Shown piece after piece: positions 1-64,000 of a DNA stretch of 64,000 nucleotides. The notes beneath the pieces are model-generated. The model saw only the letters and a list, made by a program, of their open reading frames with translations. It ran no database searches and was not told the origin of the DNA. The stretch is from Saturnia japonica (lineage: Eukaryota; Arthropoda; Insecta; Lepidoptera; Saturniidae), in NCBI GenBank assembly GCA_033032175.1, contig CM065307.1:2356001-2420000 (forward strand), written 5' to 3'. The number at the start of each line of letters is the position of its first letter. Within the stretch, counting starts at the first letter, position 1. Made by a program: the position numbers and the translations under genes.

Positions 1-1848
1 TACATGTAATTTTGTCCAAATTTCCTAATAAGCATCTTTTATGAAGGACACTGATCACGAATATGACATTTATTTTATCAGGATTTATCTCAAAAACGAA
101 CTGATCCTTTTTTATAAAATAAGGAAACTTATGTTATTCCTTAGTTGATAGACAATAATTATTATTATGAATAATTTTAGACATATTTTTTTTTCATTCT
201 CATCCGATTTTGGTGAAATTTTGTTGACGCGAAGCATGTTCCATTCAATTATTTACTTGATATAAAAATTGCTAGATTAAAGAAATGGTTAATAATGCAA
301 GTAAAAATAAAATTCTGAAACAAAAAACATTAGTGCGTAATAAATGCATATGCGAGCCACGGGTCATCTCATATCATTTAACTTCATCTATTCTAACCTG
401 ATTTTAATATCCATACGTCAATTTGACTAGTTTATAGGGGTTTAGTTCAGGGGTGAGTTTCATTATTTACTCGTTTTAAATTGTACAATTATATCCAAGC
501 GCTTTGTTTTCTTTCATACATATACTAGCAGTTCAGCTTCGTTAGCAGAAAAGAGGATGAACAAAAAATTTGATTTTGCCATTACACGAAAGCATGACTG
601 GGTAAAGAACTCCACAAAATAAGCATCTATCAATAGATATTGTAGAAATATTGCTTCACGAATAAAAATAATAATAAAATATATACACAGCGCTGGACGT
701 CATTCTTCTCAATGAATGGATGGAGAGAATTAGCTAAACAGTACCACATCCTTAAAATACGAGACATTTTCAATAATAAGATAAGTCTACAAAGCCTTGA
801 CTGGAACATATAATTTATAAACTTACCTCACCTATTTTAAAATCTGTCCCCTGGCAACTAAGGTGTGTTCCGGCAGTTACACTTGAAAATTGCTCACTCT
901 AGATTTAGCGAGCTACCTCGATACTACATCGTCACTTAATATCAATTTACATTTACCTATAACTTCTATACTTATAATGTATTTTATAAATATCATATCT
1001 ACACTAATGACATTTTATATGTAGACGCGTAATACGCACTAAAAATAGCGCAATTAAACTATCCATACAAACTATAAATAATGCATTCAGTTATATAGTA
1101 TGCAAAAAGTGAAAGAATATGAAAGACGCTATTGTTAGAGCGAAATGAATATATATATTGAGTTGTAATGATGTGCAACCACGATACTGGATAATACGTG
1201 ACTAAAAGAATGTCAGGCTATTTTTGACTTTAATATTGCCAAAATAGAGCGCTGGTAACGCATGGTCTACACTTATAAAACATTTTAGGGCTACACCATG
1301 TAAAATTATGCCAAATTAAATTATCTGTCTGTGAAAACCAATCTAATCAAAACTAATAGAAATTTTAATATCAAGTCTCATAATAAAAAATCACTATAAA
1401 GCTTATAAAATTCCGACCTTAGACTAATTAATTCTACTAAATTAGTTCAATATTAAATTATGAACCACAGTCTACAAAATAATTTCGTATAACGAAATTT
1501 ATTAAAAATTACATTGAAGAAGGGCTCCGTAACTCCGTTAGTATTTTTTTATGGGACGTCAAAATAATGAGAAGATTACACGGTATTTTTAATAAACGCT
1601 TAGGACTTTAATAAAAATATTTAATACTGTACAAGAAAGATACTTTGATCTGTGTAGAATTATGGTAATAAAACTACAATACGTGTTATAGGTAGTTAAT
1701 CGAAGGCAGTTAGTTGTAATCGTGAATTATTCATAACAGCCCCGAAATGGCAAGAGATTTTTGCTATCATTTCAGCAAATTTCGGGTAGTGGAATAAATA
1801 TTATCTATTTAAAAGAGTAAGATTTAAGGTGTTTTAAGAAAACCACGC
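1..1848. other. AT-rich stretch, nothing recognised
   Basis: No open frame, tRNA-type box or clear repeat end beyond a possible family F trace near 1520-1570. Probably old intergenic or intronic DNA. Confidence 0.6.
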
Positions 1849-1850
1849 TA

Positions 1851-2815
1851 CGGTCTACCGGAGAGTCTACCTGTAAAGATGTACCTGCGCAGGTAGACCG
1901 GAGCGTGTATTGAAATAGACCTGTGCTGGTGCTAGCTGCAACGTGAGGGCGACCTTTTTTAACTGACCTTACTGTTAGCCTCAGGAGCCCTGTCCAAAAA
2001 CAGAGCCGCTGATAGCTTTTACAACTTTACCGGGCGTGGGGGCGAGTGCTTAAGGCACTTTAGCCGCGAAAGCGTGGGCAACATGCGCGCAAGGGTGCCA
2101 AAGTGGCCGGACCTCGGCTTGGGCTGTTGCCGCGATTGCAACTAAGTCGCGACCTGACTTATTCCCTATCCGTAAAATTCGAGCTAAACTAAAGTATACA
2201 TACATACATGTTCCTGCCTCCTGGGAGGAAGGAAGAGTACATTTTTTTATGTATTTAGTGATCTGAAAATATTTCTAAACTTGCTGGTGTAAAAAAAGAG
2301 AAAATGGTCCTTTACGTAAATACATAGGTATGTACCTGTATGATGTGCACGTATGTAATATATGTACATATTTGTGTAATGTTGTATGCAATGTCACCTA
2401 TATCGCGCAGGCGGCTGCCAGAGTCAAGGGGTTCACACCGAGGAACGGGCCTAGGCTTGAGTTGCAGCGAGAGAGGATGGGCGTAGGGGGTGTGCTGGAG
2501 CGAAATTGACCACTCGTCCTCTGCGAAGAGAACGATGGTTACGTGGGCGTTGGTGCTGGCACTCTCTGTTTGGAGGGACGGTAGAGTAATAGGCGTTTTT
2601 TTCCTCAATTTTGTCGTCGGGGTCGGTGAAGATGTTACGCGACCGGCGCTGTAAGCGGGTGGCGTTTGGGAGAGGGCGGCGGTTTTGATCAATGGATTCA
2701 CGTGATTCGACGCGGCGTCAAAATATGATCTCGAGATGTATTTTATGTATATTTCGACCGAGGGAAGTCGACCTACGTAAGCACACCTGCACAGGTCACC
2801 CACGTCGGTAGACAG
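1851..2815. mobile_element. 965-bp terminal-inverted-repeat element with TA target duplication
   Basis: The left end CGGTCTACCG (1851) and the right end CGGTAGACAG (to 2815) are inverted copies, and the similarity extends imperfectly to about 47 bp on each side (1853-1899 and the mirror at 2767-2811, both with an inner AGGT-GAC motif). TA lies immediately outside both ends (1849-1850, 2816-2817), as in Tc1/mariner-type insertions. There is no transposase; the interior is occupied by a copy of retroelement family B. Evidence is visual; the long TIR is imperfect. Confidence 0.5.
1955..2690 (-). mobile_element. Retroelement family B, copy 1
   Basis: Inverted copy of the element at 5255-5984. 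Its 3' end on the minus strand is GGTCAGTTAAAAAA (T-run 1955-1960), preceded by the GCCGCTG and CCGGTAAA-type 3' UTR motifs shared with three other copies. It contains the conserved 69-codon frame (2639-2433, minus) with one TAG. Lies inside the TA-flanked inverted-repeat element. Confidence 0.7.
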
Positions 2816-3348
2816 TACATTGTATAGTTGGTGTAAAGGATTTACTTATTATTTTCTTGTATGGTATTTTCGTCAATAATATAGTTTTAGAGTTAACCCA
2901 ATATGTGTGCAAAACTTTCCTTAGGCGAATTAAGTGCAATTAGCATTTATAATGTTAATTTACTACACTGTTAGTTAATATAACATTACTACATAATTTT
3001 CGAGATATGAAATAAAATCTAGTTTTGAATCTGGCAACGTTAGACACACGTTAAGTGCTAGAATAACTCTTGAACATCCACAGGCCTTGCAGGGTTGTCA
3101 ATTATTTTATAAATTTTATATTGTTTCACAGTGTCACTTTAAAATAATGGCGAGTGTAAATATTAATAATTTCTAGGAAATGTTCAAAAATTTATGAAGC
3201 TAACTGTAAAAAAAGAGTACGCTTATTTATCGACCATCACGAGTTATCAACCAAGATTGTATAGTACTTTAATTTTATCACAAATAAGGGCCAGCGCGCA
3301 CGTTAGAATGTGAAAAAATCACCCGTGCGCTCTAGCATTTACATTAAA

Positions 3349-3506
3349 CGCGCACGGGTGACTTTGGTCGCCGTGACTGTTTCGTCACTCTTGCCAATTT
3401 TATGGATAAAACTATTTTGTGACGTCGTAAAGTGCGTGCACCTCCGTACATATCCATAGAACTTGACAAGTGTGACGAAACAATCACGATGAGTCACCCG
3501 TGCGCG
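3349..3506. mobile_element. Small MITE with perfect 14-bp TIR, copy 1
   Basis: CGCGCACGGGTGAC at 3349 and its exact inverse GTCACCCGTGCGCG at 3493-3506. Inner similarity continues (GTGACTGTTTCGTCAC against GTGACGAAACAATCAC). An extra solo end, TCACCCGTGCGC, sits at 3319-3330, so an older element may have been hit or partly duplicated. No coding. Confidence 0.75.
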
Positions 3507-3844
3507 CTAGCATTAATAGAAGTAACAAACTACTTTTTACCTTAAGTGACATTTAATATTCGTTTATAAAAAAAAGTATTTTATAATTTTTCACTATTTT
3601 TTTTGAACTATTATTTTGTATTTGTGGTTTTATTTGAAACTAGTTTATACTCGGCTCGCGTGGACTATATAATTAATTTTTAGGTTTTTTAAATATAAAT
3701 AAAGTATAATTTTACTTAGCCTTTGTTAATTAGATGTTAAACAATAACAAGACTAATATTTTAATTTAAATATACTTATATATTTTTAAGTGTATGAAGG
3801 TTTTTTTGTTTCCTTACTAGAAAACATGTTCCGCCGGTTAAATT

Positions 3845-4030
3845 AAATACAAAAATGCTTATTGTGAGTGATCCATAGAAGATATACGTTACATAATATA
3901 AGCGTTGGCTGTTTTATAGGTGTTTTTAAGATTTACAATTATATTACAGTAAAGTAGTTTGATGTATATCTTATAGTTTACTCAGCGTAATCCATTTGAG
4001 GGCTCCAAAAGCGTTTTTTTTTTTCGAATT
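3845..4030. repeat. Family N repeat fragment
   Basis: TGCTTATTGTGAGTGATCCA, TAGAAGATATACG, TTTGATGTATATCTTATAGT and TTACTCAGCGTAATCC. Matches 58370-58540 in order. The 64-codon frame at 3982-4176 is not a gene. Confidence 0.55.
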
Positions 4031-5254
4031 GATTTACCAGTATCGTCTTTGCTTACTTCGTACGTTACTTTTTGTAATAATATATATCCTATAACCTGGT
4101 CAGATAAATTATAGTTATGAATATTAAATAAAAAAACATTTAAATCGGATAAGCGTTTCTCGCGTGAAAATAACATAAACAGATAGACAGAGAGAGATTG
4201 AGTTTTATATTATATATAGATAAATATTACTTATAATATAATCTCATGTCATTTTATTGACGTAAAAAAACTTATTTATGTAAAACAATACAATTCATAG
4301 GTAAAATATCTATATCAGGATTTATTGTAGCATGATGTACCTCATATTGGATAAAATCTATTTATGCATAAATTTATCATTAATTTCCTTGTATTATGTA
4401 CACTGAAAGTTGTAAATCTTTTTTTCAATTCAAATATCACTCAGACAGAGAAGCCAATAAAAGACTTTTAACTAAAGTAAAATGTAATAAATTTCCAAAT
4501 AATTATTGTTTTCGTTCCTTGTAACACCCACTTCAAAATATTCAAAGTAATTGGCAACACAATTCTGTTTATCTTTTTTTTTTATATATGTGCAATTTCC
4601 TTTTTAGATTACAAGTTTAACTTAAGGCGTCATTATTGTTATGTGTTTATCCCAAAACAAAGGAAACTTATTACGACTGATTATTTTATTTTATTTAATT
4701 GTTAAATATCTTTATGAATTAATAATACTCTATAAGGAAAATCTTTTCATAATCTTTGTACATTGTTTACCTTTACGAGTAATTGTGAGTGGGTATAATA
4801 AGGAGAAGCTTCGAAAAACTAAGTGAATTTTAGCAAAAATAAGCTTTTAGTTTTTAAAACTATAATAACATGGTTTCAGCTAAAATGCATACACGGCTAT
4901 GCATTGAGTGAATATAAAATTACTACACATCACGTAACACGTTCTATGGTTCATATATTGTACATTAAAAATAAAATATATCTAAACTTTTCCCCACTTT
5001 GACTCCGTTTATCATCTTTAGTAGTTTTTTTTGTTATATATAGTTCAAATACTAATAGAATAAATTCACTGTCAAAACACAATATAGCTTAAATAGCTAA
5101 CTACTTTCGGAAGAGTCAACATCGATCTAAGCATACCTCGTTGAGAGGCAAAATACGTGTCATCGATTGTGGTCGTTTCACGTCTCATCTGCAACATAGT
5201 TATTTTTTACTTGTTATTTTATAATTTGCTTAAAATTTTTAACATTTACTCCAA

Positions 5255-5984
5255 AGTACAACTCCAACTCCAAAGTACGGCCCGCGAAAGGCATTAATCC
5301 GGAACATCTTCACGGATCCGGACGACAAAGTCGAAAAAGCAAACGCGTACTATTCCATCGTCTCTCTAAACAGAGCGTGCCAGCGCCCATGCCCGCGTAA
5401 CCACCGTTCTCTCCGCAGAGGACGGACGGTCAACATCTCTCCCGCACACCCGCCACGTCCACCCTCTCTAGCGGCAACCCAAGCCAAGGTCCGTTCCTCG
5501 GTGTGAAGCCCTTGGGTCAGGCAGCCGCCCGCGCGATACAAGTGACACTATACGTGCAACACTTAGCTACCCACATACAACATTACACACGTATGAACAT
5601 ACACACGTGCACACCACACAGGTACATAGGTTCTGTAAGGGACCTTTTTTTGCGCTAGTTAGTGTAGAAAAACCTTTCCGATCACTAAATACACATACGC
5701 ATGTTTCCCTCCTTCCTCCCAGGAGGAGGGGAACATGCATATGAGTATATGTTAGTTAGCTCGAATTTGTATGAGTAGGGAAATTAGCCAGATCGCGACC
5801 TATTCGCATACGCGACGACCGCCCGAGCCGAGGTTCGGCCACTCTGGCACCTTCGTGAGGGTCGTCCAAAACTTTCGCGGCTGAGTGCCCTCTGCGCTCG
5901 CCCCCAAGTTCGGTGAAGCTGTAAAAACCGCAGCGGCTTGATGGCCCCTAAGACTAATAGTGTAGTCAGACCTAAAAAAAAAAA
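5255..5984 (+). mobile_element. Retroelement family B, copy 2
   Basis: GC-rich block ending in GTAGTCAGACCT plus an 11-base poly(A) (5974-5984). Sense is plus. It carries the conserved frame 5300-5506, then about 470 nt of 3' UTR with a CCTCCTTCCTCCCAGGAGGA palindrome (5707-5726), and the 3' motif GTGAAGCTGTAAAAACCGC. 5' truncated. A short AAAATTTTT on both sides may be the target duplication, but it is too simple to trust. Confidence 0.75.
5300..5506 (+). pseudogene. Family B conserved open frame (C-terminal end of an unrecognised ORF)
   Basis: 68 codons plus TGA: RNIFTDPDDKVEKANAYYSI at the start and SLAATQAKVRSSV at the end. Copy 1 has the same 207 nt without net indels (2639-2433 minus; KIEEKNAYYSTV, PRNHRSLRRGR). 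Most base differences between the two fall at third codon positions, which indicates that this frame was translated in the ancestor. The protein is basic in its second half and I do not recognise it. Truncated at the 5' end. Confidence 0.5.
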
Positions 5985-6599
5985 TTTTTGCCGGCCCGCC
6001 AACGTCCCTACTAAAGTTTTTTTTATAAATCCTTAACTTTAGCATTAATAGTTAAATTTAGAAAGATTTCAAAATATTTTATTTTATTTTCTGGAACCTC
6101 CTGATTTTTTTAAAGTATATTCTGGCCCCTAATGAAAAACTTTGCCAACCCCTGGCCTACCTCATAGGGTCCATTTCCGCACAAGAAAACTCCTTGTTTA
6201 AGTATGTCTTAGTAAGTTAAAAATGCCTAACTGATAATGTTTTCTAATAATAGCATGTAATGCAATCTACACTATTCTAAATTTCAATACTCCTTCCAAA
6301 ATATAGGTTCTAGTAGATAAGGTCTAATTAACTTATTTTATATATACATGACCTACAGTTTTCTCATTACCAAACGGTATGAGACTTTATTTAAATGATT
6401 GATGCAGAGGCAGCCCTAAGTAAGGATGCAAGCACTGTGAACTTCTGAAGGGCACTCGTGTTTGCCTGAGAGCCCAGTAATTCGGGTCAGCGGATGCGAA
6501 AGTTTCTATGCAGCGAAAATTTTAATTTGATTAGACTCTTACACTCATAAACTCGCACCATTCAATTAGTATCGAGTGTCCTTCTAACACATAACATCC

Positions 6600-7060
6600 T
6601 AGATAGAGGAGGTTCCATCATTTTATAAAAAAGTTATTTGTAAATTTCTCTCTACTTGGCGCAGCTCGTATCCTCCACCTTACTGAAGATTGCAGCTAAA
6701 TAACCTTGTATTGTTTTTCTGCGATATTTAAGGTTTCCAGGGTTCCTTAGGGAAGGGGGAATCTAGAGGAGTGGTTAATTCTATGCCACTATACACCTAT
6801 ACCTCTATAGAAATCGATTTGTAAATTTCTTTCTACTTAGGACAGACAACCTGACTGCTGAAGTTCCTACACCATGCAGAAAATAACGCCCGAATAATTT
6901 TGTTTTGTGTTTTTGCGATGACGTTTAGTTTCCATAGCTCCTTGGTCGGTAACGTGCCAGTGATACCTCTGGTGGTACAAGCGACCATAAGCTACGGTAA
7001 CCGCTGACCATCAGGTGGACTGTATGCTTATTTACAACCTTAATTATATAAAAAAATTGT
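6600..7060. repeat. Lepidopteran repeat ending in CTACGGTAACCGCTGACCAT
   Basis: Two phrases of the type TGAAGATTGCAGCTAAATAA and CTTGTATTGTTTTTCTGCG, then GGTACAAGCGACCATAAGCT and ACCATCAGGTGGACTGTATG. The same series is at 41640-42285 and 45760-46075. No coding. Confidence 0.5.
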
Positions 7061-7198
7061 TTATAATAATTCGGACTTGAACAATGATTCATAAATATCC
7101 ATCCTTCGACAGTTGTAATTTAATTCCATTCTCAAAGAATTATTGCAAAATTTTTTTAGGTGTTTTAATATGCTTACACAGTTGATCCTGAAAAATAA

Positions 7199-7245
7199 CC
7201 ACGAACCAAAATCATAGGATAGAATAGGATAGGATAGGATAATAT
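7199..7245. repeat. Short AGGAT-type pentamer repeat
   Basis: Several imperfect ATAGG/AGGAT units between about 7210 and 7240. Differs from the TTAGG insect telomere unit. Confidence 0.6.
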
Positions 7246-7487
7246 AAGAATAGGGTGTTTATTATTGAAATATTGACAATCTGGTAATACTATAATTGTC
7301 ATTACGATGAACTGATTTCATTTTATAAACGTTTGCTGGAGTGGAACGAGCGTTGAGTGAAAACCAGCGCATCAATTAATTGAAGTGGATCGGATAATTC
7401 GTACGCAAAATTCATTAACCGCATTCATTGTTTGAGTTCGTTTTAATCACATATCATATACATATCACCGGATAATTTTATTAATCT

Positions 7488-7904
7488 TCAGGTTATAAAT
7501 AATCTTGTCAAATTTGTAAACTGTTGGTAAATTGTGATTGGACAAAAATCATTTTTAATATTCAAAGTCATCATCATTTCAACCGAAAGATGTACACTGT
7601 GGGACATAATTTCCTCCAAAGATCGACACAACGATCGATCCTGAGCTATCTGCATCCAGGGACTTCCCGCGACCTTTACCAGTTTGTCAGTCCACCTTTT
7701 GGTGGGTCTGCTCACGCTGCCATCTGTTATACGAGCTACATGGCCCACCCATTCCACCTTAAGTCCATATATTATTAAAGCTATGTCGGTGACTCTTGTT
7801 CTTCTGTGAATTACCTCAGTTCTGATTTGATTACGTAGAGAAACTTCAAGCATAGCCTTCTCCATAGCGCTTTGAGTGATCTTGAGCTTTCTTGTGAAAC
7901 CCAT
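7488..7904 (-). pseudogene. RTE-type LINE reverse-transcriptase C-terminal fragment
   Basis: A 138-codon open frame whose peptide is characteristic of lepidopteran RTE-like elements: LKITQSAMEKAMLEVSLR, RRTRVTDIA, WVGHVARITDG, RWTDKLVKVAGSPWMQIAQDR. Compared with related copies the segment between ITDG and the GRP/TRW motif is shortened. Only the region after the polymerase domain remains; no upstream RT or endonuclease is present. The plus-strand frame 7524-7778 is its shadow. Confidence 0.85.
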
Positions 7905-8154
7905 AGTTATCGACCATATGTAAACATTGTTTTAGGTAATGTTTATTAAATTTCTGTTAATAATTCAGATCCAACATAACGTAAAAAATTCAGTTAGATA
8001 ATGAACCTACGAAAATGTTACTGTTAGATTGCAAGTTTTAGTGTCCGTTTACAATCTACCGGCAATTTACAATAGTTTATGAACTAACGTTTCGTAGAAT
8101 TATGCGGTGACATATATACATGATATGTTATTATTCTTTATAGATTCATTAGCG

Positions 8155-8384
8155 TTGGCTGTTCATTAGGTTAGTGGTCGTAAGCGCGACTGCTATGAAC
8201 GAGGTCATGGGTTCGATTCCCAGGTCGAGCAAACTGTTACTGAGTTTCTCTATGAAATTCTCAGTAGCAACTCGGAGTTTGGCTTTGTGCCCGATTAATG
8301 GCATGGCGAACTGTGGGTTTACTTTCGTAAACCATTACCTAACTCTTCGGGGATACAGGCTTGATGGTATGTTATGTTGGAATA
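8155..8384 (+). mobile_element. tRNA-derived SINE 1, copy a
   Basis: tRNA-like head with A box (TTAGTGGTCGTAAGCG region, ~8171-8186) and B box GGTTCGATTCC (8210-8220), then AACTCGGAGTTTGGCTTTGT and a GGTATGTTATGTTGG tail. Same family as 18396-18662 and 55523-55801. Confidence 0.75.
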
Positions 8385-9497
8385 CAATAGTCAAGTGAAG
8401 CTGATAGAGTCAATTCGACAATGTTGGTAACCAAACCATCATATAAATTCTCCTACCACCATACTATGGCTATATCACAGTTTTTGCTTTATTGAAACCT
8501 CAGAGTCGTTGCGGGATTCGAACTCACATTGAAGTGATATCTGAATACCGTATTAAGAAGCTTATGTTGGCTTGCGAATGTTACAGTGAAAGCCATTTAG
8601 CAGGCAGGTTGACCCGTGCGAATATTTCACGAATTATCGATATATAGTCTAGTTCCTTATGGAGATTGTTAATAGATGGCGCCTCTTGTATGTTAGTTGC
8701 TTTCACAAAACATTAATTTTATTTGAGTCTATTTTTCGTCAATAGCTGTAGCATAAGTATTTAAGTTATGTGTGAATCATTATTTTATGTATAAGTATTT
8801 TTATGTATTTTATATATCATATGTGTTGATGGACAATTAACGAAGATAATGGCGTTGCCGCAAAGAACATCCTTGAGAAATAATATATAGATATATATTA
8901 TGTTACTTACTTCCAAAATCAATGCGATGAAATAGCAAAATCAACCAATACGGCAATTTTTTTTTTTTTTGTAAATTACAAATCTCTATATTGCTATATA
9001 TATATATCTCTATATATCTCTAGGTAAATGCCTAGTTTTGTAAGCTTTTTATTACAAGAGCCATCTATTGTCATGAATTTGTATTACATAATTTATGTTG
9101 CCATACTCCGAATGACCGAGAAATAGGATGGTAATCGAACTTTTTATGGCACTCAGGTATATATATGTACCGCAATCTCGCGAAAACAAAAATTCATCGT
9201 GTAATAGTATAGTCGTAAATATCTGATCAAATCTCATTTATACAGTTTGATTCGTTTTTATGATTATTTTATGAGTAGCCTGCTTCTTTCGTTATGGATA
9301 ATAAAACATAGTTTGCGGCAGTAAAATGTTGAAGCGTTCAAAATGTCTTATGAAAGGTTTTATAAAATGGATATTATTTAATCATTTTAAAAGGAAAATA
9401 AGGCATAAAAATGTTCTAATTTTTAATGTGGGCTTAAAAAACTACAATAAGCAAAATAAATACTATTCTGATAGAAAATTTTTGTTCCTAAGTGATA

Positions 9498-9657
9498 GCG
9501 CTCAAAAGTGACATTTGTCACCGTAACGGCTTCGTCAGCCTTGCCCTATTGATATGCACGGAGGTGCGAGTAAGTTATTACGTGACAAAACAAATTTATC
9601 CATAGAATTGACACGGGTGACCAAAACAGTCACGGCGACAACGGTCACCCATGCGCA
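9498..9657. mobile_element. Small MITE, copy 2, diverged
   Basis: Same family as 3349-3506: GGCTTCGTCAGCCTTGCC left, CACGGAGGTGCGAGTAA in the middle, CAGTCACGGCGACAACGGTC right. The left TIR is eroded. Confidence 0.65.
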
Positions 9658-9862
9658 TGTACTGTAATAGGACAGAGGAATTTCTAATGATGAACTTGAT
9701 TAGCTTTCGAGACATTCAATAAAATTAAATTGGGACCTCGATGTGTCATTTCTCTTAAGTTTGCAGCGCACAAAAAATAGCATTCCATAGAGAAACACTA
9801 CGAGCTACCAGAAATTTAAACGTATTACCAAACAGATGTAGGTGTGCTCCAGCAATTTCATG

Positions 9863-10280
9863 AAAAGGGCCCCACAGACGAACAGTTGGCCAGCAGATAT
9901 TAGCTTGTCAGTTAACTATAATAGATCACACACAGTTTCTTTTGAGGCTTTGGACTGACGGCTTAAGCGAACTGCGAGTGTGTGGCTTTCGGTGACGCGA
10001 GTCTCAGTCGACAGTTATCGGCCGAACAGTCCGTAACCTCAAGCCCAAGTGAAATGCACACTTGCAGATACTGATATACTTTGTTAACTTACGATCTGCC
10101 AATTATCGCCTTTCGGAAGTCGCCTGATAATGCGTGGACCTGGACAGTTAACAGAGCCGATAATCTACCACTGCCATCAGGCAATAATCGCTTAATAAGT
10201 GGACTATACTGACCTTGGATGGAAGACAGACTGATCAGACGAAAGACTGCTGGTCAACTGTTAGTCTGTGGGGCCCTTTT
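9863..10280. mobile_element. 418-bp nonautonomous DNA transposon with ~35-bp TIR
   Basis: Left end AAAAGGGCCCCACAGACGAA then CAGTTGGCCAGCAG; right end is the inverse of AAAAGGGCCCCACAGACTAA then CAGTTGACCAGCAG. Only two mismatches in about 34 bp. The interior has no reading frame and many short repeats of the type GCCGATAA/CCAATTATCG. A target duplication could not be fixed by eye, so the superfamily is open (hAT or PIF-like are options). Confidence 0.85.
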
Positions 10281-10609
10281 GAACCAGTTCATTTAACGCG
10301 TCATCCTTGACCATGTCGTCACTTAACATTAAATGAGATTGTGTTTAAACCATTAAGTGAGCAATTCTTGTGTATATATGTAATTGGTTTCTATATAATT
10401 CATATATTTCCAAGTGTACATAAATAGTTTTTCTTTGTTTTTAAGATACCGAGCTAAGTTCGGTCTCCTAGATACTCAATATTTAAAAAAGCATTAATTT
10501 ACTACTAACGTATCTGATATTATGTCCTTTTTATGTAATCCCAAAATGATGTTTAAAAAAATTATGAGTGGTCAATTTCTCGTTCTTTATCGCAATAAAA
10601 TGCAAACAA

Positions 10610-10890
10610 TCTTTGAGTTTTTAACCGACTCCAAAAAAATAAGGAGTTATCAATTCGAATTTATATTTTTTATGATTGTTCAGTCATAACTTCTTTTGTT
10701 TACGAACCGATTCTTTTTTTCGTTGGAAAGGGGACAACCTCAAGAGAAGTCCTATTTTAATTTTATTGTCATGGGACCTTCAAATTCGAAGATGCACCAG
10801 GGAAATCCTCAAAATTTTATGGTGGGTGCATATCAATGAATTGTTGTTAAAAAGAGTGTTGCTAGATATGATGTCTGTAATATGATTTTG
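10610..10890 (+). repeat. Family D (AACCGACTTC-type) LINE-associated repeat
   Basis: TTTTTAACCGACTCCAAAAA, GTTCAGTCATAACTTCTTTT, GGGACCTTCAAATTCGAAGA. Common lepidopteran repeat; two more copies at 46490-46700 and 61796-62060. The 69-codon frame here is not a gene. Confidence 0.65.
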
Positions 10891-11344
10891 CATTTTTATA
10901 AGTAATGGCCGATATTGTATGAAGTTTTCTTGATTTTAAACTTAAACACCACATATTATATTCACAATAAATATTCTACACTAATAATATAAATAACAAT
11001 ATTTTAATAGAATACGTTAAAATTATTTAAAAGTACGATTCATAATTTCTCGGTAAATTTAAATGAGTATATGAATTCAGAATTACCTTAATACCCTGGA
11101 TATAAAATTAAATGTGCTAATCCAGTAATCTCTCGTTCGCGTGTTAACGGCCTTAGAAATCGCGCTCAGGGCGCTTGCTAAACCTACCAACTTTGAAACT
11201 AGTTACACCGTGTGGATTCCCTTAAATATATTATAATAATATAGTGTGAAGGAACAACCTCATATATGGTCATTTGATTCCGATCCTTGCATTGCTTATC
11301 TGTCTATCTATATATAAAAGGATAACTAAATGACTGACTGACAT

Positions 11345-11435
11345 CAAGTCCGGTGAAGCTGTAAAAGCCGCAGCGGCTCTGTTTTTGGATAGGGCTCTTA
11401 AGGCTATCAGTGTAGTCAGATCTAAAAAAAAAAAA
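11345..11435 (+). mobile_element. Retroelement family B, 91-bp 5'-truncated insertion
   Basis: Contains the family B 3' end GTGAAGCTGTAAAAGCCGC through GTAGTCAGATCT and a 12-13-base poly(A). Flanked by the 12-bp direct repeat ACTGACTGACAT (11333-11344 and 11436-11447). A clean, recent target-primed insertion. Confidence 0.85.
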
Positions 11436-11819
11436 ACTGACTGACATATCAACGCACAGACCAAACTACTGCGTAGGACAGGACTGTGAAAATTTTATTC
11501 GGGTTTCATTTTACAATTTAGAATGACCACTAAGGAAGGATATTTGGAAATTCATTGACTAAGTTGGTGAAAATGGGCTTGAAAATTTGTATGAAAATAT
11601 GTAATTTTACAGTAAATGATTATTAATATGATAAATATCTTTGTATACTTGAAAAAAAATTAAATTAAAAAAGTTAAACCCGATAAAGTTTGTTGCCGGT
11701 TAATATCGATGACTGGGATATTTTCTGAACCGATAGTAGTGCTATGACGTTCATAAGTACCTTCATAGGGCTTAAATTGAATAGAGCCTTATTAAATTTT
11801 GATTTTAAGATGCTTGGCT

Positions 11820-11985
11820 TGAACAACTTGAGGCTGGAAGAAAATTCCCTACCGCCATGCTCTGGTTTTATCGCGATATTTCCTTCACCGAAAACTTAGG
11901 TTCCTTGTAGGCCACGAACCTAAGTCGATCGACCAGGTATCCATACTCGCTACCACTGAGCTACAATTGCATTCTTCTCGCATTC
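11820..11985 (-). mobile_element. tRNA-derived SINE 2, copy with tRNA-like head
   Basis: On the minus strand the head reads GTAGCTCAGTGGTAGCGAG (A box) and then GACTTAGGTTCGTGGCC (B box), followed by the family body TTTTCGGTGAAGGAAATATC and GGTAGGGAATTTTCTTCC. Confidence 0.6.
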
Positions 11986-11999
11986 GTCATAACGAATAC

Positions 12000-13870
12000 A
12001 AACGGATAGAACAATTTAAATTGTACATTATTGTAAAAACAAACGAAGAACTTGAGTTTGATCTACGAACAAAGGCACTCATTATTTCAACCAGCTCATC
12101 TTTAAACAAAGATCACTGACGGAGTGTAGCGATGTAAATTGTAATACAGGCTGTACATATTTTGGAACGAAGTTATTTAACGCGGCTCGCAGTAGGGGTT
12201 GATTTGTAGAAATCGTCACGTAAGGGAAAAAGCGTTTTACCCACTCTATTACTTTCTCTATTTCCTTCTATTACTATTTCTAAAAACATTGCACTTCGGA
12301 CGGGACCCCTCAAGGTCTCGCGATATAAGCGCGCGTTCAGTAACTCAATGCTTTATCAGTTATTTTCTATAGAATATATACATATGCATAAAACTTATAT
12401 CTGTGTTTTTTTTTATAAATTGGACTAACTGATTTTTGAATATTATTTTACATATTTTATCTATCAGTAACTTCATTCCTGACGAGGAACCTGCGACCAT
12501 ACAACTTTTTTTAAATTAAATCCTAGTAAGAATTTTATTGCACACATTGTTAGAGAATAGTTAATACAGTGAGCATTTACACAATAAATCTATATTTAAT
12601 TTTAAAAACAATCTTGATATTACAATATATAACATAAGCCATATTATAGCTTTCATCTCTTGTCATAAGATACCCATACAAAGCAAACCTGTTACTACTT
12701 AACTTCCCTATCAATAGTTCTATTTTTACACGTTCTCTAATAAACTAACTCCTAATCTTATCCATTGTAGTTACAACACGCATCCATTTTAACTTTCAAA
12801 TATATGTCACATGTAATCTCATTTCATCTGTTTATTTCACTACCCACTATTCAGATCTATATATTACGACAGATCTTTTAAGGATTTCATTCACCTTTCC
12901 TTGAAGTTCCAGGGGCATTTGTAGAACACTAATTATGATCGCCGAGACCTGACTAAATTTCATTCACTCGCACGTTATTGTTTCAAAATTACCAATTTTA
13001 TGAGAACTCACGCGATTTATGAATAGAGACGAAACAGTTCAGTTAAATATAATTCTGCAAAACCACAATAGTAAGCGCAACAAAAACGAGCAGCCTGTAG
13101 TTACCAAACCCGTTCCGAACAATATTATGATAATGCAAAACTTTTCGATTCACGCTTTTAGTTTCCTCAACAATTCTACAGATCCTTTGTTAAACTTCAC
13201 AACTGCGGATAACATGCTTCTGTCAAGTCTTCTATGTATGTATCGTTTAACGTGCAAATAGAATAGATTTGATCTGTATTCTTTTCGAGAATGTATAGTT
13301 CGTCTTTTAGTTTTGTATTTTTAATATTTTTATGTTACATGATTTTATTTTTCGTTTGTATTAGTCATGTTATCTTTTTTTGCATGAAAAGTTATAAACC
13401 CTATCATAACTATACTATCCTAATTTTGGCTTTAAAATTACGTTCTTATAACTCGGAAGAAAAGAATTTTCTACTGCTTATCTAGATACATACCGCCTTC
13501 ATAACCTTTGAGTTACACAATTTTTTGTTAATATAAACCAATAGAGCTAGCAAAACCGCTACTTAGGACGGTGTCGAGATTTATCAGAAATCAATACAAA
13601 AGATATTAAAAAAAATACAAGTAAAAAATCTGAGGATATTCTCGTAGCTGTTAAGTAAGTACTCCTCATTTTAAGAACGAAATTGAAATCCGTCGCTATG
13701 ATGTTCATGCTACCAAATTCACTAGCCATATTCGAAGCAGCGTGAGAATTAATGTCTTACGAAAAAAAAATATTTTCAGGTGATACCTAATTCAAGCCTT
13801 GTGCAAATTTAACTGCCTACCATTTTGCTTACACTATTTTTTCTTGACCTTTTATATCATATAACGGTCA
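12000..13870. other. AT-rich stretch, nothing recognised
   Basis: Frames at 13019-13261 and 13291-13485 lack any domain, codon bias or splice context. The only repeat signal is a common LINE/SINE 3' phrase, TGAATAAAGATTATTTTGAT, just beyond at about 13920-13945, seen again near 11790. Confidence 0.5.
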
Positions 13871-13989
13871 TGTGACGGCATGATAGTAAGAAGTTCATAA
13901 GTGCCTTCTTAGGGCCTAAATTGAATAAAGATTATTTTGATTTTGATTTTGAACAATCATGTAGTCCAACAACTTCGACGCTCACCGAG

Positions 13990-14215
13990 AAATCTACAAT
14001 TCAACACAAGTTACCGCCGTCATGCTGGCCTGCCCATATTTCACTTCACGTTACATTGGAATGACTTCATGTTGTAAGAAATAGGAAGTGTACCCTTGCC
14101 AGTGGACTATTCCACAACAACAGAGTACGGCAAAGATATGACATAGCAAACTTCTTAGGTCGTAGATACATGGAGGATTCCTTAAAGCTATGGCTGCGGT
14201 TGCTAACCTGGAAGT
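13990..14215 (-). pseudogene. LINE X C-terminal fragment, diverged
   Basis: Minus-strand reading SMYLRPKKFAMSYLCRTLLL, WNSPLARV and an IWAGQHDGGN end corresponds to the last ~70 codons of LINE X at 36.5 and 47.7 kb. Strongly decayed. Confidence 0.5.
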
Positions 14216-17200
14216 AATACCCGTTAACATAATATTAGCTAAATTTTAAGATCTATAGAGATTGATACGAAACTATTTACAAAAGGGTTGTATAAGATAC
14301 AATATCGATTAAAGAATGGAACATGTCATATATAAAACCGGTTAGTTCGAGCAAATGCGACATTTCGAATGTAACGCTGGGTTGGTTTCCAATGAACTCT
14401 CTTGTTGTCCGCAAATCGAGCGTGTCATATCTCTTTATGTGACAGTATCGCAACAGAATGAGCTCAAACGCTGATTGCTTCCATTGTTTTTTCATTTCAC
14501 GTTTCTATCTATATTTACTCTATTTTATCCGCTTTGATTCTTTATATATCTGTTATATCAATACCAAAATATTTTAAAGGAAATATAAAATCAATAAAAT
14601 TACATGAACTTTCTCAAGAAAAGAAAGTTGATATTTTATGATAATTAGAAAAACAACCTAAATTAAAGTCTTAGTAGTAAATAGATAACATTTTAAAGTA
14701 TTTAAAACAAAAAGCTAATATACATTAAAACACATTAAAGCGACTAAAGGACCTAACAAAATAGATAGCTGAAAGTTCGCAGGTCCTAAAAGTTGGACAG
14801 TTAGGGCTTATTTTATTGAGGGACGTCCGAATTAGGTTGCCTTTGTGTAAGTTTTTGGTATGCCAATAATTCAGGATACCTACTTTTGTTTGGGTCACAA
14901 TTTATTCAAAATGATATTTTGTTAGAGATTTTAATCTATCTCCTATATATTTTTTTTAATTTAATTTTCATTATCTAAATTTAGATTATCGCATTGTAGT
15001 TGTTACAAGATATTATCTTTATAAAATTCATATTGGACTATTATATTTATACTATTATCAAACACCCATTTTTTTTTTTGTCGTATTCGTCTTCTATGTA
15101 CCTATTTCTAAAGGTTCGTCTACAACGGCTTACACTAATATTACAATAAATTAATGTAACTTATGGACTACGCTAGGTGTAAACATTTCTTACAGATAAA
15201 CACCGCATGAATATTTTGTCTTGTGATGATGTTATTTAGATACAATTAAAACACTTCCAACAAATGACAACCATGATAGAAATCAGTAAACAAACTCTGT
15301 TACAAGTTTGTATACCGCTAGAGTGAATACAACAAATATGTTAACATCAATATTACTAAAGCTATTTAGAATCTTGCAAAACCTAAGTATAGGTGAACTC
15401 GTTTCCATGACAGTACGCCCGAATGGTGGGCATAGTGTATGATGCAGTACCGAGGAGGACTCAGAGGTTCCCAAATTTAAATCAAAGTAATTACGTAATC
15501 AAAATTAATATTATAAATAAAATCAATATTAGCTCTTTCACAAACCATTGTGTCAAACTCGTTATGACTACTGTACAAGGCTTATGGTGTTGAAAAACAA
15601 TAGTTTATTATTCATCTTATGCTTACATTACATTGCACTTAGCCTCTCAGGTTTTATATTTTATTTCCTATCTCATTTATAAGTTTTAACGTTTGCCCAC
15701 AATCTCACGTGATGTGATGCGATGATGTAGCCGAAAATGCTAACACGATATAGTGGGGGAACTGGCTCTGAATTATATGTGCTTGATGACAGTTTTTCAA
15801 CTTGAAGATGGTAGCTAGGCAGGCAGGCATTTGAAAACGCCCTATCACCATGGTATCATCATGATATTTTCTTTATTGTAAGCTCAGGTTCATTGAGGAG
15901 ATTCGAACTTACGTCAATCGACGTTTCTGCTTAAAAAAACCATATTATTTAAGAAAGTGAATTCATGTTTGTAATCAGTATAAATATTATACAATAGATC
16001 GGTTGAAACATAAGAGCATCGTTACAGATAGTGGAAAACGGTTGCGAACGAGCTCGATTCGATTGCTTTTCTAAAGAGAAACTTACTTCCTTCCACGTTT
16101 CCCTCTCGTTTGCTTTGACCTTTTTTTGCTCTGCGTTAGTATTTCATTTCAACTAGCATGAAATTCGAGTACTTTTTTTTCTTTATGAAACTATTTCCTT
16201 TGTTTGAAGACGGGTAAAATAAGTTTTATTTTTCATGTTGCTACAAATACAAATGTTTTCATTACTGACTTTATGAGTAAAACATTTATCATAATATTTC
16301 CATTTCGTACTCTATCAACACAAATAACACGAGTACACAGTGTGTATTCGTGTATTAGGCACATACATTCAAATGCACATATTTGCAGTGTTATTATAAT
16401 TACTTCATTAATTTAAAATATTGATAAAGTCATAATAATATGTCAGTAGAATTAATGAAACCATATTTTTGACCGTGCTGTAGTACTATTTACCTGGTAT
16501 ATGTACTACAATTGACTTTACTATTGATCTGTACTATTGACTGGACGGTATTTAAAAGCAGATAACGGCTGGGTCACAGAAATTCTAGCTCTGAATTTAC
16601 TATTTAAGGTTATTTTATTATTCATACTCTGTTGGGAACGATTAATATAAATACATACTTATCATAATTATACAATATATTTGTAAAATAAATTTTATTA
16701 ACCCGTATAACAGTACTGTCATTAATTACAATCCATTTCCTGTAAATATAAATTATTATTAACAAATAGTAATAAATTTAACCAAATGAATTTGAAAATT
16801 ACATTAAAATTGGAAAGCAGTAAATAGAATGGAAAATGTGAGTAATTTATTTGACCTGCTTATCATAATTTCAAGCCTGAAATAAATGCACACTTTATTG
16901 TATTATTTTTGTGTATTTTTTTCTGCTCTTTATACTATTGGACATACGTCTGCTCCAAATAACTCATGACAATACAGACTATCGCCTATGGGCAGTAAGT
17001 AATAGAGATATAAAAGACATTTCTTTCGTCCTTATAAGCCCTCAATCTTCAATACTTACAACTTACAGCAGTACAAGAATAAACATATCATAACATCTCG
17101 TTAAGAAAGGAAAACACTTAATTAAAGTAGGTTCTGCATTGCTGATAGCGAAGCGACGCGATCAAAGGCGTCGCAATTTGCAACCCAACGCCTAATGCTT

Positions 17201-17400
17201 ATTCAGTGGAAGGTTGGATTTACATACACCTGTCTATATGATGCTGTTTGTTAGTACGTATCTATAGTGCTTACATTATAATTCCTGCCTACCCGAAACA
17301 TAAATATTTTAAGAGAAAATAAGACCTATATTAGCAATAAATCAAATTCTTCTGACATAAATGACGTTTCATTTCTTGCGTTTCGTAAATTAACTGCTAA
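14216..17400. other. AT-rich stretch, one SINE 2 scrap, otherwise empty
   Basis: Apart from 15770-15935, no feature. The small frames (14277-14495, 15283-15474, 16204-16416, 16911-17093) have no supporting evidence. Confidence 0.5.
15770..15935 (-). mobile_element. SINE 2 body fragment
   Basis: Shares TTTTTCAACTTGAAGATGGT, AGCTAGGCAGGCAGGCA and CAGGTTCATTGAGGAGATTC with the other copies; head missing or eroded. Confidence 0.55.
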
Positions 17401-17632
17401 AAATTCTTCTCTATGGCAGTGGGCGTGGTAGGTAGCTCGTACGTAGAAAGGATGGCCGATGGGGTTAAAGATTTCTCGAGTGGCGACTGCTTACCGAAAG
17501 ACGCAAGGTGGTTCCGACGAACTGCTAAAAGTTGTGCGGTGCCATTGGATGCGGGCAGCACAGTACCGGCGATCTTCGGAGGAAGCCTATATCTAACAGA
17601 GGACTCTATCAGCTGATATAATGATAACGATA
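17401..17632 (+). pseudogene. RTE-type LINE C-terminal fragment
   Basis: About 230 bp matching the 48/50-kb RTE remnant in order: GTAGCTCGTA, then TCTCGAGTG, then the WMRAAQ codons, then GGAAGCCTATATC and CAGCTGATATAATGATAA at the end. One frame gives HWMRAAQYRRSSEEAYI. Stops and frame changes make it a dead 3' end. The open frames here (67 and 79 codons) are by-products. Confidence 0.7.
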
Positions 17633-17755
17633 GCAAATTAATAATTCAAGTAAAGACAATTCAGTAACTATACTATTACAGTATTCCTGCTATTAAATTA
17701 TTTCTGTATAGATAATATTATAATATTTTAGCTTGTTCAGTAATCATCATTATAT

Positions 17756-18065
17756 TAATACATGAAGCAAAACTTTGTACCCCTTTTTAAGCGTATTGCA
17801 TGCACGGAAGACTGTGAGATTTGGCATGGTTAAGTTTAAATGGAGAAAGAGTGTAGAAAACTAAAATTTATCTATGATATCTGTTACTAATATATTAAAT
17901 AAAATAAATTCATATTGCGAATCCTAACAGACCAGTGCCATTGAACCCAAAATATTGACATTGTCACATTGAAAAGTGTTCATACTGCAAATTTCAAACA
18001 GAAAATGGTTTATGGTCAAAAAGTCGCTGGTTGAATTTCGACCTTTGGGCGACCGCCAGTATAAT
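17756..18065 (-). repeat. Family A interspersed repeat, inverted orientation
   Basis: Reverse-complement match to the other copies: GCGTATTGCATGCACGGAAG, AAATATTGACATTGTCAC, AAAAAGTCGCTGGTTGAATT. Confidence 0.7.
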
Positions 18066-18395
18066 ACAAATACTACTAAGCATGTTTGAACTATGTCACA
18101 AGCAGTAACACTATGTAAATATTGTTGGTAAAAAGTGATGTTTGCGGTTATTAATAAACAGAAGATTGAATTCGATTCAATTTATAATATTATGCACACA
18201 CGATAAGTAACAGACATAACCAGAAAGTGAAAGGTGACATTAGGAACTCCTTCTTTCAAATACAAGTACATGACGTTTGCGTTTAGATATTAATACAAAA
18301 ATCTAACAAATATTACATAAATTACAAATCGGTGATCAAAACTTTTTCAGCGAATTAATTTGGGCTCCTTTGTTGTAAAATGATATAGATCAGAC

Positions 18396-18662
18396 ATGAC
18401 ATAACATAACATACCATTACGCCTGTATCCCCGAAGGGTTAGGGCAGAGGTGTACTAATTAGCATTTACAGTTCGCCGGGTATGTTTTTAGGTCCCATGT
18501 AATAGGGAGCGGCCTATTGCCATTAATAGGGCACAAAGCCAAACTCCGAGCTGCTACGGTGAATTTCATAGAAAAACCCAATAACACTTTGCTCGACCTG
18601 GGAATCGTACCCAGGACCTCGAGCATAGCAGTCGCGTACCACTAGGATAATGAGGCTGTTGT
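18396..18662 (-). mobile_element. tRNA-derived SINE 1, copy b
   Basis: Reverse complement of copy a: tail ATAACATAACATACC at 18401, CCTGTATCCCCGAAGGGTTA, CACAAAGCCAAACTCCGAGC, inverse B box near 18600-18612, inverse A box near 18636-18650. Confidence 0.75.
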
Positions 18663-21600
18663 TCAGATATCTAAAAATTATAATTTTACCAATGTGTACT
18701 GATAATACTATTGGTTTATGCGTAACAAAATACCCCCGTATGGTGAATTAATTACAATTAAACAACGGTCACCATAGAACGTTGTTTGGGAAATTGAAAA
18801 TGGATAAATTAAATTAATAATACATTAACGAACAGCTTCATATTTGAAATGCAAATTATTTAAGTTTAAATTCTAAAATACTTTTAAAACCCATTCATTC
18901 CTTATATGTATTAAAAAAATATTGTGTGCTCTATTTTTAAGACGATAAAATTGGAAAATCGTTTACTTACACCAAAAATTAACTTCCCTTTTTAAAAAGT
19001 CCCGCTTCCGGAATATAAATTGAATATTATTAAAGAATGTGTAATAAAATTGCACTGGAAGTGACTAACTTTGGTGACTGTATTGTAGAAAAAAATCACG
19101 TATCTAGATATACTTGGTATGTAAACACTATTTAATTAAAAAGTCTAATCAAAATCATTAGAACCATTTCCAAGAATGCATTCTCAAATATACACAAGAA
19201 TTGTTCACTTAATAGGTAGTATTAGACATGATTAGGGTTCCATCACAACCTAATTTGATGTTAAGTGGTCATGTGGTCAAAGATGACGAGTTAATTGAAC
19301 TAATCCTTACGTGAAACACATGAAACTGCTGGAACAAACCAACATATGCTTGGTAACAAGTTTGAATTTGTAGTAGCTCGTAGCGTTCTTCGTTTGAGCC
19401 AATTATTTCAGTTAGTTCATTGATTTGGGAGAGGAAGCAGTTTCGGAAGATCAAGGTTAGCAGACGATATATTATAATCAATTGGCTGTAACAATTGACA
19501 TAGTTGTGTTTCATCCATTGCTTATTGTGTTACATTTCGAAGACTGCACAAGATCAGGAGGCAAGCAATTCAGTTTAAAACTGCCGCCCATGTGTAATTT
19601 GAAATGAAAATAGAAAAGAACTCAAAATTAACTACTCGCATATGCAGGTATGTAGGTATATACCTACACGGGTAGAGGCATAGATGGCATTAGTGTGCGT
19701 GTAATTGTGATGCACCATGTACTGACGCAGCCTTAATCTCGTTTTCGATACAAATATCGGTGTATTCATATCGCTTAACAAATACGCATGTAAAAAATTA
19801 TATAGTACTAGCTGTGCCTGTCAGTTTGTCCGCGTGAAATTTCATGTAATACAAAACAGCGGAAATTAGCATTTGTAACGTAATTAAACTTGTAATGTTT
19901 ATTATTATTTCTTATTTCTGCTACTTTCATGGAGATATCAACGTTGCAATGAATTTCCGTAAAAAACTTTTGTCAATAATAGTTATTGTTATTTTAATAA
20001 ATACATTTTGAATATTCTGTATTACTATACTAAGAGGTATAGTTTGTGAATCTATTTATTAGGGATAATCTCTGAAAACACTTACGCGAATTTAAAATAT
20101 TATTATGTTGACAAATAGCTACGTTCATGTCGCGAGCTATATATAGGCAATGATATTTTCTAAATAGATACGGCATTTTTGCTATTTTAATGCCATAGTG
20201 AATGGCGGGCAATTGCCCTCAATATACATTCGACTTAATACCGGCGCGGTGAGCGAGAAGAAACTTTTATCCTTTTTTCACAACAGAGTTTCCGCCTTAC
20301 GCTGTGAGTTCCTATCTCTTTTGTTTCAACATGTTGATAACAAAATTTGTAAAGTTTTGAAATTGCTTTTATTGAGAGTATAATGCGTCTATTTATAAAA
20401 CGTCATTGGTTATAGGCTATGTTTTTATTGTGTAGAAATTTATAGTCTCAACGAACGTAGCATCAGGTGGACAGCTAGTAAGTAATAAACTAATACAGTT
20501 CCTACGTTAATCAATGTCGATAACACGAAGGCGATGTTCTTTTGAAAATCACTCACGCCAGGATGTAGATTTTTTCACACTAAGATTATTATCATAAGTA
20601 GCAAGGAATAACTAAATAGTGATAAATCTAATTTATAAATGTTTAGTTTTATTAAGATTTATATAGTATCGGAAATATCTTCCACTTGATTTCTTCATTA
20701 ATAGAAGAAAAAAAGATCTTAAAACTCCTCAAAAATTGAACTAAATACTCATAAGTTATTATTTTAAACAAAACCAGGAATGTAAATCTATACTGCAATT
20801 CATCGTCTGCCTAAGTAAGCCACTAGATTCAAATTTAAACTAAGTGATCACTTCATCATGAGATGTTTGCTCAGCGTCCCACGTAGAGGTGTTTACACTG
20901 ACTAATTAGTTTTCGATTCTGATATGCTTGCTGTAACTAAATAACAAACAAGATTAGCAATTTTAGTAGCTAACACGAAAATATTTCAGTTTATGAAATT
21001 TATTTTACTGAGTATTATATTAATTTTGGAGTTTACTGCTTAAGAACCAATTTCCTTTTAAGAACCCCGCTATGAAAATTTATAAAAGCGTTAACTCAAA
21101 TGTGTTATGTTTCCTGTCAAAAGGTCACATTACTCCTTAACAAATTCAGATTTATGCGTCATCTAGTAACCAATGCATGAATTATTTTACTCTTTGATTA
21201 CTTCAACATTAAAGTTTTGTTTATTATTTATTATATTTGCTGATAGATGACACGATTTCTATTATTATTATTTTATATTTATTCCATGGCAATCGTATTT
21301 TCTTAGAGTAAACTCCAGTCGTGGGTCGAATCTTACACACACATACTTTTTTATGATTACTGTGTATACAAAAAGAAAAGGAGATCTTGCATTAATATCT
21401 GGATTTGGTTAAAAATCTATTTGACCTATGAAAACTTTAAGAAAAGTTGACGTCAACGAATACATAAATGTGAAAAACATAAAATTAAAATATAATTTAA
21501 AATGTTAGGTAGAAATCAGCCATTTTTAAATATATATAATCAAATTACCACATGGCAACTGGTGCTTTTCATTCCATGTTTCGAGAAAAATTTAAAAGAT

Positions 21601-22084
21601 AACCCACCTGCATAATAATCGAGTCAATTCATCTCTTCTATTACGGTTGAAAATCTTTAGAGACTAAACAAAAAATAGAGGCTCGCGGGAGACGTTAATT
21701 GACTATCTCATAATAAGTGAGAGAAAAAGTACTTCTCTAATAAATAAAAAGGTTAAGTATGATCAATTAAATTTCCTATAGATGTTATCCGTGTATCTAA
21801 TTACACTTTTGTTGATTATCCCATTCTATTTTTTTTTAATTCAAATCGTAGTAGCATATTCCAGAAACAATATTATATTTCCAAGTATTCCACGTTATAA
21901 GAATTTTTTTTTTGTACAATGTCTATTTGTTTTCAGCTAGTAGTATGTGTGTAGCTAAGGTGTTTATATAATAAAACATCTGCGCGACATCAACCACTTT
22001 AGAGTCTACTAATAATCTGGATTTATTCTAGGTTTCAAAACGCTTTCAATAAGTAAACTGTCGTCACTTGATTTATTATGAAAC
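18663..22084. other. AT-rich stretch, nothing recognised
   Basis: Contains only weak repeat traces (family K-like near 19090-19210, an ACTAGCTGTGCC head at 19808). Frames at 19269-19514, 20030-20212 and 20198-20383 are unsupported. Confidence 0.5.
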
Positions 22085-22300
22085 AGTTTTGTGTAAGTCT
22101 AGAGGGGAATTAGCTCTCAAATGCCAGCGGTTGGCAACAGATTTTCAACTTAAAAGTGATCACTAGAAAGACGGGAATAAACTGATCTACCACCGTGATA
22201 TGGTTCCACCACGATGTTTTCCTTTGCTGAAAACTCCAGCTTATTGTATGAATTCAAACTCAAGTCGATCGATGTTGAGTATGTCCATGCTAACACCAAC
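22085..22300 (-). mobile_element. SINE 2 body fragment
   Basis: GATTTTCAACTTAAAAGTGA, ATATGGTTCCACCACGATGT and TTTTCCTTTGCTGAAAACTC correspond in order to the 11.8- and 15.8-kb copies. Confidence 0.5.
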
Positions 22301-23167
22301 CCATCATTACTTCAAAACATACTCTCATTAATTTAATTGGAACATAACAATAGTTGTGAAAGCGAACCACGCCAATTTTCAAAACAAAACAATTTCTCTT
22401 TAATGGGTTCTTTGAAAACTCATTTACAAATAAGGAAAATAACATCTTGAGACCGTTTGCATAAAGTTAATGAACGTGAAAATAAACCAAATTATTCAAG
22501 ACGAGAACATAGAAACTTTGTTTTACAGTAGAACACACAGATTCATTTACCTTTGAAGCTTTAAATTGAGTGTGAAATTGCTATTCGTGTTAGACATTCC
22601 TTTGTACTAGTCGAGCAGAATTGATCACGGTATATATTATTATATGAATATAAATATATTGTTTTAATAGAAATTATAAATATTGGATCATTTACATAAA
22701 ATACGTTACCGTATTAATCAAGTAACTGAAAGTAATAAATCTCATTGTTCTGGATAAACGCTGTAATAATTCATTGTCCGTAGATGTTTCGAAAATATTT
22801 GCTTTGTTATACATTTGTTTCAAGTCTAAATCTGTTTATATATTTACCAAAACTATTTAAAAAAATTTTTTAGTCTATATTTTCTGTTCGGCTTTGTTAC
22901 CCAATAAACGACCATTACAGTCCTCGAGGCCTAAAGCTGTAACTTAAACTCCTAGTCAAACTAACACAGGTAATAATCTATACAATTAATAAAATTGAAG
23001 TGTTTGTTTGTAACAATATACGGTAGTTATAACAAAATACAAACTTTTAATTTTTGTCTATCTTTTTGTTCCGCGTAATCTCCGAAAATCTCCTTATGAT
23101 GCACATCAGTGCTCACCTTGACTACCCGTGATACCCTCCCTGCCAAGCCAGATTTGGTAAGAGCCTG

Positions 23168-23786
23168 TTAATGCTGCTTTAGACAACGTTCTAAAATAGA
23201 ACTTACAGCAGTTCTCGACAGGCCGAGGTCTTTTAGCAAGTTATAGAGAGATTTCGCTGGAATATCTCTCGCTCCTACTTCTACTGCACATAAGTTAACC
23301 GCATAGCCGTTTTTGGTTAGCTCAGTACATAAATCGTAATGTTTATTCTTTTTTATTGCGTGGTCCTTAGAAATATTAGATTCCCACTGTACAGTAAGCT
23401 CTATAAGTACTATACCCTTGATTTCTCGAGAATAAAGAAATATGTTTGGTCTGGATGACGAACCACCCACATCCTCTGGCATTTTATAATGTTTTTTGAT
23501 ATTTGTTCACTAAAATAGTTCAATCAGGTGCATAACCTAGGATTGAGAAGGGCTTACTTTTAGTATTTACTGTTGAGCCTTTTGTTATAAAGTTAGTTTG
23601 TCTCCTGTTAGTGGTCAATCCTTTTTGAGCTTTAGCTACTGAAAGACTGACTGCTTCACTTATAATTTGAAGTACTCTATCATGGCGACGTGAGCTATCA
23701 AGAAGCATCTTACTAATAAGTGTCTGGCTATACCTACCTATTGCCTGACCACAAGTATAGCAAGATTTTTCAGAGCTTTCCTCCAA
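23168..23786 (-). pseudogene. LINE C-terminal remnant with nuclease-like (PD-(D/E)XK type) motif
   Basis: Two minus-strand frames, 23786-23520 (88 codons) and 23482-23168 (104 codons), read as one broken protein. The first has a YTCGQAIG-type cysteine pair and RRHDRVLQIISEAV; the second has SRPNIFLYS, then GIVLIELTVQWE, then NKHYDLCTELTKNGYAVNLCAVEVGARD. This order (cysteine motif, RHDxVL, PDI, E-x-T-x-WE, K-x-x-x-Y, EVGARG) is known from the C-termini of some invertebrate LINE-type proteins and resembles a restriction-like nuclease fold. Here the expected PD is PN, losing a likely metal ligand, and about 35 bp with a frame change separates the halves. No polymerase domain lies upstream. Confidence 0.6.
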
Positions 23787-24633
23787 TTATTAAGTTACTC
23801 TGGTCTGGGAGGGTTATTTAGAAGACATTAAGATAAATTTTTAGTAGGGCAGGAGACCAGTCATATAACAAGGCGCGCCACTTTAGTGCTACTGGGAATG
23901 CAGAACTCACCTATGGCTAACCACTCATTTTGGATTTCTAAATTCATTGCGTGCACTCTATAGTTGTAATTTTCATCTTGTTGTAGAAAGGATTTTATTG
24001 TCTTGGTTACTTAGACTACATTTATTTTAGAAAAAGTATTAGGGTTCTGAGCAAATAAAAAACTGGTCGTGGTGAATAAATTCGGATGCTTAAATCGCTT
24101 CCGCTGAGTAAACCATAACATATATTTAAATTTATGTACTACATAATCGTAGATATTAAAAAGACCTACAAAAAATCTATAATCATTCGAAATATGCATT
24201 TTTAATAACCTTGCAGAACCGGGGGTAGCACGTTTCACGGTTTTGTCCGATCGGCGACATTCTGTATTTCACGCGAGCGCAACCGTCGGCACAGCTAGTA
24301 TATCTATACAATTAATTTACTAGCACGAATCCAGTTTTAGTACATTTACCATTTTTAAAAGATCACTGTTACACCATCTAGTGGGAATCATTCAAAGTAT
24401 GCGACAGAAGAGATTTGCACTTTAAACAGGTATTTTATCGACGTTTATCGTATTATGGTACAAAAACTTTTACGCGGATGCCAACAACAACTTATATAGT
24501 TTCAATTCAATTGGAGTAACGAACAATAGTAAATTATTACAAAGGCCGTAAAATAGGCAATTGCAGGTCGACTACGAGATTTAACTAATACGAGACAGGC
24601 AATCGCCATTTCCGCCGAGGCATATATAGTGCT

Positions 24634-24894
24634 TTTCTCAAACAAGCATGGAAATATTGTCATTATTTTCGAAAAAAGAACACGCGAAATATCGAATTTA
24701 CGGACAAAGAAAGTCAAATCCATTGCAGGAGCGTTTTTTGAATTTGGAACATTACAACGCTCCAGCAATGTTGTATGTTATTAAATACACTTTGACTGGA
24801 TCTCTTTTATCATTCTTTGCATGTCCGTAAATTCGATAATTCGCGTGTTCTTTTTTTGTAAATAATTACAATATTTTCATGCATGTTTGAGAAA
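24634..24894. mobile_element. 261-bp fold-back MITE
   Basis: The ends TTTCTCAAACA and TGTTTGAGAAA are inverted copies; the arms pair for about 75 bp (GAACACGCGAA, ATCGAATTTACGGACA on each side). A second inverted pair, CATTGCAGGAGCGTT against AACGCTCCAGCAATG, lies inside, so nearly the whole element is self-complementary. Two 60-88-codon frames on opposite strands are by-products of the palindrome. Confidence 0.85.
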
Positions 24895-25156
24895 CAAATT
24901 TTTATATGTAAGACTGTAGTATTGATTTTTCTTCGGATTTCGTCCTGAAATCTTACTTAAAACACCGAAAACTATATGAAGGACACATATTTGTTGATCG
25001 ATTGCATTCTGTAGTCTACCTGAGCGAAGCTGCAGGAAAAGCTTGTTTGTAAAAAAGATTGTATACCAGGCTACATAGATATCTGTTTGTCTGAATGTCT
25101 AATAGGATATTAAGGGTTTAATTAATACGGACGGTTGCTAGTCTGTAATAAAAAAC

Positions 25157-25162
25157 TTTATT
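25157..25162 (-). terminator. Poly(A) signal overlapping the stop codon
   Basis: AATAAA on the minus strand shares two bases with the TAA stop (25163-25161) of exon 3, so the 3' UTR would be very short. T-rich sequence follows downstream on the minus strand. Confidence 0.45.
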
Positions 25163-25294
25163 AAACTAATATACAGCATTTTTGCTTTTTACTACAATCG
25201 ATGGCTTTCCTATAAGTCAGATTCTCCGGACATCTGGAACTGGCATCAATGCATTCGCCGCCATGAGAATGACAGGTATCACCATCTTTCGGTA
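25161..25294 (-). CDS. Exon 3 of the cysteine-rich gene: second domain and stop
   Basis: 134 nt after a pyrimidine-rich acceptor (TTCCAG ending at 25295). The frame gives 43 residues plus TAA after two bases that complete the junction codon. It encodes the second six-cysteine unit, ending in a CC doublet and a three-residue tail ILV. The scaffold matches domain 1 cysteine for cysteine except for the last spacer, which supports the exon call although the exon is too short to show as a long open frame. Confidence 0.7.
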
Positions 25295-28200
25295 CTGGAA
25301 TAAAGAAAACGTAAAATTATATTATGTACACAATGACTTCTATAAGCTAATTATAGCATGATGGTATGGTATTTTCTTATATTAAAAATCTGTTGGCATG
25401 TTCCAGCAGCTGCAATTTAAAGGCTGTTCTTCCTCTAGGCTTTGCATGTTAGGCATCTTGGGCAACATTAGGTGTTAAATGTGCGAATTGATAAAACCTA
25501 TAAAGAATTAAAAACCGACTGAATTATGACCAATAAGCACCACCTGAGGAGGAGTGAAATGTATAAAAGCGTTACGTTTTTTCTGCGCAACGTACCTGGC
25601 GCACCTTTCACTTTGAAATCATGTATGTGTATATAATATATATATACAAAAATGTTACAAAAACGGGGGAAATTTATTCCTTTTGAGAGTTTCCACTACC
25701 TGCGCTGCTTGAATGGTTAATGTTACGCAAAGATCGTGTATGATGAAATTATTTCTCTTAAAAAGTTCTAAAAAAAATCCGCGTTAGCATATGTCTAACT
25801 TTTACGGTTTACTAGATATAACCTTTGTTATGGTAATAAAATGGTTCTAAAATAATTAATTATTTGCGAAGGTCTTTTCATATTCATGGCATTAATGCAT
25901 ATCAAAATAAATAACAATATATTATGTATACATACATAATCTTACATTTAGATACAAGTCAGTCGGTCGAGTGGTCGGTCGTTAAATTCATATTCCAAAT
26001 GCATATTCAAAGAAAATCGTAACTTAAGCAGTAAACTCCAGTTGTGCGTAAGAGTTGACACACAAACTTTTTTTTTATACTAGCTTGACCGAAATTATTT
26101 ACTCCTCCATTCGGGAGCATTCCGACCTAGCCTACCAACACCTTGCTGTGTAGGAGGCGGAGGCAGCTTTCTCCCTGCCTGTACCTGGCTATGCTTATGC
26201 CATTCTGCTAACTAGATAGATGGATGTAGCTTGCTATAGTAGAACGAATTTTGACAATTCGATTCACAACTGTTGGTCTTCACTGTTTTTTTTTGGGAAA
26301 GATATATCCAATAGTCGTGGTGACGCTTTAAGTCCAGCTTAAAGCTATTCATAACAAAATTCCTCCCACAATAAGTTCTGAAGTTAGTCATTAAAGTTGA
26401 ATAGCTAGAATGCCAGTATGTATTGTTAAAACTCTTCATAAATCGGTTTGATGCAAGTGCTACAATAGTTGCACAACTTGTACAGTTTCCATAAATTTGT
26501 GCGATGTTTTTAATACAACTTAGGTAACAAGCAAGTCTACGATCTACATGATTGTAAGCAGCTACAGTAGCCTCTTCTAAGGAACTCTGTCTCACCACAG
26601 TAACATAAGGTAGATCTTCTGTAGGTTGTACTATTTGACCAGTTGGACTGCCCCAAGTAGAGAAAAATCTATAAAGAGATTTCTCTCTGCCCTTTATGGT
26701 ATTTAAATCCACATGATATTTACCGGAATGACAGCACTGTACTCCTTTCTCCTCTTGATAGGGGCATAAACCTTTAGTAGTGACGTGTTTGCCTGCGGGA
26801 CAGCCCTTGCCAACCGCGGTACATGTACCACCGAGCACAATACAAGGCAATTCGTTGAACGGAGATTTCACTTCTAAAAGTATATTCGATTATTGGTATG
26901 ATTTTATTATAAAAAATTAAATATAAATCTTTTTCAAAGGTTATAAAAACTTTTCAACAAAAAGGTCAGTGTTCGCCGTTTTAATTTTAAACACGAACTG
27001 AAGTCGGTGTAAGGTTGGAGTAGATAGAGATAGGATGCATCCAATAAATAATTAATATCTGGGCGACAGAGCTGTGCTCAGAGTCTTATAAACAAAAAAA
27101 GAAAAACACCTATCTAGATAAACTTGGAATGTAAAACATTATATAAATGCAAAGTTTCATCGATATCATTGGAGCCGTTCCCGAGAAAACAATTACATAA
27201 GCAATAATAATTAATTAAGTAAATAATTATATAAGCATTGCTTACTTAATATAATACGATTAATATGATTAATAGCTGTAAATATTTTTAGAGTAGTTAA
27301 TAATAAAAAGAAAAATAAACCCAAATTTCCCAGTCTGACGCAAGCGCAATACATCACGAGCATGTCAAGGTTATCGGTGACGCGAAGGTCACACGAACCC
27401 ATATGTTTTCGTAAAAATCGCTCAACGCGGCTAAAGAAGTTTTTACTTAAAAATCAGTGAACAAATTAAAATAAAAACGGTTTAACTCTAATTTATAGGT
27501 TACTAGCTGTCGTCATCGTTTTACCCGTGTTAAATCTATTCGAACAACTTTCCACCACGCCACCTCTAAGGACCCGTGTAGCCTAATGTTTTTTTTTTTA
27601 TGTTGTTTATAAAATTATTAAACACGATCTGAAGTCGGTGAAAGGTTGGGGTGGATAGAGATAGACATATACTAGGAAAAAGGATGGATGATGATGGATT
27701 GTCCATATGATTGACATAAGCGCATTTTAGCCTAAACACTACCTTTTTGGTACCTTTGGTCTCTCTCACTATGCATCCAATAAATAATTAATATCTGGGC
27801 GAATGAGCTATGTTCAGTGTCTTATAAACAAAAAAAGAAAAACACCTATCTAATGTAAAACATTATTTAAATGCAAAGTTTCATCGATATCGTTGGAGCC
27901 GTTCCCGAGAAAACAATGACATAAGCAATAATAATTAATTAAGTAAATAATAATATAAGCATTGCTTACTTAATATAATACGATTAATATGATTAATAGC
28001 TGTAAATATATTTAGAGTAGTTAATAATAAAAAGAAAAATAAACCCAAATTCCCAGTCTGACGCAAGCGCAATACATCACGAGCATGTCAAGGTCATCGG
28101 TGACGCGAAGGTCACACGAACCCATATGTTTTCGTAAAAATCGCTCAACGCGGCTAAAGAAGTTTTTACTTAAAAATCAGTGAACAAATTAAAATAAAAA

Positions 28201-29329
28201 CGGTTTATCTCTAATTTATAGGTTACTAGCTGTCGTCATCGTTTTACCCGTGTTAAATCTATTCGAACAACTTTCCACCACGCCACCTCTAAGGACCCGT
28301 GTAGCCTAATGTTTTTTTTTTATGTTGTTCTCACCAACCATACTTGCCCACATCTATCCGGACTGCGTAGCGTACGTACTTAATGCACAGCCATTTAGAG
28401 TCCTATCACCTTCTTCAAGAAATCTATACCTACTAATATTATAAAGCAGAAGAGTTTGTTTGTTTGGTTAGGCACGCTAATCTCAGGATTTACTGATTAC
28501 AAAGAAAAAATGGTTTTAGTTTTGGATAGCCCATTTATCGAGGGTGGCTATAAGCTATATAACATCAAGCTACGACTAATAGGAGCGGAGCATAAATGAA
28601 AAATGTTGCAAAAACGGGGGAAATTTATTCCTTTTAGTTTCCACTGCGTGCGCTGCTGGAATGGTTAATGTTACGCAACGATCGTGTGTGATAAAATTGT
28701 TTCTCTTAAAAAGTTCTAAAATAAATCCGCGATAGCATATGTCTAACTTTTGAGGTTTACACGATATAAACTTTTTTATGGTAATTAAATGCTCCTAAAA
28801 TAATGAATTATTCGCGAAGGTTTTTTTTATATTCATGGCATTAATGCCTATCAAAATAAATACATTAATCAGGACAATTATTTAGTTTTGAACAAAATTA
28901 CCCTGTATAGTAATTGATCTAAATGAATATCTTAAGAGATATCACGGTTTCAAAAAAACTCGGCAGCAAAATAATGATCATGTATCGCGAGCGCATGTTT
29001 ATTATGCAGAATAATGTGGGAGGTGGGCGGCACCTAATAATACAGTGCCTACGACCCATTCTCTCTCTCTTTCTCTCTTACATGATGCAAACGAAATTGC
29101 ACGGGTCGGCTAGTAGACTATAAAACACTAAATCATTTTTTTATTAAGTGCAGTGGTTCCAGAAATTACCCTCCACAAACAAACAAACTCACAGAATTAG
29201 TACAAATAATTTAAGTATAGATTCGAATATTAAAATATAATTAGAATACTCACGGCTGGGAATATTGCTTCCTTCAGTTTGACTAAAAATACACAAAAAA
29301 CACACTAACAATACTAAGCGGAAAATCAT
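25161..29329 (-). CDS. Secreted two-domain cysteine-rich protein (3 exons)
   Basis: Three exons, minus strand: 29329-29254, 26873-26724 and 25294-25161, 360 nt in total, predicting 119 residues and a TAA stop. Exon 1 encodes a hydrophobic signal peptide (MIFRLVLLVCFLCIF, then a small-residue cleavage region SQTEGS). Exons 2 and 3 each encode one six-cysteine unit with the same spacing: C-x6-C-x6-C-x11-C-x9-CC in exon 2 and C-x6-C-x6-C-x11-C-x5-CC in exon 3, each with GG just before the second cysteine. All junctions are phase 1: donor GTGAGT after 29254, acceptor TTTTAG before 26873, donor GTAAAT after 26724, acceptor TTCCAG before 25294. Exon-per-domain structure with matching phases suggests internal exon duplication. 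Role unknown; probably extracellular and disulfide-bonded. Cysteine spacing recalls small secreted arthropod proteins, including families named from centipede venoms, but I infer no toxicity. The start was chosen for its signal peptide; an in-frame upstream ATG at 29422 would place basic residues before it. Confidence 0.72.
25525..25925 (+). mobile_element. Helitron-like element, internal fragment H4
   Basis: Matches the middle of H1 (AAACGGGGGAAATTTATTCC, TTAAAAAGTTCTAAA, GCATATGTCTAACTTTT, TATTCATGGCATTAATGC). Both termini are missing. Lies in intron 2 of the cysteine-rich gene. Confidence 0.6.
26212..26873 (-). CDS. Exon 2 of the cysteine-rich gene with long read-through extension
   Basis: The acceptor TTTTAG ends at 26874. 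The spliced exon is 26873-26724 (domain 1). If the donor at 26723 is not used, the frame continues to a TAG at 26212-26214, adding 170 codons. This extension is rich in polar residues and carries eight cysteines in loose pairs (C-x3-C, C-x2-C, C-x3-C patterns), with no membrane segment. In DNA this AT-rich an open run of that length is unlikely by chance, so I read it as an alternative terminal exon giving a longer secreted isoform. I do not recognise the extension. A possible internal acceptor (CTCTTTATAG, near 26670) means it could instead be part of a separate exon. Confidence 0.6.
26989..28329. repeat. Direct tandem duplication, two units of about 0.63 and 0.71 kb
   Basis: Unit 1 is 26989-27619 and unit 2 is 27620-28329, in direct orientation. 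Both start AAACACGA(A/T)CTGAAGTCGG and end in CCTAATG, a T-run and TATGTTGTT. They are nearly identical over the shared part. Unit 2 carries about 100 extra bases (roughly 27667-27770) after GATAGAGATAG, and the T-runs differ in length. The units contain older repeat pieces (families K and M) found elsewhere in the window. The array lies in intron 1 of the cysteine-rich gene. Confidence 0.85.
28423..29113 (+). mobile_element. Helitron-like nonautonomous element, copy H1
   Basis: Starts TCTATACCTACTAATATTAT after an A and ends GGTCGGCTAG before a T, meeting the Helitron rule 5'-A|TC...CTAG|T-3' with no target duplication or inverted repeats. Contains a GGATAGCCCATTTATCGAGG block shared with H2 and H3. 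Lies in intron 1 of the cysteine-rich gene. The 66-codon frame at 28923-29123 is inside it and is not a gene. Confidence 0.7.
29254..29329 (-). CDS. Exon 1 of the cysteine-rich protein gene: signal peptide
   Basis: 76 coding nt from ATG (29329-29327) to a strong 5' splice site, GTGAGTAT, starting at 29253. It encodes 25 residues plus one base of the next codon. Eleven of the first fifteen residues are hydrophobic, typical of a signal peptide. The frame stays open past the donor for a while, but that extension is intron. Confidence 0.7.
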
Positions 29330-29390
29330 TTTTATACTAAAAATATTGAATAAAAAATTGGAACGTCGTCGCCTCGTAGAGCCGCGTACG

Positions 29391-29429
29391 GAATGATCAA
29401 GTTTACCAAACACAAATCGCATAAATATA
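29391..29429 (-). promoter_or_regulatory. Core promoter of the cysteine-rich gene (TATA plus initiator)
   Basis: On the minus strand TATATTTA starts at 29429 and an arthropod-type initiator TCATTC lies at 29396-29391, putting the likely start base near 29394, about 65 nt upstream of the ATG. The TATA-to-start spacing (about 35 nt) is slightly long but acceptable. Motif match only. Confidence 0.4.
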
Positions 29430-30281
29430 CAAACATCAACGCCCGCATAAATATTTACCTTCGTGTGCTAATTATTATGATAAGTAGGTACGGTACGGTT
29501 TTAAAACTGTAATTATCAGTTTCACGTAAAAACGAAATTATCGTTTTGCAAATAAAAGCGAGGATGTTGATTATAAAAATAAAAATTATTGCCATTTAAA
29601 TACTAAATACTTGATTACCACATCGTTCTAAAATAATTATTTTTTGTAAGTGATTTAGCGAAATAGTAGAGTAAAATTAACAGAAACTTAAGATTCCTAC
29701 TTCCATATTTCGACTAAGACGCAGATCTGCAAGTGTTATCCTCATCAGTTCAAGTTTTATTCCTGAAAATTCTACTGTTGACCTTACGGAGGTGGCAAAA
29801 ATTCTAGAAAGAGACTTGTTTTATGGAGAAAAGTAATTCATTCATTGTTTGGAAGTGTTACAAACTTTACCATATGGTACGGAACATTAATATTTTAGTT
29901 AAGTAAGATGCCTTCAGAATATATGTATTTATTTAATGTTTGATTTTTCATTTCATTACCCTTTTGTTGTATTCTGTACTCTATAATTTCTAATTTAATT
30001 GTCCACGCGACACGCTGTAATTACGCTAAGTAAACCATATGAGATGTATCAAATCAATGTGGTGCATAATTATTGATCTTATAAAGTCCTCCAAAAATTT
30101 AAACGAGAGGATAATAAATCTATCTTCTAAGGATAACCCACAAGAGCATTTTTGTCTTTAAAATAACCGGGATCAGGGGTAGCACGATTCGCGGGTGTGC
30201 CCAATAGACGGCATTATAATCCACGCGAGCGCAGCCGCGGACATTAATTTGTAATGATAGAAATTTTTATTTCCCATGATT
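29430..30281. other. Upstream region of the cysteine-rich gene
   Basis: AT-rich with no further exon seen. A short repeat scrap GGGGTAGCACGATTCGCGGG at 30176, also near 24224, belongs to a degraded element end. Confidence 0.4.
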
Positions 30282-30735
30282 GCATTATTAAAGTGAAAAC
30301 TTCTTTAGCATAGTTGTGATTTGAAAATTGATGAAACGAAAAAGCGAAAGTAACAGTAAAAAGAGACAGACACATAAATTCATAAGATTTAACGTGGGAG
30401 AAAATGAGATAGGAAAGTTTGAGGCAATGGTAAAATGGTACAAAAGAGGTTTGTTGCTACGAATTAATTAATTTTATTACCTTAGCAAAAAGGCACGAAA
30501 CAAAACTTTTTAGACAACACATGAAATTCTGTTACTGATTGATATCGTGTTAGGTTACTATGGATATTTCAATTGTGCATTAATTGAAAATGATATTGTA
30601 AATAATGATTGTGAGTATTTGTATGTACATTTTCATAAACTTTAAATTAGTGTGTATTTGATCATTTTATGAATTATAAAAACATAGATTTGAAGGTTTC
30701 ACTTCTACCACGTGTGAATTGCACACATCGTTTGT
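30282..30735 (+). repeat. Family E repeat, longest copy
   Basis: Starts GTGAAAACTTCTTTAGCATA and ends GGTTTCACTTCTACCACGTG then TGAATTGCACACA. Shared by 47165-47460 (plus) and 52244-52575 (minus). No coding. Confidence 0.7.
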
Positions 30736-31239
30736 TTTTTTTATCTGTGTTTAACCATTAAGACTTAACTATAATGAGTAAATAAAGATAACTACAATAA
30801 TAAACTCAACCTTAAAGATAACAAAAGTAACCAGACTGGAATAATTCTCGCCATTTTTAAACGACCTTTTTATCGCAATGATAACATGTTTAATTAGGCA
30901 TTGAGTTTTTCTGTTTGATCTATAACTGAATTGTAACCTTGGTGATTTAGTACGTGAGCTATCAGACGCCGTATCATAAGCCATGCATAGGTTCGAGTCC
31001 TTATAATTGTATCGAATGTACGTATTCAACCTACGGCTTGTCTCGAAAATAGCAATATTATTATAAATATTAGTTAAATACAGCTCCTGTTTATCAATTA
31101 CAACCCTAATTAATACATTTCTGTCTCTATTACGACAAAACATCCAGTTGTTTTTTTATGGGTTGACAAAATTAAAAAGTGTTCATCGCCTCCGGTAATG
31201 TAGTTACTTATTAATATTCTTAAAGTATTTAACTCAATA

Positions 31240-31500
31240 CTTGCTTTGAATACTTTTTAGGATTCCGTACACTCGCAAAGAGAAAAAAAACTATAATAAG
31301 GTAGGTACTTACTTGTTGTTGACCTATAATCATGAAATTTTGCAAGTAGTTTTTTATAGCACAAGTAAAGGAAAAAATCCGAAAACCGTAAATTTGTAAA
31401 AACGTAAAAAGTATTTTTTTTGCGATTACAAACTTATTTGCAGTTGATAAACTGACTGCTGTATATATCAATGTATAGGGACAACAGTTCTCCAACGGCA
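31240..31500. repeat. Family F repeat (GGATTCCGTA-type)
   Basis: AGGATTCCGTACACTCGCAA, then ATGAAATTTTGCAAGTAGTT, GCGATTACAAACTTATTTGC and TATATATCAATGTATAGGGA. The same series occurs at 51715-52060. The 90-codon frame on the minus strand is within it. A further trace lies near 1520-1570. Confidence 0.6.
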
Positions 31501-31679
31501 AAGTTAAGTTTGACCCTCAATATAGTTTTTCTTTTTGTTAAAATTGTTCGGCGCTTTCTTCACTAATGCTACCCAATTATTTTGGAGAATGTGGCTGTAC
31601 AATTATGGAACCCTTGGTGCGCTAGTCCAACCCGCACTTTGCAAAAATTGTAGAATATATTATTAACAAATATATTTCG

Positions 31680-31940
31680 ATTTCAATTTAATCGCCAACA
31701 GAATGTATATCTTTGTTTGAACGGATAACCTTTTGACAGTAAAAACCGTTTGACGTGGTCCTTGAACTTGTTATCCGGTAAATCAGTAATGTTCTTTGGG
31801 AACTTATTATAAAACTTGACACTAGTACCTAAAAAAATATTAGACCTACTTAGTCTTTAGATACACGGTACGCATAATTTATCTCTATTTCTAGTATTAA
31901 CATTGTGCTGATCTTTGACAAAATCTAACTTGGCTAAGAG
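31680..31940 (-). pseudogene. Jockey-like LINE C-terminal tail
   Basis: Minus-strand frame with one stop reads DFVKDQHNVNTRNRDKLCVP, then IFLGTSVKFYNKFPKNITDL and PDNKFKDHVKRFLLSKGYP. This is the region after the reverse-transcriptase domain of lepidopteran Jockey-like elements, next to the 3' end. Related to 58840-58990. Confidence 0.7.
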
Positions 31941-32960
31941 GGTAAAGTTAAGATATTATATTCCAGAAAAATATTCTTAGTGATTGACTTTTTTATGGGT
32001 TTATTTACTAATCTAAAAAATGTAGTGGATAAAATAATTTTAGGTAATGGTGGATATGAGTAAATAGTTAATGATATGTTTGCAATTTTTGATACAGTTA
32101 TCGTTTGCGACTGTACCCCGTGATTGATTGGCTGATGATGTTTTATTATAATCAAACGCTCGAAGAACAATGCAACCTGGGTGCTTGATAGCAATAAGTT
32201 TATTTAATATTTGAGAGTTTAGAAGAATGTATAAATATTCAATTATTAGTCTAACCCACAATCGTGGTGAATCTGTAATCACGCGTCCCGCGTTGCGGTT
32301 GGCATCGTTGACTTTATTTCTTGTCGAACAACTTGATTTTGATTCTTTCACCCGTATGGCTTCAGTTTTATACCTGTAGATATTACTATTAACATTAGCA
32401 TGTACGTGACGCGTATCGTAAGATTTTAGTCATTCAATAATCGCTCAACGTGCTTATAGAAGTTATCACTTCTAAAACAATAAATTACAAAGCTCCAGTT
32501 AATCCACATATAACAAAATATTATATTTATTGTCAAAATAAACCTTTTGATTTCGCTCAGTAGTTTCTGCCTTGTCCGGCAGTTCACGGTCCGTTGGAGC
32601 AGGAAAAGCCGCATTATTTATGGGTCGCAAATCTCGCCATGTTTTTTTTACTAGTAATGTTCACAGTAAAGGATATTTTTCACCAACTGCGAAGTTATGA
32701 ACATTGTAATAGTGGAACCAAATATATCCTGACATTTATCTAGAAGAATATTTAAAGACAAATGGTAACTTCTATGGATAATGCCTTAATTTTTTTTTCT
32801 GAATCAATTTTGAAGAACGTACTTAATTACAAAATAGAAAATGATTCTACATTTATTTAACCAGAAAATTTCTTACTATCCAAATACGATTGAAGTCAGT
32901 GGAATATGTGAAACTTAAAAAATGTTGACTAATTCATGTGATAACATTATTATGTATTAC

Positions 32961-33260
32961 TAGCTGGTACCCGCGACTTCGTCTGCGTATTATTGGATAT
33001 ACACAGACTGATCTCGGAACACGACAATTACCAAAAAAATGTTATTGCGTGACTGACATAGAAACTTTCCATTTATTATATTTGTAGGATATAGGTAACA
33101 CTGGTTAAACTATGAATTTTACAGGGATAAAAAGTACCCTATGTGTTATTCCAGGTCATAGACTATCTGTGTGCCAAATTTCATTGATATCTGTTCAGCA
33201 GTTTCTGCGTGATTGAGTAACAAACATCCAAACGTACACACTTACACTTTTATTATATTA
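32961..33260 (+). repeat. ACTAGCTGG-type lepidopteran repeat
   Basis: Begins ACTAGCTGGTACCCGCGACT then TCGTCTGCG; continues GGGATAAAAAGTACCCTATG, TGTGCCAAATTTCATTGATA and TGATTGAGTAACAAACATCC. A very common moth/butterfly element end, with the Helitron-like terminal CTAGT on the opposite strand. Diverged relatives at 59796-60090 and 60480-60640; a head-only scrap at 19808-19850. Confidence 0.65.
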
Positions 33261-33349
33261 TTATTAAGAAGGATGAATAATAACAGGAGAATGAAATAAT
33301 GATGGATGTGGTGGAGTGTACGGACAACGCATTTATCAACGTGAATTCG

Positions 33350-33590
33350 AATATTTGCAATGAGCCTGAGCATTATTAAGCCATAGCATGATGATAGAGC
33401 CTTTTCTAATGCCAGTCTAGCTAAACAAACCCTCTTTTTGAAAATCTGTCCCCAAGCTTCTTCGATTGTATTATAGCATCTGCACTTGAGAGTCTGTCTT
33501 CCACTAGACTTATTGTATTACCGATTTGGACCACACCATCACTTTCAATCGGGTGAGATTGTGTTCATGGTGCTAAACCTATAATGATAT
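33350..33590 (+). mobile_element. SINE 2-like fragment, opposite orientation
   Basis: GCCATAGCATGATGATAGAG, CTTTTCTAATGCCAGTCTAG and TTGAAAATCTGT read as the inverse of the SINE 2 body. A related 90-bp scrap lies at 52830-52915. Confidence 0.4.
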
Positions 33591-33834
33591 AAATTACACT
33601 ATACTATTCTTTAGAAAATTTCTTGCAATATACCGTATATACCTACTTAATAACATTGTTAAGATTGACTGACTAACAAACAAACTTATACTTTAGAGTC
33701 CAGAAGCATGAAATTTTGCAAATGAATTCCTTATGCAACGTTGGTCAGCAAATATAAATTATTTTTGAAAATTCTTCCCTTAAGGTAGTTAAATAGTGGG
33801 TTCAAAATACCTCTTCAATGCATTGCAGGTTGTA

Positions 33835-34084
33835 GAGGCAGTATGTCCGTTTTGTGCACGAAGCAGATATCACTAAGGACATTGAGCTGCTTCATCAGCG
33901 TATGGTCATTGACGGTAACGACGATTGTTCTGAAGAGCTGATCAACCTTATTCCCTCTTCCTATTTCTATATCAGAACCAAACGTGCTATGCTCCCGGGC
34001 AATGTATTCCCTTCTATAACACTGAGTTCTTCAAGTAAAAGAGGACATACGCAGGTTGGTGTGATAGCGGTGATTGCTGTTTAG
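33835..34084 (+). pseudogene. LINE X C-terminal fragment
   Basis: Plus-strand frame 33854-34084 contains CSEELINLIPSSYFYIRTKR and LPGNVFPS, aligning with the ELFNLIPSSPF...VFPPSY part of the other LINE X copies. A family F-like scrap precedes it at about 33670-33790. Confidence 0.55.
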
Positions 34085-34378
34085 ATTGTACTTTACTTAC
34101 TATTAGACACAGTGTCATGAGATAGCCATGTGAATAAAAAAGTAATGGTTTCTGATAATGTTGTCTAATGGAAAAGCCTATCAGGTACTCGACTAATATG
34201 AGATAAGCACCATAATGTTTTAAAGTAAGCCGGGGGTATGTCAGTACACAACTATGTTTTTACTTATATCCTTTTTATCTTTATCCCAGTACAAATCCAT
34301 TCCAAATCAATTCAGTCCGTTGGGATTTTTTTTTAAATAGGATGATGAATTCAACTCTATTCAAAAAGGTTATTGTAA

Positions 34379-35057
34379 TCTATACAAATATTATAAAGGC
34401 TAAGAGTTTGTTTGTTTGGTTGGTTGAACGCGCTAATCTCAAAAACTACTGGTTCGAATGGAAGAAATGTTTTAGTGTTGGATAGCCCATTTATCGAGGA
34501 AGGCTATAGGTTATATAACATCACACTACGATCAATAGGAACCTCAATTGAAAATGTTGCAAAATCGGAGGAAATTTATTCCTTTTGAGAGCTTTAACTG
34601 CGTGTTCTCTCTGAATTGTTTCTCTTAAGAAGTTCAAAAAAAAGTCTGCGATAGCATTAGTCTATCTTTTAAGGTTGACTAACCTTAACCATATTTTTTT
34701 ATAGTAATAAAATTTGTTCTTAAATAATAAATTAATTGCGAAGGTGTTTTTATATACATGTTGTTAATCCTTATCGAAATAAATGCGTTATTTATAACAA
34801 ATAATTAATTTTGTACAAAATTTCCCTTTAAAGTAATTGATTTAAATGAATATCTACGGAGATATCACAGTTTTAAAATAACTCGACAGAAAAATAATGA
34901 TCTAGTACCGCGAGCACATTTTTATTATGCAGAATGATGTAGGAGGCGGGCGGCACCTATAATACGTTGCCTACTAGCCTCTCTCTCTAACCTTATCTCT
35001 CTCTCTCTCTCTCTCTCTCTCTTATATGACGTAGACGAAGTTGCGTGGGTTAGCTAG
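34379..35057 (+). mobile_element. Helitron-like nonautonomous element, copy H2
   Basis: TCTATACAAATATTATAAAG at the 5' end after A, GGGTTAGCTAG before T at the 3' end. Colinear with H1 throughout. Carries a (CT)n tract at about 34980-35022 before the 3' end. Confidence 0.7.
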
Positions 35058-36479
35058 TCGTTTTATATATTAACATGTTTTGTCAATAAAGATACTGCTA
35101 ATTATTTATGACTGAATGAAAAAAAAATACAGTAAATAATTCAAAATCAACATTATAATCAAATAACAAAATTTTTTGGTATTATCGTTGATCCCTGTAA
35201 TTTTCCGCACAACTTACAAACTCGCCTTAGGGAAGGCGAGAATCCAAAATTCTTAGGAATGTGGTCTCAAAACATTTAAGCTGATCCCTCGGGATCCGGA
35301 AAACTATTTTAGTCGCTCCGGATAAATGAAGTTCTTTGAAAGTTTTACAGTTTAACCCGGCGCCGTGTGTTCACCCGGGTGCTGTGTGTCGGAATCCTTG
35401 TGGTTTACCCATAATTCCGTGATATTTTCAGTTAATGAGCATTTTGATATTTTCAGTTACGTGTTCATAGAAATAATATTCAATGTTTTCAGTTTCGATT
35501 GTTTTATAAGTACATTCAGTTGCACACTTTACATTTCTATAAAATAAAATGATATTTATATTTTTTTTCTTGTTATTTTAAACTGTTTAAAATGCAGTAT
35601 TATTTTATATTTAATTTTCATATTTTTATTTAATAACTACATACCACTGTTACGAAATTCAATGGACACTCGATCGGCCAAAAATTTGAAGAACACAGTT
35701 TTCACAAATATCTGTTGCTGTCATGCTGTGTCAAATGACAGATAGGAGTGCGAGAGAGACAATTGTAGTTCGGACTGATTATAGCTACGTAAAATAAACG
35801 AAATAAGGAATTCGTGTTTCTTTTACTTTTTTAAATCTATCATCGTTTGTTGAACGTCTAATATTGGCGGCATAACTGAGCAATTTTAGTAATTTTAGAA
35901 GAATCTTAGTTTTTATAATTATTGTTTTATGGAAAAAAATCAAAACAATGGAACAGGACAGTGGTAGACATAATGTGTAATTATGGAAAATATATTTTCT
36001 ATGATATCAAAATATTTGCACTACTACCATTGTCCAGGGATAAAACATGGGAAAATCGTTGATACGTACCAAACGCTGCACGCAATTCCTCTTTAAAATA
36101 GACGTATATGGCATCTGGTGTTAGATAATTTTACGTGGTTAGAAAAACCTACGGGTAAACCAGCCATTAATAAGTGCTACCAACCACACCGGAATACAGC
36201 AGAGACAAAAGTGAGGACCATTGCTTAGCGGCAAAAAAAATTAGTATCTAATATTAATAGCACTGGTCGTTTTAAGGCAGAAAACCGTATACATGAGCTA
36301 CTCTCTTAAAATCGATAAATCAAAAATACTACAATACAGTCAGACACTGATTGGAAAGTTAAAATGTAACATAAAACTTTTAGCAATATAGCTGTCAGGT
36401 TTACGAGGCACGCACTGACCAAAGAATAAATAAAATAGAAAGTATAATTCATATAAGAAACAGTTGTTTTTCAGTTCGG
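35058..36479. other. AT-rich stretch with a short hairpin
   Basis: CTCGCCTTAGGGAAGGCGAG (35222-35241) is a perfect 8-bp stem with a 4-base loop; no T-run follows and its role is unknown. Nothing else recognised. Confidence 0.4.
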
Positions 36480-36915
36480 TACATTGACGATACAGTCCCT
36501 GGTGGTATGCTATGAGAGATCTAAATCCATCGGAGATTGCCGCTGTCATGTCGGCCTGCGTAAAATCTCTTCACGTTACGCATAAAAGACCCAATGTCGT
36601 AAGAAGGAGGGAACATACTGACCGGGAGAAGGTTACACAGCTTAACGGTAGGACAAAGATAAGGCATAGAGAAATTTTTAGTTCATGCCGAGATGGAGGT
36701 TACCGTAAAACTGTGATACCGTAGCCTAGCGCGTGAGGTTCTGTTATAGAAGGGAGAGAAGGTAAATACAATGAACAGCTCTTCAGAACGCTCACCACGA
36801 TGCAAACGGTAGAACACGCTCAGCGAGGCGATGTTCCTGTGCAGTAGAGGCGGTTCAAGGTATTTGGTAACGTCTGTATCATTAACAACGCGAATAGCCT
36901 GTCTCTGCAACCTAT
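36480..36915 (-). pseudogene. LINE X C-terminal fragment (longest of four copies)
   Basis: Minus strand reads MQRQAIRVVNDTDVTKYLEP, HRNIASLSVFYRLHRGERSE then ELFIVFTFSPFYNRTSRARL, and in another frame LPVSMFPPSYDIGSFMRN. This is the C-terminus of a lepidopteran LINE. Two frame changes. Copies of the same tail occur at 13990-14215, 33835-34084 and 47655-47949. Confidence 0.7.
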
Positions 36916-36965
36916 CCAGAACATCAAGGAGTTATTTTGCAGATCCATCTCAGAGATTTAATATA

Positions 36966-37330
36966 ACTAGCGATCGCCCTAAGGTCGAAATTCGGCCAGC
37001 GACTTTTTGATCATAGACTATTTTTTGTTTGACATTTTCAGTATGAACCTAAACAATGAATATTATCTACATTGCCTTTTGTCACTTTTCGTTGAGTGAC
37101 AAGGTCAATATTTTGGGGGGTCTAAGTTCAATGGCATAGGTCGGGTTGGGATTCGCAGTATTAATTTATTTAATCTAATATATTAGTAACAGATATTATA
37201 GATATAATTTAGCTTTCTGTACTGCTTCTCCCTATAAACTTTAACCATGCCAAATCTCACAGTCTTCCGTGCACGCAATACGCTTACAAAGGGGTAAAAA
37301 GCTTTTGCTTCACGTATTAATATATAGATA
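36966..37330 (+). repeat. Family A interspersed repeat, complete copy
   Basis: Begins CTAGCGATCGCCCTAAGGTC and ends TCACGTATTAATATATAGAT. No coding capacity and no terminal inverted repeats; probably a nonautonomous element of a widespread lepidopteran family. Confidence 0.75.
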
Positions 37331-38282
37331 TGTTCTAAACGATTACAGTATATTTAGGTACTCTTTTATATATATATTTTAAAATTCTTCTTCCAATCAA
37401 AAAGGATAGAATTAATGATGGAAAACATAATGAGAAATACTGAATATACTTTACATATATTGCATTGTGGGAAAAAAATAAATATAATTATTAACACTTC
37501 ATCATCTGGCATGGTAATTATGTCTATGCTTTTATTATACCCAGTCATGAAACATTTGCTGCCTATATGTAATCTTTATCATTATTCACTGTCAGTAGAA
37601 GCCAAAAATAGTAGAAATCAACAATCTATGCCAGTCGCCGCTCTCAAGAAAGCATAAATAGAAACTAGATACGCATCATCATAACCGGATCATATAACGA
37701 TCTTTGACCCAATCGAGCTACAGTTACATCCTTATCTCTTCTCTCACATTTCCTCGTTTGTTACTCAGTAGAGTACACCACGTTCAGGTGGGTTTGGCTT
37801 GAGTGCCTCAAGTCTTAATATTTTCTCTAACCCGCCTTACGCCTTTACGTATAAGCACTTATCATACGTCGAGTTTACCATCTGGCTTTATTATACTCTA
37901 TGCTCCCAATACAGCATTCGGTTTACGACACGCGACATCCGCGACGCGCGTTTACGATTTGTCGTAAACAAAACATCGCACGTTACGCAGCGATCGATGT
38001 CACCTGGATGCATTTGATTCGCATGAATGTTACGATTTTAAATGGTTACCATTTAACATACTGACCTGGTTTTTATAAAAATTATCTTTTTGATCGACGT
38101 ATTAGAGTAGCCTTTTTTATTAGAGAGATTTTGTATGATCGCTACGGACGTTTCAATATTAACAAAAGAAAAAATAGTGAGAGCGTGTACTTATGTGGGC
38201 AAACTTACTTCTTTGTAATTCATATTTATTGATAACATTGACTTTAGTTCACATTAACTTTAATGTTTTTTTTTCTGTAGTA

Positions 38283-38400
38283 AGAACTTAAGCCGCGTTG
38301 AGCGATTTTTGGTAGGGGAAAAACTTATGGGTTCGCGTCACCGATGACCTCGACATGCTCGTGACCTATTGTGCTTGCGTCAAACTAGCGACGCGTAGTA
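38283..38400 (+). repeat. Family M repeat fragment (GCCGCGTTGAGCGATTTTTG)
   Basis: Reverse-complement match to blocks inside both tandem units in the gene's intron (27330-27450, 28050-28170): GTTCGCGTCACCGATGACCT, CGACATGCTCGTGACC. Another copy at 57325-57430. Confidence 0.65.
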
Positions 38401-39102
38401 TAGCACCCTATGTACATTTAGTCACATATATACACTAATACATTGTATATACTCAACTGTATCATACATATGCGTGTTTGACTTTTTGTATGGGTAAAAT
38501 CTTTTGATTTCGCGTCACCGACATGGTATAAGAGCAATTTACAAATTATGAAATTTAAATAATTTAAACCATAGATGTAGTATATTAAATCTATGATTTA
38601 GACTGTAATTGATTTAATAATTCAAAAAAGAACACAGTTATTACATTGTTTAGATTTTTCACTTTTGTCGGCGGTCATTATGACTGCCTCTGTTTTTTTG
38701 TTTTAGGGACTTTATTCTTCTGAATATATCAGTCCCATTGTACTCTAATCTATAGCATCAAAGCGGGTAGTCGCTGATGAAACAGCACTACCAGGTCATA
38801 TAACATCTTGGCATCTTCCGAATAAGGTTCTACCAAAATATTGTAAAACACACCTATATTTTGACAATTTAAATTGATGCTGTTCATCAGCGATAACTTT
38901 AATGATATTAATTGGTCAAAAGATTTGTAACTGACATACATTATATTAACTGTAATTTTTAAAGCACGGCTCTTTGAATAAGAGTAAAATCCAAAATCAA
39001 ATAATCCTAATTACTGTGTATTTTCTTCAAACGACGCGGCGACGGTTCCAAATATATTAATCATTACTTTTCATGTAAGTGTAAGATTTAAGTAAAAAAA
39101 GT

Positions 39103-39192
39103 GTTAGCCTGAGGGGCCCTATTCAAAAACAGAGCCGCTGATGGCTTTTACAGATTTACCGGGCTTGGAGGCGAGTGCTTAAGGCACTCAGC
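39103..39192 (-). mobile_element. Retroelement family B, 3'-end fragment
   Basis: About 90 bp matching 1974-2068: GTTAGCCTGAGGGGCCC, AACAGAGCCGCTGATGGC and GCGAGTGCTTAAGGCACT. No clear poly(A). Confidence 0.65.
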
Positions 39193-41639
39193 CGCTGACA
39201 TATATCTGTTCTTTCGAAGTGTATGGTATAAATATTCAAGTTCCAATAATCGTTCTTAATGTCTTATTGTCTTAAGGTAAAGATAAAAGCATTGGTACTA
39301 TTAATTTTGTTCTATTTAAATTTATAATTCTTATAATAAACACCATTGGAGTCTGTATGAATAATGTATTGGGCGGAAAACACTTTCGAGTACCTGCAAA
39401 AACCCACTTAAAAATAAAACAAAGGAATTATTTATGATGAGTACAGTTGATAGAAAAAGTATGAAAAGTCGAAAACATTTTATTTTGTTTTTAAGTTATT
39501 TTACATATACAATGGCATCTGATTGTAATTATAAAAATATTCAGTTCTTTTCAACTATTTTAATACATAATGAAGATGTATATACCTACTGTGCGAGATA
39601 TATAAAAAAACGTTCTTAAAACATATGAAATGAACATAGTTTCATTTGATAAAAAATAAAATTAACCTTTTTTCCGGGCTACCCTATAGTGCATAAAAGT
39701 GTGTACAACTATTGGCAGTAGGTAGTAGAATAAAAAATGTCAAAGGAAATAACTCTATGCGAGTGCGGTTTTGACGAGGGATCCGTGGATTACATATTTT
39801 TAATCGTCTCAAACTATCTTCTTTATTGTAATATTCCTCGTCTTACTAATGTTAATTACATTACTTAAATATATGTATTTTACTTTTATTGAAATATTTA
39901 ATGTTTTTATTTATCGTAATAATATAAAAATTGAATGTGTCCTTTGTTCATGTTTATATTAACTATAGTTATGCTTTTTATTTGTTTGTTTAACATAAGC
40001 AGTATTATATTACCCATGCAATTTCCTTATCAAGTTTTATGTATAAATTTGTGACTGTTTTATGTTGTTTCAATGTATCCTTTATATGGGTTATTCTACA
40101 ATTCACCGAACATTTGGCAACTAAATTCTATAACGTGTATTTGTCACACTTGACATTGGCGAAATTGCCTACATAGGCAGGAAGCCAAATAAAACACTTT
40201 TAAGAACTTTAGTCCAGATAAAATTATATGTTAACATTTATATGGGTGACTGTACAAATAAGCACGGTTGACGCGTAACAGGAAAACGTTTAGAAGCCAC
40301 TCCATATTGTTTCAATATCTTACAAAGTCAAAGGGCTAAGGGACAAGTCCGGAATCCGTTTTAATATCAGCCCCGGTTTTTTGTCGCAAAAAAATGTCAA
40401 ATTATCTTTTCATATTTTCGTTGTTCCTCTGTCTATAGCATGATACGTCGCTGAAATATTTAGCGAGGGTTACATCGATCGTTTTTGCTATACGAGAATG
40501 AATTTTAAATCTAACAACAGGGGACATTACATTCTTATTATGGGATTCCAAGTGATGTATGTGATAGATGTACTTCGATGCGTAAGTAGAACATTTGAAG
40601 TATCATACCAAGACACCGGTTATGTGTTAAATATGGTGCTGGTCGACGCCGACAAGGTTTCAAGAAATTATGCGAATTCATAAAACTTCACACACTGGCT
40701 TTAGAATTAACTTGTCTGTCAACTGAAGCGCTGCTGAGTAAATTTCGACCAATTGAAATGCATAAAAATATAATGTTACAATTCTATTGATCGAAATTTG
40801 CTATAGATGTAATTCTATTGGTTGAAATTTCCACAGCTAGGTGGAAACATTATTTTAACAAGTGACGAGAAAGATAGAACTATGCTATAATCCGAAATTA
40901 TAGATAAGCGCGACGTCGCGTCGGTTCGGGTTTTTATAATGTGATTCTGGCAATACTAAAAATTAGTAAAATTTGATTTCAATCAACACGCGTCACGTGG
41001 CTTTATGCAGCGTCACTTGCTAATAGTATGTTTCTGCCTTAATAGGTTTTGAAACGAGTGGGTCTATAGCTGATAAAGAATGTTCGAGACGAGCGAGGCT
41101 TTTACCATGCGGACGCGATGGTGATCTGACAATAGTTTTGCCGGGCAACTGTCATGCTTGGATATCATATTTAGCGATGACAAAAAATAATTAAATCAAC
41201 TACCGACTTTAATTTACTACGGTTTTGAAATTACGCGGCTGCAACAGTAACTATGAATGAATGAATACTTTATTGCACTTTTAGTTTGAACACTGGTTAG
41301 CTTAATGCTTTATAGAATTTTTTTCCAGCTAACCAGCAGTAATGTGGACAAAATTATTATCGTCTGTAGTGCAATAGGAAATGAAATTTAAAACAAAAAT
41401 AAGCAAACACAAAAATACAAAACTAGAAAAGTAATGAAATTTAAATACAAAAACTATAGCTGTATAAAATTTATCTAAATAACAATTATTACAAATGCAT
41501 ATAACCGGAGTGGCTTCAGTGAAACACCTTGTTTACAAGCGCATAGAGATACCAGATCACCTATTCCAATGACGTCAAACATTCGTTAGAAGCGATCGTG
41601 CATCAAAAGCAAACGGCATTTAACCAGCTACGTGATCTA
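39193..41639. other. AT-rich stretch, no gene recognised
   Basis: Frames at 39434-39619 and 40498-40683 are unsupported. A GAATGAATGAATACTTTATT phrase at 41257 resembles a common lepidopteran retroposon end. Confidence 0.45.
40770..40850. repeat. Small direct duplication
   Basis: Two tandem units of about 31-34 bp: ACAATTCTATTGATCGAAAT then TTGCTATAGATG, repeated as TAATTCTATTGGTTGAAATT then TCCACAGC. Confidence 0.5.
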
Positions 41640-42285
41640 GAGGTATTGCATAGACTTCATTCACACCGTGAGCATTGTTTGTCTGAGAGATAGGGCAGAG
41701 AGAAATAAATCTCTTAGAAACCTTACAGAAGATCGCAGCCTAATAACCTTGTGTTGTGTTCTTGCGGTGAGTAGGATACCAAAGATCCTTGGGTCACGTC
41801 AAACAAAATATTTTTACTAACCGTGAAGTAATTACAGCTCTCAAGGTGAAAGTCTATCACTAAGCACCTTCGGGTACGTTCCAACTGTTTACCCTTGAAG
41901 TCCAGTCTAATTTAATCCAAGGTTGGACCAATCCAAAAAGTAGCCACGGTTTTTGTGGGGCCTTATGTTGGTAAAGTTAACTTACTTTTAAGCAAGTTTT
42001 TCAATTTTTCTGTTTTTCTTTTTTAGTTTTAGGTTTATATATATAAGCTTTACTTACTTTTGTAGTACTTATCTGCACTTGCAAGTGCATCTTTTCGTTG
42101 CAATTTTTTATGTTAAAATAATAAAAACGCCCACTTAAAAAAGGTGAAGACCAAGAGTCAGCAGAATGTCAATTGTTATTTTTAAAAAATATGTTCTTAG
42201 CAAGCATGTTCATAGGTTACGGTAGCCACTTACCATCAGGCTGACTTTACGCTTGTTTGCATCCTGGGTTGTATAATAATAAAAA
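41640..42285. repeat. Second copy of the CTACGGTAACCG repeat, split by AT-rich sequence
   Basis: AGAAGATCGCAGCCTAATAA and CCTTGTGTTGTGTTCTTGCG at 41727-41768; CATAGGTTACGGTAGCCACT and TACCATCAGGCTGACTTTAC at 42211-42252. Confidence 0.45.
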
Positions 42286-42639
42286 AAAACTACTACGGGC
42301 TCTGAAGACTAAATATTTTAAGTAATCCTAAATACATAAGTTTGTAAGTTTTCCTTTTTTTAATGTAGCACGGAAAAATTACAGCACTTTGCTTGATGTG
42401 AGTAAAGCAAAAACCAAAAATAGCTGTCACCACTGAGAGATCCGCAATCCAATGCTGGTCACCGCTTTCATACCAGCATATGCAAATAGAAACTCGATGC
42501 GCATAAGCAAACCATTTTTCACAATATGCAAGACCCAGTGGCACTATACAGTCGAACTCACACACACAGTACTACTCGAAATATTTTTGTTCTTAATCCC
42601 ACCTGTTATCAAGTGACAATTTGGTCTTAGATACATACA

Positions 42640-42785
42640 ATAAACCTGGAGGGAGGCTAGTTCTCTACCTGTAGAATTTTCAACCTGAAGGTAGTAGCTA
42701 AGTAGGTGGCAATCGGAAATACCCTACCACTGACCTATAGTTTCATTAGTATATTTTCTCAGGTTTTTGTAACATTCACGCTACC
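42640..42785 (-). mobile_element. SINE 2 body fragment
   Basis: ATTTTCAACCTGAAGGTAGT, AGCTAAGTAGGTGGCAATCG and GAAATACCCTACCACTGACC match the family body. Confidence 0.5.
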
Positions 42786-44117
42786 ACCGCTAATTCTGGA
42801 AAACAAATTATTTCAAAATATATCCTATTCTACCTTGCCTAATTTCCAAAATCTTTTGAGGTCGGTCCTCCTACTGTTAATGCGCAACGATTGGAGAAAT
42901 TGTCATAGGATATAACGTCATCCTTATCTCCTTCCTATCTGTTCCTATTTGTGTCCATAACCGATTATGTCGTATGATGTACCGTATGAAGCATAACATG
43001 TCAATGCTAGTCAATATTTTAAAGTACGATTAAAAAAATCTTCACTTAAGTGACTCAGAAAAATACAATGTATTCAAAACACACAGTGCGCAACAAAAGT
43101 ACACTGTAATGAATGAAAAATTGACATTCAACTATCATTATATTTAAAGGAATAAAAAAGCAGTTTCACACGGAGATGCATTGTTCGGCTGTGATAAGAC
43201 ACGCTCTGTTGGCGAACATTAAAACTAACTGAACGTAAAACACGAATGGCCTTTCATAAAAAGGTATCAAATGAAAACGCTTTATACTGCTCATTGCTGC
43301 GCTTGGTTGACGATATTATAACTAACTTGAGTTCCTTTATACACCGAACGTTTATTCTTATAACTATATTAATAAATTTACAGTTCTTTCTCCGTATGTT
43401 TTTTTTCTGTCTGTTTATTTGTATGCCCGAACGTAACTCAAAAATGGATACACCGATTTTTATGAAATTTCATAGACGGAAGCTTACGTATATATAATTG
43501 GATATTAGAATGCTGTAGTGAGCCTGATAAATAAAGAAAAATATCGAGAGAAGTCTATAGTATGGTGGTCGAGCATTATTTAATGTACGCCTGGCTAGCT
43601 TCCACTCTCAAATTCAAAATCTCTCACGAAGCAGATATAGCTGTGGTATGTCAGTTGTACTAGAGAGCTAGTCTTCCTTAGAGCTTAACTTATTATGATT
43701 TTCTGCTACACTATTCCACTATCAGCAGACATAGTAGGCTTATCCATATTGTAGATATACAAAAATAAATATTAGAACTACTTAACACGCATGTTACAAT
43801 ACGGTGTAATGTGCTATAACGATATCATCCATATACAATTCAAGTTAGTAAATATGTGAAGCATTGTGATACGTTTGATTTTAGCTGTTCGTGCTTCCAA
43901 CTAAGTTACGAGTTAATAATTTTATTATGTAAATGAAATGATATTTCTAAGAAGGTTCCTATACGAATAAGGTTCGTTTAATACATGAATCCCCAATGAC
44001 CCCCCAAAAATCTTGTTCATGAAAACTTTATTGACGTCGGATCTGAATAAAACGGTTTCGAATCTGAATACAAATCAACAAATGTAATGAACAAAATCGG
44101 GGATTACTTTTTTTAAA
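42786..44117. other. AT-rich stretch, nothing recognised
   Basis: Small frames at 42706-42915 and 43246-43497 have no domain or conservation evidence. Confidence 0.5.
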
Positions 44118-44799
44118 TAATCGACCTGCAACTTTTTGATCATAGACTATTTTCTGTTTGACGTTTGCAGTATTCATAAACAATGAGTATTATCTACGGA
44201 GTTTTTGGCGGGATCTTGAAGTGACATGTTTTGGTTGTTATTTTTAATTCATTTACTTAGGCTTTTGACCCTATATTATGTAATATTTGTGGCGTTTTGC
44301 GTGATATAGTTTGGTTTTTGTGCATAAGTGAAGTGGATTATAAATATAAGCTGAAAGATCACACAAAGATTCCCTAGAAAGTTCTAACAAGGGAGCCACC
44401 ATCTTGTTAGGATACTGAATCGTCATAACACTTGACAATATAATTCACTCGATAATGGCAGTAATGGTCTTCATTAAAGAGGACCGGTTGCCAAGTTAGG
44501 AAAAAGAAGAAGAAGAAGAAGAGTATTATCTACATCACTTGCTGTCACTTTTCGTTGAGTGACAATGCCAATATTTTGGGGGGTCTAAGTTCAATCGCAC
44601 TGGTCGTCTTAGGATTCGCAGTATTAATTTATTTTATTTATTATATTTATTAGTATCAGATATACCATTCATTCATTAAAGGTCTCTGCACTCCTTCTCC
44701 ATATAAACTTTAACCATGCCAAATATCACAATCTTCCGTGCACGCAATACGCTTAAAAGGTACCGAAATCTTTATGTTCACGTATTAAAATATAGATAA
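44118..44799 (+). repeat. Family A interspersed repeat, interrupted by the 323-bp retroposon
   Basis: Left half 44118-44197 and right half 44521-44799. Blocks TTTTTGATCATAGACTATTT, GTCACTTTTCGTTGAGTGAC, CAATATTTTGGGGGGTCTAA, TAAACTTTAACCATGCCAAA and CCGTGCACGCAATACGCTT are shared by all four copies in the window. Confidence 0.75.
44198..44520 (+). mobile_element. 323-bp retroposon (SINE-like) with (GAA)n tail
   Basis: Flanked by the 13-bp direct repeat GAGTATTATCTAC (44185-44197 and 44521-44533). Starts GGAGTTTTTGGCGGGATC and ends in AAAAAGAAGAAGAAGAAGAA. It has no tRNA-type A/B boxes, no reading frame, and includes AAGGGAGCCACCATCTTGTT. It interrupts a family A repeat. Related pieces: 62485-62710 (minus) and 63358-63405. 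Confidence 0.85.
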
Positions 44800-45042
44800 A
44801 TAATATAAAGTTAATGTACGTTTTTTTCTAACGTTTATATAAAATCCTTTCATTTGACATTGTATGGAATTACTGCTGTTAAATATACAAAGAAACAATG
44901 ATGAATATTTCCCTGCAAGTTCCGCTTTTTGCTGCCAATATGCAATATTATATTATAATAGCAGCAAACATACTTGACGGTGAAGTGTTTAATTTCCTCT
45001 ACATGTATTGTTTTCATACATGTGCTGAAGTATAAAATAATA

Positions 45043-45655
45043 TCTATACTAATAATATAAAGTTGAAGAGTTTGTTTGGTTGTCTCAGGAACTACTGGTT
45101 CGAATGGAAAAAATGTTTTGGTGTTGGATAGCCCATTTATCAAAGAGGCCTTAAAATATTACGCTACGACCAATAGGAGCGGATAATTTATTCCTTTTGA
45201 GAGCTTCCACTGAGTGCGTTGTGTGATTGATTAAAGTTACACTGCAATTTGTATGACGAATTTGTTACTTTTAAAAAGTTCTAAAAAAAGTCCGCGACAG
45301 CATATGGCTTTAAAGGTTTACTCAATATAACCTTTTTATGGTTTTTTTTTTTTTAATAATGCATTTTTGCGAAAATGTATTTATAAACTTTATATTAATC
45401 CTTACCGAAATAAGTACGTTAATTTTTAGAAGTATTTAATTTTGAACAGAATTGCCATTCACATCATTTAATTTCAATGTATATCTTGGGAGATATCACA
45501 GTTTTAAAATAACACCGCGGTAAAATAATGACCAAGTACCGCGCGCGCATTTTTATTATGCGGAATTTTGTGGGACGTGGGTGGCACCTATAATACAGTG
45601 TCTACGACCCACTGTCTGTAATTCTTTCGCAGACGAAGTTGCGCGTTTCAGTTAG
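45043..45655 (+). mobile_element. Helitron-like nonautonomous element, copy H3
   Basis: TCTATACTAATAATATAAAG at the 5' end after A. The 3' end reads TTAGT where H1 and H2 have CTAGT, so the terminal motif is mutated. Same internal blocks (GGATAGCCCATTTATC, ACGCTACGACCAATAGGAGC). Confidence 0.65.
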
Positions 45656-45759
45656 TAGTTTACATATCTTCAAACTACATTAAGCAGCATAATAAATAAT
45701 CCAGAATACTGTAGGCAAATAAGGTTGCGTTGACGGTGGTAGAGTGATGCTCGAATTTC

Positions 45760-46075
45760 TTTGGTAATTACTTTACTATGGAAGATCCTAGCGAAATAAC
45801 CTTGTATTCTTGCGGGGAGTAGATTTCGAGAGCTTCCAGAGAACCTACGACAGAGATTAGCGTCTACTACTGTGGCAATATCAAGCCGACCGTAGTGCAG
45901 AAAAGACGTATAGTGGTGAGGTGTTGTTGATTTGATATAGATCTAGACAATACAAGGGGTAAAGTTCGGCAACGCTAGATCTGTTAGAGAGTCATATCTC
46001 TGGTATTATAAGTGGCCATAGGCTATTGTAACTGCTTAGCTTGCCATCAGGAAGGCTGTTTATGTTTGTTTGTTA
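45760..46075. repeat. Third copy of the CTACGGTAACCG repeat
   Basis: GGAAGATCCTAGCGAAATAA, CCTTGTATTCTTGCGGGGAG, GTGGCCATAGGCTATTGTAA and GCCATCAGGAAGGCTGTTTA in family order. Confidence 0.5.
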
Positions 46076-46489
46076 CTTTAGAAACTATGAAAAAAATACG
46101 AAGTTAAAAAACACGATCATCAAAGAAAAGTCTTTCTTTGTAACATGGAAACTCGTGATATATTGTGTGTAAAGAACAGAAACTATAACTAACTATAACT
46201 ATAACTAAAAAAATCAGAAGCTGGCAATAAAACTTAATACGTTGAATAACTTCCAATCGCGATATTCAAATTACACAATTTCGGTTTTGCAACAGAGCCA
46301 AGTGGCTTGTAAAATGCATAAAATGACATGATCATCAGAGCTTACAATAATTACGTGTAATATATGGCAAATAAATTTGAGTAGGTGCAGGAACTAAACT
46401 ATATATTGTATTTATTTATTTAAAGTAAAATACAGCGGATAAGATCAATCAGATATTTTTGTTAAATTGTTGTCGGCATTTGTTTTTTT

Positions 46490-46700
46490 ATCGACTTCAA
46501 CAAAAGACGGGAGGTTACTCAATTCCAATGTACATATTTTTTTAATGGATGTTCAGCCGTGGCGTTTATGTTAATGTTTATGAACCGATTTGGATGAATC
46601 TCAAGGTTGGTCCCGTTTTAATTTCATCGGCATTGGACCTTCAACTTCATAGATACACCAAAATTGTCTTGATCTCTGACAAGTTTTTTTAATAATTACT
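46490..46700 (+). repeat. Family D repeat
   Basis: ATCGACTTCAACAAAAGACG, GATGTTCAGCCGTGGCGTTT, GGACCTTCAACTTCATAGAT; diverged copy. Confidence 0.6.
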
Positions 46701-47164
46701 TGTTTGCTTTAGATATTTTGCGAAACAGACGCAAAACTATAACAAGACGGCGTACCGAACGCTGAGATGTGACATCAGCGAATATGCATGGAAAAGAGAT
46801 AGATTCATTGTGAAATCTCTGAGCTAGAACTACAACGGTTTCGCTACTATGGATTCACTGCGATGGTATGCTAAAGGTCTTATAAATCTTGCAGCGAAAT
46901 AATTACACCGCAATGCAATGTGTACTGTAATTATTATTGAACTAGACCATCCTCTACAATATCTACATTTGGTTTACATAAACGGTTATGTTTCGATAGA
47001 TTGCATGTTTGTACAACATTATCATATTGTGGCAGAGATACCCGAGGGTATTGTGTTTCGCTCAATATTACGGGGTGTGGAAATTGTGTCAAAATTTTTT
47101 AAAGTTATCCTTCTTTAGGTGCGTTTTTTAAAATATCTCCAAGTACATTATGAAGTTACTGTAT

Positions 47165-47460
47165 AAAACTTTTTAACACCGTTGTGATTTGAAACTCGAT
47201 GAAACGAAAAAGCGACACTAAAAACAGACAAACACATACATCTATAAGATTCATGCTAGAGAATGAAATAGAATACATTATACAGTGTTTTCTATTATTT
47301 CGGTTTCCTCTTTGTAAGTGTGTTTGCCTGCGTATTACGAAACCTTGTTAAAGGTGTCATAGGTGGTGTATTATTCACGTGTGACGTTTATGTTAATGTT
47401 TTTTATATTTTCTGATGGTTTCACTTCTACCCCGTGTGAACTGCACACATGCTACTAAAA
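47165..47460 (+). repeat. Family E repeat
   Basis: GTTGTGATTTGAAACTCGAT, GAAACGAAAAAGCGACACTA and GGTTTCACTTCTACCCCGTG in family order; internal deletion relative to 30282-30735. Confidence 0.65.
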
Positions 47461-47654
47461 GTACTATGTATCACTATTTAAAGAAGTTTTACATCAAATT
47501 TTTTTGACGTTATAGGCACTCCTTCTGGCACGTTTGATAGATGATAAAGTTGATGGCTGAAGCTGATGATGCGAAAAAATTGTGTTATGATGAAGTTAGC
47601 CATAAATGATTATAATGTGAATTTATTTTATTGTTTTTATTCTGTTCTATAAAA

Positions 47655-47949
47655 ATAAAATATAACATCGCCTCGTAGAGCGTGTTCTATCATCTGTGTC
47701 ATGGTGAGTATTATAAAGAGCCGTTCAATTTAATACCCTCCTCTCCCTTTCACAACATAACCACACGCGCTGGGCGTCGGAGTCACAGTTTGATGGTAAC
47801 CTCCACCTCGGCACAATAGTTCTCTATGACTTATCTTTGTCGTACCGTGAAGCTGTGGAACCTTTTCCCAGTCAGTGTGTTCCCTCCTTCTTACGACATC
47901 GGGTCCTTTAAGCGTAACATGAAGAGATATTTATTCAGGACGGTATGAC
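47655..47949 (+). pseudogene. LINE X C-terminal fragment
   Basis: Plus strand reads SVFYHLCHGEYYKEPFNLIP and then RTVKLWNLFPVSVFPPSYDI, GSFKRNMKRYLFRTV and stop. It matches the 36.5-kb copy closely, including the stop position after the basic tail. Confidence 0.7.
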
Positions 47950-48184
47950 AGGCAGCGGCTGATGTATTTAGATCTTTCAGTGGTCTCCATTGTGTTTGAA
48001 TTGCGCTGTGCTTACCTGATGGTAACCTCAGATGGGTCAGTACCGTCAATATGTCGAGCTATTATTTAAAAAGATTTAACAAACATAAGACTTAAGTGGC
48101 ATTGGATGTGGTATGTAGCTCGTAAAGTTGATGACCAATAGAGCCAAAGAGTTCTCGAGTGTTGACCACGTATTGGAAGACGCA

Positions 48185-48196
48185 TCGTGGGCAGAC
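48185..48196. repeat. Target-site duplication, 3' side of the half-LINE
   Basis: TCGTGGGCAGAC, identical to 50805-50816. Joining the flanks at this repeat restores a continuous RTE reading frame, confirming that it is a duplicated target. Confidence 0.9.
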
Positions 48197-48301
48197 ATTT
48201 TTTTTTTTTTTTTAACGTGTGCCGCGTCTCCCCGGCGGCTGGCCCCAGTCGGGTCCCGGCACTAAAGAGAGATAGTCTGGTACAACCCCAACTGTCAGAC
48301 G

Positions 48302-48357
48302 GCTGAACCAGTGCAATGGAAAGACGGGCCCCCCGTCCCGTCTCCCCTTGGTTCAGC
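48302..48357 (-). promoter_or_regulatory. Two-part hairpin in the 3' UTR of the half-LINE
   Basis: Outer stem GCTGAACCA (48302-48310) pairs with TGGTTCAGC (48349-48357); inner stem AGACGGG (48322-48328) pairs with CCCGTCT (48337-48343). The structure lies between the gag stop and the poly(A) tail. A hairpin here could be the RNA feature recognised by a partner reverse transcriptase, but that is inference. Confidence 0.5.
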
Positions 48358-48395
48358 AAGGGTGAAGGAAGGAGGGGAAATCGCCCCCCTCCCTT

Positions 48396-50490
48396 CTACC
48401 CAACGTCTACGCTATCCTCTGAGCTTGGCAGAGGTAGTTGCGGCGCCATTCCCTTAGTGGGTGGCGGCTTACAGGCAGCTCCAGTCATCTGGTGATTCGC
48501 CGGCCTCCCGGCGTCGGCACACAAGGCGCAGTGGAGCTTTTTTGACTGCACACTCCAGCGCCTTGTGGCCAGGCTGCCCGCACTGGAAACACAGGGCTCC
48601 GCGGTCTATCGTCGACGGGCAGAGCGGGCGCGTGTGTCCCACACCCATGCACTTGAAACAGCGCATGGGCCCACTCTCCAAAAGGCGCACACGCGGTGAA
48701 TTCCACCCGACCAACAGACGGCCTGCCTCAACCAGCACCCTGGCAGCAGCGGCTGGGAGCGATAAGTGCACCGCTCCCATGCCCCAGCCATATGTGCGTA
48801 TATCACCAGCCCTGATAAGGGCTGGCTCACAGCCTCCTTTCTTGGCTGCAGCTACCACCACATCATGGGCCGACACCGAGTCGTCCAAGCCGACCACACG
48901 AACATTCGCCTTTTTAATAGGCCTAGCAACGGTAGCCTCCCCCGCCAGCACATCCTGTAATATTTTGACGATCTGGTCCGCTTGCTCAGAGCCACGCGAG
49001 CCACGGTCGCTGTTGCCCTAATCAAAATGTTCTCGACTCCGAGATCCGCCAGCACGACTTGATCCTGAGCCTTTAGAAGAGCCGCCTTATAGCTTAGCCC
49101 CCCCCGCCAAGGCCTCTGGCTGCAGCGTAATAAGCACTGCAGCTGAGCGCGGTGTCGAGGGAAGCTTCGCCTGCCGCACTGCCGCATCAGTCCTCGATAT
49201 CGCAGAGGGCTTCTTCCTTCTACGTCGACGACGAGTCACCGTTGTCCACTCTGAAGCAGCCGTCGTTGGTAAGCTCGGTGCACGTGCAGCGGCCTCGCCC
49301 AAGGTGCAGTCCATCTCCAGGGGCTTCCGGGGACGGTCAGCTGCCGTCGGACTCTTCACACGGAGTGCATGGGTAGTATCCGCTGATTTGGGTACTGCAG
49401 ATTTAGCAGCAGCGGTGGCTTTTGAAAACCCATCAGCAGCCAGAGGGGGCGAATCACTGGGGCAGGGAGGAGACGGTCCTCCAGGGCCTCAATTTGGCTG
49501 GTCACTACCTCCCCCATTGTAACCCGGAGAGATTGTTCCATCCTCCCCATGTGCTCCCCCAACGCATCCACCAACATCTGTTGCAGAGAACCCTGACCCT
49601 GGACGATCTCCGGCAGCACTTGTGACAACGGCAGCACAGGAGGAACCTCTGCCCGACTGCGCAACGCGGAGAGCTCCGCCTTGAGACCGTCGACCTCCTG
49701 ACGAAGCCTCCTCGTCTCGCGCCGGAGAAGGAGGGTCTCCTATGCCACCGTGCGTACTAGAGCCGTTGTGGTAACCTCTTGGAGGGTCCAAGCTGCCTCC
49801 TTTAATTTTTTAACATACGTGCCCTTGAGGTGGCCAGATTTTTTGGCCACGTCGATGATCGCATCGACTTTCTCTTTGGCCAGAGCCCTCAACCTTTCTG
49901 GATCGAGGAACTTTATACCATCGAATACTGCAATATCTGCAAGGCCATCAGCCTCATCCGCAACGTCACCAGGCTCATCTGCCACTTTGCCACAATCGTC
50001 GGAGCCCGAAGACTCGGGAAGCGGACAGTCCTGTGGCGCCCAACCAGGAACTGAGGCACGCGTCAATCCCGCAGCGGAGCCCGGGTCATGGGCTTTACCT
50101 CTTCGTGCCGTAGTGACTTTGCATGGAGGAGGGGAATACGTATCTCCTGCACTGGTCTCGTCTAAAAATATGGTCCTCTTCCTGCACTGAACACCAGCCA
50201 ACGTTATAAAGCTAGTGGAGTGCTCGGCCCAATGCTTGACCGCAAATTGGTCAAGCTCCAAATTCCTATCCAGGACCACACTGGGTAAATCAGTTGCCGT
50301 ATTCGTCGCCAAAGTCGTCGTTTTGGTAAGATCATCCGTCCGTTTGCTCGCCAAGTTTGTTGCGGTTACTTGCCTATCGCGCAAAATTCTGCCAAAGAAG
50401 ACGTGGGGCTGCCCGGGCTAAGCCCGGAGAGGGATTCTCCTTTTGGGTACCCTCTTGGGGTAGTTTATTTTTAAATTTTGCTCTGTCCAT
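48396..50490 (-). pseudogene. Gag-like ORF1 of the R1-clade element, frameshifted
   Basis: Likely start ATG at 50490 (MDRAKFKNKLPQEG). The reading is carried by several frames: 50384-49740, then past a TAG at 49740-49742 in the same frame to about 49465, then 49465-49100, 49100-49000, 49000-48540, and the last frame to TAG at 48396. Frame changes fall near 50390, 49465, a C-run at 49098-49105, near 49000, and an A-run (T-run on plus) near 48540. Recognisable parts are a basic-leucine coiled coil just after the TAG (RRETRRLRQEVDGLKAEL), a basic cluster RRRRRRKK near 49215, a domain ending VGLDDSVSAHDVVVAA, and knuckles CFKCMGVGHTRPLC, CFQCGQPGHKALEC and a third of form CALC-x7-H-x5-C just past the last frameshift. 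The protein would bind element RNA in a ribonucleoprotein. This copy cannot make it intact. Confidence 0.8.
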
Positions 50491-50804
50491 ACTCTCGTTT
50501 CTCTCCCATCAGTTTGCGGTACGCCTGCCGGGATCGGTATGAAAACAACCAATCCCGCCAGCCGCTGCCCGGAACTGGGCCCTTGGGCTCAAACTGAGCC
50601 CTCATCGGCCCCAGCCCGGTACTGGGTGCGCGGTCGCACATACCACACCCAGGAGCTTTTAAAGGCCCTCCAGCCGGCACTCCTCCATAGTCCCCTGTGA
50701 TAAGCAGAGGGATACCAGGAGGAGCGCGTCAGAAATTAGCCGCCGACCAAACTGGTCGACGTTGCCCGGGGTACACCGCGAGGAGGTTTCTGACATCGTA
50801 CCCC

Positions 50805-50816
50805 TCGTGGGCAGAC
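50805..50816. repeat. Target-site duplication, 5' side of the half-LINE
   Basis: Second copy of TCGTGGGCAGAC, abutting the element's 5' end. Confidence 0.9.
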
Positions 50817-51714
50817 CTGCCGCAAGGTGAACCGACGTCGTGGCAAAGGTTGCGGTAAGCCGTTGGATGCGGGCAGCATAGGGCCGGTCATTGTGGCGAT
50901 CTTTGGGGGAGGCCTATATCCATGAAGGAACGTCTTTCAGTTGAAATAATGATAAATAATGTATAGTTCAATTTGTTAAATCAGATTTATTAACAACTAA
51001 TAAAAATGATTACAAATACTTATCTAAACTATAATGGTATTTCATTTCATTTCAGTTTTTTTTTTAAATATTTTTTAAATTAATTATTAGTCGATCTGTT
51101 AACATTAAAATCGTAAGCCAAAAATAATTGAAAAATATTATTTTTAGATTATTTAATTACATCTAGTATACATTTTTTTTCGTACCGTGTTATAGTGAAA
51201 TAGTAGTACATGCTATCATCTGTCATCGGAACTGGGCGAGTGTGTGTAATTTACTCAGTATTTTTATTTTCTTATAACAAACACGAAACGTTACAATAGT
51301 CGGTTGTTGATCAATTTACGTATATAAAACTACATTATTAACATTAACAGTGACATTACTCATTTTTGGGGAGGATGGAGAGGATAAGTTAGATGGAAAG
51401 AAAAACGAATGAAGAGGTCCTGAACATAGTGAAAGAGAGGTGGATATTACTGGAGATTATTTAAAATAGGAGGAGAAATTTTCTGGAGCATTTAATTTGG
51501 TATGACGACTTAATAAAAACGATAATACAAGGAAACATTGATGGAAAAATTAAGGAAGACCAAGAAGGACATACATTCAGCAGGAGAAGTAAAAAATAGG
51601 CGTCGTGTCGTATCACGATGTCAAGAGAAAGGCACAGTGTAGGGAGAGCTGGAGATTGCACCACCGACAAGAGCATCATCGCTCTTAAATTTTAAGATGA
51701 CCTCAAAAAGAAAA

Positions 51715-52060
51715 AGGAATCCTTATAGGATCACTTCGTTTTCCGGCTGTACATCTGTCTGTCGGTCAAGACCCTTTTTCTTAGGAGTGCGTGGAGGTTA
51801 AGTTGAAGTTAATATCAAATACTCAAGTCTGCAATCCTTTAAAACTGTGATAAAACCATACTTCTAAGTCAACGCAATCAAAAGATACGGTTGAAGCAAT
51901 GTCTTATGCCACAAGTAAAGAAAAAACCTCGAAATCGGTAAATTTGTAAGTACATCACACATTTGTGATTACCAACTTATTTGCAGTTGGTATACTGACC
52001 GCGGCATATATCAATGAATGGGAAAACGAGGGTCGAAGTTACTCGGATGGTCTTGAAATT
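51715..52060. repeat. Family F repeat, second copy
   Basis: CTTATAGGATCACTTCGTTT, CTGTCTGTCGGTCAAGACCC, GATTACCAACTTATTTGCAG, CATATATCAATGAATGGGAA. Confidence 0.6.
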
Positions 52061-52243
52061 TACGAAATCGTTTAAAACAAAGGAAAATTCGTTATTTTTA
52101 GACATTGTTTTATTGATAACGTAATTTTACCGATAAGCTCTGTGTATACTGCTTATGCCTTTGTGTACCTACAAATATATACTCGATATTTCTAGCTGAT
52201 TGTTGACAAGTTTTACTCAGGTCGTATGGATTAAATAAAAATT

Positions 52244-52575
52244 ATGTGTGCAATTCACACGTGGTAGAAGTGAAACCTTCACATCTATTTTTTTTTTTTT
52301 TTAGAAAATAATCAAATACACAGTAATTTAAAGTTTATGAAAATGTACATACAAACATTATTCACAATATCATTTTCAATGAATGCACATTTGAAATATT
52401 CATGGTAACTTAACACAATATCAATCTGTAACAGAATGTCATAAGTGTTGTCTAAAAAGTGTTTGTTTCGTTCCTTTTTGGCGAGGTAATAAAATCTCTT
52501 TTTACGTCGTTTTCACTTTTCGTTTCATCAACTTTCAAATCACAACGTTACTAAAGAAGTTTTCACTTCAAAATT
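52244..52575 (-). repeat. Family E repeat, inverted
   Basis: CAATTCACACGTGGTAGAAG, GAATGTCATAAGTGTTGTCT and CAACTTTCAAATCACAACGT are the reverse complement of the other two copies. Confidence 0.65.
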
Positions 52576-53085
52576 ACATCCTTTATTCAATACTTCAATC
52601 AATTTAATATAGAAATTTCGCGTACTCCGAAGTATGGGAATAACGGCCAGATGTTATCATTTGTCATTCATTTGGGGCGGTCTGCGGTTACTGACGTCAT
52701 TTGTTTTTCGTAACTGAAAACCGCGCGGCACGCCTATGTGCCATTCCACCGGTTTCTTTTTTATTTATAGCTACTTAATTTATATATTATTCTATAATTT
52801 AGAAGCAATGATAGTTTAGTCGATAGCATGTACAGGCTTCTTGCAATCAGCATGAGCTTTCGCTGAAGGAATACATCGTGATGAAATCATAGCATGGTGG
52901 TAAAGCTTTTGTGGCGTGTAAATTAATAAACAATTAAATTGAAATTAAAATACATATTCATTACAAAAAATTATAGCATAATAAAATAAATACCTATAAA
53001 AATAATTATATGTTAAAATTAGTTATTATTATTAATTATTATTGAAACACAAATTTATCAAATAATTATTAGAACTAGCGGTCAC

Positions 53086-53436
53086 CCAGTGATCGAAATT
53101 CGGCCAGCGACTTTTTAATCATAGACTATTTTCTGTTTGACTTTTGCAGTATGAACCTAAACAATGAATATTACATATATCACTTGCTGTCACTTTTCAT
53201 CGAGTGACCATGTCAATATTTTGGAGGGTCTCAGTTCAATGGCACTGTTCGGGTTAGGATTCGCAGTATTAATTAATTTAATTTAATATATTAGTAACAG
53301 ATATTATACATAAATTTTTGCTTTCTGCACTCCTTCTCCATATAAACTTTAACCATGCCAAATCACAGTCTTCCGTGCACGCAATACGCTTGAAAAGGGG
53401 TAGAAAGCTTTTGCTTCACGTATTAATATATAGATA
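53086..53436 (+). repeat. Family A interspersed repeat
   Basis: CTAGCGGTCACCCAGTGATC to TTCACGTATTAATATATAGA; colinear with 36966-37330. Confidence 0.75.
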
Positions 53437-53439
53437 AGA

Positions 53440-53690
53440 AATTTTATATTATTATGAATTATATAAAAGTATAATTTAAAAGTCATTAATTTTGTAATAT
53501 AACATTTTATTAAATCATTTAAATGCTTTCTAAATAAATTTAAGTTTAATTCATTATAGGTGTTTGGTATTTTATAATAGATTTTAGGTGCTATACAAAA
53601 AATACTTTTCCACATAAGAGTAGTCCTAGAGATGCGAATACACAACTGAGAATTAACAAAATTATCTAAAGACCTGAAAAGCTAAATAGC
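53440..53690 (-). pseudogene. LINE reverse-transcriptase C-terminal tail
   Basis: Minus-strand frame (98 codons from 53645) gives MCIRISRTTLMWKSIFCIAP, KIYYKIPNTYNELNLNLF and RKHLNDLI, the typical post-RT tail of insect non-LTR elements. It directly abuts the end of a family A repeat at about 53436. No upstream RT is visible. Confidence 0.55.
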
Positions 53691-55089
53691 ATATGTTCTA
53701 TGTCCCCTCGAAGCGAAGAATTAGATACGGTATGCTGAATATGAAAGAGAATACAAGAAACGACAAGCAGACTGTGACGAGGGAACAACAGACTGTGAAC
53801 AGTGAACTTATCCTCATTTTGTCTTCATGTGAAAATCAGTTCCTTTAAACTCTATATACGAGCCTAACAATAAAGGAATAATAACTAATATGCTTTACAA
53901 ATTCATAAATTCCAAACTGTCAGTCAGTTTAACTCAATTTAAATAGGTCCGCAGTTAGTGTAATACAGTTATTTATCAAGTTACCTAAGTTACCAAGTCA
54001 ACTGCATCGGAAACTTCGATACTATCTCCGAAGTTATACTTAAGAACTATACAGATTCATATTGCGTCGCGCATTTTTACCTATATTTTTTAATCTGATT
54101 TTAGTGTTACAATTTATACAAATTGAATTGTTTAGTTAGCATGACGAATTTTTAATCACTTAACCACTTAAAGTTTAAAACTGATATCCTTATAATTTAA
54201 TTTTAGCTGATGAACACGTTAAACTTGGAAAGAGAATCGATTCAAGAGCAACCATCGGAATACACTAATCGATGCTTGAGCTCAGATTTTCAAACGGAAG
54301 ACATAAGTTAGCCAGTTTAAATACTTGTTATTACAACGAAAGAGTTTTTCACATACTAAAAGACTTTAATTTATAAACCTTTACAAACTTCACACTACAT
54401 GTCACTACTTTTCATTGACAATAGTTATAGGTATATACATTATTTGTTTATTAAACTGCAATACTGTAGGTCTTTAATTAACTACATGACATTTAATATT
54501 ACATTATATAGTATACTTACATTTTCATCACAATATAATGTTTTCTTTATATTTAGAACGAAATTCAAAGTTTTTTTAAATTCAATTCAAGGCAATTCGA
54601 CAAAACCACACACATACATTACATAAAATATATTTTATGAAAAAAAAATTGCTTTGTGTTTTATCAGCAGTTATATAATATTGTAATTATGACATGAGTG
54701 GTAAATTAGAGTTTTGTATGTTACAAAATGTCTTTAGAACATAAGGAAGCTTCGAGAAGCGACAACTATTTCTAAGCGAGCGTCGCCGCGCCGCGCCGTC
54801 TCAAAACGCCCTCAACTCTCGGAGTGTTAATAGTAACACCAGTTAGTAGTTATCATCTTGGCTTTAGAAACGCTCCTATCATAGTTCAAAGCTGTTTAAA
54901 TTTAATTATGAGAATATTATTATAATGGAAACAGATCAAATCAAATAGATAATATATATATATATAACTAAAGACAGTAAATATTTCAATAAAAGGGAAA
55001 TACACAATATATGCGTATTTCTTCCTAGTAATATTCAATTTGTTAATTACTTTCATATATCTTATTATATTAAGTGAGCAATTCTTGTG

Positions 55090-55091
<2 letters not shown>
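53691..55091. other. AT-rich stretch with a small GC-rich island
   Basis: GAGCGTCGCCGCGCCGCGCC near 54780-54800 is a GC-rich spot in otherwise AT-rich sequence; no gene or promoter context seen. Confidence 0.4.
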
Positions 55092-55150
<59 letters not shown>

Positions 55151-55290
55151 GTAATTGGTTTCTCGAAAACGGCTCCAATGATTTCGATGAAACTTTGCAT
55201 TTAGATAATGTTTTACGTTCCAAGTTTACCTAGATAGGTGTTTTTCTTTTTTTGTTTATAAGACACCGAGTACAGCTCGGTTGTCCAGAT
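55092..55290 (-). repeat. (TA)n microsatellite followed by family K repeat
   Basis: Roughly 55 bp of TA repeats (55092-55148), then GGCTCCAATGATTTCGATGA, AAACTTTGCATTTAGATAAT and CCTAGATAGGTGTTTTTCTT, the reverse complement of blocks at 27075-27190. Weaker relatives at 10360-10490 and 19090-19210. The 104-codon frame here is a microsatellite artefact. Confidence 0.7.
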
Positions 55291-55522
55291 ATTTTAATTA
55301 AACAGGATTGTTTGGCAAAGTTGTAATATACGATCCACGAATCTCTTATCATAATGAAACTAAATTATTACTGATTTGAACTGACGGAAAAAAGTTGATT
55401 ATATACGTCTGTCATTGGTTGCTAGGCAACGCTTTGTAATTAAACATTCTTTATCTAAATTTACTGAAGTATAAGTCTGATTTGCCGCTGGAGGGGAGTT
55501 GGGTCTGCGGGTCCACTTAGTA

Positions 55523-55801
55523 ATAACATAACATACCATCACGCCTATATGCCCGAAGGGTTAGGCTGAAGTGTACTAATGTACACTCACAGTTCGCCGA
55601 GTATATTTTTTAGGTCCCATGTAATAGGGGGCGAGCCTATTGCCATTAATCGGGCACAAAGCCAAACTCCGAGCTGCTACTGAGAATTTTAAAATTTTAA
55701 TTACAAAAACCCCAATAACACTTTATTCGACCTGGGGAATCGAACCCAGGACCTCGATCATAGTAGTCGCGCTTACGGCCACTAGGCTAATGAGGCAGTT
55801 A
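55523..55801 (-). mobile_element. tRNA-derived SINE 1, copy c
   Basis: Best preserved copy: ATAACATAACATACCATCAC, CACAAAGCCAAACTCCGAGC, GGGGAATCGAACCCAGGACC (inverse B box), GCTTACGGCCACTAGGCTAA (inverse A box). The 76-codon frame at 55640-55870 lies in it and is not a gene. Confidence 0.8.
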
Positions 55802-56751
55802 ATAAATACTCTTAAAATCAAAATAAAATTAATCACTCTTTTGACTTCAATTATCAGTTACCGGATTTAGGCTAAGTCCCAGAGCTATATGGCGGAAAAA
55901 TTTAATGGTTTGATATAGTTTTGTGAACGCATGAAAATATACATATAAATATATAGATTATAACATACATATATACATTTTTAGATTTTTTTACAATTAG
56001 GGATATTCAGTAAAATTACTTTAACCAGACCCCAGAAGGCGCTGGTCTATGTTGAAGGGAAAGGAAGCAGGTACCTTGTCGCTCCACGTCTCCCGTTCCA
56101 TAGGTCGCAAGTTCTGGTTTCCCGATAAGCACTAATAATATAGTTCAGTGCGGGCGCGGGGTAATTTTAAAACGCTTTAGCCGAGCGTTTAAACGTCTAA
56201 GCTTATTTAATAAGAATTGAAAAAATGAAACAGAGAAGCTAAATCCACCTTCAGTCATTGTAACTGACCGTCAATTGCTAAGTGCACATTGCCCCGCTGG
56301 TTTTGATTTTAATATAATAATCAACAAACTAAGAGAGGCTTTTGGCTTGGTAGTCAATAGAATTATCGCCTTAAGAAATTGTATAGCGATGTTAATAAAA
56401 ATAATATTGATATTGACCTCTTTAACTGCTCTTTCTGGAATTTTCGCTGAAAATTATATAAACCCTTCAATATTTCATTTGATTTGTAGCGATCTTTATA
56501 TTTGTAATTTGATTTTGTTTTTGTTGGGGTTGTACTGCGGCATACTTTAATAAAATGTGCACATCTGTAAAGATACTTCACACAGTCCTTAAATTTTGAT
56601 GTATTTGTTATTGTAATATTTTGTGAATAATATAAATTATATAAAGTGATCTTTCTTTGGAAGAAATTTTTGTGCTGAGACTTAATTTCACAGTTTCATA
56701 TAGGTACACTCAATTTAAAAATCTACCTTCGAACACCTTTCAAGTGTGTTC
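55802..56751. other. AT-rich stretch before the 18S fragment
   Basis: A moderately GC-rich patch at about 56030-56160 is unrecognised; the opposing frames 56275-56550 and 56363-56581 are unsupported. Confidence 0.4.
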
Positions 56752-56905
56752 CATGTCTCAGTGCAAGCAGTATTAAGGGGATACTTCGAATGGCTCAATA
56801 TGTCAGTTTTGGTTCCTTAGATCTTACTCAGTTACTTGGATAACTGTGGTAATTCTAGAGCTAACACATGCAATCAGAACTCTGACCAGTGATGGGAAAT
56901 AATGC
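56752..56905 (+). rRNA. Dispersed partial 18S rRNA fragment (pseudogene)
   Basis: About 150 bp matching the 5' domain of eukaryotic 18S rRNA: CATGTCTCAGTGCAAGCAG, TTAAGGGGATACTTCGAATG, TTGGTTCCTTAGATCTTACT, TACTTGGATAACTGTGGTAA, TTCTAGAGCTAACACATGCA, CTCTGACCAGTGATGG. Substitutions at many sites and AT-rich flanks on both sides show that it is not part of an rDNA unit. No poly(A) or clear target duplication. Confidence 0.85.
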
Positions 56906-57324
56906 ATAATAATACTATAATGTATAAAATAGAATCAATATTTCTACTACAGTTTGTTTTTACGAAGTATTATTTATTATTGAAACGCATTCGAGTAGCC
57001 GCGCTGAAGTCGAGAGACATTCCACTTGTTATGATATTCTTACATAAAGTTTTATTATCAACATTTATTAACAATCTATGGTGAGTTTTTTATTCCCACA
57101 GAGTGAAATGACATTTCATGTGTTGCTAGTTTATTGTCTTTTTAAAATAGTGATGTCACCAATCGATACTAATTATAAGCCCATATGAGATATTATACAT
57201 ATTAGTAAGTTTTTTTCAAAAAACATTGAACCATTCAAATGTGAACCCAGAATAAGGGAGACGAATTCACATCTCTCGTGGGTCAACAAAAACGCTATTT
57301 TTTTTTAGATTTTTAAGTGAAAAC

Positions 57325-57430
57325 TTCATTATCCGCATTGGGCGATTTTTGGTAGGGAAAAAACTTATAGGTGTGCGTGTCCTTTACGTCACCGATGACC
57401 TCGACATGTTCGTGACGTATTGCGTTGCAT
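57325..57430 (+). repeat. Family M repeat fragment
   Basis: CATTGGGCGATTTTTGGTAG, GTCACCGATGACCTCGACAT; same orientation as 38283-38400. Confidence 0.6.
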
Positions 57431-58369
57431 ATACTCGACTGTATTGACTTTTTGGATGTGTAAAATCTTGTGATTTAGCGTTATCGACTTGTTCTGCGAT
57501 AATTCAGACTATAAATGAAGTGAAAATTCAAAATTGACTTTTCAGTTCTGCCGGCAATCCTATGAGTGCCTTATGCTTTTTTTTTATATTTGTTCGCTAT
57601 AATCTTTTAATTTCGGGTATGTTGAATAAACAAAATGTTTACATTAATAAATAAAACCCTCAATTCGGTATTTAAAATCTTACAACTCAAATAATTGTAC
57701 CATAAAATGTACGTTAACACAACACTACGAAAATAAATGTGACAACATTATTTTCAAGTTTGACGTTAGTGATTGTCAATTCACTCCGTGGGAATAATGA
57801 ACGCCGTATAAAAGGTACAATAAAATTTATATCGATAATGTTAAATAAATTTTACAATGATATAAAAATACTATGCATGCACATGATATATAAAATTGAT
57901 TTAACATTGGATCTTGGTAGTTACTATTTGATTTTTAGTCTAGCATATAAATTCCCAACAATAAAAACTCACAACGCAATAAAAATCAAATTGCATTCTT
58001 ATTTTATACCACAGAGAGGTTTTACATTTTTTTAATTATTCGATTTGATTGTAAGGTTCTTTGTCTGGGTAATTATTGTTTTTTTTTTTTTTTTTATAAT
58101 GTCTCTTTTAATGTTACAAATAAATAAAGTTTCAATCAGAGCGAATACAATCAATTCAAAAAATCTCTGAGGATTTATTTTTAAACATCACGCAATGTCT
58201 ACTGGAATCATACTGGAATCGGTACTCAAAACTTCTAGCTATCTTTGGAATCTTCTTTCTTGTCGTTCGAGTTTGTAGAAGTTAATTGGTAATTGGTTAA
58301 TTTTTCTCAAATTATATGCATCTATCTACTAATTACTCAGAAAGACAAGATCAGACTCTCGGTCAGATA

Positions 58370-58690
58370 AAAATGCTTATTTTGGGTGATCCTTAGAAGA
58401 TAGACATACGCTTTTGCTGAGTTTTTTTTTAGGCATTTTAATGTCTACAATTATTTAGTACATTAATTTGATGTATGTCTCATGGTTTACTGAGTGTAAG
58501 CCTTTTAAGCACCCGAATTGATTCACCATGATCATTTTTTTTTATTTTTCTAAAATAAAATTATCCTAAGTTACTCCTGATAAAATCAGCTATCTTTCAG
58601 TGAAAGTTCCGTCAAAATCGGTCCAACCGTTTCGGAGATTACCCGAAACAAACAGACAGACTGACAAAATTTACAAAAATTTGTGCTTTG
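58370..58690. repeat. Family N repeat, longer copy
   Basis: TGCTTATTTTGGGTGATCCT, TTTGATGTATGTCTCATGGT, then GTTCCGTCAAAATCGGTCCA and CGTTTCGGAGATTACCCG, a common lepidopteran 3' sequence with a CAGACAGACTGACA tail. Confidence 0.6.
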
Positions 58691-58839
58691 ATAACAGTAC
58701 AGTATATACTTTCTTAAGCATTTAGTTAATAACTTGTATTTTAACTTTACAAACAGACACTTCGAATTTATTAATTGTATAGAATATAGTTTCAGTGGAT
58801 ATACAATCAGCGAGATACTTCGAGTCATCAACATCATTC

Positions 58840-58990
58840 ACATAAAGATCCACTCTAACAGTAAAACCTGCTTGACATGGTCCGTGAATGTATTGTCCGG
58901 CATATCAGTAATTTTCTTCGGGACCTTAATATACAACTTAACACTATATATAACAAAGTTATTAAAAAACACACTGGACAATTTTTTTTC
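58840..58990 (-). pseudogene. Jockey-like LINE C-terminal tail, second copy
   Basis: Minus strand reads SVKLYIKVPKKITDMPDNTF and TDHVKQVLL, aligned with KFYNKFPKNITDLPDNKFKDHV of the 31.7-kb copy. Flanking sequence shows no further RT domain. Confidence 0.65.
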
Positions 58991-59795
58991 TTTTGTGCTT
59001 TTTAATTGATTCCAGACGTCTTACTTAAATATTATATACTCCCACAATTAAAACGAATCTAACGACATCTCGTATGCCAAAATCCATCAAGACGTTTAGG
59101 CTACAGAGCATGCTAAAGAAATAGACATATAATGCATACAAGCCTACCTTACATACATATGCTCGAAAAACTAAACCCCACTTTTTCGCGGTTGGGTAAT
59201 AAGTTTATGCTTATTTTTTAGGGATTAGTCCCCAACACAAGAGGACATGCATAAAGTTAAAAGAAAAATGTGTCTGTTTTACATAAATCTCCCAGTATCA
59301 AACTGGTGGCTCCAACTTTCGCACGGAACTTTCCTTACAAACTATTGTACCGTACAAACGCAACTCCAGGCGAGGTACCGTCGCTTGCCGCACTGACTGT
59401 GATTCTAAACGATTTTTACATGTCACCCGATATTATGATAATTTAAAATGTTCCGGCTTTTTAAAAAATTATGTATTACCACTTACTAATAGTACCTTAT
59501 GCAGCCGTTGAGGAAACCAGGGACTTAGCTAAAAAGTTTTATTTACTAACTCCGTGACCATGACGGTGAGATGCGGCGTTGTCGAAGCACGCTGAAGTTT
59601 ATGAACTCAGGTATATTAAAAACATAGACTTTAAAAAAGGTACCCTAGGGAAATGACAGATTTGTAATATTTTCGAATTTATATTACTTATAATTTTCGA
59701 GGACCAACACGAGATAGTTTGTTTTAGACTATTATTATTATTTTACCTTTATTCCAAAACAATCACGTACCATTACTTTTTCTCTTTATATATTA

Positions 59796-60640
59796 CTAGC
59801 GATGTGTCCGCGTCTCCGCATGCGTTTGTTACTACGTAATAATTATTTACATTCCTTTATTTTTACTCATATTGTTGAAAATTCATATGCCGTATCAATT
59901 CAGGAGTGTCATGTATTTCCCGTGTACAATTTTCATCAAAATCGGTTGAAAACTATTATTCTAATGTACAATTTCTAATGTATTATTAACAATTCTTATA
60001 ACCTCTCAATTACAGTATGATATATGTTTCCGTCTACAGAATTTGATTAGAATCGGTTGAGAATTGACGAATATAAAACTTTTTGAATTACTTTTATTAA
60101 ATTCACCCATGTTTTGTTTACACCACATGTAATAACACAGTGGAATAATTCACTTGTAGCAAAACTGTATAATCCAGATAATTTACAATAGTTTTATCGC
60201 TCAAAATGTATAAACCTCCGCGAGCCGCAGTTTGACAGCATCATAAAATAAAAGAGGCACTATGCCGTACTGCGCACATAGTAAAACAGTTTAAAAACGC
60301 TTCAGCCAATCTTAAAAAGAATACTTGACTATTAATATTTAATATGCAATTATTAGAAATACATTTCTAATTAAGTATAACACTCAATAAATCAACATTG
60401 ACAACGTTGTGATTTCAAATCAACAAACTGGTTATCATGGAAGCTGATATTTCCCTCTTACATATTTCATCTCCTATTTTACCTTTAAAGTTTTATTTTC
60501 GCTACGAAAAGTACCCTATGTCCTTTCCCAAGGTCCAATCTATCTCTATACTAAAATTTATCAAAATTGGTTAAGCGGTTTAGGCTTGAAAAGGTAACAG
60601 ACAGACAGAGTTACTTTCAAATTTATATTATTAGTATGGA
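59796..60640 (+). repeat. Two diverged ACTAGC-type repeat pieces
   Basis: 59796-60090 starts ACTAGCGATGTGTCCGCGTC and has two ATCAAAATCGGTTGA-like phrases. 60480-60640 has GAAAAGTACCCTATGTCC and GGTTAAGCGGTTTAGGC, ending before TTATATTATTAGTATGGAT. About 390 bp of AT-rich sequence with no call separates them. Confidence 0.5.
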
Positions 60641-60769
60641 TATTAGCTAGATAATGTAAACTCATATGTTACTAATATAGGCAAATCACTGACAGAAAAT
60701 ATAAGATCATAAAATATTAAGAACACTATATCTGATAACTTGTTCTTCCATCACCCAATATATAAATTA

Positions 60770-61200
60770 TTTGCTCTTCTTGCGACTGGTGAAACCGAAA
60801 TAAAGGGATTGATAGTAGATCTTAAAGATAATTTATGTTCGGCTCCTGATAATATATCTGGATTAATTTTAAAATATATAAAAACCCACTAGTAGTTATC
60901 TCTCACATATCTGTAATCTATCGTTTTCAACGGACATTTTTCCTGAGACTCTGAAATCTGTTATAATTCTATTACATAAAGCCGGTGACAGAGACTGTGT
61001 TAATAACTATAAGCTCATTACTATCCTTCTAATGTTGGTATGATAGTTAAATTCTAAGTTGATTAAATATATGGAAAAAAATAAAATAATTTCTGCTAAT
61101 CAATTTGATTTTCTAAAATATAGATCTTTTGATGATGATGTGTTAACGATGTAAGATATTTGCTATTTTTCTAGATCTGGCAAAGACACTTGATAGTGAG
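60770..61200 (+). pseudogene. Decayed Jockey/CR1-like LINE reverse transcriptase
   Basis: Plus-strand translation, jumping frames, gives successive reverse-transcriptase blocks: TEIKGLIVDLKDNLCSAPDN then ISGLILKYIK (60795-60890), LKSVIILLHKAGDRDCVNNY (60950-61010), NKIISANQFDFLKYRSFDDD (61085-61135), and FLDLAKTLDS (61165-61195). The last matches polymerase motif A, FxDLxKAFD. Many stops interrupt it and the catalytic YxDD block is absent, so it is an old 5'- and 3'-truncated copy. Confidence 0.75.
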
Positions 61201-61795
61201 ATAGTATCTCTTTCACAGCTCTTATTAGCAAATTATTATGATACAGTTTTATCTCAAATTAGTTTATTTTTCAACGCACACATTAAAATATATACATCTC
61301 CACAATTCGATTTTTTAAACATTTTTGTAATATTTCAGGGGCTTGGTATTTTCAAGTTTGTCTACGTTTGAGAACTAGTGGCTAAGATTGGTAAAACTAT
61401 AGTACGAGAAAAGTGCATTTTGTCCACGAATGCACAGGCGCGCCGATAAACTGAAGGTAAAGTTTAAGCGCAGCGTTATTTCGAAATTCCTCGACTATAA
61501 AAGAGGTATACGGACTGCATCCATCTATATCATTGTAGTAGAATATACTACTACTATATTATAATAGATTCAAATTCGGAAAAAAATGTTGTTTTCTGTT
61601 CAGACTTGATTCTGAAACAATATTTAACTATGTATTGGATCGCGCAAACTAAGGGTTTTTTATTTGCCTTTCCATACTTTGGTTTTTGCTGCATATGTTA
61701 GAAAGAAATGGAATAAAACGTTACATTCACGTGACATTATTTCCATAAATGTATTCATGAAAAAATTATACCTTCATTTGCTATTTAATTAGTTT

Positions 61796-62060
61796 TTTCA
61801 ACCGACTTCAATAAAAGAAAGGTTAATAAATTCGAATGTATATTTTTAATGGATGTTCAGCCATAACTTCTTTGTTTATCAACCGATTTGAATGATTCTT
61901 GTTTTTGTTTGATACCTCAAGGGTGGTCCCATTTTAATTTCATTAGCATTGGGCCTTCGAATTCGAAGATACACCACAAATCTCCTTAAAATGATGGAAG
62001 ATGTTTTCTTTTTTGTTAAATTTTGTGTTATATCCACCAATGAAACGCATGGGAATCTAT
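61796..62060 (+). repeat. Family D repeat
   Basis: TTCAACCGACTTCAATAAAA, GTTCAGCCATAACTTCTTTG, TGGGCCTTCGAATTCGAAGA; best match to 46490-46700. Confidence 0.65.
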
Positions 62061-62378
62061 GATTAAGCAAAATGAAAGAATTGGTAATTCAAACATTTGG
62101 CTGGATACAACCTACAGTAAATGCCAGCTATACACAGGGCTAACTAACTTAACAACAATTTACTTACTTATATTGGCATCCATGATGAACAGGAGAAGCC
62201 GCAAAAGTTAATCGTCAAGACAAAGTCAGTCATGCTCAACTCTAGCTTCGCAGATCCAAGATTTTGTGAGGCTACAAAGTTTCAAATCAAGATATCACAA
62301 GAATTAAAATGTAAAAATATTACAAGTTCAAATGGCCGCAATCTTGGATCTCTTGTCGCGTGGTCCAAACATCCCTTA

Positions 62379-62379
<1 letters not shown>

Positions 62380-62404
<25 letters not shown>
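62380..62404. repeat. Poly(A) tract of 25 bases
   Basis: Preceded by GGTCCAAACATCCCTTAT; probably the 3' tail of a retroposon running from somewhere after 62100. Its body has no recognisable domain and I cannot place the 5' end or a target duplication. Confidence 0.5.
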
Positions 62405-62410
<6 letters not shown>

Positions 62411-62484
62411 TTTATCAAAATTATCGCATGTGCAAACGGCTTTGGAATTCAATAACATCCACACAGAGTGACACCTCAAGAGTC

Positions 62485-62710
62485 TTCTTCTCTTTCTGAC
62501 TTGGCAACTACTCCTCCCATTGCTTCCATTATCCAGTGAATGTAGCGTGTCCTGTCCACAAATCTCGTCCTGTCCTATGATAATTTCAGTATTCTAACAA
62601 GATTGTGGCTCCGTTGTTAGAATTTTCCAGGGAGTTTTTGTAGTATCTCAGAATTCACGATTCATGTTATTATTCCAGTCCACTTCACTTGTGTAAAATA
62701 AGCAAGCTTT
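62485..62710 (-). mobile_element. Second copy of the 323-bp retroposon family, 5' truncated
   Basis: Minus strand reads CACAAGTGAAGTGGACTGG, GGAGCCACAATCTTGTTAGA, ATTCACTGGATAATGGAAGC, GTTGCCAAGTCAGAAAG and AGAAGAAGA, in the same order as 44320-44520. Diverged. Confidence 0.7.
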
Positions 62711-63357
62711 ATTAATGCAACATGACATATATATTACACAATATAGAGATAAACAATACAAATTTATGAATAGAAAATAAAAACATGACAGTTTGAGATA
62801 CCACGAAAACTGTTCACGAGAATTAAAGAGTCAAATGTCAAACTTGCGTTGCCAGACTCCGATTTCGAACAAGTTTTAAAAGATCAATGAACCTATAAAA
62901 GCATAGAACATTTTATAATGCTTGTCTCGTTCGGGCAGTTGGCCACCACAATGTGTAAATATCTTTTGCCATCTACTCACTTAATACTAGATAAAATTAT
63001 ATTGATTCGCTGGCTGATTATATTGTATCCCAATAAAAAAACATATTTGAATATAACTAACATGAAACCTGAAAAATCCGCCGAGACGATTTCCAAACCA
63101 AAATCGAACCTCAAAATTAAGGCACCGTAATTATTTCGAATGATATCCTCGTATCAATCGTTCGGTTAACCATCCGAACCAAATCGGACGTCCCAAATGT
63201 TTACCAGTGCACCCTTTAATGTTGAACGACCCTCGAAAATACGCGTCCAAACGAAACGGAACCGATCAGCTGAAACGATAAGCCCACCGACATTTTGTTG
63301 TGATATTGTTTCCGCGCCCTCAATTATCAAGCATTCGATACTATAAAGTACAAAAAT
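62711..63357. other. AT-rich stretch, nothing recognised
   Basis: The 70-codon frame 62918-63130 shows no domain; no repeat ends seen. Confidence 0.45.
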
Positions 63358-63499
63358 CTCAGCAGAGAGTTTTTGACGGGATCTTGATCTGTCATGTTTT
63401 GTTGAAGTGATAACTTCTTATGGGAGGGTGAACCACTTCGTAACGTAACGCGTTACGACGCCATTAATAGTAGCATAGTTTCAGTAAATCCTGACAACA

Positions 63500-63590
63500 C
63501 GCTCGTAGCCTAGCGGTCGTGGCCGAAGTTCTAGGTTCGAATCCTCGCCGCCTTCCCTTTCTCTCTTTCGTTTGGTCTTTTTTTTCTTTT
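63500..63590 (+). other. Short Pol III-like unit (tRNA-type boxes and T-run)
   Basis: A box TAGCCTAGCGG (63506-63516) and B box GGTTCGAATCC (63534-63544) with a shortened spacer, then a T-run (63577-63583, then 63585-63589). Too short for a tRNA gene; most likely the head of a tRNA-derived SINE. It follows a 5' piece of the 323-bp retroposon family at 63358-63405. Confidence 0.5.
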
Positions 63591-64000
63591 TAATTAGTTT
63601 AAGTTAAGTGAATTTTATAAATAATAACTAGGAAAATTTATTTTAAGTCCTTAGAACAAGAATCATTAAAAAAATATTCTATATACGTGACACTGCAGGT
63701 TTATAGATAAACACAGTGCTATTTATTATTATAAATACAAGAAGATGTCACCAGGGCAGTAACAATTTTTTTATTATTGTTTTATAGACACTATTGGTTG
63801 TAAACGATTTAAATTAATTAGCTAGTTACATTTTAGGCATCATCGAAGAGTTAAAAATAAAAGTGAAAGCTACAAAAGGTACAAAATGATGTAAAAATAT
63901 CCTATGATTCTTTAGCGTTCCTGATAAACGTACAATATCGACTGCCTAATTTAAGATAAGAATAACAAAAGTCATATCGAAAGTGACAGTAATAGACCCC

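What the first reader, a model, noticed from the sequence alone, without database searches (positions are those of the whole stretch)
48197..50804. R1-clade retrotransposon that carries gag only: an insect half-LINE
The copy has complete-looking ends (5' leader, poly(A), 12-bp target duplication), a full-length gag-like ORF1 with three zinc knuckles, and then goes straight to a 3' UTR. There is no trace of endonuclease or reverse transcriptase. Known parallels are mammalian HAL1 elements and Drosophila HeT-A, which encode ORF1/gag only and depend on another element's enzyme. If it is a family rather than one deleted copy, it would be a gag-only parasite of R1-type LINEs in this genome.
Basis: partly seen in the sequence, partly recalled or inferred. 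Interest (0 to 1): 0.78.

Follow-up and report, generated by a model that had tools for sequence, protein, structure and literature searches.

The report
Gag-only telomere retrotransposon family in moth/butterfly
This copy is a dead member of a large family of mobile elements that carry only one structural gene, insert into telomere repeats, and probably borrow the copying enzyme of a complete relative, an arrangement best known from fruit-fly telomeres.

Summary
The observation largely holds and the family test is positive. The window copy (minus strand, 48198-50804) has a 5' end, a decayed gag, a 3' UTR, poly(A), a 12-13 bp duplication and no ORF2. In its own genome (580 Mb) the gag-to-3'UTR junction occurs 1137 times (control 1) and the gag-only 3' UTR 1252 times. 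Complete copies (about 2.77 kb) have one ORF, open in several (about 700 codons), differing 11-15 bp duplications, and dN/dS 0.21-0.36 between diverged subfamilies. They insert at A|GG and form head-to-tail arrays separated by (GGTTA)n, the insect telomere repeat; contig C1 starts with one. An autonomous R1-like family (autB, 654 3' UTRs, gag plus ORF2) shares the last 95 nt (95% identical) and the target. A third family (autA) keeps the same 3' RNA fold through compensatory changes. HDV-like ribozymes stand at the 5' ends. Best reading: an autB-like ancestor lost ORF2, probably once, and the gag-only lineage has since spread in trans, much as HeT-A relates to TAHRE/TART. Mobilisation by autB is inferred. 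The window copy itself is dead.

The parts
48198..50804 (-). Gag-only non-LTR retrotransposon copy (older subfamily, inactive)
   Evidence: 92% identical, nearly full-length relative at C25:5.40 Mb; 37 further matches cover the gag end and 3' UTR at 82-87%
50729..50804 (-). HDV-like self-cleaving ribozyme at the exact 5' end
   Evidence: RF02682 41.7 bits, E 1.2e-6 (under gathering 44); above gathering in L031, L032 and L043
48396..50490 (-). gag (ORF1) pseudogene; TAG at 49740-49742 plus frameshifts; homologous to open 700-715-codon gags of other copies
48469..48951 (-). gag C-terminal part with zinc knuckles (third knuckle in another frame)
   Evidence: PF00098 zf-CCHC E 5.4e-6
48392..48412 (-). 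Junction GCGTAGACGTTGGGTAGAAGG joining gag to the 3' UTR, shared by the family
   Evidence: motif in 22 of 24 elements; 1137 in the genome; this copy listed as C4:2404392-2404412
48214..48395 (-). 3' UTR, lacking about 127 nt of the terminal structured region found in complete copies
48198..48213 (-). poly(A) tail, 16 A
48185..48196 (.). target duplication, 3' copy (12 bp)
50805..50817 (.). target duplication, 5' copy; site reads CA|GGTCTGCCCACGA

Best explanation
The window holds a decayed copy of a gag-only retrotransposon lineage derived, probably once, by internal deletion (from the gag end to about 45 nt before the ORF2 stop) from an autB-like autonomous element. Inferred cycle: read-through or own-promoter RNA is trimmed at its 5' end by the HDV-like ribozyme; the RNA is translated into Gag; the 3'-terminal four-helix RNA structure is recognised in trans by the ORF2 protein of autB (possibly also autA); that protein nicks the TTAGG strand before AGG and primes reverse transcription on the poly(A), giving 11-15 bp duplications and head-to-tail telomeric arrays with poly(A) toward the chromosome tip. 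Shown by sequence: anatomy, copy number, target, duplications, selection on gag, shared 3' end, covariation. Inferred: ribozyme activity, trans mobilisation, function of Gag.
For: Junction 1137 copies, gag-only 3' UTR 1252, autB 654, autA (one 3' UTR type) 278, reversed controls 0 or 1. Open gag frames of 700-715 codons; dN/dS 0.21-0.36 between subfamilies with dS 0.7-1.9. Exact, mutually different duplications of 11-15 bp in 9 copies; A|GG at the 5' edge in all 11 copies in which the script found a duplication; GG after poly(A) in 42 of 44 junctions. Last 95 nt of the 3' UTR 95% identical to autB, against 72% and 66% further in. 14 of 26 pairs with compensatory change, covariation 0.474 v 0.220 shuffled, 0 of 500. 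Shared junction with an ORF2-end-like stretch. Gag tree puts gag-only beside autB. Arrays at the start of C1, at C1:8-15 kb and C1:228-236 kb. SART1Bm proteins mobilise a 3' UTR in trans (PMC7265360, passages).
Against: No expression, protein or retrotransposition data. Gag-only gags as one clade have moderate support (84/82; 74/88, where autB falls into the same unresolved fork), so more than one origin is not excluded by the tree. Of 20 sampled copies one is 5'-truncated and one is joined to an ORF2 fragment. Two of 44 3' junctions lack GG, and the window copy's own 3' flank reads TG. In the covariation count one measure, further pair types, is lower than in shuffles (19 v 21.9), and the changes fall between few sequence groups, so they are few events. 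dN/dS within a subfamily is weaker (0.40-0.58; one young pair 1.04). A TERT domain is present, so telomere upkeep need not depend on these elements.
Confidence: 0.85

Rival explanations
1. Single deleted copy, or a family multiplied only by segmental duplication: one ORF2-less copy spread by recombination in telomeric arrays, not by retrotransposition.
For: Tandem arrays with regular 2.8 kb spacing; apparent duplicated segments, e.g. C1:126 kb and C1:151 kb about 25 kb apart.
Against: Copies inside chromosome-sized contigs with exact, mutually different duplications and different flanks: C13, C23, C6 19.5 Mb, C9 15.4 Mb, C3, C7 7.2 Mb. Poly(A) lengths vary from 16 to 63.
Confidence: 0.03
2. 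Several independent ORF2 losses from different autonomous elements, each short-lived, with selection on gag reflecting autonomous ancestors.
For: Moderate support for gag-only monophyly (84/82, 74/88); internal deletions recur in LINEs (R2 SIDEs, PMC3414825, passages).
Against: The same junction motif in 22 of 24 elements across subfamilies and 1137 in the genome; no autonomous gag seen inside the clade, though only 7 autonomous gags of this genome were put in the tree.
Confidence: 0.1
3. The main helper is autA (the more distant SART-like family), not autB.
For: autA stands next to gag-only copies in the same orientation, one autA copy has an 86-89% identical 5' UTR, and the 3' fold is shared with covariation.
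Against: Its 3' UTR is only 60% identical in the last 95 nt and 32% upstream, against 95% and 66-72% for autB; autA gag is 32-41% identical, autB gag 40-47% by tblastn.
Confidence: 0.12

Closest known systems
Drosophila HeT-A (with TAHRE and TART)
   Same: Gag-only, no RT, telomeric tandem arrays with autonomous relatives; HeT-A related to the two-ORF TAHRE, with TART said to supply the machinery (PMC4700185, passages).
   Different: Different lineage (HeT-A is of the jockey clade; recalled). Here insertion is into (TTAGG)n and similar sites with duplications, poly(A) toward the tip, a 5' ribozyme, and a TERT domain in the host. HeT-A attaches to chromosome ends (recalled).
SART1Bm and SART elements of Bombyx
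   Different: The family described here lacks ORF2.
Mammalian HAL1 (half-LINE)
   Same: ORF1-only derivative of a LINE, persisting as a family (recalled; not examined).
   Different: L1 clade, no telomere target, different ORF1 (recalled).
R2 SIDEs and R2/R1 hybrid SIDEs in Drosophila
   Same: Internal deletion derivatives that keep the 5' ribozyme and 3' recognition end of an rDNA LINE (PMC3414825, passages).
   Different: SIDEs are short and keep the ends; here gag is kept and under purifying selection.

Membership tests
R1-clade / SART-like non-LTR elements | ORF1 with three zinc knuckles | tested here: met
   (by eye; Pfam finds at most one zf-CCHC); in the window copy only across frames
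R1-clade / SART-like non-LTR elements | ORF2 with AP-like endonuclease and RT | tested here: not met
   absent in the gag-only copies examined; present in autB and autA
R1-clade / SART-like non-LTR elements | Insertion at T|A of the TTAGG strand | tested here: met
   A|GG in 11 of 11 copies with a duplication found by script (in C25, C6 3.5 Mb and C1 the A belongs to a preceding poly(A)) and in L002 and C9 13.0 Mb by eye; GG in 42 of 44 3' flanks, GGTTAGG in 15 of 44. The A may belong to target or tail
R1-clade / SART-like non-LTR elements | RT groups with the R1 clade in an RT tree | not tested
   Only similarity: the 120 listed of 347 ORF2 hits (46-64% identity) include a protein named R1DM-like and lepidopteran and ant RTs
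HeT-A | Gag-only, no RT | tested here: met
HeT-A | Telomeric head-to-tail arrays beside autonomous elements | tested here: met
   many listed copies are interstitial
HeT-A | Jockey-clade descent and attachment to chromosome ends without target duplication (recalled) | tested here: not met
   Target duplications 11-15 bp, poly(A) toward the tip at C1; relatives by similarity are R1/SART-like
HAL1 | Derived from L1 | tested here: not met
   Nearest relatives by similarity are R1/SART-like
HDV-like ribozyme LINE 5' ends | Ribozyme fold starting at nucleotide 1 | tested here: met
   above gathering in 3 loci, below it in the window, in one autB copy (L088, 35.6) and one autA copy (L053, 40.9); cleavage itself not testable
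Stringent 3'-end recognition | Conserved 3' structure shared with the helper | tested here: met
   binding not tested

The most novel reading that the evidence does not exclude
A telomere consortium like the Drosophila HeT-A/TAHRE/TART set has arisen separately in Lepidoptera within SART/R1-like elements: gag-only elements, the most numerous of the three counted families, supply a telomere-directed Gag in trans, while autB (and autA) supply ORF2. The gag-only lineage would then be a partner, not just a parasite, and would help to lengthen telomeres alongside TERT.
Probability: 0.3. Interest if true: 0.88.

Novelty: new variant of a known kind. Interest (0 to 1): 0.76.

Why it matters
HeT-A is the textbook case of a gag-only telomere retrotransposon, known from flies that lost telomerase. 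Finding the same division of labour in another lineage, with TTAGG repeats and a TERT domain present, makes testable whether gag-only partners evolve because telomere targeting needs much Gag or because they are parasites that escape purging. The 95%-identical terminal 95 nt and the covarying fold give a defined RNA for trans-recognition tests.

Tried and rejected
Rejected: a lone deletion (different duplications, 1137 junctions); ORF2 present in the other copies (0 of 20 sampled); descent from the autA SART-like elements in the arrays (gag elsewhere in the tree, 3' UTR 32-60% identical). My first helper candidate was autA, found with a Choristoneura RT; the gag tree then pointed to an Ostrinia-like lineage, and the Ostrinia ORF2 found autB.

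Led nowhere: viral-contig scan with P0002; Rfam gathering scan of the window (0 matches; the ribozyme lies just under the cut-off). Gag homologues of other species do not show whether gag-only copies exist elsewhere: P0002 and P0003 lie on 2.3 kb contigs, too short to tell. Two patterns on 3' ends did not complete. The host species was not identified; 'Lepidoptera' is inferred from relatives, TTAGG repeats and contig sizes.

Rows dropped: frameshifted C25a, C179, C6b, C1b and L041 were left out of dN/dS and trees; C23, C6a and C9a are in dN/dS only; C9a, L052 and the autA gags there are partial frames. Of the 16 fetched sample loci 6 entered the trees (L060 has a stop; the others were broken, short or not chosen). 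One search left out the 7 places on C7, where the list of 100 was cut off.

Literature: the rows listed (titles and abstract starts; long result lists were cut, e.g. 12 of 689) show no gag-only TTAGG-targeted family. The library lacks most subscription papers and Repbase was not searched, so prior description cannot be excluded.

Mended after a recheck: the missing 3' UTR stretch is about 127 nt, not 150; the microRNA-like matches lie in ORF2 of autB, not gag; the ORF2 test of the sample was repeated with all ORF2 hits shown and with autB ORF2, same result; the covariation count was repeated on exact rows, same result.

Full report
1. The copy in the window. The element lies on the minus strand. 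Its first base is 50804 and its poly(A) (16) is at 48198-48213. The target duplication is 12 bp exact, or 13 bp with one mismatch, and the site reads CA|GGTCTGCCCACGA. The gag homology runs from about 50490 to 48396. It is broken by a TAG at 49740-49742 and by frameshifts. Two zinc knuckles stand in one frame and the third in another. Pfam recognises one zf-CCHC (E 5.4e-6). After the gag end comes a short 3' UTR. ORF2 of either autonomous family finds nothing in window 45001-54000. Compared with complete copies the 3' UTR lacks about 127 nt, the structured terminal part. This copy is therefore dead on two counts.

2. It belongs to a family. The genome holding the window (G000, 580 Mb, 402 contigs) gave 116 matches from 40 scored of 3216 candidates. 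One copy at C25:5.40 Mb is 92% identical over nearly the full length. 37 further matches cover the gag end and 3' UTR at 82-87%. Nine copies were completed from neighbouring stretches. All nine run from gag to 3' UTR without ORF2 between, and the eight with a poly(A) are 2727-2771 bp. The gag frame is open in C13, C23, C6 (19.5 Mb) and C9 (15.4 Mb). C9 (13.0 Mb) has an open frame that starts late, and four are frameshifted. L043 and two copies in L045 are open too.

3. Counts. A gag-only 3' UTR 31-mer (up to 3 mismatches) occurs 1252 times, reversed control 0. The gag-to-3'UTR junction (up to 2 mismatches) occurs 1137 times, control 1. A stricter gag-end 32-mer occurs 49 times. Of the 100 places listed for the 31-mer I took every fifth (20; 16 fetched, 4 already held in L045, L010, L052 and L007). 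In 18 a gag C-terminus stands before the 3' UTR. One is 5'-truncated (L067). One has the gag knuckles joined to an autA ORF2 N-terminal fragment (L056). In none does an ORF2 C-terminus precede this 3' UTR. The listed places are those without mismatch on C1-C7, so the sample favours young copies.

4. Target and arrays. Nine copies have exact duplications of 11-15 bp that differ from one another (C13, C23, C6 19.5 Mb, C25, C179, C6 3.5 Mb, C9 15.4 Mb, L041, L043). The C1 copy at 4.46 Mb lies in a telomeric tract, and the window copy has one mismatch. For L002 the script found none (two mismatches by eye), and C9 13.0 Mb has no poly(A) to compare. A|GG stands at the 5' edge in the 11 found by script, and in the other two by eye. 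After poly(A), 42 of 44 distinct junctions start with GG and 15 of 44 with GGTTAGG. C1 begins with a head-to-tail array of gag-only elements of different subfamilies, separated by GGTTAGGTTAGGTT. Of 93 listed places on C1-C6, 16 lie within 100 kb of a contig end, 21 times the expectation. These are the first listed places, not a random sample, and most are interstitial. [quoted passage not shown]

5. Selection. Between gag-only subfamilies (51-67% amino-acid identity) dS is 0.7-1.9 and dN/dS 0.21-0.36 (Nei-Gojobori). Within a subfamily, and against the mosaic C9 15.4 Mb copy, it is 0.40-0.58; one very young pair (C23, C6 19.5 Mb; dS 0.004) gives 1.04. Gag has been kept as a protein over a long time, with the usual weakening among recent copies.

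6. The autonomous partner. With the Ostrinia gag-ORF2 protein P0114 as bait, one search found a family here named autB: 81 matches scored of 13711 candidates, many (not counted) in one open frame of 1051-1062 codons. Two complete copies (L087, L088) have gag frames of 685 and 703 codons and ORF2 frames of 1054 and 1051 codons; the ORF2 of L088 has endonuclease and RT domains. L088 has a 14-bp duplication at CA|GG, read by eye. autB has 654 3' UTR copies. Its last 95 nt are 95% identical to gag-only copies (7 autB, 5 gag-only rows), as close as gag-only copies are to each other (96%), while the next two blocks are 72% and 66%. autB and gag-only elements stand in one orientation in one array at C1:8-15 kb.

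7. A third family. autA is a more distant SART-like family in the same arrays (278 copies of one 3' UTR type). One autA copy (L053) has a 5' UTR 86-89% identical to gag-only elements, although the gags are only 32-41% identical. This suggests exchange of 5' ends; another autA copy (L077) is at 69-73%. Twelve 3' ends (5 gag-only, 6 taken as autA, 1 unassigned) fit one four-helix structure predicted from them. 14 of 26 pairs show changes on both sides; 96.8% of cells pair against 26-55% when slid; covariation is 0.474 against 0.220 in shuffles, reached by 0 of 500; the number of further pair types is lower than in shuffles (first done). The shuffles do not allow for relatedness, and the structure was predicted from the same rows. 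With three autB rows added, 25 pairs are predicted, 12 with changes on both sides. L071 and L075 carry no ORF2 in the piece fetched and were placed by 3' UTR likeness.

8. Origin. The junction motif GCGTAGACGNTGGGY occurs in 22 of 24 gag-only elements examined (not in L060 and the truncated L067). By eye it is followed, most clearly in L045, L052, L055 and L062, by a stretch like the last codons of autB ORF2. The simplest account is one deletion from near the gag end to about 45 nt before the ORF2 stop. The gag tree puts 12 gag-only gags together (84/82; P0002 of unnamed source falls with them), beside autB (99/96), apart from 5 autA gags. With four more homologues the support is 74/88 and autB stands in the same open fork.

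9. Ribozyme and host. HDV-like ribozymes start at nucleotide 1 in the window copy and in gag-only copies, one autB and one autA copy; three gag-only loci pass the gathering score, the rest lie below it. A TERT RNA-binding domain is present with an open frame (47.7 bits).

10. How it works (inferred). The ribozyme frees the 5' end, Gag is made, the autB ORF2 protein binds the shared 3' structure, cuts before AGG and copies the RNA. This works like HeT-A with TAHRE/TART (PMC4700185, passages), but it is not HeT-A: lineage, orientation and duplications differ.

Noticed in passing
C1:43066/59452, C1:343800/360191, C1:4435426/4451813, C28:11072061/11088445, C59:5954/22342: Several pairs of matches are spaced 16384-16391 bp apart on different contigs; probably an assembly artefact, which would inflate some array counts.
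   Followed up: no
L053:9620-9686 and 3274-3340 (-), L087:1863-1931 (+), L088:1834-1902 (+): Rfam mir-3389 matches (73.5 bits and less, gathering 75), all antisense inside ORF2 of autA and autB: this microRNA family may derive from R1-like elements.
   Followed up: no
3' flanks of L002, L065, L067: Several insertions lie at AGG inside one dispersed repeat (GGTTTAGCCACAGTCTGTGAAGCCTGGCCG-like).
   Followed up: no
C13 copy (L013/L031) and C179 copy (L005/L036): These gag-only copies are flanked by ORF2 of R1-like elements: the C13 copy's 3' flank is autB-like (87% of 40 aa), and the C179 copy sits in an antisense ORF2.
   Followed up: partly
window 50805-50945 and 48100-48196: The window copy sits in another repeat whose end (GGGGGAGGCCTATATCCATGAAGGAACGTC) resembles a common lepidopteran LINE end (recalled).
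   Followed up: no
L056 (C1:4451013-4452143): Gag-only knuckles joined to an autA ORF2 N-terminal fragment (95% identical): a chimera or array rearrangement.
   Followed up: partly
L006/L039 (C9:15.35 Mb): Mosaic gag: the 5' half differs in subfamily from the 3' half, which is nearly identical to C13, suggesting template switching or recombination.
   Followed up: partly
window 27035-28321 and 24634-24894: A tandem duplication with 723-736 bp spacing (94-97%) and an 80-bp inverted repeat (89%) with 101 bp between the arms.
   Followed up: no
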